From positions 1-34,488 of the forward strand of contig JAEUJX010000232.1 of assembly GCA_016794545.1 (NCBI GenBank): a DNA stretch of 34,488 nt, written 5' to 3'. Shown piece after piece: positions 1 through 34,488 of the stretch. The DNA is from Myxococcales bacterium (lineage in GTDB: Bacteria; Myxococcota_A; Polyangia; Haliangiales; Haliangiaceae). The notes under the pieces were generated by a model. That model had not been told where the DNA came from. It searched no databases and saw only the letters and a program-made list of their open reading frames with translations. Made by a program: the position numbers and the translations under genes. Each line of letters begins with the position of its first letter. The first letter of the stretch is position 1.

Positions 1-101
1 ACGGTGACCTCGAGGAGTGCGCCGAGGCCGCGATCGCGCTCGCCAACCAGCGCGGCGGCAAGGACAACATCACGGCCGTCGTGATCGAAGTGAAGCCCTG
101 A
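1..101 (+). CDS. PP2C-family protein phosphatase, C-terminal fragment
   Basis: Only the last 32 codons lie in the window, read in the frame starting at base 3 and ending at TGA 99-101. The residues run GDLEECAEAAIALANQRGGK and then DNITAVVIEVKP. The GGxDNITAVVIEV ending is the terminal beta-strand signature of PPM/PP2C-type Ser/Thr phosphatases, where the Asp of DNIT is a metal ligand. In bacteria these enzymes usually oppose Hanks-type kinases, which are abundant in myxobacteria. The start and the rest of the catalytic core lie left of the window, so the family call is good but the specific role is unknown. Confidence 0.8.
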   Translation, partial: GDLEECAEAAIALANQRGGKDNITAVVIEVKP

Positions 102-129
102 GGGCCTCGCGGTCGGCTGTTGCGAGGTC

Positions 130-149
130 CGCCGGACGCGCCTCCGGCG
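130..149 (+). terminator. hairpin after the PP2C gene
   Basis: CGCCGGA (130-136) pairs with TCCGGCG (143-149) around a 6-nt loop, 28 nt after the phosphatase stop. No T-run follows, so it is a possible Rho-dependent or weak terminator, or simply an mRNA 3' end structure. Confidence 0.3.
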
Positions 150-209
150 CGGAATTGACGTCCGACTTAATTACACGGCGTGGCAGTTTCCGTGCGCGAC
201 TGTAATGAG

Positions 210-300
210 GTCGGACTTCAGATCGCGCTGCCCAGCTGTACAGAGGTCAGACGGGTCGGACATCAAATCGCGCTGTCCAGCTGTACAGCGGTCGGACGGG
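210..300. repeat. two direct 46-nt repeats, period 45
   Basis: Bases 210-255 and 255-300 are two direct copies with about six differences. Each starts GTCGGAC and contains the perfect palindrome CTGTACAG, at 236-243 and 281-288. The repeats lie between the PP2C stop and the likely start of the next gene. A longer open frame runs through them but would encode only a 15-residue repeat with no family resemblance, so I treat them as intergenic. They may be paired operator sites or an intergenic repeat element. Confidence 0.6.
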
Positions 301-383
301 GCGGGCTTCATCGCTCGCAGCCTCACGCGCTCGGCGAGTCCTCGGGAATAGTCGGCCTTCGGCGAAACGTTCCGGGACACGCG

Positions 384-2285
384 GTGTCCAAGCCTCCAGT
401 GACCCGGCGCACGCGGATTCTCCTGGCGGGTGTCGCCCTCGCGGCGGTGGTGGTGCTCGGGCTCCTGTCCGGCGATGCGCCGGTCCGGGTCGGACCGGAC
501 GGCACGATCACGCGGTCGTCCGCCCCGGCGGGCGGTCCGGCCTCCGGAGTCCGGGCGCGCACGGTGGATCCGACGTTCGGCAACGCGCTCGCGAGGGCGG
601 GACGCGGCGGCACGATCGCGTTCGGCTCGGCCGAGGTCACCGATGGCGACGTCACGATCTCGGGGACGGTCGTCGATGCGCGCGCGGGCACGCCGGTGCC
701 GTCGGTCGAGGTCGTGTTCCGCAGCGAGCGCGGCGAGGAGGCGGTGCAGGCCGGCGAGGATGGCCGGTACGCGATCACGCTCGCGCGCGGTCGCTATCGC
801 GCGTTCGTGCGCGACGAGTCGGTGCTCTCGGTGGGGCGGCCGGAGGGACCGCGGCTGCCGACCTTGCCGTCGGCCGAGGTCGCCGGCGTTCCCGACGAGG
901 GCCTGATGCCGATCATCGTCGCGGCTGCCGACGCCGACGCGGTCGATCTCTCCGTCGTGCGCGGCGGCACGATCATCGGCCAGGTGACCGACACGCGCGG
1001 CAAGGCGATCGCGGGCGCGGTCGTGCGCGCGCGGGGCGGCGCCTGGCGGCCGGCGCTCGGCACCGACGTCGCCGAGACCGACGCGCTCGGCAACTTCGTG
1101 CTGCACCTGCCCGCCGGAGGCTACGTGCTCGAGGCCACACACGAGCGGTTTGCCGGCGTCGCCGACTCGAGCGAGCGGGTCAATCTGCCGGCCGGCGCGA
1201 AGCTGACGAGCACGCTCGCGCTGACCGCGGGCTGCGTGATCGCGGGGCGGGTGATCGACGCGAAGGGCAACGCATCGAGCGACGGCGCGATCGAGAAGCG
1301 CTGGGGCGCCAGTGACCTCGAGTTCGGTCCCGCGGGCAGCGTCGAGTCCGACGGCACGTTCCGCTGGGTCACCACCGAGGAGGCCGACGTGACGCTGCGC
1401 GCGTGGCCGTGGAAGTCGCCGCCCTCGCAGAGCCGCACGTTCCCATGCCGCGACGGCGCGCGCTTCACCGACGTCGTGTTCACTCTGCAAGACCGTGCCC
1501 CCGACATAGAGGGCACGCTCGTCGACGAGCACGGGCAGCCCGTGCCCTTCGCCTTCGTGGATCTGGCTCCGCAGTCGGCGGGCGGTATCGGCCAGCAGGA
1601 GCGCACCGACGCGAACGGCCACTGGCAGGTGTTCAGCATGCCCGCGGGCAGCTACCGGATCAGCGCGAGCGCGCCAGGCCACGGCGTCGCGGTGACCACC
1701 GTGCAGGCGCCGGCGCGCGCGGTCGCCCTCCAGCTCGGCGGCGTCGGCCGGATCGAGGGTACGACCACGCTGCTCGTCGCCGGCACGTTCGAGCTCACCG
1801 ACGTCTCGTGTCTCGACACCGGCCGCCGCGGCCGCGTGGCGCTCGGGCAGCAGCACCGGCTCGTCCAGGTCGTCGGCGGTCGCTTCACGATCGATGATCT
1901 CCCGGCGTGCAACCTCGTCGCGCGCGCGATTTGGCGCGATCAGGCCGTGCGCCTCGACGTCGAGGTGCCCGCGTCCGGCACGGCCCGCGTCGAGATCGCG
2001 CTCGGTCCGCCGCACGCCAAGACCGTGCACGGCCTCGTGCGCGATGCCGACGGCCGCATCGTGCGCGACGCGCTCGTCACCGCCGCCTACAAGGGCGGCC
2101 GCACCGCGGTCGCGCGCTCCGACGACGCCGGCCGGTTCACGCTCCAGACGTTCTCCGGCGCGACGCTGTCCGCCGACCACGACGGCGCGCAGGGCCTCGC
2201 CACCGTCGGCATGGCGAACGTCGACGAGGAGCAGGTCGACATCATGCTCGGCGTCGTCGACCGCCCGCGCGGCTGGGACGACTGA
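384..2285 (+). CDS. membrane-anchored carboxypeptidase-regulatory-like (beta-sandwich) protein
   Basis: From the GTG at 384 the product is 633 aa. It begins VSKPPVTRRTRILLAGVALA, a basic n-region followed by one hydrophobic segment at about residues 9-30. An in-frame ATG at 180 would add 68 repetitive residues and bury the membrane segment, so 384 is preferred. The rest is a series of carboxypeptidase regulatory-like / Cna-B-like sandwiches: phrases such as ISGTVVDARAGTPVPSVEVV, GQVTDTRGKAIAGAVVRARG, GTLVDEHGQPVPFAFVDL and HGLVRDADGRIVRDALVTAA are each followed by a 'GRYAI' or 'GSYRI' strand. This architecture is common in extracytoplasmic proteins of Myxococcota. No catalytic domain is visible; adhesion or a structural role is an inference only. 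Confidence 0.8.
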   Translation: MSKPPVTRRTRILLAGVALAAVVVLGLLSGDAPVRVGPDGTITRSSAPAGGPASGVRARTVDPTFGNALARAGRGGTIAFGSAEVTDGDVTISGTVVDARAGTPVPSVEVVFRSERGEEAVQAGEDGRYAITLARGRYRAFVRDESVLSVGRPEGPRLPTLPSAEVAGVPDEGLMPIIVAAADADAVDLSVVRGGTIIGQVTDTRGKAIAGAVVRARGGAWRPALGTDVAETDALGNFVLHLPAGGYVLEATHERFAGVADSSERVNLPAGAKLTSTLALTAGCVIAGRVIDAKGNASSDGAIEKRWGASDLEFGPAGSVESDGTFRWVTTEEADVTLRAWPWKSPPSQSRTFPCRDGARFTDVVFTLQDRAPDIEGTLVDEHGQPVPFAFVDLAPQSAGGIGQQERTDANGHWQVFSMPAGSYRISASAPGHGVAVTTVQAPARAVALQLGGVGRIEGTTTLLVAGTFELTDVSCLDTGRRGRVALGQQHRLVQVVGGRFTIDDLPACNLVARAIWRDQAVRLDVEVPASGTARVEIALGPPHAKTVHGLVRDADGRIVRDALVTAAYKGGRTAVARSDDAGRFTLQTFSGATLSADHDGAQGLATVGMANVDEEQVDIMLGVVDRPRGWDD

Positions 2286-2331
2286 GCCGCGTCCGGCCCG
2301 GACAACTCGTGGTGCACACGAAGTGCATCAA

Positions 2332-3504
<1,173 letters not shown>

Positions 3505-3543
3505 CGGACGGAGCCTATCAGCCGGGTGCCGAGCGCGATGGTG

Positions 3544-3774
3544 TCACGCGCGCGGCCGGCGCACGATCAGCACGGAGCCGGCGGCGAGGACCAGCGCACC
3601 CGCACCGGCGAGCACCCACGTCTTCCAGGTCCGCGCGGGCGCGGCCGCGCGGTGGGGCACCGCGGTCGTCGCGCTCGCCGCGGCGTGCGCGGAGCTCTAT
3701 GCGGGCGGATCGCTCGCGGGGAACGACTCGAGGCTCGCCTGATCGACCGCGTCCCAGCTTCGCTCGGTCGGCAT
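3544..3774 (-). pseudogene. small SFPASDPP-motif membrane protein interrupted by an in-frame amber codon
   Basis: From ATG 3774 the frame reads MPTERSWDAVDQASLESFPA followed by SDPPA, then TAG (3699-3697). The same frame stays open for 50 more codons to TGA (3546-3544). After the amber it encodes an Ala-rich linker and a membrane anchor, TWKTWVLAGAGALVLAAGSV then LIVRR. The 'DxASxESFPASDPP' phrase is widespread in small bacterial proteins and is commonly followed by Trp; TGG to TAG is a single transition. An AGGAG (3786-3782) sits 7 nt before the ATG, inside the end of the upstream gene, which stops 3 nt before this start. It is therefore the second gene of a tight operon. A sequencing error, a fresh nonsense mutation and readthrough are all possible. 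TAG is used as an ordinary stop elsewhere in the window. Confidence 0.7.
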
Positions 3775-3777
3775 GTG

Positions 3778-4002
3778 TCAGCTCCTCAGCTTGTGGATGC
3801 CCCACGCGGCGAGCGCGATCGCGCCCACTGCGCCAGCCACCGTGCCCGCGACCTGGAGGAGCGCCTTCGGCAGCTTCAGCTCGCCCGGCGTGGAGGTCAC
3901 CTGCGTATCGGGGTCCTCCCACTCGATGACGAGCGCGACATAGTCGGGCCCCTCGAGAGCGGGGGGCTCCTCGGGGATCCATGGAGCTCTCGTGGTCAGC
4001 AT
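3778..4002 (-). CDS. small single-pass membrane protein, unrecognised
   Basis: This is 74 aa from ATG 4002, beginning MLTTRAPWIPEEPPALEGPD. A soluble acidic N-terminal half (YVALVIEWEDPD) is followed by a C-terminal hydrophobic segment at about residues 48-69, rich in Ala and Gly, and a basic end HKLRS. An alternative start 36 nt upstream (MTCGTCVALSNV) is possible but less convincing. The stop lies 3 nt from the start of the SFPASDPP gene, so the two are probably co-transcribed. The 45 bp to the divergent GspC-like gene must hold promoters for both directions. No family is recognised; the call rests on operon structure and the membrane segment. Confidence 0.55.
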   Translation of the reverse strand: MLTTRAPWIPEEPPALEGPDYVALVIEWEDPDTQVTSTPGELKLPKALLQVAGTVAGAVGAIALAAWGIHKLRS

Positions 4003-4047
4003 GACGTTCGAAAGAGCAACACACGTGCCGCATGTCATGCTCGGAGA

Positions 4048-4926
4048 ATGTCGGAGGGACGCAGGCTCCCAGCGATCGCGGTCGGCATGGCGGTGCTCGC
4101 GGTCGTGCTGTCGGCGATCGCGACCGTCGTCGTGATCGCGCGTGATCCGGGAGCCGAGGCGGCGGCGGAGCCCGCGCGTCCCACACCGGCGGCCCGGCAG
4201 GTCGAGGCGACCGATCTCGTCGCGCTCGAGCGGGACAGCATCGAGCCCGCGAGCCAGAACGGCGCGGTGATCGGCGTCCGCGTCACCGATCCCGATCTGC
4301 GTCACGTGCTCGGCCTGGACGTCGACGACGTGGTCACCGCGATCTCGGGCCGACCGGTCCGGCGGCAGTTCGACATCCACGACGTGATCGCGGGCGCGAG
4401 CCTCATGAACACCAACGCGCTGTTCGTCGAGCTCATGCGAGGCGACGAGCCCGTGCTGGTCCGCTGGGATCTCGCCGGCGATCTGCGCACGGCGCGGCGC
4501 GCGCTCCCCCCGCGCTCGCCCCGTCCCGGCCTTCCGTCGCCGACGTCACCGGTGCGGCCGGTGCGTGATCCGTTGATCGATACCGTCACCGCGGTCGACG
4601 ACCACCACCTGAGCGCGCCGCGCGCGACGATCGAGCAGATCGCCGCGAGCCCGAAGCTGTACGCGCAGGGCGCGCGCGTGCTCCGCGGCTATCCGTCCGG
4701 CGGGCGGCCCGCGGGCGTGCGGCTCTATCTGCTGCGCCCGACGTCGGTCTTCTACGCACTCGGCCTGCGCAGCATGGACACGATCACCGCGGTCAACGGC
4801 ATCAGCGTCGACGACCCGGCGAAGCTCGCGGACGTCTACGAGCAGGTGAAGTCGGCGGCGACACTCCGGATCGAGATCGACCGGCGCGGCACCGCCGAAG
4901 TCATCGAGATCACGCAGACGCCGTAG
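4048..4926 (+). CDS. GspC-like membrane protein with two PDZ domains
   Basis: This is 292 aa from ATG 4048, with CGGAG (4042-4046) just before it. A single N-terminal membrane segment (about residues 8-31, LPAIAVGMAVLAVVLSAIAT) is followed by an Ala/Pro linker. A first PDZ-like domain follows (about 70-145, GVRVTDPDLRHVLGLDVDDV then VTAISGRPV), then a Pro-rich linker. A second PDZ runs from about 195 to 290 (GVRLYLLRPTSVFYALGLRS, MDTITAVNGISVDDPAKLAD). The second PDZ, with its 'RxTSxYxxLGLRxxDTIxAVNG' pattern, resembles myxobacterial type II secretion GspC. No other gsp gene is near, so this may be an orphan PDZ scaffold rather than a working secretin partner. It is tail-to-head with imuA, 59 bp downstream. 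Confidence 0.7.
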   Translation: MSEGRRLPAIAVGMAVLAVVLSAIATVVVIARDPGAEAAAEPARPTPAARQVEATDLVALERDSIEPASQNGAVIGVRVTDPDLRHVLGLDVDDVVTAISGRPVRRQFDIHDVIAGASLMNTNALFVELMRGDEPVLVRWDLAGDLRTARRALPPRSPRPGLPSPTSPVRPVRDPLIDTVTAVDDHHLSAPRATIEQIAASPKLYAQGARVLRGYPSGGRPAGVRLYLLRPTSVFYALGLRSMDTITAVNGISVDDPAKLADVYEQVKSAATLRIEIDRRGTAEVIEITQTP

Positions 4927-4951
4927 CGATCCCCCATCGCGCCGATGGTCG

Positions 4952-4985
4952 CTGTCAGGCCTGCCTGGTACTGAACGGATGTTCC
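4952..4985 (+). promoter_or_regulatory. SOS promoter of imuA with LexA-type box
   Basis: GAAC-GGAT-GTTC (4973-4984) is a perfect GAACN4GTTC palindrome, and the flanking CTGAAC matches the half-site of the Myxococcus LexA consensus as I recall it (CTRHAMRYBYGTTCAGS and its complement). A possible -35 CTGTCA lies at 4952-4957, 34 nt before the ATG at 4986. The box ends 1 nt before the ATG and there is no Shine-Dalgarno sequence. This places the likely transcription start at or next to the start codon. Confidence 0.65.
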
Positions 4986-5774
4986 ATGACCAAGGACCTT
5001 CGCGATCTGCTCGCCCGCGCCACCGCCCGCGCCACCGCCACGGCGGCCTCGGCGGCGACGACCGCGAGCGCGAAGGTGCTGCGGCTCGAGGATCTCCGGC
5101 CGGCGCAGGAGGAGGAGACCGCCGCGAGCTGGTCACTCGCCACGCTACGCGGTCGGCTCGTCGAGCTGTCCGCGCGCGGCGCGACGGCGGCGCTGACCAC
5201 CGCCGCCGAGCTCGTGCTCGAAGCACAGCGCGCGGAGGATCCGGTCGCGTGGATTATCCCGGCGATCGAGCTACGCGAGTCACACACCACTTCCGGCGGT
5301 GCTTCGCGGCCCGGCGGGCCGGGCCTTGCGCCCGTAGATCCGCGCTTCTCCGATCGCACCGGCACGTTCTATCCGCCGGATCTCGCGGAGACCGGCATCG
5401 ATCTCGCCGCGCTCGTCGTGGTGCGCGCGCCATCGGTGGTCGCGTGCGCGCGTTCGGCCGAGCGCCTGCTCCGCTCGGGCGCGTTCGGCCTCGTCGTCCT
5501 CGATCTCGCCGCGGTTTCCCTCGATCGGTGGCCGGATCAGACCTTGGGCCGTCTGGTCTCGCTCGCGCAGGCACACGACGCCGCGGTCGTGTGCATCACC
5601 GAGAAGACGCCGGAGACCGGCTCGCTCGGCTCGCTGGTGTCGCTGCGCGCCGAGGCGTTGCGTGCGCGCCGCGATGGCGGCGAGTTCGAGGTGACGATCC
5701 GCGCGCTCAAGGACAAGCGCCGCGGTCCGGGCTGGTCGCATCGCCTGAAGGCACGCGGTCCGTCGGGGTTGTAG
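4986..5774 (+). CDS. imuA: ImuA-like RecA-fold mutasome protein
   Basis: This is 262 aa from the ATG directly after the LexA-type box. ImuA is the SOS-induced RecA-like accessory protein that works with ImuB and DnaE2 in translesion synthesis. Residues 55-90 (LRGRLVELSARGATAALTTA, then AELVLEAQ and PVAWI) align in pattern with the first strand, P-loop and helix of RecA. The loop reads ARGATAALTT, so the Walker A Gly-Lys-Thr is absent. A second strand ends FGLVVLDLAAVSLDRW (about 167-182), at the Walker B position. The basic tail RALKDKRRGPGWSHRLKARG is typical of the family. The call is strengthened by imuB and dnaE2 further along the same strand with matching boxes. The stop is TAG; no partner gene follows within the same operon. 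Confidence 0.75.
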   Translation: MTKDLRDLLARATARATATAASAATTASAKVLRLEDLRPAQEEETAASWSLATLRGRLVELSARGATAALTTAAELVLEAQRAEDPVAWIIPAIELRESHTTSGGASRPGGPGLAPVDPRFSDRTGTFYPPDLAETGIDLAALVVVRAPSVVACARSAERLLRSGAFGLVVLDLAAVSLDRWPDQTLGRLVSLAQAHDAAVVCITEKTPETGSLGSLVSLRAEALRARRDGGEFEVTIRALKDKRRGPGWSHRLKARGPSGL

Positions 5775-5951
5775 TCGGGTAACAAGTACAAACTGTGAGC
5801 TGGCTCTGGAGACTGTGAAAGCCCGAGCAGCCACCCCCCGGAACGACTGTCCCTAAGCACGGCTGTCTCCACTCCTCGTCGGAACTGGGCATTCCGACTG
5901 GATCCGAGCAGTGTCGGATGGGTGGCACGTCGGGTGCTCATGTGGTCTCCC

Positions 5952-6578
5952 ATGCTGAAGCCATCCGCTACCAAGACCGCTCTCGTGATCGCCGTGCTCG
6001 CGACTCCGGCCCTGGCCGGCAGTGGCAAGCCCAACCTCAAACCCGCCGCAGTCGCCAAGCTCGACAAGGCCGTCGCGCCGCTCGCTCCGCTGCCCGTGAA
6101 GTCTTCCGCGAAGATCGAGCTGCCCTCCGCTGGCGCGCCGAGCGAGGCGGCGCCCGAGGAGACCAAGCCCGAGTCGAGGAAGCTCGTCGAGAGCTACGAC
6201 CTCGGCAAGGTCTCGCTCGGCGAGAGCTACGACATCCTGAAGCCGGGCCGTGGCACGCGCAGCGCGCTGCCGGGCGAGGCCGAGATGATCGTCGTGCCGC
6301 GCAGCCTGACGCCGCAGCAGGTCGGCGTCGTCGTGAAGGAGAAGAGCGCCGAGCTCGACTACTGCTGGCAGCGCCTCGCGATCATCGATCGCGTGCCGAG
6401 CACCGCCGTGCTGAAGCTGAAGATCGACGTCATGGGCAAGGTCACCTCGCTCGCGATCGGCGGCGACGCGCCCGCGTCGGTCAACGCGTGCCTCAAGGAG
6501 GCCGTGCCGCACTGGGTGTTCCCCGAGGCGGAGACCAAGAGCGAGATCAGCTACCCGGTCGCGTTCCGCTCGCTCTGA
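5952..6578 (+). CDS. secreted AgmX/TonB-C-like protein
   Basis: This is 208 aa from ATG 5952, which gives a compact signal peptide MLKPSATKTALVIAVLATPA with a cut near ALA-GS. Starts at 5922 and 5940 are also open but only lengthen the n-region. A Lys/Pro/Ala-rich linker leads to a C-terminal domain at about 120-208: LTPQQVGVVVKEKSAELDYC, then VLKLKIDVMGKVTSLAIGG and CLKEAVPHWVFPEAE, ending YPVAF. The paired Cys (in DYCWQ and NACLK), the 'WxFP' and the YPxxF end are features of the AgmX/PglI C-terminal domain found in myxobacterial motility and envelope proteins. It probably acts in the periplasm as part of an envelope complex; the partner is unknown. The 177 bp before it hold no recognisable gene. 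Confidence 0.65.
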   Translation: MLKPSATKTALVIAVLATPALAGSGKPNLKPAAVAKLDKAVAPLAPLPVKSSAKIELPSAGAPSEAAPEETKPESRKLVESYDLGKVSLGESYDILKPGRGTRSALPGEAEMIVVPRSLTPQQVGVVVKEKSAELDYCWQRLAIIDRVPSTAVLKLKIDVMGKVTSLAIGGDAPASVNACLKEAVPHWVFPEAETKSEISYPVAFRSL

Positions 6579-6579
6579 A

Positions 6580-6599
6580 CGTCAACGTCGGCGTTGACG
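6580..6599 (+). terminator. hairpin just after the AgmX-like gene
   Basis: CGTCAACG (6580-6587) and CGTTGACG (6592-6599) form a perfect 8-bp stem with a TCGG tetraloop, starting 1 nt after the stop codon at 6576-6578. No T-run follows, so it is a probable transcript 3' end or processing structure rather than a canonical intrinsic terminator. Confidence 0.5.
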
Positions 6600-6988
6600 G
6601 CGACGTTCGCTGTCCGCGCCTGCTGGCGTCTGGCGGTGGGCGCGGCGCTCTGTCTTCGGGCCGCTGACTCGTCGTCGTGCCGAGCATCGCGCAGCGCCTG
6701 TTCCACGCGTTCGACCTCGTCGTGTGCGCCGCGAACCGCGGCTCGAGGTCGCGATACCTCTCGACGGCGCCCCTGCCCACGTGCCCGGATGCCCACGTGC
6801 CCGGATCGTTCGCGTCGAAGCTCCCACGCTGCCGAAGTACGACGACATCTTCGGCCTCGGGGTCTGGCCTGGTTCGACACACGTGCACGCCCGGGTCGGC
6901 GGAGATCTCTCCGTGCGTCCTCGGCTCGCCGTAGGTGATCGAGATCCACCCACCATGGAGCGGTCTCCCGCGCGCATGCGCAGCGGCG
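6600..6988. other. gene-free stretch with a tandem 16-mer
   Basis: Several open frames cross these ~390 bp on both strands, but none shows a recognisable domain, start signal or convincing amino-acid pattern. The only clear structure is a perfect tandem duplication of GCCCACGTGCCCGGAT at 6775-6790 and 6791-6806. The stretch sits between the AgmX-like gene and the relic and repeat array of the SDR gene, and is probably decayed sequence. Confidence 0.5.
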
Positions 6989-7029
6989 AGGATCGTCGCG
7001 ACCTCCTCGACCGGCTGCGCCCCCTGGCA
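6989..7029 (-). pseudogene. relic fragment of the SDR gene
   Basis: These ~41 bp are nearly identical (three or four differences) to 7651-7691 inside the intact SDR gene. They encode the same peptide LPGAQPVEEVATI with small changes (CQGAQPVEEVATI). The similarity ends at the edge of the repeat array at 7030 on one side and decays past 6985 on the other. It marks a second, mostly deleted copy of the 3' part of the SDR gene beyond the array. Confidence 0.75.
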
Positions 7030-7059
7030 GCGGACAGCGAAAAGGGGGCCCGGACAGCG

Positions 7060-7078
7060 AAAAGGGGGCCCGGCCCCC
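7060..7078 (-). terminator. intrinsic terminator, array unit 1
   Basis: On the minus strand GGGGGC-CGG-GCCCCC is followed at once by TTTT. It is the farthest of five such hairpins from the SDR stop. Confidence 0.6.
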
Positions 7079-7152
7079 ATTGTCTTGTCCGACGAGGACT
7101 TCACCGTTTCGAGTCGAGCCAGACGTCAGCGCGCCGAGAGCGGCGGACAGCG

Positions 7153-7171
7153 AAAAGGGGGCCCGGCCCCC
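7153..7171 (-). terminator. intrinsic terminator, array unit 2
   Basis: Same stem as unit 1 on the minus strand, GGGGGC-CGG-GCCCCC then TTTT. Confidence 0.6.
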
Positions 7172-7243
7172 ATTGTTTTGTCCGACGAGGACTGTCCCGT
7201 TTCGAGTCGAGCCAGACGTCAGCGCCGAGAGCGGCGGACAGCG

Positions 7244-7262
7244 AAAAGGGGGCCCGCCCCCC
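7244..7262 (-). terminator. intrinsic terminator, array unit 3
   Basis: Variant stem on the minus strand, GGGGGGCGGGCCCCC then TTTT. Confidence 0.6.
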
Positions 7263-7355
7263 GTTGTCTTGTCCGACGAGGACTGTCCCGTTCGAGTCGA
7301 GCCAGACGTCAGCGCGCCGAGAGCGGCGGACAGCGAAAAGGGGGCCCGGACAGCG

Positions 7356-7374
7356 AAAAGGGGGCCCGGCCCCC
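7356..7374 (-). terminator. intrinsic terminator, array unit 4
   Basis: Same sequence as unit 1 on the minus strand, GC stem followed by TTTT. Confidence 0.6.
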
Positions 7375-7445
7375 ATTGTCTTGTCCGACGAGGACGTCCC
7401 GTTTCGAGTCGAGCCAGACGTCAGCGCCGAGAGCGGCGGACAGCG

Positions 7446-7464
7446 AAAAGGGGGCCCGCCCCCC
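7446..7464 (-). terminator. intrinsic terminator of the SDR gene, array unit 5
   Basis: This is the hairpin closest to the SDR stop (7512-7514), about 50 nt downstream on the minus strand. The stem GGGGGGCGGGCCCCC is followed by TTTT. It is the most likely functional terminator; the others would be back-ups. Confidence 0.7.
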
Positions 7465-7511
7465 GTTGTCTTGTCCGACGAGGACTTCACCGTTTCGAGT
7501 CGAGCCAGACG

Positions 7512-8297
7512 TCAGCGCGCCGAGGGCGGCGGGCCGCCGAAGCCCGCCTCGACGGTGGCGATGTCCTCCGCCGAGTAGTACTTCGATTGCACCTCGTGCA
7601 TCTGCGGCCGGGTGAAGACCTCCGCGCGCGGGCGAGCGATCGCGTCGGCGATGATCGTCGCGACCTCCTCGACCGGCTGCGCGCCCGGCAGCGCACGCGA
7701 GTCCATCCCCCCGTGCAGCGCGTTCTTGCCGAAGTCGGTCGCGACGACGCCGGGCAGGACGGTCGTCGCGTGGATGTCGGGGAACGGCCCGCGCAGCTCG
7801 ACGCGCAGGCTCGCCATCAGCGAGTTCACCGCGGCCTTGGCGGCGCTGTACGCGGCGCGCACCGGCGTGAACGGGATGCGGCCGAGCATCGAGGACACGG
7901 CGATCAGCTGGCCCTTCTTCTGCCGCTGGAAGTGCGGCAGCACCGCCTGGATCGCGTGGAACACGGACTTGTAGTTCGTGGTCATCATGTCGTCGAGGTC
8001 GGCCTCGGTGAGCTGCGAGGGCACGCGCGTGATGCCGCGGCCGGCGTTCGCGACGAACACGTCGAGCCGGCCGAACGTCTCGAGCGCGCGGGCGACGAGC
8101 CGATCGTTGTCGGCGCGCGACGTGACATCCGCGGTGACCGCGAGCGCGGACGGGCCGAGCTTCTGGGCGACCGCGCCGAGCGCATCGGCGGTCCGAGAGG
8201 CGAGGACGACGCGCGCGCCGCGCGAGACGACGACCCCGGCGAGCGCCGCGCCGATGCCCTGCGACGCGCCGGTGATGACGATGACCTGGTCCCTCAT
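7512..8297 (-). CDS. short-chain dehydrogenase/reductase (SDR)
   Basis: This is 261 aa from ATG 8297, a classical SDR with NAD(P)-dependent oxidoreductase activity on an unknown substrate. The cofactor loop TGASQGIG is at residues 9-16 and NAG at 84-86. The active-site Asn is in TTNYKS (108), Ser at 135/136 and Tyr150-x3-Lys154 in AAYSAAKAAVNSL. The length is normal for the family. The position after the first strand reads LASRT, and Arg here is often taken as NADP preference. The extreme C-terminus GGPPPSAR lies in the first repeat unit, so the gene end was the seed of the downstream array. It is divergent from imuB with 88 bp between the starts. Confidence 0.9.
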   Translation of the reverse strand: MRDQVIVITGASQGIGAALAGVVVSRGARVVLASRTADALGAVAQKLGPSALAVTADVTSRADNDRLVARALETFGRLDVFVANAGRGITRVPSQLTEADLDDMMTTNYKSVFHAIQAVLPHFQRQKKGQLIAVSSMLGRIPFTPVRAAYSAAKAAVNSLMASLRVELRGPFPDIHATTVLPGVVATDFGKNALHGGMDSRALPGAQPVEEVATIIADAIARPRAEVFTRPQMHEVQSKYYSAEDIATVEAGFGGPPPSAR

Positions 8298-8347
8298 GCG
8301 GCGAGCCTAGAGGGAGATCGACGGGATCTCTCCGGATTAACCTGCGG

Positions 8348-8385
8348 GATTGACAGGGCTTATCGCATAGCGGAACACTTGTTCA
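8348..8385 (+). promoter_or_regulatory. SOS promoter of imuB with LexA-type box
   Basis: A perfect -35 TTGACA (8350-8355) lies 36 nt before the GTG start. GAAC-ACTT-GTTC (8373-8384) is a perfect GAACN4GTTC palindrome. The 17-mer CGGAACACTTGTTCAGT fits the Myxococcus LexA consensus as I recall it at 15 of 17 positions. The box covers where the -10 should lie (AACACT, 18-nt spacer) and ends 1 nt before the start codon. There is no ribosome-binding site, which suggests a leaderless transcript. Confidence 0.75.
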
Positions 8386-9918
8386 GTGCCGCGTGTCGCC
8401 TGCGTCGATCTCCCCGCGCTGCCGCTGCAGCTGGTGTGGCGCGGCGAGCCGGCGCTGAAGGCGGAGGGCTGCTCGGTGGCCGTGATCGACGAGGACCGGC
8501 CGCAGGGCACGGTGCTCTGGGCGTGCGAGCGGGCGCGCGCGACCGGCGTGCTGATGGGGCAGCGCTACGCGCACGCGCTGTCGCTGTGCGGCGGGCTGCG
8601 CGCGCGCGTGGTGCCGCCGGAGCAGATCGAGGCTGCGATCGTCGAGCTGCGGAGAGCGCTGCACGCGCTGTCGCCGAGCGTCGAGGTCGGCGAGCCCGGC
8701 ACGTTCTGGCTCGACGGCGAGGGGCTCGAGCGGATCTTCGTCGACGGGCGCACGCCGGAGGGCACGGCGTGGGGGATGGCGATTGCGCGCGCGATCGCGG
8801 ATGCAGGCCTCGTGGGCGCGATCGTCGTCGGGTTCTCGCGGTTCGCGACGTACGCGATCGCGCGCGCCACGCGGCACGGCGTGACCGTGCTGCGCGCGGA
8901 TGCCGACGAGCGCGACGCGGCGGCGCGCGTTCCACTCGCGCGGCTCGATCTGGATCCGAAGCTGCGCGACTCGCTCGCGCGGCTCGGTGTGACGACCGTC
9001 GGGCAGATGGTGCGGCTGCCCGGCGGCGGCATCCTCGAGCGCTTCGGCAAGGAGGCGCACCGGCTCTACCAGCTCGCCGCGGGCGAGCGCTGGGATCCGC
9101 TCGTGCCGCTCGCGCCGCCGGAGGCGCCCGACGAGCAGGTCCTGCTCGACGACGAGGACGACGACGTCGAGCGGCTGATGTTCGTGATCAAGGCGCCGAT
9201 CGATCGGCTGCTCGATCGGCTCGCGGCGAAGGGGCGCGCGCTGGTCGCGCTGCACCTCGAGCTCGCGCAGAAGCACGCGGTCGGCAAGATCGAGCTGCGG
9301 TCGGACTGCATCAAGCCGGCGACCGCGACGCTCGACGCGCGCGTGCTCCTCCGGCTCGTGCACCTGCGACTGTCGGGCATGCCGCCCGCGGCGCCGGTCA
9401 ACGCACTGCGCGTGTGGGCCGACGACGCGCCGGCGTCGCGCGAGCAGCTCGCGCTGTTCGCGCAGCGCCCGCGCCGCGACCTGCGCGCCGCCGACGAGGC
9501 CATCGCGAAGCTGCGCGCGGAGCTCGGTGACGACGCGGTCGTGCGGCCGGTGCTGCGCGACGGCCACCTGCCCGAGGCGAGCTTTGGCTGGGAGCGCCTC
9601 GTCCATGTCGTCGCGGCGCGCCCGCGCGAGGTGCGCGTGCGGCCGCTCGTGCGCCGGCTGCTCGCGCGGCCGCAACCGCTGCCACCGCAGGCGCGCCAGG
9701 TCCGCGACGACGGCTGGCTGCTGTCGGGCCTCGAGCACGGCGCGGTCGTGCGGATCCTCGGGCCCTACATCGTGTCGGGCGGGTGGTGGGCGCAGCCGGG
9801 CGCGTCGGGCGGCGCGCATCGCGAGTACCATTATGCCGAGCTGCGGCGCGGGGACTGCCTGTGGGTCTACTACGACCGCAATCGTCGGCGCTGGTTCTGG
9901 CAGGGTGCTGTCGAGTAG
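8386..9918 (+). CDS. imuB: ImuB, catalytically inactive Y-family polymerase-like protein
   Basis: This is 510 aa from the GTG that follows the LexA-type box. ImuB is the mutasome hub that links ImuA and DnaE2 to the beta clamp. The N-terminus VACVDLPALPLQLV keeps the shape of the Y-family first strand. The second catalytic site, normally SxDE, is replaced by SVEVGEPGTFWLDGEG (about 104-119), so polymerase activity is not expected. A helix-hairpin-helix region follows near LARLGVTTVGQMVRLPGGGI. Residues 354-358 are QLALF, matching the QLxLF clamp-binding motif. The C-terminal block is the family-typical GPYIVSGGWW followed by REYHYAEL, CLWVYYDRNRRRWFWQG. Its last bases were copied in the downstream tandem duplication. 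The stop is TAG. Confidence 0.92.
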   Translation: MPRVACVDLPALPLQLVWRGEPALKAEGCSVAVIDEDRPQGTVLWACERARATGVLMGQRYAHALSLCGGLRARVVPPEQIEAAIVELRRALHALSPSVEVGEPGTFWLDGEGLERIFVDGRTPEGTAWGMAIARAIADAGLVGAIVVGFSRFATYAIARATRHGVTVLRADADERDAAARVPLARLDLDPKLRDSLARLGVTTVGQMVRLPGGGILERFGKEAHRLYQLAAGERWDPLVPLAPPEAPDEQVLLDDEDDDVERLMFVIKAPIDRLLDRLAAKGRALVALHLELAQKHAVGKIELRSDCIKPATATLDARVLLRLVHLRLSGMPPAAPVNALRVWADDAPASREQLALFAQRPRRDLRAADEAIAKLRAELGDDAVVRPVLRDGHLPEASFGWERLVHVVAARPREVRVRPLVRRLLARPQPLPPQARQVRDDGWLLSGLEHGAVVRILGPYIVSGGWWAQPGASGGAHREYHYAELRRGDCLWVYYDRNRRRWFWQGAVE

Positions 9919-9923
9919 GCTCG
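9886..9923 (+). repeat. 38-bp repeat, left copy (imuB 3' end)
   Basis: Bases 9886-9923 are identical to 10745-10782. This copy spans the last codons of imuB (RRWFWQGAVE) and its TAG. It marks the left edge of a tandem duplication with an offset of 859 bp. Confidence 0.9.
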
Positions 9924-9928
9924 TGGGC

Positions 9929-10708
9929 GTGGGGGACTCCGAGGACGCTCGCACCTTCGGCACCGCCGCGCCCGACTCACCGGTGACCCGCGCGGACTTC
10001 GAGCGCGCGCTGCGCGCCATCAACACGAACAACATGCTGCTCCGCGATCAGGTGCTCCAGCTCGCGGCGCAGGTGGTCGTGCTCACCGAGGAGCTCACCC
10101 GCCGCCTCGACGGCGTCGAACCGGGCCAGCCGTGGACGCCCACCGAGGCCACACCGGCGACGATCGAGGAGGCGCTCGCGCGGGCCACGCCCGACGTGCT
10201 GCACGTCGTGCGCGGTAACGACGCGCGGTCCACCAGCGGCACCTCGTTCGACCTCGGCGGCGACAAGTACGACGAGCTGCCGGCCGACGTCCCGTGCGGG
10301 GAGTTGCTCCCGCTGTGCCACGCACGGTGCTGCGCGATGCGATTCTCGCTGTCGACGCAGGATCTCGACGAGGGCATCATTCGCTGGGACTACGGCCAGC
10401 CCTACGTGATCCGCCAGCGGGGGAGCGACGGCTACTGCGTGCACAACGATCCGGACACGCGGTTCTGCACGGTGCGCGAGGCGAGACCGCGGGTCTGCCG
10501 CAGCTACGACTGCCGCGACGACGCGCGGGTCTGGCTGGACTACGAGGCGCGCATCCCCGCGCCACTAACCTCCGAGCCATCCGAGGAGCCGGTCACGTTC
10601 GATCTGCTCGCTCGCGCGCGGACGCGGACCACGGCGGTCATGGTCGAGCACCTCGGGCTGGGAGCGACGTACCCGGACCAGGAGCCGAAGCGCGGCCCGA
10701 AGCCGTAG
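9929..10708 (+). CDS. CxxxCC-type metal/iron-sulfur binding protein, copy 1
   Basis: This is 259 aa from GTG 9929, chosen because the second copy has a GTG at the same place (VGDSEDxRT). An N-terminal ~100-residue helical part (RADFERALRAINTNNMLLRD, coiled-coil-like) precedes a Cys cluster of YkgJ/UPF0153 type: LCHARCC, then YCVHNDPDTRFCTV and RPRVCRSYDC. That is C-x3-CC, C-x8-C, C-x8-C-x4-C. Such clusters bind zinc or an iron-sulfur centre; the biochemical role of the family is poorly known. It starts 10 bp after imuB, so it may be co-transcribed with the mutasome gene and SOS-induced, though it has no box of its own. The end reads PKRGPKP. Confidence 0.75.
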   Translation: MGDSEDARTFGTAAPDSPVTRADFERALRAINTNNMLLRDQVLQLAAQVVVLTEELTRRLDGVEPGQPWTPTEATPATIEEALARATPDVLHVVRGNDARSTSGTSFDLGGDKYDELPADVPCGELLPLCHARCCAMRFSLSTQDLDEGIIRWDYGQPYVIRQRGSDGYCVHNDPDTRFCTVREARPRVCRSYDCRDDARVWLDYEARIPAPLTSEPSEEPVTFDLLARARTRTTAVMVEHLGLGATYPDQEPKRGPKP

Positions 10709-10744
10709 CGCGCTCGGCGCGGCGCTCGATGCCGGTCGGCGCGC

Positions 10745-10782
10745 CGGCGCTGGTTCTGGCAGGGTGCTGTCGAGTAGGCTCG
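10745..10782 (+). repeat. 38-bp repeat, right copy (imuB 3' vestige)
   Basis: Identical to 9886-9923, this copy repeats the imuB ending TGGTTCTGGCAGGGTGCTGT and its stop, although no imuB frame precedes it. It shows that copy 2 arose by tandem duplication of a unit beginning inside imuB. Confidence 0.9.
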
Positions 10783-10787
10783 GGGGA

Positions 10788-11579
10788 GTGGGGGACTCCG
10801 AGGACGATCGCACCTACGGTACGGCGCCGCGCGACGCTCCGGTGACGCGCGCGGATCTCGAGCGCGCGATCCGCAGCCTGCACACGCACGACATGCTGAT
10901 CCGCGATCAGCTGATCCAGCTCGCGGCCCAGGTCGTCGCGCTGACCGACGAGCTGACGCGCCGGCTCGACGGCGTCGAGCCGCAGCCCGCGCCGCCGCAG
11001 ACGCCGGCCCAGGTCATGCCGATGACGATCGAGAACGCCGTCGCGCTGACGACGCCCGAGGTCCTCGTGCGGGTGCGCGCGAGCGACGCGCGCTATGACG
11101 CCGGCGTGTCGTTCGCCATGGACGACACCGGCGACAAGTACGAGGCCACGCCGTCGACGCCGCCGTGCGCGGAGCTGATCCCGATCTGCCACGCCCGCTG
11201 CTGCAAGCTCCGGTTCGCGCTGTCCACGCAGGATCTCGACGAGGGCATCATCCGCTGGGACTACGGCCGGCCGTACATGATCCGCCAGCGCTCGAGCGAC
11301 GAGCGCTGCGTGCACAACGATCCGGAGACCCGGTTCTGCACCGTGCACGCGGTGCGCCCGAAGATCTGCCGCACGTATCACTGCCAGGACGACAAGCGGA
11401 TCTGGACCGACTACGAGGCGCGCATCCCGGCGCCCGAGCCGTTTCCGAGCGTCCCCGAGCGCGAGTTCGATCTGATGGAGCGCGCGCGCGTGCGGAGCCA
11501 GGCGATGTGGCAGGAGCACCACGCGATCACCGAGAGCTACGCGGAACAGGATCCGCGGCGCGGTCCGAAGATCGGTTGA
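10788..11579 (+). CDS. CxxxCC-type metal/iron-sulfur binding protein, copy 2
   Basis: This is 263 aa from GTG 10788, a diverged paralogue of the preceding gene. It has the same layout: coiled-coil-like RADLERAIRSLHTHDMLIRD, then ICHARCCKLRFALSTQDLDE, CVHNDPETRFCTV and KICRTYHC. All seven Cys of copy 1 are kept. The central linker (QPAPPQTPAQVMPMTIENAV) and the C-terminal helix differ most; the core DLDEGIIRWDYGxPYxIRQR is almost unchanged. The retained cluster argues that both copies are functional. It converges with the GAF-domain gene, whose stop lies 3 bp downstream. Confidence 0.8.
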   Translation: MGDSEDDRTYGTAPRDAPVTRADLERAIRSLHTHDMLIRDQLIQLAAQVVALTDELTRRLDGVEPQPAPPQTPAQVMPMTIENAVALTTPEVLVRVRASDARYDAGVSFAMDDTGDKYEATPSTPPCAELIPICHARCCKLRFALSTQDLDEGIIRWDYGRPYMIRQRSSDERCVHNDPETRFCTVHAVRPKICRTYHCQDDKRIWTDYEARIPAPEPFPSVPEREFDLMERARVRSQAMWQEHHAITESYAEQDPRRGPKIG

Positions 11580-11582
11580 CGC

Positions 11583-12782
11583 TCAGCGCGCCCGGCGCAG
11601 GCGCTCGATATCGGTCGGTGCCGGGTGCACGAGCACCGCGCCGCTGTCACCGTCGACGGCGAGCAGGTCGCCGGGGCGGACCCAGCCGAACAGACCGGGG
11701 ACGTCGCTGACGACGGGCAGGCTCGCCGCGCGCGCGACCGCGATGGCCGCGGGCGCCACGGCGTCGCTCGCGACCAGCGCGGACGCGCCGCGCGCGACGG
11801 CGGCGATCGCGATGAACGCGTTGATCCGGTCGGCGATCCAGATCGACCCGGGGCGCAGCGAGCGCGGATCGCCGAGCAGCACGCACAGCTCCTCGACGTC
11901 GGCGACGCGATCCGCGGACTCGTGCACCGTGCCGGTGCGGTACGGCGCGCGCGCGTACTCCTTCGCGACGGCGCGCAGACCGTCGGGCTGGCGCTCCGCG
12001 GCGACGAGCCGCTCGCGCAGCCGCGCATCGGAGAGCAGCAGCGCGAACCGATCGAGCGCGGCGCCGACCGCGGGGACGGTGCTGTCCGCGAGCCTCTTGA
12101 TCGCGCGGCCGAGGTCCTCGCGCAGCCGCCCGAACGCGCGCTCGAGCTCGATCGGCGGGGCGCCGAGCGCGGTGGTCGTCGGCACGATGCCGGCGCGGCC
12201 GAGCACGGCGCCGGGGACGTGCGCGAGCCCGGAGAGGCGCGCCGAGCGGACGGCGGACGCGAGGCGGCGCTCGATCGCGAGCGTGATCGGGGCGCCGAGC
12301 GCGGTCGCCAGCGTGACCTCCTCGGAACCGAACGGCTTCGTGCGCCGCTGGAGCACGAGCACGCCGAGCACGGCACCCGCACCGATCAGCGGCACGCCGA
12401 CGAACACGGGGAAGCGCTCCTCGCCGAGGCCGGGCACCGCCTTGTACGCGGCCTCCGCGGCGGCGTGCGCGGCGGAGACCGGGCGCATGCACTCGGCGAC
12501 CAGGCCGGTGATGCCTTCTCCGACCATCAGCGTCGTGCCGATCGCGCTGTCGGCGAAGCCGTGGTTGCCCCGCATCACGAGGTGGTCGTCCTCGCGGACG
12601 TACACGCTGGCGATGTCGACGCCGGTGATCGCGGCGAGCTCGTCGCACATCGCGCCGAGCATGGCTTCCATCGCTCCGTCGTGCGCGGCGAGCTCGATCA
12701 GGCGGAGGATGCCGTCGACGCCGCGCTCCCCACGGTGATGGACCTGGATGATCGATCCACTCCGCACTTGCGATCGCGACAT
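11583..12782 (-). CDS. GAF-domain protein related to PtsP, with decayed phosphohistidine domain
   Basis: This is 399 aa from ATG 12782. Residues ~20-180 form a GAF domain: LIELAAHDGAMEAMLGAMCD, DIASVYVREDDHLVMRG and GVPLIGAGAVLGVLVLQRR. The middle (about 200-320) resembles the PEP-utiliser N-terminal helical region, and the end (about 330-395) the swivelling phosphohistidine domain: ASALVASDAVAPAAIAVARA, LPVVSDVPGLF, PGDLLAVDGDSGAVLVHP. In PtsP/enzyme I this domain reads 'TSHxAILAR' with the phosphorylated His; here the corresponding DAVAPAAIAVAR has no His. The PEP-binding TIM barrel is also missing. A sensory or allosteric role without phosphotransfer is inferred. Starts and neighbours give no operon partner. 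Confidence 0.7.
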   Translation of the reverse strand: MSRSQVRSGSIIQVHHRGERGVDGILRLIELAAHDGAMEAMLGAMCDELAAITGVDIASVYVREDDHLVMRGNHGFADSAIGTTLMVGEGITGLVAECMRPVSAAHAAAEAAYKAVPGLGEERFPVFVGVPLIGAGAVLGVLVLQRRTKPFGSEEVTLATALGAPITLAIERRLASAVRSARLSGLAHVPGAVLGRAGIVPTTTALGAPPIELERAFGRLREDLGRAIKRLADSTVPAVGAALDRFALLLSDARLRERLVAAERQPDGLRAVAKEYARAPYRTGTVHESADRVADVEELCVLLGDPRSLRPGSIWIADRINAFIAIAAVARGASALVASDAVAPAAIAVARAASLPVVSDVPGLFGWVRPGDLLAVDGDSGAVLVHPAPTDIERLRRAR

Positions 12783-12850
12783 GCCTCGAGCGTGACACGC
12801 GCCATGTTTCTCCCGCGTTTCGCGGTCGCAACTCCTGGCACCTCGGCGCG

Positions 12851-13684
12851 CTACCGGGCCTGCGTCAGGGTCACCGAGAGGCCGCCGGTGTTGTCGGAAT
12901 ACGCGCCTGGCGGGCCCTGGAACGAGAACGCGTCGGCGAAGCCGAGGTAGAGGCGCGTCGCGCCGGGCGGGATGACGAACCGCTGCTGGAGGCCCGAGCG
13001 CGTGGTGCCGTCGCCGATGAAGAACGTCTGGCCGAGCGCGGGCGAGAGCTCCGCGAACGAGGTGCCCTGCGCCGCGTCGGAGAAGTCGAGGCGGGCGGGC
13101 GGGCGCACCGGGTTCGCGTTGCCGAGGAACACGCCGACGAGGAACTGCGTCCGCTGGTGATCGACGATGCCGGCGATGCCGTTCGCTGCGAGGATGTCGG
13201 TGTCACCGCCGGCGCAGGTGCCGCCGTCGGCGCCCGCCTGCTCGCCGGCGCCGGCGCAGCCGACCTTGCCCTTCACCGACGAGAACGTGATGTAGCCGCC
13301 GTTCGGCACGAGTGTGAGGCGGACGGGCAGACGGCCGCCGCGTCCCGGATCCGGCGCGCCGAGGTTCGCGGAGAAGATGTCGGCGCGGCCGTCGATCATC
13401 GCGCTCGCGGGCACGCCGAGCGCGAGCGTGGCGTCGGTCGACAGCGAGTGCCTGGGCATCGGCTTGCCCGGATCGATCGGGAGGTCGGAGGTCGTGTCGA
13501 TCGGCGCGGCCGGCTTCACGTCGGGAGTCCACGGCGGGGCGTAGACCGCGGTCGTGCCCGGGGCCCGTGCGGCCGGCGGAGGCTGCTGTGGTTGGGGCCG
13601 CGCTCCGACCGGCGTGGTCGGCCGCGGGCCGCATGCCGCCGCGAGCGAGACCACCGAGATCACCACCGCCCGGACCGTTCGCAT
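12851..13684 (-). CDS. lipoprotein with PA-IL/lectin-like C-terminal domain
   Basis: This is 277 aa from ATG 13684, giving the signal [18 protein letters not shown] with a lipobox (LAAAC) at Cys18. A further upstream start would add 17 residues before the signal and is rejected. A Pro-rich linker (about 25-60) leads to a beta-rich domain: [60 protein letters not shown] and [12 protein letters not shown]. The 'FFIGDG ... [11 protein letters not shown] ... YxDNxG' pattern is that of galactose-binding PA-IL-like and related Ca-dependent lectin folds. It is a probable surface carbohydrate-binding lipoprotein. It is divergent from dnaE2 with 65 bp between the starts. Confidence 0.7.
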
Positions 13685-13712
13685 CGCGGCGACGATACTG
13701 GACAACTCCGGA

Positions 13713-13749
13713 GATTGACAGGCGTTGTCGAACACTGAACACTCGGTCA
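13713..13749 (+). promoter_or_regulatory. SOS promoter of dnaE2 with LexA-type box
   Basis: GATTGACAGG (13713-13722) is identical to the -35 region of imuB. TTGACA starts 35 nt before the GTG. GAAC-ACTC-GGTC (13737-13748) ends 1 nt before the start. The 16-mer from GAAC through GTG matches that of imuB at 14 of 16 positions. One half-site is imperfect (GGTC). No ribosome-binding site is seen. A second GAAC (13730-13733) lies just upstream. Confidence 0.7.
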
Positions 13750-17070
<3,321 letters not shown>

Positions 17071-17081
17071 GGCTCGCCGAG

Positions 17082-17100
17082 CGAGGCGGCAAGCGCCTCG
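17082..17100 (+). terminator. hairpin after dnaE2
   Basis: CGAGGCG (17082-17088) and CGCCTCG (17094-17100) form a 7-bp stem with a 5-nt loop, 11 nt after the stop. It lacks a T-run, so termination here may be Rho-dependent. Confidence 0.4.
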
Positions 17101-17198
17101 GCGCGCGGTGCGCGGCGGCGCTCGGTGGGGTGCCAGTAACTGCGCGATCCGACGGGGCGGCGCGATGGTCCGGCGCTTGCTCCCGATGGCAGGACGCC

Positions 17199-17741
17199 AT
17201 GAGCAGTGCTCCGACGATCTTCGATGTCCTGCGCGAGACGCACCGTGAGGTCGAGGAGCTGTTCGGGGACGTCCAGAGCGCGATCCACACCGAGCAGTAC
17301 GAGCTCGCGGAGGCGCTGTTCCAGCTGCTGTCCGTGAAGCTGATCGCGGCCATGCGGGCCGAGCACGCGGTCGTGTATCCCCGGTTCGCGCGCGATGCGA
17401 AGCTGGGTGCCGAGACCGAGCAGGCGCTGCTCGAGCACGACGGCATCGAGCGGATGATCGACTGGATCCGGGTCGGCGGCTTGCCGCAGGACGAATGGTG
17501 CGAGGCCGTCGCGAAGCTCGGCACGCTGGTCGCCGATCACGCCGACTGCGAGGAGTGCACGCTGTTCCCCCTCGCGAGCCTCGAGCTGTCCTCCGATCAG
17601 CTGCACGAGATCGGACTCGACTTCGTGCAGCGCATGATGCAGACGACGCCGGTCGCCGGCGCGTCGATCACGTACGAGCCGACGCCGGCCGAGCCGCCAC
17701 CGCCGGTGAGCGTGACGTTCAAGCCGAGGCACGCTGCCTGA
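17199..17741 (+). CDS. hemerythrin HHE-domain protein
   Basis: This is 180 aa from ATG 17199; a long upstream open frame in the same phase is shadow sequence of dnaE2. Hemerythrin-like four-helix proteins bind a di-iron centre and sense or carry O2 or NO, or protect iron enzymes. Candidate ligands are visible: His15 (ETHREVEELF), His56 (RAEHAVVYPRF), His80 (LLEHDGIER) and His114 with Glu118/119 (DHADCEECTLFP). Residues 140-180 are a Pro-rich tail (EPTPAEPPPPVSVTFKP) without structure. It lies 128 bp after dnaE2 and has no LexA-type box, so it is probably separate. The 105 bp after it hold no gene. Confidence 0.85.
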   Translation: MSSAPTIFDVLRETHREVEELFGDVQSAIHTEQYELAEALFQLLSVKLIAAMRAEHAVVYPRFARDAKLGAETEQALLEHDGIERMIDWIRVGGLPQDEWCEAVAKLGTLVADHADCEECTLFPLASLELSSDQLHEIGLDFVQRMMQTTPVAGASITYEPTPAEPPPPVSVTFKPRHAA

Positions 17742-17846
17742 GCACGTGATCGGTCTCGCTGTGCACGGTTCGGACAGCCCCCGTGCGCCCACATGTCGAC
17801 GTCGGTTTCTCGTGACCGTGCCAGCTCGCGCGGCCACTAGAACGGC

Positions 17847-19238
17847 ATGAAGCTCTCCGTAGCCTCGTGCATCCTGTTGTCCTCCCTGGCCGCGTGTGGC
17901 GGCGACGACGAAGGTCCCTGCGATCCGGTCGCGCGCACCGGCTGTGACGATGGCCTGGTCTGCGAACAGGTCCAGGGCGAAGCAGAACCGCAGTGCTTCG
18001 CGCCCGTGGTCCTGAAGGGCCGCGTCATCAACCTCGCGGCGAACACCGGCATCGGCGGCGCGCGCGTCGTCGCGGTCGACGTCAACGGCGCGGCCGCCAG
18101 CGGCGTCGCGGTGTCCGCGAGCGACGGGACGTACACGCTCGAGGTGCCGGCGGCACGCGGGCCCGATGGCCTCCCGTCGGCATTCCCGGTCACGCTGCGC
18201 GCCGACGCACAGGGCTACCAGTCGTTCCCGGGCACGCTACGCCAGCCGCTGCCGATCGATGTCGGCGCCGCGGTCGACATGGACGGCCAGTACGTCATCC
18301 AGACGTCGCTGACCGACGTCGGCCTGTTCCCGCAGCAGAACGCGGGCGGCGGGTCGATCAAGGGCAAGGTCGCCGTACCCGATGACCACGCGGGCGTGCT
18401 CGTCGTCGCCGAGACCGGCGGCAAGGGCAGCGCCGTGATCGCGGCGCGCGACGGCGACTACCAGATCTTCAACCTCGCCCCCGCGCGCTACACGGTGACG
18501 GCGTACGCGCTCGGCCACGTCTACGCGCCGGGCGAGATCGAGGTCGCGGCCGGCGCCGCGAGCCTCGACCTCGCGCTTTCGGGCGACGCTCCCGGCACGC
18601 TCACCGGCTCGGTCAGCATCGTCAACGGCGGCGGTGGCACGGCGACCAGCGTCGTCGCGTTCATCGAGTCGACGTTCGATCCCGTGACGGGGCGCGGCGT
18701 GCCGCCGCCGGGCCTGCGCGCGCCGAGGACCGGCGCCCCGAACGTGTCGGGCGCGTTCACCATCGAGGGCGTCCCGCCCGGCCGCTACGTGCTGGTCGCG
18801 GCGTTCGAGAACGACCTGCTCGTCCGCGATCCGGATCGCTGTATCTCCGGCACCGACGACGTCCACGTCCAGGTCGGCGCGGGACAGACCGTGGCCGCGC
18901 CCTCGACGTTCAAGGTCACCGGCGCGCTCGCGATCATGGCACCGGGCTCGGCCGCGGCGGAGGCCGTGTCGGGGACGCCGACGCTGCGGTGGGTCGACGA
19001 CTCCAGCGAGGACGAGTACCTCGTCGAGGTGTTCGACGCGTTCGGCCAGCGCGTGTGGATGACGACGATCCCCGGCGTCAGCGGCGGAACCCCGTCCGTC
19101 CAGTACGCGGGTCCGGCGCTTATTCCAGGCATGTACTATCAGTTCCGCGCGACGTCGCGAAAGCGGAGCGGCGGGGGCGGTACCGTCTGCGAGCTGTCGC
19201 GCACCGAGGACCTGAAGGGCGTGTTCTACACGCCCTGA
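17847..19238 (+). CDS. lipoprotein with carboxypeptidase-regulatory-like repeats
   Basis: This is 463 aa from ATG 17847. The signal MKLSVASCILLSSLAAC has a lipobox ending at Cys17, and GGDDEG follows. Next comes a short Cys-rich stretch (CDPVARTGCDDGLVCEQ ... QC) like those in myxobacterial surface lipoproteins. Three or four beta-sandwich repeats follow: LKGRVINLAANTGIGGARVV, GSIKGKVAVPDDHAGVLVVA and GTLTGSVSIVNGGGGT, each with a 'PPGRYVLVAAFE' or 'APARYTVTAYAL' strand. The end (about 375-455) looks like a fibronectin-type domain (TPTLRWVDDSSEDEYLVEVF). It probably sits in the outer membrane; function unknown. A second small lipoprotein starts 30 bp downstream. Confidence 0.8.
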   Translation: MKLSVASCILLSSLAACGGDDEGPCDPVARTGCDDGLVCEQVQGEAEPQCFAPVVLKGRVINLAANTGIGGARVVAVDVNGAAASGVAVSASDGTYTLEVPAARGPDGLPSAFPVTLRADAQGYQSFPGTLRQPLPIDVGAAVDMDGQYVIQTSLTDVGLFPQQNAGGGSIKGKVAVPDDHAGVLVVAETGGKGSAVIAARDGDYQIFNLAPARYTVTAYALGHVYAPGEIEVAAGAASLDLALSGDAPGTLTGSVSIVNGGGGTATSVVAFIESTFDPVTGRGVPPPGLRAPRTGAPNVSGAFTIEGVPPGRYVLVAAFENDLLVRDPDRCISGTDDVHVQVGAGQTVAAPSTFKVTGALAIMAPGSAAAEAVSGTPTLRWVDDSSEDEYLVEVFDAFGQRVWMTTIPGVSGGTPSVQYAGPALIPGMYYQFRATSRKRSGGGGTVCELSRTEDLKGVFYTP

Positions 19239-19268
19239 GCGTTCGGCGCCGATGGTAGGTTGCGCGCC

Positions 19269-19589
19269 ATGCGCGCACTCATCCTCTCCGTTGCTCTCCT
19301 CTCGATCGCCGCCTGCAACAAGAACAAGGGCAAGTGCGAGGCGTACGCCGACTGGTCCATGAAGTGCGAGAAGGACGGCGCGCTGTCGGGCGACGAGAAG
19401 GATCAGGTGAAGACGATGGTCACCGGCATGTGCCTCGCCGCGTTCGAGGGCGAGTACGCCGGCGCGACCGGCGACTCGCGCAAGATGATGGAGGAGATGT
19501 ACGAGAACTTGAAGAAGGGCGCCTCGTGCGCGGAGAGCGTGAAGTCCTGCGACGAGTTCAAGAAGTGCGAGGACCTCGTCAAGAAGTGA
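19269..19589 (+). CDS. small Cys-rich lipoprotein
   Basis: This is 106 aa from ATG 19269; an in-frame TTG at 19260 is less likely. The signal peptide MRALILSVALLSIAAC has a lipobox SIAAC, with NKNKGKC after it. The mature part holds six further Cys (KCEAYADWSMKCEKDGA, GMCLAAFEG, ASCAESVKSCDEFKKCED), probably in disulfides, and is rich in Lys and Glu. Similar short Cys-rich lipoproteins are frequent in Myxococcota and have no assigned role. It follows the carboxypeptidase-regulatory-like lipoprotein by 30 bp and probably shares its transcript. Confidence 0.75.
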   Translation: MRALILSVALLSIAACNKNKGKCEAYADWSMKCEKDGALSGDEKDQVKTMVTGMCLAAFEGEYAGATGDSRKMMEEMYENLKKGASCAESVKSCDEFKKCEDLVKK

Positions 19590-19602
19590 TCCGGAACGAC
19601 GA

Positions 19603-19626
19603 AGGCTCCCGGAGATCCGGGAGCCT
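19603..19626. terminator. bidirectional terminator hairpin
   Basis: AGGCTCCCGG-AGAT-CCGGGAGCCT is a perfect 10-bp stem with a 4-nt loop. It lies midway between the convergent lipoprotein gene ending at 19589 and the beta-helix gene ending at 19648. No T-run follows on either side, but the stem strength and position make it a likely terminator for both. Confidence 0.8.
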
Positions 19627-19647
19627 CGTGGTTCGAACCAGTGCCGA

Positions 19648-21027
19648 TCAGTTCTGCGGGTAGGCGGTCCAGCCCGCGGTCCAGTCGTCGGCGCCGACCG
19701 CGCCGATGAAGGTCGCGGTCGTGTCGAAGAAGCCGTCGCTCGGCGGCGTGGCGCCACCGGTCATCGCCGGCGAGCCGGTGTTCGGCTTGAACACCGGGGC
19801 GGACTTGCTGATCGCGCCGGTCGGCATCAGCGGGTCCATGCCCATCTGGTTGCCGTTCGCGGTGGTGATGTACGCGCTCTCGTCGATGTCGTTCGACGCC
19901 TGCGGGGGCGGCAGGTTCGTCGCCGTCGCGTCGTTGCCGAAGAAGATCGAGCTCTTGATCGCGAGCATGCCGGCGTCGAGCTGCGCCTTGGTCTCCGGGT
20001 CGCGGAACTCGGGGCCCTTCGGGAACCCGTAGAAGATGTGGTTGAAGTACTGGCCCGAGGTGCCGCGGCGGAACACGGCCGCGAAGCTCGCGACGCCGGT
20101 GTACGCGTGGTCGCCGATGATCGTCGCGTTGTAGATCGTCGGCGCGGTGCGCGGCAGGGCGTTGAACGACGCGGCCGTGCCGTGGTTATCGGACTCGTAG
20201 CCGTTCGTCGCCTCCGGCAGGGTCGCCGGGTGGGAGATGTTCTGGACGATCAGGAACTGCACCTTGCCGTTCCAGCCGTTGTCGGTGTCGAAGCCGTCGT
20301 CCTGGTTCTGCGACGAGACGACGTGCTTGAGGTTGACGGTGCCGCCGAACAGCTCGACGCCGTCGTCGGTGCCGCCGTGCGCCTGGATGTAGTCGACCGT
20401 CGTCCCGCTGCCGACGCCGCACAGCGTGATGTTGTTGAACTCGCGGTCGGCGACGAAGTTGAAGCCGGCGAACTCGACGCGGACGTACTTGAGGACGCCG
20501 CTGTTGTCGGCGGCGTTGGTGCCTCCGAACTTGCCCTCGGGGATCGCCGAGGTGAACGCCTCGAACGTGGCCTCGTCGCTCGGCGGGTTCGCGTTCTTGT
20601 TGACGTTCACCGGCGCCGCGCCCAGGATCAGCAGGCCGCCCCAGAAGCCGGGCGTGCGCTGGCCGGTCGGCTGCGCGGAGGTCATCACGATCGGCGCGGT
20701 GGCCGTACCGTTCGCGATGATCTTCGAGCCACGCGTGATCACGAGCAGCGCGCCCTGCTCGCCCTGGATCACGGTGCCGGCCTCGATCGTCAGCGTCGCG
20801 CCGTTCTTCACGAACAGCTGCTTGAGACGCGGGATCACGTAGGTGTTCTTCGCGAGGAACGTCGTGTCGGAGGTGATGTCGTCGTTGAGACGGATCACGC
20901 TACCGCCCTGCGGCGTGTCGACGGGCACGGGAGGCGCATCGACCGGGGTGTTGTTGCCGCCACCATCATCGCCGCAACCCGCGGCGCCGGCGAACAGCAG
21001 GCTGGAGAGGATGAGAAAGTTCTTCAC
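19648..21027 (-). CDS. parallel-beta-helix-like lipoprotein, partner of a TonB receptor
   Basis: This is 459 aa from GTG 21027, preceded at 6 nt by AAGGAG (21039-21034). A TTG at 21042 would put that ribosome site inside the gene. The signal is VKNFLILSSLLFAGAAGC with a lipobox. The body begins with a repeated-strand region: KQLFVKNGATLTIEAGTVIQ, GEQGALLVITRGSKIIANGT, APIVMTSAQPTGQRTPGFWG, FGGTNAADNSGVLKYVRVEF and DYIQAHGGTDDGVELFGG. This family is widely found directly beside TonB-dependent receptors in several phyla; its ligand is not known. It probably sits on the outer membrane and helps the receptor capture a substrate. It is the second gene of the operon, 29 bp after the receptor. Confidence 0.8.
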   Translation of the reverse strand: MKNFLILSSLLFAGAAGCGDDGGGNNTPVDAPPVPVDTPQGGSVIRLNDDITSDTTFLAKNTYVIPRLKQLFVKNGATLTIEAGTVIQGEQGALLVITRGSKIIANGTATAPIVMTSAQPTGQRTPGFWGGLLILGAAPVNVNKNANPPSDEATFEAFTSAIPEGKFGGTNAADNSGVLKYVRVEFAGFNFVADREFNNITLCGVGSGTTVDYIQAHGGTDDGVELFGGTVNLKHVVSSQNQDDGFDTDNGWNGKVQFLIVQNISHPATLPEATNGYESDNHGTAASFNALPRTAPTIYNATIIGDHAYTGVASFAAVFRRGTSGQYFNHIFYGFPKGPEFRDPETKAQLDAGMLAIKSSIFFGNDATATNLPPPQASNDIDESAYITTANGNQMGMDPLMPTGAISKSAPVFKPNTGSPAMTGGATPPSDGFFDTTATFIGAVGADDWTAGWTAYPQN

Positions 21028-21033
21028 GGCAGA

Positions 21034-21039
21034 CTCCTT
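21034..21039 (-). promoter_or_regulatory. ribosome-binding site that sets the start at 21027
   Basis: AAGGAG followed by 6 nt (TCTGCC) and GTG. It decides against the upstream TTG start. Confidence 0.7.
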
Positions 21040-21056
21040 CAAGTTTCGTTACGTGG

Positions 21057-23969
21057 CTATTCGAGGGTCATCTCGACGCTACCGACGACGGTGACGCCGA
21101 CCGGATACGCGAAGATCTCGACGTCGTCCTGCGTGCGCACGACGCGCTGGTTCAGGAGGTTCGTGCCCGACAGCTTCAGGCGGACGTCGCGCGGCAGCGG
21201 CTGGCTGACCGCGAGGTCGAGGCGGTGGAACGCCTCCTCGTAGACGTGGCCCGCGCCGCCCGTGCCGACCTCGTCGATGCGCCGGCCAAACGAGTTGAAC
21301 AGGAGGTCGACGCGCGTCTTCGACGCGTTCGACTCGTAGCCGAGCCCGAGGTTCGCGACGTAGGGCGACTGGCCCTGCAGTGCGCGACTCGCGCCCGAGA
21401 CCTCGATGTTCGAGCGGATGAGGCTCAGGTTGCCGCCGACCGAGAACTCCCGGAGCGCCGGCGTCACGCGGCCGAGCGAGAGCCGCGCCTCGAGCTCGAC
21501 ACCGTACGTGTTCGCGCTCGTGCCGTTCTCGAAGCCGACGTTCTGGCCATCGCCGGCCTGTTCAACGGTGCGCTCGATTGGCTTGTCGAACTGCTTCACG
21601 AACAGGCTGGCCGCGAGCACCTCGCTGTCGCCGAGGAACGTCTCCCAGCGCAGATCGCCATTGTGGATGGTGGTCTGGAGGAGGTTGGGGTTGCCACCGA
21701 TCGCACGCCGGCGGACGAAGTCGAAGTAGAGCGTCGGAGAGATCTCGCGGAAGTTCGGCCGCGCGAGCGTCATCCCGTACGCGGCGCGCAGGTTCGATGA
21801 CGGCGTCACGGCGTACACCAGGTTGACCGCGGGCAGCACGTCGACGTCGTCTTGCGTCGTGCGCTTCTCCGGCGGAACCATCAGGTCGATCTTCGACTCG
21901 AGGCCGACCTCGAGGTGTGCCATCTCGAGCCGGGCGCCGCCGACGGCGCGGAGCTTCTTCGTCACGTTGACGTCGGCCATCGCGTACGCGGCCGTCACCA
22001 TGCGTTCCGCCACGTAGCCGTCCTTCGGGACGGTGACCTCCGTCATCGCCATCGCGACGCCGGCGTTCTCCGGAGAGAATGCGACGTTCGGATCCTCGTA
22101 CGCCATGTCGCCGAGGACGTCGAAGTGGAAGCGGCGCTGCTGATACGTGCGATCGCTGCGCGTGATCAGGCCGCCGGCCTTCAGCTTCACCTTCTCGAGC
22201 GGCACGCGCACCGCAGCGCCGGCGCCGAACGTCGTATCGGACAGCTCGCCGTACATGCGCTCGGCCGCGCCGACCGCCATCGGGATCCCGTACCGGCCGT
22301 CGGTCCCCTGCGTGCGCAGGAGGTCGCGCGTGTCGGGCTCGTACTGCGCGACGTGCGCGACGTTGCCCTGCCACTCCACGATCGCCTTGGGGGCGACCTT
22401 GTGCTCGCCGAGCATCTGCGTGAACACGAGCTCGCGCTGCAGGAACTGGAGGCGCGTGCGGTCGACGACCGAGTTGTTGTTCTCCATGCCGGTGACCCGG
22501 CTCGCCGTGATGTCTCCCGAGTGGGAGTACATGTTGAACACGTCGATCTTGTGACCCGACGCCGGCGTCCAGCCGACACTCGCGATCGCGCCGAGGTTGG
22601 CGGACTCGGTCCCCGAGTCGTCATCGAGCTGCATGTCCGCCGGCAGGCGACCGCCCATCCCGTCTTCGCTTCCGACGCGCGAGATGTGCGCCTGGCGCCG
22701 CGAATAGCCGTGGCCGTAGCTGAGGCTCGAGAAGTAGCCGAGGCGGTGCGTTCCGAGCTTCAGGCTGTCGCCGACCTGCGCGCCGAGCGACAGGTTCGGG
22801 CCCGCGGTGCCGCGCTCGATCTCCCAGTTGTTCTTGAAGCCCGCGATCTGCGCGTTGCGCTGTTCCTGCGGCAACGAGAAGTCGCCGGCGAGCTTGTACT
22901 TCGGGATCGACGAGGGCAGCGCGCGCGAGCCGTCGTCGAAGCCGAGGATGTCGAGGCTGCCGCCGTTCTGGCCGTTCAGTGTCTGGAACGACGACAGCGT
23001 GTTGTTCGCGACACCGACCTTCGCCTTGAACGTGAACTTCGTCGGGTACGTGCGCGTCTCGATCCCGAGCGCGCCGCCCGCGAAGCTCGCCGGTAGGTCG
23101 GGCGAGAAGGTCTTGTTGACGGTGAGGTTCGTGATCAGCGACGCCGGAAATAGATCGAGCGGCGCCGACGGCATGTCGGGATCGGGGCTCGGCAGCGGGA
23201 TCCCGTTGAGCAGCGTGAGCGAGTAGCGGCTGCCGAGGCCGCGCACCACGATGTACCGGTTGTCCTGGATCGTCGCGGCGACCATGCGCTTCGCGGCGTC
23301 GGAGGCGTTGCTGTCGGGCGAACGCGAGATCTGCTCGGCGCTGACCGCGTCGCTGACCGTCGCCGCCGCGCGCCGCTCGGCGAGCACCGCGGAGGACTTG
23401 CGGGTATCGATCGTGTCGAATACCTCGATCGTCTCCTCGGCGGCCTTGCTCGGGATCATGTCGAGCCCGAGGTTCACGACCAGCGGCTTGTCGAGCGTGA
23501 CCACGACCGTGCGCGTCACCTCGATGTAGTCGGGCGTGGTCCACGTGATCGTGTAGCTGCCCGGCGCGAGTGACAGCGTGAACGTGCCGTCGAGCTCGGT
23601 CGCGAGGGTCTGGTCTCCGCCCGGTCCCTTGATCTGGATCGTCGCGGCGGGCAGGCCCTCCTTCGTGGAGTTGTCGATCAGCTTGCCGCTGACCGTGCCC
23701 TGCGGCGCCGGCGGCGCCTCCGCCGGCGGTGCTTCGGCGGGCGGCGCTTCGGCGGGCGGCGTCTGCGCGGGGGCCGTGCCGGCCGGTGGCGCCTCGGCCG
23801 GAGGCGCCGGCGCGGGGGGCGTCTCGGCGGGCGGCGTCTCGGCGGGCGGCGTCGGTGCCTGCGCCGGCGGGGTCTCGCCGTTCGGGGCCTGCGGTGCATC
23901 GTCCGCTCGCACGGTCGTTGCGCCCAGGACAAACGCGGTCGCGGTCACGAGCCAGGTGGAGCGCTGCAT
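21057..23969 (-). CDS. TonB-dependent outer-membrane receptor with N-terminal carboxypeptidase-like domain
   Basis: This is 970 aa from ATG 23969. The signal peptide is MQRSTWLVTATAFVLGATTV. A Pro/Ala/Glu repeat spacer (PPAETPPAE, PPAEAPPAE; about 25-88) precedes a carboxypeptidase regulatory-like domain at about 90-170 (GTVSGKLIDNSTKEGLPAAT). The plug follows, with EVFDTIDTRKSSAVLAERRA at about 185-205 and then DAVSAEQISRSPDSNASDAA, YIVVRGLGSRYSLTLLNGIP, and a beta-barrel to the end (VTVVGSVEMTLE). The long plug phrase 'SDAVSAEQISRSPDSNASDA' is typical of receptors near beta-helix lipoproteins. It imports an unknown large substrate, driven by TonB-ExbBD encoded elsewhere. A palindrome 80 bp upstream may control the operon. 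Confidence 0.9.
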   Translation of the reverse strand: MQRSTWLVTATAFVLGATTVRADDAPQAPNGETPPAQAPTPPAETPPAETPPAPAPPAEAPPAGTAPAQTPPAEAPPAEAPPAEAPPAPQGTVSGKLIDNSTKEGLPAATIQIKGPGGDQTLATELDGTFTLSLAPGSYTITWTTPDYIEVTRTVVVTLDKPLVVNLGLDMIPSKAAEETIEVFDTIDTRKSSAVLAERRAAATVSDAVSAEQISRSPDSNASDAAKRMVAATIQDNRYIVVRGLGSRYSLTLLNGIPLPSPDPDMPSAPLDLFPASLITNLTVNKTFSPDLPASFAGGALGIETRTYPTKFTFKAKVGVANNTLSSFQTLNGQNGGSLDILGFDDGSRALPSSIPKYKLAGDFSLPQEQRNAQIAGFKNNWEIERGTAGPNLSLGAQVGDSLKLGTHRLGYFSSLSYGHGYSRRQAHISRVGSEDGMGGRLPADMQLDDDSGTESANLGAIASVGWTPASGHKIDVFNMYSHSGDITASRVTGMENNNSVVDRTRLQFLQRELVFTQMLGEHKVAPKAIVEWQGNVAHVAQYEPDTRDLLRTQGTDGRYGIPMAVGAAERMYGELSDTTFGAGAAVRVPLEKVKLKAGGLITRSDRTYQQRRFHFDVLGDMAYEDPNVAFSPENAGVAMAMTEVTVPKDGYVAERMVTAAYAMADVNVTKKLRAVGGARLEMAHLEVGLESKIDLMVPPEKRTTQDDVDVLPAVNLVYAVTPSSNLRAAYGMTLARPNFREISPTLYFDFVRRRAIGGNPNLLQTTIHNGDLRWETFLGDSEVLAASLFVKQFDKPIERTVEQAGDGQNVGFENGTSANTYGVELEARLSLGRVTPALREFSVGGNLSLIRSNIEVSGASRALQGQSPYVANLGLGYESNASKTRVDLLFNSFGRRIDEVGTGGAGHVYEEAFHRLDLAVSQPLPRDVRLKLSGTNLLNQRVVRTQDDVEIFAYPVGVTVVGSVEMTLE

Positions 23970-24048
23970 CGAGGGGCACCATACGGAGCGTCGATGTCGC
24001 CCGTGCGAGCGGTTCGTGACCGGACAGAAACAAGCGACGACGACGATC

Positions 24049-24071
24049 TCGCGAGTGACGTCACCTCGCGA
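24049..24071. promoter_or_regulatory. 23-bp palindrome upstream of the TonB receptor operon
   Basis: TCGCGAG-TGACGTCA-C-CTCGCGA combines 7-bp arms with a central 8-bp palindrome and a single extra base. It lies 80 bp before the receptor start. The gene-free 147 bp (23970-24116) hold little else, so it is the best operator candidate for that operon. It could also be an end structure for the minus-strand gene stopping at 24117. Confidence 0.5.
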
Positions 24072-24116
24072 CGGATGTGTCGGTTGCGTCGCAGGCCGTT
24101 CGCGGTGAAGTGACGA

Positions 24117-24677
24117 TCAGGCGGCGGATGGGCCTCTCTCGGCGTGCACCTCGATCGGTGCATCGTGCAGCCGCTGCATCACCTTGCGTTCGCGCCGCAC
24201 CGGGACCCAGTCGTAGAGCAGGATCTCGACCGGTCGCCACATCACTACCCAGCTGAGGATCACGAGGCCCTCGCGGAACGCCGCGACGAGCCGGTCCTCG
24301 TACCCGGCGAGCAGCTCCGACGCCGACAGGATCAACACCAGCAGCGTGACTCCGAGCAGCAGCGCGACCTGGCCGGTGCGGCGGTGTCGCCGGCGGCGGC
24401 GATCGATGCGCTCCAGCTCGTAGAGGAAGTGCGCGCGATAGCCGGTCTCGACCTCCGCAGGCTGGCAGGGGCCGGTCACCCAGATGACCACCTTGAACGG
24501 GCCGTGCGACGACAGATCCTCGCCTGCGCCGTGGAGATACTCGACGAGGTCGGGGTCGAGGTCGCGCTCCCGGAACGGGGCGGGATCGCGGTTGTCGAAC
24601 AGCTGCTCGATCGTGTTGAGACGCACGTCGATGCAGTGGGTGTCGCCCTCGATGCGGTAGCGCGGGTGAGTGCCCAT
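24117..24677 (-). CDS. conserved two-pass membrane protein, function unknown
   Basis: This is 186 aa from the ATG at 24677; an ATG two codons earlier is equivalent. A soluble N-terminal half reads YRIEGDTHCIDVRLNTIEQL, then FDNRDPAPFRERDLDPDLVE and YLHGAGEDL. Two hydrophobic segments follow at about 101-124 (GQVALLLGVTLLVLILSASE) and 135-157 (GLVILSWVVMWRPVEILLYD). It ends in a basic cytosolic tail VRRERKVMQRLHDAP. The phrases HCIDVRLNTIEQLFDNRDPA and WRPxEILLYDW are strongly conserved in unnamed proteins I recognise from Proteobacteria and Myxococcota, but no function is known to me. It is divergent from the DUF2252 gene with 60 bp between the starts. Confidence 0.8.
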   Translation of the reverse strand: MGTHPRYRIEGDTHCIDVRLNTIEQLFDNRDPAPFRERDLDPDLVEYLHGAGEDLSSHGPFKVVIWVTGPCQPAEVETGYRAHFLYELERIDRRRRRHRRTGQVALLLGVTLLVLILSASELLAGYEDRLVAAFREGLVILSWVVMWRPVEILLYDWVPVRRERKVMQRLHDAPIEVHAERGPSAA

Positions 24678-24737
24678 GATCACGGAGTGTGACCGAGCGA
24701 TCGTGCCCGCGTCACCGCGCGCGTGGTCTAATCAGGC

Positions 24738-26042
24738 GTGCCGCGCGCTTCGCTCCTCGCCCTCGTCCTCGCCGCGTGCGGCGACGAGGCACGGAGCGCG
24801 CGCGAGCTGCGCGTGATCGACACGCTCGCGCTCGACAACCGCGCGTACGCCGACCGCGACCGCGACCTCGTCGAGCTGAAGCTCGTGAAGATGCAGCGCA
24901 GCGCCTATGACTGGATGCGCGGCACGTCGGCGGTCTACTGGCGCGACGTCAACGACGGCGTGATCGCCACGGCGTTCCCGGCGCCCGCCGTGCTGCTGGT
25001 CGGCGATCCGCACCCGGAGAACGTGGGGACGTTCCGCGCCGCGGACGGCACGCTGCTCGCGGACTGGAATGACCTCGATGCGGCGGGGTACGGACCGTTC
25101 ACCGCGGACGTGCGCCGGCTCGCAGTCGGGCTGATCATGGCCACCAGCGGCGATGGCAGCGATGACGTCGAGCTCGCGCAGCGGGTCGCGCGCGGGTACG
25201 CGATGGAGATCGCGGCGCTCGCCGGCGGCGCGCCGCCGCTCGAGCTGCGCGCGGGCCTGCACCCGCTGATCGACGAGGAGCTCGACGAGGCGTCGGACCA
25301 GGGGACCGCGCGCGCCGCGCTCGCGGAGCTCGCACCCGGCGGCGTGCTCGTGATCGGCGATCGGAAAGAGCGCGCGCAGGACGGGGTCTACGAGGACACC
25401 GTGCGCGAGGTCAGCCCCGCGGAGGGGGCGCTGCTCGATGCCGCGATCGCGCAGTGGGCGAGCCGCCGCGGCGAGACGGTGAGCGTGAAGCTGCGCGCCC
25501 GCCGGATCGGACAGGGCGTGTCGAGCTACCCGGCGCTCCGCTACAACGTCGTGCTCGCGGACGACCGGCTGCTCGAGTTGAAGGAGCAGCGCGACACCGC
25601 GGTGCCCGGCGGCGCGCCGCAGCTGCTGACCGCGGAGTGGCCGTCGCCGGCCTCGCGGGTCACCGACGCGCAGCGCCGGTTGCAGGCGCGCCCCGATGCC
25701 GACCCGCTCCTCGGCCGCGCGGAGGTGCAGGGGGCGAGCTTCAAGGTGCGCGACCGCGAAGCGTATCAGCGCAACTTCTCGCGCGATGCGATCGCGGCGC
25801 TGCCCCGCGCGGACGAGCGTTCTCTCGCCGAGCTGCTGGGGCGCCGGCTCGCGAGCGCGCACGGCGCCGCGCGCGCGCCCGATGGACGTCCGGGCTGGAT
25901 GGCGATCGCGCCGGTGCTCGGTGACGGCGTTGCGTTCGCCGACGAGATCGCGACGAGCGCGGTCGCAGAGGCGAGACAGACGCGCGACGACTTTCGTTCA
26001 TTCGAGCACGTCGACGATCTCGCCGCGCTCGTGCTCCCGTGA
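24738..26042 (+). CDS. DUF2252-family protein carried as a lipoprotein
   Basis: This is 434 aa from GTG 24738. The first residues MPRASLLALVLAACGDE form a short signal with lipobox LAAC. The body is DUF2252: KLVKMQRSAYDWMRGTSAVY, LLVGDPHPENVGTFRAADGT, LLADWNDLDAAGYGPFTADV and RRLAVGLIM. This matches the 'KMxxSPFxFxRG', 'GDxHxxNFG' and 'NDFDEAxxGPxxxDxxRL' signatures; the GDPHxEN and DxND motifs recall the catalytic loop and metal site of the aminoglycoside-phosphotransferase/kinase fold. Further on are VSVKLRARRIGQGVSSYPAL and QGASFKVRDREAYQRNFSRD. Most DUF2252 proteins I know lack a signal, so export to the periplasm is unusual. The substrate is unknown. Confidence 0.8.
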   Translation: MPRASLLALVLAACGDEARSARELRVIDTLALDNRAYADRDRDLVELKLVKMQRSAYDWMRGTSAVYWRDVNDGVIATAFPAPAVLLVGDPHPENVGTFRAADGTLLADWNDLDAAGYGPFTADVRRLAVGLIMATSGDGSDDVELAQRVARGYAMEIAALAGGAPPLELRAGLHPLIDEELDEASDQGTARAALAELAPGGVLVIGDRKERAQDGVYEDTVREVSPAEGALLDAAIAQWASRRGETVSVKLRARRIGQGVSSYPALRYNVVLADDRLLELKEQRDTAVPGGAPQLLTAEWPSPASRVTDAQRRLQARPDADPLLGRAEVQGASFKVRDREAYQRNFSRDAIAALPRADERSLAELLGRRLASAHGAARAPDGRPGWMAIAPVLGDGVAFADEIATSAVAEARQTRDDFRSFEHVDDLAALVLP

Positions 26043-26092
26043 AGTAGCCGACGCGCGGCGATCTCGCCATCGAACGCTCCTAGCGTGTCGCC

Positions 26093-28015
26093 ATGATCAG
26101 ACAAACGATCGCGAGCGCGCTGCTCGCCACCATGGCCCTCGCGTGTGCCGGTGAAGACGGCAAGGACGGATCGAACGGCACCGACGGCACCGACGGGGCC
26201 GACGGCACGAACGGTCAGAACGGCACGAACGGGCAGAACGGCTCCAACGGCTCCAACGGCACCGATGCCACGCTGAAGGTGCTGAGCTTCTCGCCGGTCA
26301 CCGCACCGGTGACGGACGCGGACAAGCGCCGAGTGCTCGTGTCGAGCGAGGCGCTCGTCAACAACTCGCTCGTCGGTCTCCAGTACACGACCGTCGCGCG
26401 CAGCGGCGACACGTTCGGCACCGCCGTGTTCGGCCGGATCGTCGACAACACGGGCATGCCCGTGCGGCAGCAGGACGGCTCGGAGTTCGTGTCGCCGTCG
26501 AACGACTTCTCGTCGATCCTCGACGTCGGCAACCAGCTCTACGAGATCACGCAGTTCGAGACGCAGCCGGGCGCGATGTACATCAGCCAGCTGACGCAGA
26601 GCGCGACCGGCGTGCTGTCGATGACCAGCACGCGGCCGGTGGACTTCTCGAGCGTCAACGGGCTGTGGAACCCGTGCGCGAGCAGCGTGACACCGTGGAG
26701 CACGCACCTCGGATCCGAGGAGTACCCGCAGGACGCGCGGCAGACCGAGACGGCGACGACGGTCGCGCAGGTCACCGGCAGCTCGAACGTCAACATGCTG
26801 CGCTACTTCCGGCTCGACCCGGCGACGGTCACGGTCGCCGCCGCGAAGGCCGCGTTCAAGCCGTACCACTACGGCTACCCGGTCGAGGTGTCGGTCGCCT
26901 CCGGCGGCGCGACGAGCGTGAAGAAGCACTACGCGATGGGCCGCGGCGCGATCGAGCTCGCGTACGTCATGCCGGATCGCAAGACCGTCTACATCACGAG
27001 CGACGGCACCAACAACGCGTTCACGATGTTCATCGCGAAGACGGCCGGCGATCTGTCGGAGGGCCGGCTGTACGCCGCGCGGTGGTTCCAGACCAGCCCG
27101 GCGGGCGCGCCGAACGGGAGCGCGGACCTGTACTGGATCGAGCTCGGCGGCAACGCGAAGAACGCCGACGTGAAGGCGCTCGTCGACGGCGGCATCACGT
27201 TCTCGCAGATCTTCGACACGGCCACGATGGCACCCGACGGCACGTGCCCCGCGGGCTTCAAGGGTGTGAACACCGACTCGGTGACGCGCGCCGAGTGCCT
27301 GAGCCTCAAGACCGGCATGGAGCTCGCGGCGTCCCGGCTCGAGACCCGGCGCTACGCGGCGTACCTCGGTGCGACGACCGAGTTCCGCAAGATGGAGGGC
27401 ATCACGTACGACGCCGCGGGGCACCGCCTGTACGTCGCGTTCTCCGAGGTCAACAACGGCATGGTCAATGGCCACGCGACGCGCGATCTCGGTGGTCCGA
27501 ACCACATCCGCCTCGCCGAGAACGGGTGCGGCGCGGTGTACGAGCTGACGATCGGCAAGGATGTCGTGATCGGTACGGACTACGTGGCCTCGGACACGAA
27601 GGCGCTGCTCGAGGGCATCTGGCTGCAGGACCCGGCGAACATGAACCCGTATCCCGCGGGCAGCCCGTACGCGGGGAAGAACGAGTGCGCGGTGAGCGCG
27701 ATGGCGGCACCGGACAACCTGTCGTTCGTCCCCGGCTACCGCACGCTCCTGATCGGCGAGGACGCGGGCAGCGAGCACCAGAACGACGCCGTGTGGGCGT
27801 ACGACCTCGAGACCGGTCGCCTCGACCGGATCATGACGACGCCGTACGGCGCCGAGTCGACCGGCGTCTACTTCTATTCGAACATCCGCGGCCGCGCGTA
27901 CATCAAGGCGAACGTCCAGCACCCGTTCGGCGAGACCGATCAGACCATGATGATGGATCCGACGGAGCTGCGCTCGTACACCGGGTACATCGGCCCGCTG
28001 CCGGCGATGAACTGA
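26093..28015 (+). CDS. PhoX-like (DUF839) lipoprotein with collagen-like N-terminus
   Basis: This is 640 aa from ATG 26093. The signal MIRQTIASALLATMALAC has a lipobox, followed by 12-13 Gly-x-x triplets (GEDGKDGSNGTDGTDGADGT and on to about residue 58). The rest resembles the PhoX/DUF839 beta-propeller: CASSVTPWSTHLGSEEYPQD, TEFRKMEGITYDAAGHRLYV, AFSEVNNGM and LSFVPGYRTLLIGEDAGSEH, then YDLETGRLDRI and PYGAESTGVYFY. PhoX enzymes are Ca/Fe-dependent phosphatases normally exported by Tat; this one has no twin-arginine and looks Sec/lipoprotein exported. Phosphatase activity is therefore likely but unproven. The stop overlaps the next gene's ATG by one base (TGATG), implying translational coupling to a di-heme protein. 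Confidence 0.8.
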   Translation: MIRQTIASALLATMALACAGEDGKDGSNGTDGTDGADGTNGQNGTNGQNGSNGSNGTDATLKVLSFSPVTAPVTDADKRRVLVSSEALVNNSLVGLQYTTVARSGDTFGTAVFGRIVDNTGMPVRQQDGSEFVSPSNDFSSILDVGNQLYEITQFETQPGAMYISQLTQSATGVLSMTSTRPVDFSSVNGLWNPCASSVTPWSTHLGSEEYPQDARQTETATTVAQVTGSSNVNMLRYFRLDPATVTVAAAKAAFKPYHYGYPVEVSVASGGATSVKKHYAMGRGAIELAYVMPDRKTVYITSDGTNNAFTMFIAKTAGDLSEGRLYAARWFQTSPAGAPNGSADLYWIELGGNAKNADVKALVDGGITFSQIFDTATMAPDGTCPAGFKGVNTDSVTRAECLSLKTGMELAASRLETRRYAAYLGATTEFRKMEGITYDAAGHRLYVAFSEVNNGMVNGHATRDLGGPNHIRLAENGCGAVYELTIGKDVVIGTDYVASDTKALLEGIWLQDPANMNPYPAGSPYAGKNECAVSAMAAPDNLSFVPGYRTLLIGEDAGSEHQNDAVWAYDLETGRLDRIMTTPYGAESTGVYFYSNIRGRAYIKANVQHPFGETDQTMMMDPTELRSYTGYIGPLPAMN

Positions 28016-29568
28016 TGCGCCCCGGGTTGCTGTTCGTGGGGCTCGCGGCGGCGCTCGTCGCGATCGGGCTCCGGGCCTCGCAACGGGAGCCGGCGACCGC
28101 CTCCGCGCCCGCCGCCGCGGGGCGCGTCGCTGCGCCGGCGATCGACAACCTCGCCGCGTACATCCCGCCGCAGTGCTACGCGAAGACGACGGGCGGGCGG
28201 AACCCGTGTGCGACCTGTCATCGCGACTCGGTCGCGCCGAACTTCATCGACGACGGCGACGTCCAGACCGAGCTTTCGATCCCGCGCTACGCGGCGACCA
28301 ATCGCTGGACGAACGTGATGACGCCGCCGGCGCCGGCCGCGATCGGAGACGCCGAGCTGCTCTCGTACGTGCGGGAGGGCAACTACCGCGGCGAGACCGA
28401 CTGCGCGTTCGCCGCCGACCGCGACGGCTGGGACCGCGACGGGCGCGGTGAGGTCACGTGGTGGCGCGCATATGCGTCGCCGCCTACCCCAGGCATGTTC
28501 TGGCCGACCAACGGCTCGGCCGGCGACGCGTTCATCCGGCTGCCGGACGCCTACCGGCGCGACGCGCAGGGCAGGCCGAGCCTCGCGATCTACGCCCTGA
28601 ACCTCGCGATCCTCGAGGCCGCGGTCAAACGCACCGACGTCGCGATCCCGCCCGCCGACGAGCGCACCCTCGGCGCGGATCTCGACGGAGACGGCGCGCT
28701 CGGCACCGCGACGCGGGTCGCGTTCCGGTGGCCGCCGGCACCGGGTCGGGAGCCGCGTTACGTCGGCGCCGCCGCGGCGCTGGACACGAGGGTGTGGGGG
28801 TGGCCGGCGGCGGGCCTGTTCCCTGCGGGCACGGAGATCGTGCACAGCCTGCGCTACCTCGACGTGATCGATGGCCAGGTGTGGCCGGCCGCGCGCATGA
28901 AGGAGGTCCGCTACATGCGGAAGGCGCGCTGGATGAGCTACGCCGACCTCGACGTCGCGGCGAAGCACGAGCAGGGGGAGAAGGAGCGCGACCCCGACGT
29001 GCTGCGCCACATCCTCGGCGATTCCGAGAAGGGTCTCGGCACCGGCGGAGGCTGGACGGTGCGCGGCTGGATCGAGGACGAGCGAGGTGTGCTCCGACCC
29101 CAGACGCTCGAGGAGACCGCGTACTGCATCGGCTGCCACGGCGGCGTCGGCGCCACCACCGACGGCACGTTCAGCTTCGCGCGCAAGGTCGGCTGGTTCG
29201 CGTGGGGCGCGCGGGGCTTCCGCGGGATCACCGAGCCCGTGCGCGATGACGGCCGCGGCGAGTATCGCGTGTGGCTCGAGTCCGTTCGCGGTGGAGACGA
29301 CTACGGCACGAACGCCGAGGTCGCGGCGCGCTTCCTCGACGACCGGGGCAGGGTCCCCGATGGTCTCGCGGAGGCGTTCGCGAAGGACATCTCCGTGCTC
29401 GTGGTTCCGACGCCGGAGCGCGCGCTCGCGCTCGACCGCGCGTACCTCGCGATCGTCCGCGCGCAATCGTTCGCGCGCGGCCGCGACGCCCTGCTGGGCG
29501 CGCCGCTGATCGAGTCGCAGCTCGTGCAAGGTGCGCCGACCGGCATCCAGACCGCGCTCGCGCCGTGA
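28015..29568 (+). CDS. exported di-heme c-type cytochrome-like protein
   Basis: This is 517 aa from ATG 28015, overlapping the PhoX-like stop. MRPGLLFVGLAAALVAIGLR is a signal or anchor. Two CxxCH sites bind heme c covalently: CATCHRDS (about residue 63) in the phrase IPPQCYAKTTGGRNPCATCH, and CIGCHGG (about residue 371). An EF-hand-like Asp-rich loop (DLDGDGALG, about 222-230) could bind calcium. The 'IPxQCYxKTxGxxNPCxTCH' opening is shared by unnamed cytochromes I recognise from several Proteobacteria. Coupling to a PhoX-like protein suggests a joint periplasmic role, perhaps electron removal from the PhoX metal site, but that is inference. Confidence 0.8.
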   Translation: MRPGLLFVGLAAALVAIGLRASQREPATASAPAAAGRVAAPAIDNLAAYIPPQCYAKTTGGRNPCATCHRDSVAPNFIDDGDVQTELSIPRYAATNRWTNVMTPPAPAAIGDAELLSYVREGNYRGETDCAFAADRDGWDRDGRGEVTWWRAYASPPTPGMFWPTNGSAGDAFIRLPDAYRRDAQGRPSLAIYALNLAILEAAVKRTDVAIPPADERTLGADLDGDGALGTATRVAFRWPPAPGREPRYVGAAAALDTRVWGWPAAGLFPAGTEIVHSLRYLDVIDGQVWPAARMKEVRYMRKARWMSYADLDVAAKHEQGEKERDPDVLRHILGDSEKGLGTGGGWTVRGWIEDERGVLRPQTLEETAYCIGCHGGVGATTDGTFSFARKVGWFAWGARGFRGITEPVRDDGRGEYRVWLESVRGGDDYGTNAEVAARFLDDRGRVPDGLAEAFAKDISVLVVPTPERALALDRAYLAIVRAQSFARGRDALLGAPLIESQLVQGAPTGIQTALAP

Positions 29569-29620
29569 AAGGTCACTCGCGTGTTGTCGTCGCGTTTCAT
29601 GCGGGAGTCATCGTGACGGC

Positions 29621-29627
29621 AAGGAGG
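29621..29627 (+). promoter_or_regulatory. strong Shine-Dalgarno of the GNAT gene
   Basis: AAGGAGG followed by TCCCG and ATG 29633. It fixes the start and contrasts with the SD-less SOS genes in this window. Confidence 0.85.
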
Positions 29628-29632
29628 TCCCG

Positions 29633-30157
29633 ATGAATCACTACACGATCCGGTCGCTCTCCACCGCGGACTTCGCCGCACTCGCGACGCTGGAGAACGA
29701 CGTGTTCGGCGCGATGGGCGAGGCGGTGCTGTGTCCGCACTACCTGCGCCTGTGCACCGAGATCTTCGCCGACTCGTGCTTCCTCGCGCTCGACGGCGAT
29801 CGCCCGGTCGGCTACCTGCTGTCGTTCACGCGCGGCAAGGAGGTGTACTGCACGACGCTCGCCGTGATCCCCGAGTACCAGCGCACGCGCGTCACGATGC
29901 AGCTGATCGGCGCGTTCGTCCGCCGCGTCATCGAGGACGTCGACGTCTGCTGGTTCACCGTGAAGGAGGACAACGCGCCCGCGCGCGCCCTCCACCGGAT
30001 GCTCGGCGCCCAGGAGGTCGGCCGCAAGGTCGACTTCTACGGACCGGGCGACGAGCGGCTGGTGTCGAAGATCGACCGCGCGACGTTCGAGCGCATGCGC
30101 GCGAAGTACGAGCGGCTCGGCTTCGTGCCGGCACGCCCCGCCGACGTCGCTGCGTGA
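29633..30157 (+). CDS. GNAT-family N-acetyltransferase
   Basis: This is 174 aa from ATG 29633, with AAGGAGG at 5 nt. It fits the GNAT fold, transferring an acyl group from CoA to an amine. MNHYTIRSLSTADFAALATL is the usual opening strand and helix. DRPVGYLLSFTRGKEVYCTT LAVIPEYQR carries beta-4 and the acetyl-CoA pyrophosphate loop, here EYQRTRVTMQL rather than the full RxxGxA. CWFTVKEDNAPARALHRMLG then AQEVGRKVDFYG is the closing region typical of RimI-like enzymes. The stop overlaps the M14 carboxypeptidase start by 4 nt (GTGA), so the two are coupled. The substrate is unknown; a peptide or amino acid linked to the peptidase is plausible. Confidence 0.85.
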   Translation: MNHYTIRSLSTADFAALATLENDVFGAMGEAVLCPHYLRLCTEIFADSCFLALDGDRPVGYLLSFTRGKEVYCTTLAVIPEYQRTRVTMQLIGAFVRRVIEDVDVCWFTVKEDNAPARALHRMLGAQEVGRKVDFYGPGDERLVSKIDRATFERMRAKYERLGFVPARPADVAA

Positions 30158-31077
30158 TCGCGGACGTCCTCTACGCGATCCACCAGCTCGCCGAGCAGCA
30201 CCCGGCTGCTGCCCGGGAGCTCGCGCAGGTCGAGCGGCTGCCGATCCCCGCCGTCACGTTCGGCGCCGCGGGTCCCGTTCCCGTGTTGATCGTCGTCGGC
30301 GGTGTCCACGGGATCGAGCGGATCGGCGCGGAGGTCGCGATCGCCTTCCTCACGGCGCTCGGCTCGCGCCTGTCGTGGGACCAGGTGTGGCGACACGCGC
30401 TCGCGCGCTGCCGCATCGTCGTGCTGCCGCTGCTCAACCCCGTCGGGATGGCCCTCGGCCAGCGCGCGAACGGCAACGGCGTCGACCTCATGCGCAACGC
30501 GCCGCCGTCGCGTGGCCGCGCCACGCCGCTGCTCGGCGGTCAGCGGCTCACGCCGAAGCTGCCGTGGTTCATGGGACGTCGCGGCCTCGAGGTCGAGTCG
30601 CGCGCGTTGGTCGAGCTGGTCGCGTCCGAGACCCGCGACGCGCCGTTCGCGTTCGCGCTCGATCTGCACAGCGGCTACGGCGTCGTCGATCGGCTGTGGT
30701 ACCCGTACGCGCGGACCCGCGAGCCGATCGCGGATGTGGCCGCCGTGCGCGCGTTCGGGGCGCTGCTCGACGAGTCGTTGCCGAACCACGTCTACACGTT
30801 CGAACAGACGGCCCGCGCGTACACGATCAAGGGCGACCTGTGGGATCACATCTACGACGAGCGGCGGACGGTCCTGCTGCCGCTGACGCTCGAGATGGGC
30901 TCGTGGGCGTGGGTGCGGAAGAACCCGCTGCAGGGCCTCTCGCCGCTGGGGCGCTTCAACCCGATCAAGCCCCACCGCCACCGCCGCACGCTGCGCCGCC
31001 ACCTACCGCTGCTCGAGCTCCTCGTGCACGCGACCGTGTCGTATCGCGCGTGGGTGCCTAGCTCCTCGTCGCGATGA
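30154..31077 (+). CDS. M14-type zinc carboxypeptidase
   Basis: This is 307 aa from GTG 30154, overlapping the GNAT stop. It has the M14 metallopeptidase ligands His52 and Glu55 in GGVHGIERIGAE, and His172 in ALDLHSGYG. The catalytic Glu247 is in LPLTLEMGSW. The substrate phrase NPVGMALGQRANGNGVDLMR matches the 'NPDGxxxxxRxNxxGVDLNRN' block. No signal peptide is seen, so it is probably cytosolic, acting on peptides or modified amino acids. It is translated with the GNAT gene. Its last 20 bp overlap the end of the convergent agmatinase-like gene. Confidence 0.88.
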   Translation: MIADVLYAIHQLAEQHPAAARELAQVERLPIPAVTFGAAGPVPVLIVVGGVHGIERIGAEVAIAFLTALGSRLSWDQVWRHALARCRIVVLPLLNPVGMALGQRANGNGVDLMRNAPPSRGRATPLLGGQRLTPKLPWFMGRRGLEVESRALVELVASETRDAPFAFALDLHSGYGVVDRLWYPYARTREPIADVAAVRAFGALLDESLPNHVYTFEQTARAYTIKGDLWDHIYDERRTVLLPLTLEMGSWAWVRKNPLQGLSPLGRFNPIKPHRHRRTLRRHLPLLELLVHATVSYRAWVPSSSSR

Positions 31078-31987
31078 CCGCGAGGAGCTCCCACGCGAGG
31101 TGCGCCGCGAGGTGCGCGGTGATGTCGGCGTGGTCGAGCGGCGGGCAGACCTCGACGATGTCTCCGCCGATCACGTTCGTTCCGGCGAGGCCGCGGACGA
31201 GGGCGAGCGCCTCGCGGGCCGTGATCCCACCGGGCACGGGCGTGCCGGTGCCCGGGGCGTGCGCCGGATCGACGGCGTCGATGTCGAACGACACGTACAC
31301 CGGGCGGTGGCGACCGATCCGCTCTCGGACCTCGGCGCACACGCGCTTGGGACCGCGCTCGCCGATCTCGTCGGCGCTGACCGCGTGGTGGCCGCGCGCG
31401 CGGGCCAGGGCGTCGTCGGTCTCCGCTCCGCGCGGGCCTCGGAGGCCGAGCTGGTAGAGCTGACCGTCGGCGATCAGGCCCTCGTCGATCGCGTGCCGGA
31501 ACACCGTCCCGTGGTGAAAGTCCTCGCCCCATACCTCGGCGGTCGACAGGTCGAGATGGGCGTCGACCTGCACGACCGCGAGAGGGCCGTGGCGCTTCGC
31601 GAGCGCGCGCAGGATCGGCAACGTCACCGAGTGGTCGCCGCCGAACACGAGCGGGGTGACGAGAGCGGCCGAGAGCTGGCGGATCTCCGCCTCTACGGCA
31701 GCGCGCATCGCCTCGCGATCGAACGGTGGAAACACGATGTTTCCGCCGTCGACGCAGCGCAGGTCGCGGAACACGTCGATGCCATGCACCGGATGATGTG
31801 ACTGGAGCAGCGCCGACACGCGCCGCACGTGAAACGGTGCGAGCCGCGCGCCGGGCTGGTAGGTCGTGCCGCCGTCGTACGGCACGCCGAGCACGGCGAC
31901 CTCCGCGTTCGCGACGTCACGCGACGCGGGCAGGCGGAAGAACGGGGATTGCCCGTGGCGAAGGTAGCTGAGTGCGGAGTCCTGCAT
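31058..31987 (-). CDS. ureohydrolase, agmatinase-like
   Basis: This is 309 aa from ATG 31987, with GAGGTGG just before it. It is an arginase/agmatinase-family enzyme, hydrolysing a guanidino compound to urea at a di-manganese site. Ligands visible are His119 in FGGDHSV, Asp142/His144/Asp146 in VDAHLD, and Asp235/Asp237 in SFDIDAVDP. FHHGTVFRHA resembles the agmatinase loop more than arginase, and APGTGTPVPGG is the conserved signature. The first 71 nt overlap the 3' end of the acyltransferase gene, so they form one transcript. The true substrate (agmatine, guanidinobutyrate or arginine) cannot be told from the sequence. Confidence 0.88.
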   Translation of the reverse strand: MQDSALSYLRHGQSPFFRLPASRDVANAEVAVLGVPYDGGTTYQPGARLAPFHVRRVSALLQSHHPVHGIDVFRDLRCVDGGNIVFPPFDREAMRAAVEAEIRQLSAALVTPLVFGGDHSVTLPILRALAKRHGPLAVVQVDAHLDLSTAEVWGEDFHHGTVFRHAIDEGLIADGQLYQLGLRGPRGAETDDALARARGHHAVSADEIGERGPKRVCAEVRERIGRHRPVYVSFDIDAVDPAHAPGTGTPVPGGITAREALALVRGLAGTNVIGGDIVEVCPPLDHADITAHLAAHLAWELLAVIATRS

Positions 31988-32711
31988 CGGTCCACCTCGT
32001 GAGGTCGAGCATGTGGGAGAGGAGGCCACGGGCACGCGCGGCCATGCCTTCGGGGGATTCGCCGGTGCGCGCCTGCAGCGGCGGGCCGAACACCACCGCG
32101 ACCTCGAGCCGCTTCTGGCCCGCGGTGCGGAGGTAGTGCGGGAAGAACGTCGCGCCGTCGCACCAGGCGAGCGCGGGATCGCGGTAGCGAACGACACATG
32201 GGACGACGGGGATGCCGAGCCGCCGCGCGATGCCGAAGCCGCCGCGCCACAGCGGACCGACGGACTCGCCGCGCGTCGTGGTGCCCTCGGCGAAGTTCAG
32301 CACCGAGACGCCGCACGCGAGCAGGTCGTGCATCCGGCGCAGCACGCGCGCGCGGGCCATCACGTCGTCGCGCCGGAGGAACATCGTTCCGAGCGCGGTG
32401 CCGATCGGCCCGACGATCGGCCAGCCCTCGACCTCGGACTTCGCGACCGGCAGGGCCGGGCACATCGGCAGGATCGCCAGCGGGTCGAGGTAGCTGACGT
32501 GGTTTGCGACAACGAGCGAGACGGAGCGCGGCACCTCCCCACGGAGCGTGACCTGAAGGTCGTGTGCGCGCGCCACGGTGCCGAGCGCACCCGCGAGCCG
32601 GTGGGCCGCGGCGCGCAGGTCGCGGGGTGGCGACATGCGCACGGCGCCGAGCTCGGCGAGTGCGTGAAACAGGCCACCGGCGACGTGTCTGGCCGTCGAG
32701 ATCGCCTTCAT
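31917..32711 (-). CDS. PlsC-type acyltransferase
   Basis: This is 264 aa from ATG 32711, with GGGAGG upstream. It is a glycerolipid acyltransferase family member, moving an acyl chain from acyl-ACP or CoA to a lyso-lipid at the inner membrane. The catalytic HX4D is NHVSYLDP (His71, Asp76), block II GTMFLRRDD lies at about 108-116, and block III is NFAEGTTTRGE (about 139-149), with VVPCVVRYRD as block IV. The C-terminal ~23 residues (WTDAGLRTQLPSPRAIPVLP) are encoded by the overlap with the agmatinase gene and look non-conserved. The role could be phospholipid or amino-lipid synthesis. Confidence 0.85.
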   Translation of the reverse strand: MKAISTARHVAGGLFHALAELGAVRMSPPRDLRAAAHRLAGALGTVARAHDLQVTLRGEVPRSVSLVVANHVSYLDPLAILPMCPALPVAKSEVEGWPIVGPIGTALGTMFLRRDDVMARARVLRRMHDLLACGVSVLNFAEGTTTRGESVGPLWRGGFGIARRLGIPVVPCVVRYRDPALAWCDGATFFPHYLRTAGQKRLEVAVVFGPPLQARTGESPEGMAARARGLLSHMLDLTRWTDAGLRTQLPSPRAIPVLPPARVA

Positions 32712-32786
32712 CGGAACCTCCCGTATCGAATGTCCCCACGGTAGAGACCCCGAGCAACGCGACGCGGCAGCCCGCGCAACGTGTTG

Positions 32787-32804
32787 GCGACACGTGCGTG
32801 TCGC
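32787..32804. promoter_or_regulatory. GCGACACG-TG-CGTGTCGC palindrome
   Basis: Perfect 8-bp arms with a 2-nt centre, in the 204-bp gap between the divergent acyltransferase and regulator genes. It is a good candidate operator, 76 bp before the acyltransferase start and 112 bp before the regulator. Confidence 0.5.
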
Positions 32805-32811
32805 GGCCCGT

Positions 32812-32894
32812 GTGACGGCACGGTCACGACGAGGTGACCTGCCGCGCGGGCATCGCGTCACGTGGCCGTTGCGGAACCGCGATCGTCGCGTGAC
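32812..32894. promoter_or_regulatory. cluster of five GTCAC/GTGAC sites
   Basis: GTGAC at 32812, GTCAC at 32823, GTGAC at 32834, GTCAC at 32857 and GTGAC at 32890 lie in the gap before the winged-helix regulator gene. The spacings are 11, 11, 23 and 33 bp, near multiples of one helical turn. The central pair forms GGTCAC-GACGAG-GTGACC (32822-32839). These could be binding sites of the regulator encoded next door. Confidence 0.4.
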
Positions 32895-32915
32895 GAGCCT
32901 TCCCTAGAGTGAGGT

Positions 32916-33650
32916 GTGGACGCCTTGTCAGCGCACGACGACCTCTCCGTGCCGATCCAGCCGTTGCGCGTCACGGTCGTGACGATCGTGACGACGGCGT
33001 CGGCGCAGCGCCTCGTCGACGAGCTCCGGCGCGAGGCGATGCGCGTCGAGGTGGCGACCGCGGCCGTGCTCGACCGCCCACCCGTGGATCCGGTGTACGT
33101 GATCAGCCTCGATCCGGCGTTCGCGCGGCTCCTCGCCGATCGCTTCGTCACCTGGGCCCAGGCCGATGTTCACGCCGGCCTGATCGGCATCGTCGAGGAC
33201 GGCAGCCCGGCGGACAACGAGGTGCTCCTCGCCGCCGGCTTCGACGACGTCGTGCCGGCGCCGTTCTCCGCGCGCGAGCTCGTCGCACGCGTGCGCGCCG
33301 TGCACCGGCGCGTGCACTGGAAGGGGATGTCGAACGGGCGCATGCGCTTCGGCGACCTCACGCTCGATCTCTACGGCCGCGAGCTGTGGATCGCGGGCAA
33401 GACGGTCTCGCTGACGTCGATCGAGCTCGCCGTGCTGCGCGAGCTGATCAAGGCGCGCGGCCGCCCACTGTCGCGCACCGAGCTGCTCGACCTGGCGTGG
33501 GGCGAGAGCGACCTCGAGGTCAGCGAGCGCGCGGTCGACAACGTGATCCTGCGGCTGCGCCGCAAGCTGCCGCGCCCCGAGCTGATCGAGACCGTGCGCA
33601 GCGTCGGCTTTCGCCTCGCGGCGACGGCGGCTACTTCACCGACGCCTTGA
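32916..33650 (+). CDS. OmpR-type winged-helix regulator with degenerate receiver
   Basis: This is 244 aa from GTG 32916. The C-terminal domain (about 145-238) is a clear OmpR/PhoB winged helix: MRFGDLTLDLYGRELWIAGK, TVSLTSIELAVLRELIKARG, RPLSRTELLDLAWG, VSERAVDNVILRLRRKL and IETVRSVGFRLA. The N-terminal domain keeps the receiver-like end GFDDVVPAPFSARELVARVR. The usual 'K-PF' Lys is Ala, the acidic N-terminal pair is missing, and the normal phospho-Asp region reads PVYVISLDPAF. It is therefore probably not phosphorylated in the classical way. No histidine kinase is adjacent. It converges on the peroxiredoxin gene with a 20-bp overlap of ends. Confidence 0.82.
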   Translation: MDALSAHDDLSVPIQPLRVTVVTIVTTASAQRLVDELRREAMRVEVATAAVLDRPPVDPVYVISLDPAFARLLADRFVTWAQADVHAGLIGIVEDGSPADNEVLLAAGFDDVVPAPFSARELVARVRAVHRRVHWKGMSNGRMRFGDLTLDLYGRELWIAGKTVSLTSIELAVLRELIKARGRPLSRTELLDLAWGESDLEVSERAVDNVILRLRRKLPRPELIETVRSVGFRLAATAATSPTP

Positions 33651-34101
33651 CGGTCTCGACGACGTCGGCGACGTGGCCCTTCACGCTGACCTTGGGCCAG
33701 TGCTTGATCACCTTGCCGTCCTTCCCGATCACGACGGTCGACCGGATGATGCCCTTCAGCTTCTTGCCGTACATCACCTTGTCGCCCCACGCGCCGTAGG
33801 CCTCCATCACCTTGCCGTCGGCGTCGGTGAGCAGCGGGAACGCGAGGCCGTACTTGTCGCGGAACTTGCAGTGCGAGGCGATCGAGTCCTTGCTCACGCC
33901 GAACACCACAGCGCCGAGCTTCTTCAGCGCGGGGATCGCGGCGGAGAACTCCTGCGCCTCGACGGTGCAGCCCGGCGTGTTGTCGCGGGGATAGAAGTAG
34001 ACGACGACGACCTTGCCCGCCTGGTCCGCGAGCTTGACCTTGCCGCCGTCGGAGGACTCGAGCGTGAATGCCGGGGCTTTCTTGCCGACTTCGATGGCCA
34101 T
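33631..34101 (-). CDS. bcp: Bcp/PrxQ-type peroxiredoxin
   Basis: This is 156 aa from ATG 34101. It is a thiol peroxidase reducing H2O2 and organic peroxides. The peroxidatic Cys45 is in PRDNTPGCTVEA. The resolving Cys found five residues on in E. coli Bcp is Gln50 here; another Cys78 (ASHCKFRDKYG) sits in the position used by the other PrxQ subgroup. GKKLKGIIRSTVVIGKDGKV and IKHWPKVSVKGHVADVVE complete the family pattern. The length is normal. The N-terminus MAIEVGKKAPAFTL has no signal, so the protein is cytosolic. It is divergent from the small lipoprotein gene with 24 bp between the starts. Confidence 0.93.
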   Translation of the reverse strand: MAIEVGKKAPAFTLESSDGGKVKLADQAGKVVVVYFYPRDNTPGCTVEAQEFSAAIPALKKLGAVVFGVSKDSIASHCKFRDKYGLAFPLLTDADGKVMEAYGAWGDKVMYGKKLKGIIRSTVVIGKDGKVIKHWPKVSVKGHVADVVETVKASVK

Positions 34102-34125
34102 GCGCGCATGCTATCCTGAGCCGAG

Positions 34126-34449
34126 ATGCGCATCGCGCTGGCTCTGGTCCTAGTTCTCTCCGCGTGCGGTGCCCGCGCCGGCAGCGGCGTGGGCTGGCCG
34201 AAGATGGCCGAGCGCGAGAGCGACGGCGGCGAGTCTCTCGCGCCGCGCCCCGGTGCGGCGGCCATCGTCTCCGCGGCGGCCGCGAGCGATGACGACGATG
34301 GCGACGCCGACATCAAGGTCGTGTCGTCCGGAACGACCGAGGCCAAGCCCGCGGCTGCGAGCTCGGCCTCGACGACCGCCGGTCCGGCGGACAAGCCCGA
34401 CGACGACCCGATCACGATCGAGGAGATCGTGATCGAGATCGACGAGTGA
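34126..34449 (+). CDS. small Ala/Asp-rich lipoprotein
   Basis: This is 107 aa from ATG 34126. The signal is MRIALALVLVLSAC with lipobox LSAC. The mature part is low in complexity (AAAIVSAAAASDDDDGDADI, then KPAAASSASTTAGPADKPDD) and ends in an acidic segment, ITIEEIVIEIDE. It resembles no family I know. The stop overlaps a possible next start by 4 nt (GTGA), so it is likely the first gene of an operon that leaves the window. Confidence 0.65.
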   Translation: MRIALALVLVLSACGARAGSGVGWPKMAERESDGGESLAPRPGAAAIVSAAAASDDDDGDADIKVVSSGTTEAKPAAASSASTTAGPADKPDDDPITIEEIVIEIDE

Positions 34450-34488
34450 AGCGCAAGACGAGACTCTCAACGGCGAAGCGTCAGCGAC
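34446..34488 (+). CDS. possible start of a following gene, partial
   Basis: A GTG at 34446 overlaps the lipoprotein stop (GTGA) and opens a frame reading VKRKTRLSTAKRQR to the edge of the window. The overlap geometry and basic N-terminus fit a coupled exported or membrane protein, but 14 residues are too few to name. Confidence 0.3.
   Translation, partial: MKRKTRLSTAKRQR

Follow-up and report, generated by a model that had tools for sequence, protein, structure and literature searches.

The window (the whole stretch of DNA analysed, 34,488 nucleotides long) contains three genes on the forward strand, imuA, imuB and dnaE2, whose products would make up an ImuA–ImuB–DnaE2 translesion mutasome. 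The imuB gene (8386–9918) encodes an inactive-type Y-family polymerase homologue, identified by a match to PF00817 above the cut-off (E = 6.7e-07) and by a family alignment, in the consensus of which the DinB-type SxDE motif is replaced by PGTFWLD. The dnaE2 gene (13750–17070) encodes an error-prone DNA polymerase, assigned from its Pfam domains and a match to NF004225 with 1311 bits against a cut-off of 939. The third gene (4986–5774) is imuA-like and encodes a RecA-related accessory protein; it scored 28.8 bits with the ImuA model NF033429, below the cut-off of 150, and its orthologue lies immediately 5′ of imuB in operons of relatives. A first-pass annotation had named two genes, imuB and dnaE2, with a LexA-type box at the start codon, which was correct for both but overlooked imuA, at 4986.

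All three genes have a similar arrangement upstream. TTGACA, a −35 element, is found 36 nt before the GTG start codon of imuB (8350–8355) and 35 nt before that of dnaE2 (13715–13720), as had been described. It is followed by a LexA-type operator, CGGAACACTTGTTCAG (8371–8386) in imuB and CTGAACACTCGGTCAG (13735–13750) in dnaE2, each of which matches CTGAAC-N4-GTTCAG at 11/12 positions. The first-pass annotation placed this box in the −10 region, but let it end 1 nt before the start codon; the full palindrome includes, as its last base, the first G of the GTG itself. Within the operator, AACACT is the putative −10 element, located at 8374–8379 in imuB (18-nt spacer; −12 to −7 relative to the GTG) and at 13738–13743 in dnaE2 (17-nt spacer). 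The operator of imuA, CTGAACGGATGTTCCA (4971–4986), matches at 10/12 positions and its last base is the A of the ATG. It is preceded by a −35-like CTGTCA (4952–4957), of which TGTCA is kept in most imuA promoters of the genus. The −10-like ACGGAT (4975–4980), with a 17-nt spacer and 5 nt before the ATG, is a weaker assignment, being a poor match to the consensus and lacking A at −11. The reported lack of a Shine–Dalgarno (SD) sequence holds for all three genes, as no GGAG, GAGG, AGGA or AAGG occurs in the 20 nt before their starts.

The positions of the start codons, which are also the predicted +1 positions, could be fixed in different ways. In imuB, an in-frame TAG at 8368–8370 (−18) rules out starts further upstream, and since there is no other start codon after it, the GTG at 8386 is forced; an invariant Cys at codon 6 in the family alignment also supports it. 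The ATG of imuA at 4986 is the sole in-frame start across 140 codons upstream. For dnaE2, in-frame starts do exist upstream of 13750, at 13633, 13588 and 13567; the GTG at 13750 is supported by a conserved N-terminus that begins at codon 3, and by in-frame stops at −18 in several relatives. Many members of the genus have in-frame stops just upstream that leave one possible start codon.

The likeness between the imuB and dnaE2 promoters was borne out: GAACACTTGTTCAGTG (8373–8388) and GAACACTCGGTCAGTG (13737–13752) differ at 2/16 positions. The combined −35 and box pattern, with up to three mismatches, occurs three times in the window, compared to 0.49 expected, and none of 100 shuffled sequences reached three. 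Genome-wide, exact matches were found only at imuB and dnaE2, with two more sites at two mismatches. When the imuB upstream region was compared with all 1759 regions upstream of ATG or GTG codons in the window, the closest was that of dnaE2 (36/52 identical positions; mean 14.5, s.d. 2.9), and that of imuA was among the next few most similar (23/52).

Alignment with related genomes, a comparison suggested in the first-pass annotation, showed that the box-at-start layout is conserved in the genus. Among 36 imuA, imuB and dnaE2 promoters with a box, the start codon is no more than 4 nt from the end of the box in 29 and exactly on it in 18. Counted by hand for each gene, the start falls exactly on the box end in 7/12 genomes for imuB, 8/13 for dnaE2 and 3/11 for imuA, and within 4 nt in 9/12, 12/13 and 8/11, respectively. 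We considered the possibility that the likeness between the imuB and dnaE2 promoters does not reflect independent selection for the same elements, and that one of the two promoters was instead copied to the other gene when an ancestral imuA-imuB-dnaE2 operon split. Other genera, as well as the relatives G007 and G017, keep an imuA-imuB(-dnaE2) operon with a single LexA box before imuA, while the present genome has three separate promoters, and ATTGACAGG is found in both the imuB and dnaE2 promoters of this genome and of G005. Across the genus, however, the likeness is limited to the −35 element and the box, while the spacers and upstream flanks differ; the spacer lengths differ fairly consistently (18 for imuB, 17 for dnaE2), and ATTGACAGGG occurs at lexA too. 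Copying thus appears unlikely. It concerns the origin of the promoters and is compatible with a LexA-gated leaderless mechanism. A recent imuB–dnaE2 promoter duplication was also weighed and was not favoured, the likeness in the genus being confined to the functional blocks.

In both imuB and dnaE2, the spacing TTGAC-N17/18-AACA[C/G]T-6 nt-GTG makes the start codon coincide with the canonical +1. The −10 register is exact for these two genes, although the hexamers (AACACT, and ACGGAT in imuA) are non-consensus. Scans with the standard sigma-70 consensus found no promoter at imuB or dnaE2, because AACACT shares just A−11, T−7 and few other bases with TATAAT; the promoter assignment is based on geometry and conservation rather than on a consensus scan. 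The two bases kept in the imuB hexamer are A−11 and T−7, and its position is that of a genome-wide peak of TANNNT. The hexamer does not have a T at −12, a point against leaderless initiation.

The genome-wide statistics were collected from sampled contigs. TANNNT exactly at −12 is found at 10% of first starts and 0.1% of decoys, and the leaderless signature is present in 19.8% of genes, compared to 1.5–8% in a displaced-window null; no SD excess was measurable in the sampled contigs. Since first starts sit just after stop codons, the TANNNT peak could have been an in-frame-stop artefact. This was rejected, since TAG exceeds TGA by 16:3 at −12, whereas TGA dominates further upstream, and since the peak persists for TA[CT]NNT, a pattern incompatible with an in-frame stop. 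The divergently transcribed neighbours of imuB and dnaE2 also appear leaderless. Leaderless initiation thus looks common in this genome and not special to the mutasome genes; the earlier claim of leaderless promoters is well supported by the sequence, but that of a special coupling at two genes is not, given the strong genome-wide signature and these neighbours.

An alternative is that LexA does use these operators and yet the transcripts carry a leader, short or longer, with a start upstream of the box, LexA acting as a roadblock and SD-independent translation at the GTG. The non-consensus AACACT would be in keeping with this, as would the few members of the genus with 6–19 nt from box to start; furthermore, the imuA box of other genera is located 20–45 nt before the start without a clear SD, so that SD-less leaders do exist. 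However, TTGAC[A/T] is retained 14–15 nt before the box in 10/10 aligned promoters of the genus, as expected if the promoter is inside the box but not if it is upstream of it, and the genome-wide signature shows that the leaderless register is commonly used. Leadered transcripts are therefore quite unlikely in our view. Leaders, mostly with an SD of the AAGG or GGAGG type, are found at dinB in this genome and at the lexA gene of almost every family member, and in the imuB gene of G010, where the box is shifted away from the start, a GGAGG SD precedes the start codon. A rule by which a far box goes with an SD and a near box with none fitted imuB in the genus (G010 and G001) and lexA, but was dropped, as other genera have SD-less leaders. 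The absence of an SD is by itself weak evidence in this family, because some leadered relatives (in other genera, and dnaE2 of G015) also have no evident SD.

The identity of the operator was considered at the level of the whole genome. With up to one mismatch, CTGAAC-N4-GTTCAG occurs at only seven sites in 8.49 Mb, and the reversed control at none; four of the seven are at imuB, dnaE2, dinB and recA, those at dinB and recA likewise having one mismatch. The imuB and dnaE2 boxes also match the Myxococcus xanthus LexA box, CTRHAMRYBYGTTCAGS (PMC9705874), at 15/17 positions, and that of imuA at 12/17. There is a single canonical lexA gene in the genome (TIGR00498, 217.7 bits; cut-off 110.95), and GTTCAG half-sites are present at lexA itself in nearly the whole family. 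The palindrome is thus a credible LexA operator, and LexA control is well supported by the sequence. A chance resemblance or the site of another repressor, to which the 10/12 match at imuA might point, is highly improbable: the motif is rare in the genome, it is shared by dinB, recA and the damage-tolerance genes, it resembles the M. xanthus LexA box, and its half-sites are present at lexA.

It is likely that imuA, imuB and dnaE2 each have their own LexA-repressed, sigma-70-type leaderless promoter, and the mutasome mRNAs probably begin at the first codon. This reading is well supported by the motif and its specificity across the genome, by conservation in the genus, by the promoter geometry and the forced starts, and by the lack of an SD and the leaderless signature; from these we infer that LexA binds, where exactly the +1 and the −10 lie, and how these genes are translated. 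In the proposed mechanism, the TTGACA-like −35 would sit outside the operator, and the palindrome would span the −10 (AACACT) and the discriminator and extend through the transcription start to the first nucleotide of the start codon. Because the operator overlaps the −10 and +1, bound LexA is proposed to block open-complex formation. Upon DNA damage, LexA would be cleaved, RNA polymerase would initiate at the G of the GTG (the A of the ATG in imuA), and the 5′-terminal start codon would be recognised without SD pairing. Such coupling of an operator to leaderless translation may provide tight off-state control.

The component parts are known, and the fusion of operator to start codon, and its conservation, is an unusual variant. 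Operator, core promoter element and start codon are packed into ≈16 bp at three genes of one pathway, and this arrangement is conserved, making it a clean natural setting in which to study how the same bases may serve LexA, RNA polymerase and leaderless translation. A more speculative scenario, which we regard as doubtful, is that this Kofleriaceae genus largely swapped SD-led for leaderless initiation, and that its SOS mutasome operon was split into three units, in each of which the LexA operator came to include the −10 and the +1 along with the start codon's first base. The mutagenic polymerases would then be made solely from leaderless messages; damaged or stressed ribosomes might in turn favour the translation of these messages, so that LexA would be joined by a second gate, at the level of translation.

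LexA-regulated imuA-imuB-dnaE2 mutagenesis cassettes are known from Caulobacter, Pseudomonas and Mycobacterium (PMC8072749). The genes are the same here and a LexA-type operator is likewise present at the promoter, but there are three separate promoters in place of a single operon or a cassette linked to lexA, and every operator reaches one base into the start codon. In M. xanthus, fully matching SOS boxes occur only at recA2 and lexA (PMC9705874), and dnaE2 and ImuB are reported to be induced at least partly independently of LexA (PMC12288472); these two studies disagree on whether dnaE2 depends on LexA. The lexA gene of M. tuberculosis is leaderless (PMC2897130), an SOS gene in which transcription and translation start together, as predicted here; in the present genome, however, lexA itself seems to be leadered with an SD, and the mutasome genes are the predicted leaderless ones.

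Leaderless genes were predicted in 8/33 delta-proteobacterial genomes, at 5.7–20.6% (PMC3160421). The main text of Zheng et al. names no myxobacteria, and the collection of papers that we searched held no relevant work on leaderless genes in this phylum, the Myxococcota. In this Kofleriaceae lineage of the Myxococcota, numerous genes look leaderless and an SD excess is not seen, which has consequences for annotating start codons and predicting operators. M. tuberculosis leaderless genes have TANNNT −10 boxes (PMC3898074). As in these genes (PMC3898074, PMC3160421), the putative −10 is at −12 to −7 of the start codon and there is no SD; imuB and dnaE2 differ in having a TTGACA −35 element, and in that their base at −12 is A and not T, since it also forms part of the LexA half-site GAAC.

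The window is contig C777 of the host genome (8.49 Mb in 780 contigs). Its mutasome genes imuB (8386–9918, + strand) and dnaE2 (13750–17070, +) both start with GTG, and in both the first base of that codon is at the same time the final G of a CTGAAC-N4-GTTCAG palindrome with one mismatch (8371–8386 and 13735–13750, both +). Both also carry TTGACA (8350–8355 and 13715–13720, both +). Inspection of the sequence confirmed the figures of the first-pass annotation, which had placed TTGACA 35–36 nt before the start and found 14 of 16 bases identical between the two boxes. The predicted start codons of imuB, dnaE2 and imuA are firm. For imuB, an in-frame TAG (8368) lies 18 nt 5′ of the GTG, there is no alternative start codon, and codon 6 is an invariant Cys. 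The dnaE2 gene of the window genome has other in-frame starts upstream of the GTG at 13750; but conservation of its N-terminus sets in at codon 3, and in several relatives a stop codon stands at −18. A CCGGATTAA element upstream of the imuB −35 (8325–8345), conserved across the genus, may be part of a divergent dehydrogenase promoter or an imuB upstream element.

A third case is imuA. A mismatch-tolerant pattern search flagged 4969–4984, and the gene at 4986–5774 encodes an ImuA-like protein. Its score with the ImuA model, 28.8 bits, is below the cut-off of 150, but its orthologues directly precede imuB in relatives. The last base of the imuA box, CTGAACGGATGTTCCA, is the A of the ATG, and the 140 codons upstream hold no second in-frame start. 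The −10 is a weak match. Operator/start-codon fusion is common to all three mutasome genes.

As a predicted LexA site, the palindrome is specific. With up to one mismatch it occurs at seven sites in the whole genome, four of which belong to imuB, dnaE2, dinB (contig C505) and recA (contig C187), and the reversed pattern occurs at none. The imuB and dnaE2 boxes share 15 of 17 positions with the published M. xanthus LexA consensus (PMC9705874); only 3 of ~69,000 window positions score as high. The lexA gene is single-copy, and in almost every family member its promoter, TTGACA-N18-TAC[C/G]GT, has a GTTCAG half-site on each side. At L293:1501–1540 (G000:C98:4295–4334), upstream of the GTG of a radical-SAM-like, apparently intein-holding gene, lie TTGACG, a ATCCGTTCAG LexA-like half-site and TACGGT, making this a possible further SOS gene.

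The imuB and dnaE2 promoters combine a 17–18 nt spacer with a 6 nt discriminator, which places the predicted +1 on the GTG. The leaderless reading proposed in the first pass is likely, yet not peculiar to the SOS genes, because the signature is genome-wide and other window genes are in the leaderless register. In a 357-kb background sample (contigs C700–C739 and the window; ~190 gene calls by a crude script), TANNNT stood at exactly −12 in 10% of first starts versus 0.1% of internal decoys, no Shine–Dalgarno (SD) enrichment was found at first starts, and the nearest in-frame stop at −12 was TAG 16 times and TGA three times. Per gene, TANNNT in this register reached 19.8% against a displaced-window null of 1.5–8%; strong SDs, at 13.7% versus 8.6–13.7%, showed no measurable excess. 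For another genus of the family, the corresponding TANNNT and strong-SD values were 17.7% and 19.4%; a same-class member gave 8.6% and 24%, and a genome from a different class of the phylum gave 4.1% (null 6–8%) and 27%. The signature is strong in the host genome, less pronounced in the same class, and missing from the genome of the other class. Genome-wide, TTGAC-N17-19-TANNNT-N5-7-RTG occurs 18 times and its reversed control not once; moving the start 8 nt further gave six rows at five distinct sites. Window genes in the leaderless register are 2332–3504 (−), 7512–8297 (−), 9929–10708, 10788–11579, 12851–13684 (−) and 26093–28015, including the neighbouring genes that diverge from imuB and dnaE2. 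A tandem duplication (9888–9945 and 10747–10804) has placed the last ~35 bp of imuB and the start of the next CxxCxxCC (zinc/iron-chelating) gene before the second paralogue, and in both copies the imuB stop TAG is used within a TAGGCT −10 box in leaderless register.

Elsewhere in the genome, leaders precede both dinB, with GGAGG, and lexA, with GAAGG, and the recA box lies ~250 nt upstream of the recA ATG. The lexA leader is likely rather than certain, because the box region holds an alternative in-frame GTG 12 codons before the ATG. In the relative G011 (locus L325), the lexA ATG directly follows the second half-site (GTTCAGTATG), an apparent loss of the leader in this one relative.

Box-to-start distances were counted by hand in a family set of 30 genomes, for genus members with a box only; the relatives' public records are Kofleriaceae, Myxococcales or Deltaproteobacteria metagenome bins, several of them incomplete. 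The start lies exactly at the box end in 7/12 genus genomes for imuB, 8/13 for dnaE2 and 3/11 for imuA, and within 4 nt in 9/12, 12/13 and 8/11, respectively. The −35 is conserved in the genus, mostly 14–15 nt from the box, and nearly all imuB and dnaE2 boxes have the centre A[C/G]T[T/C], so that positions −12 to −7 read AACA[C/G]T. Exceptions to the box-on-start rule, and informative ones, are the imuB genes of G010 (GGAGG before the GTG, box 19 nt off) and G001 (GGAG, box 17 nt off). In the window genome, imuA, imuB and dnaE2 are split, each with its own LexA box and with unrelated genes in between. This three-way split is probably the derived state of most of the genus, since other genera, and G007 and G017 within the set, keep an imuA-imuB or imuA-imuB-dnaE2 operon with a single LexA box before imuA. 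The loci compared for operon structure include L025/L049, L024/L050 and those of genus g6. G017 has the 16-mer GAACACTTGTTCAGTG as its imuA box, the very sequence of the window genome's imuB box.

When bound to the box, LexA would span the −10, the discriminator, +1 and the start codon's first base. The GAAC half-site would impose A, not T, at −12, for which the good TTGACA probably compensates. Upon damage, LexA cleavage would free the promoter, and the message would begin with the start codon. LexA boxes over promoters are known, as is LexA control of imuA-imuB-dnaE2 (PMC8072749). M. tuberculosis has an SOS gene that is leaderless (PMC2897130), and some delta-proteobacteria are also predicted to have leaderless genes (PMC3160421). 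What appears new is the operator/start-codon fusion conserved in three genes, and its occurrence in a Kofleriaceae genome poor in SD sequences; a literature search, with most subscription journals outside its coverage, found no prior report of this combination.

The window dnaE2 is free of inteins. In the relative G005, dnaE2 (L133:11629–16191) carries an in-frame intein after approximately residue 806 (PF14890 with a LAGLIDADG_3 domain), and split matches within one open frame suggest that the dnaE2 genes of G002, G003, G004, G013 and G028 are also intein-bearing.
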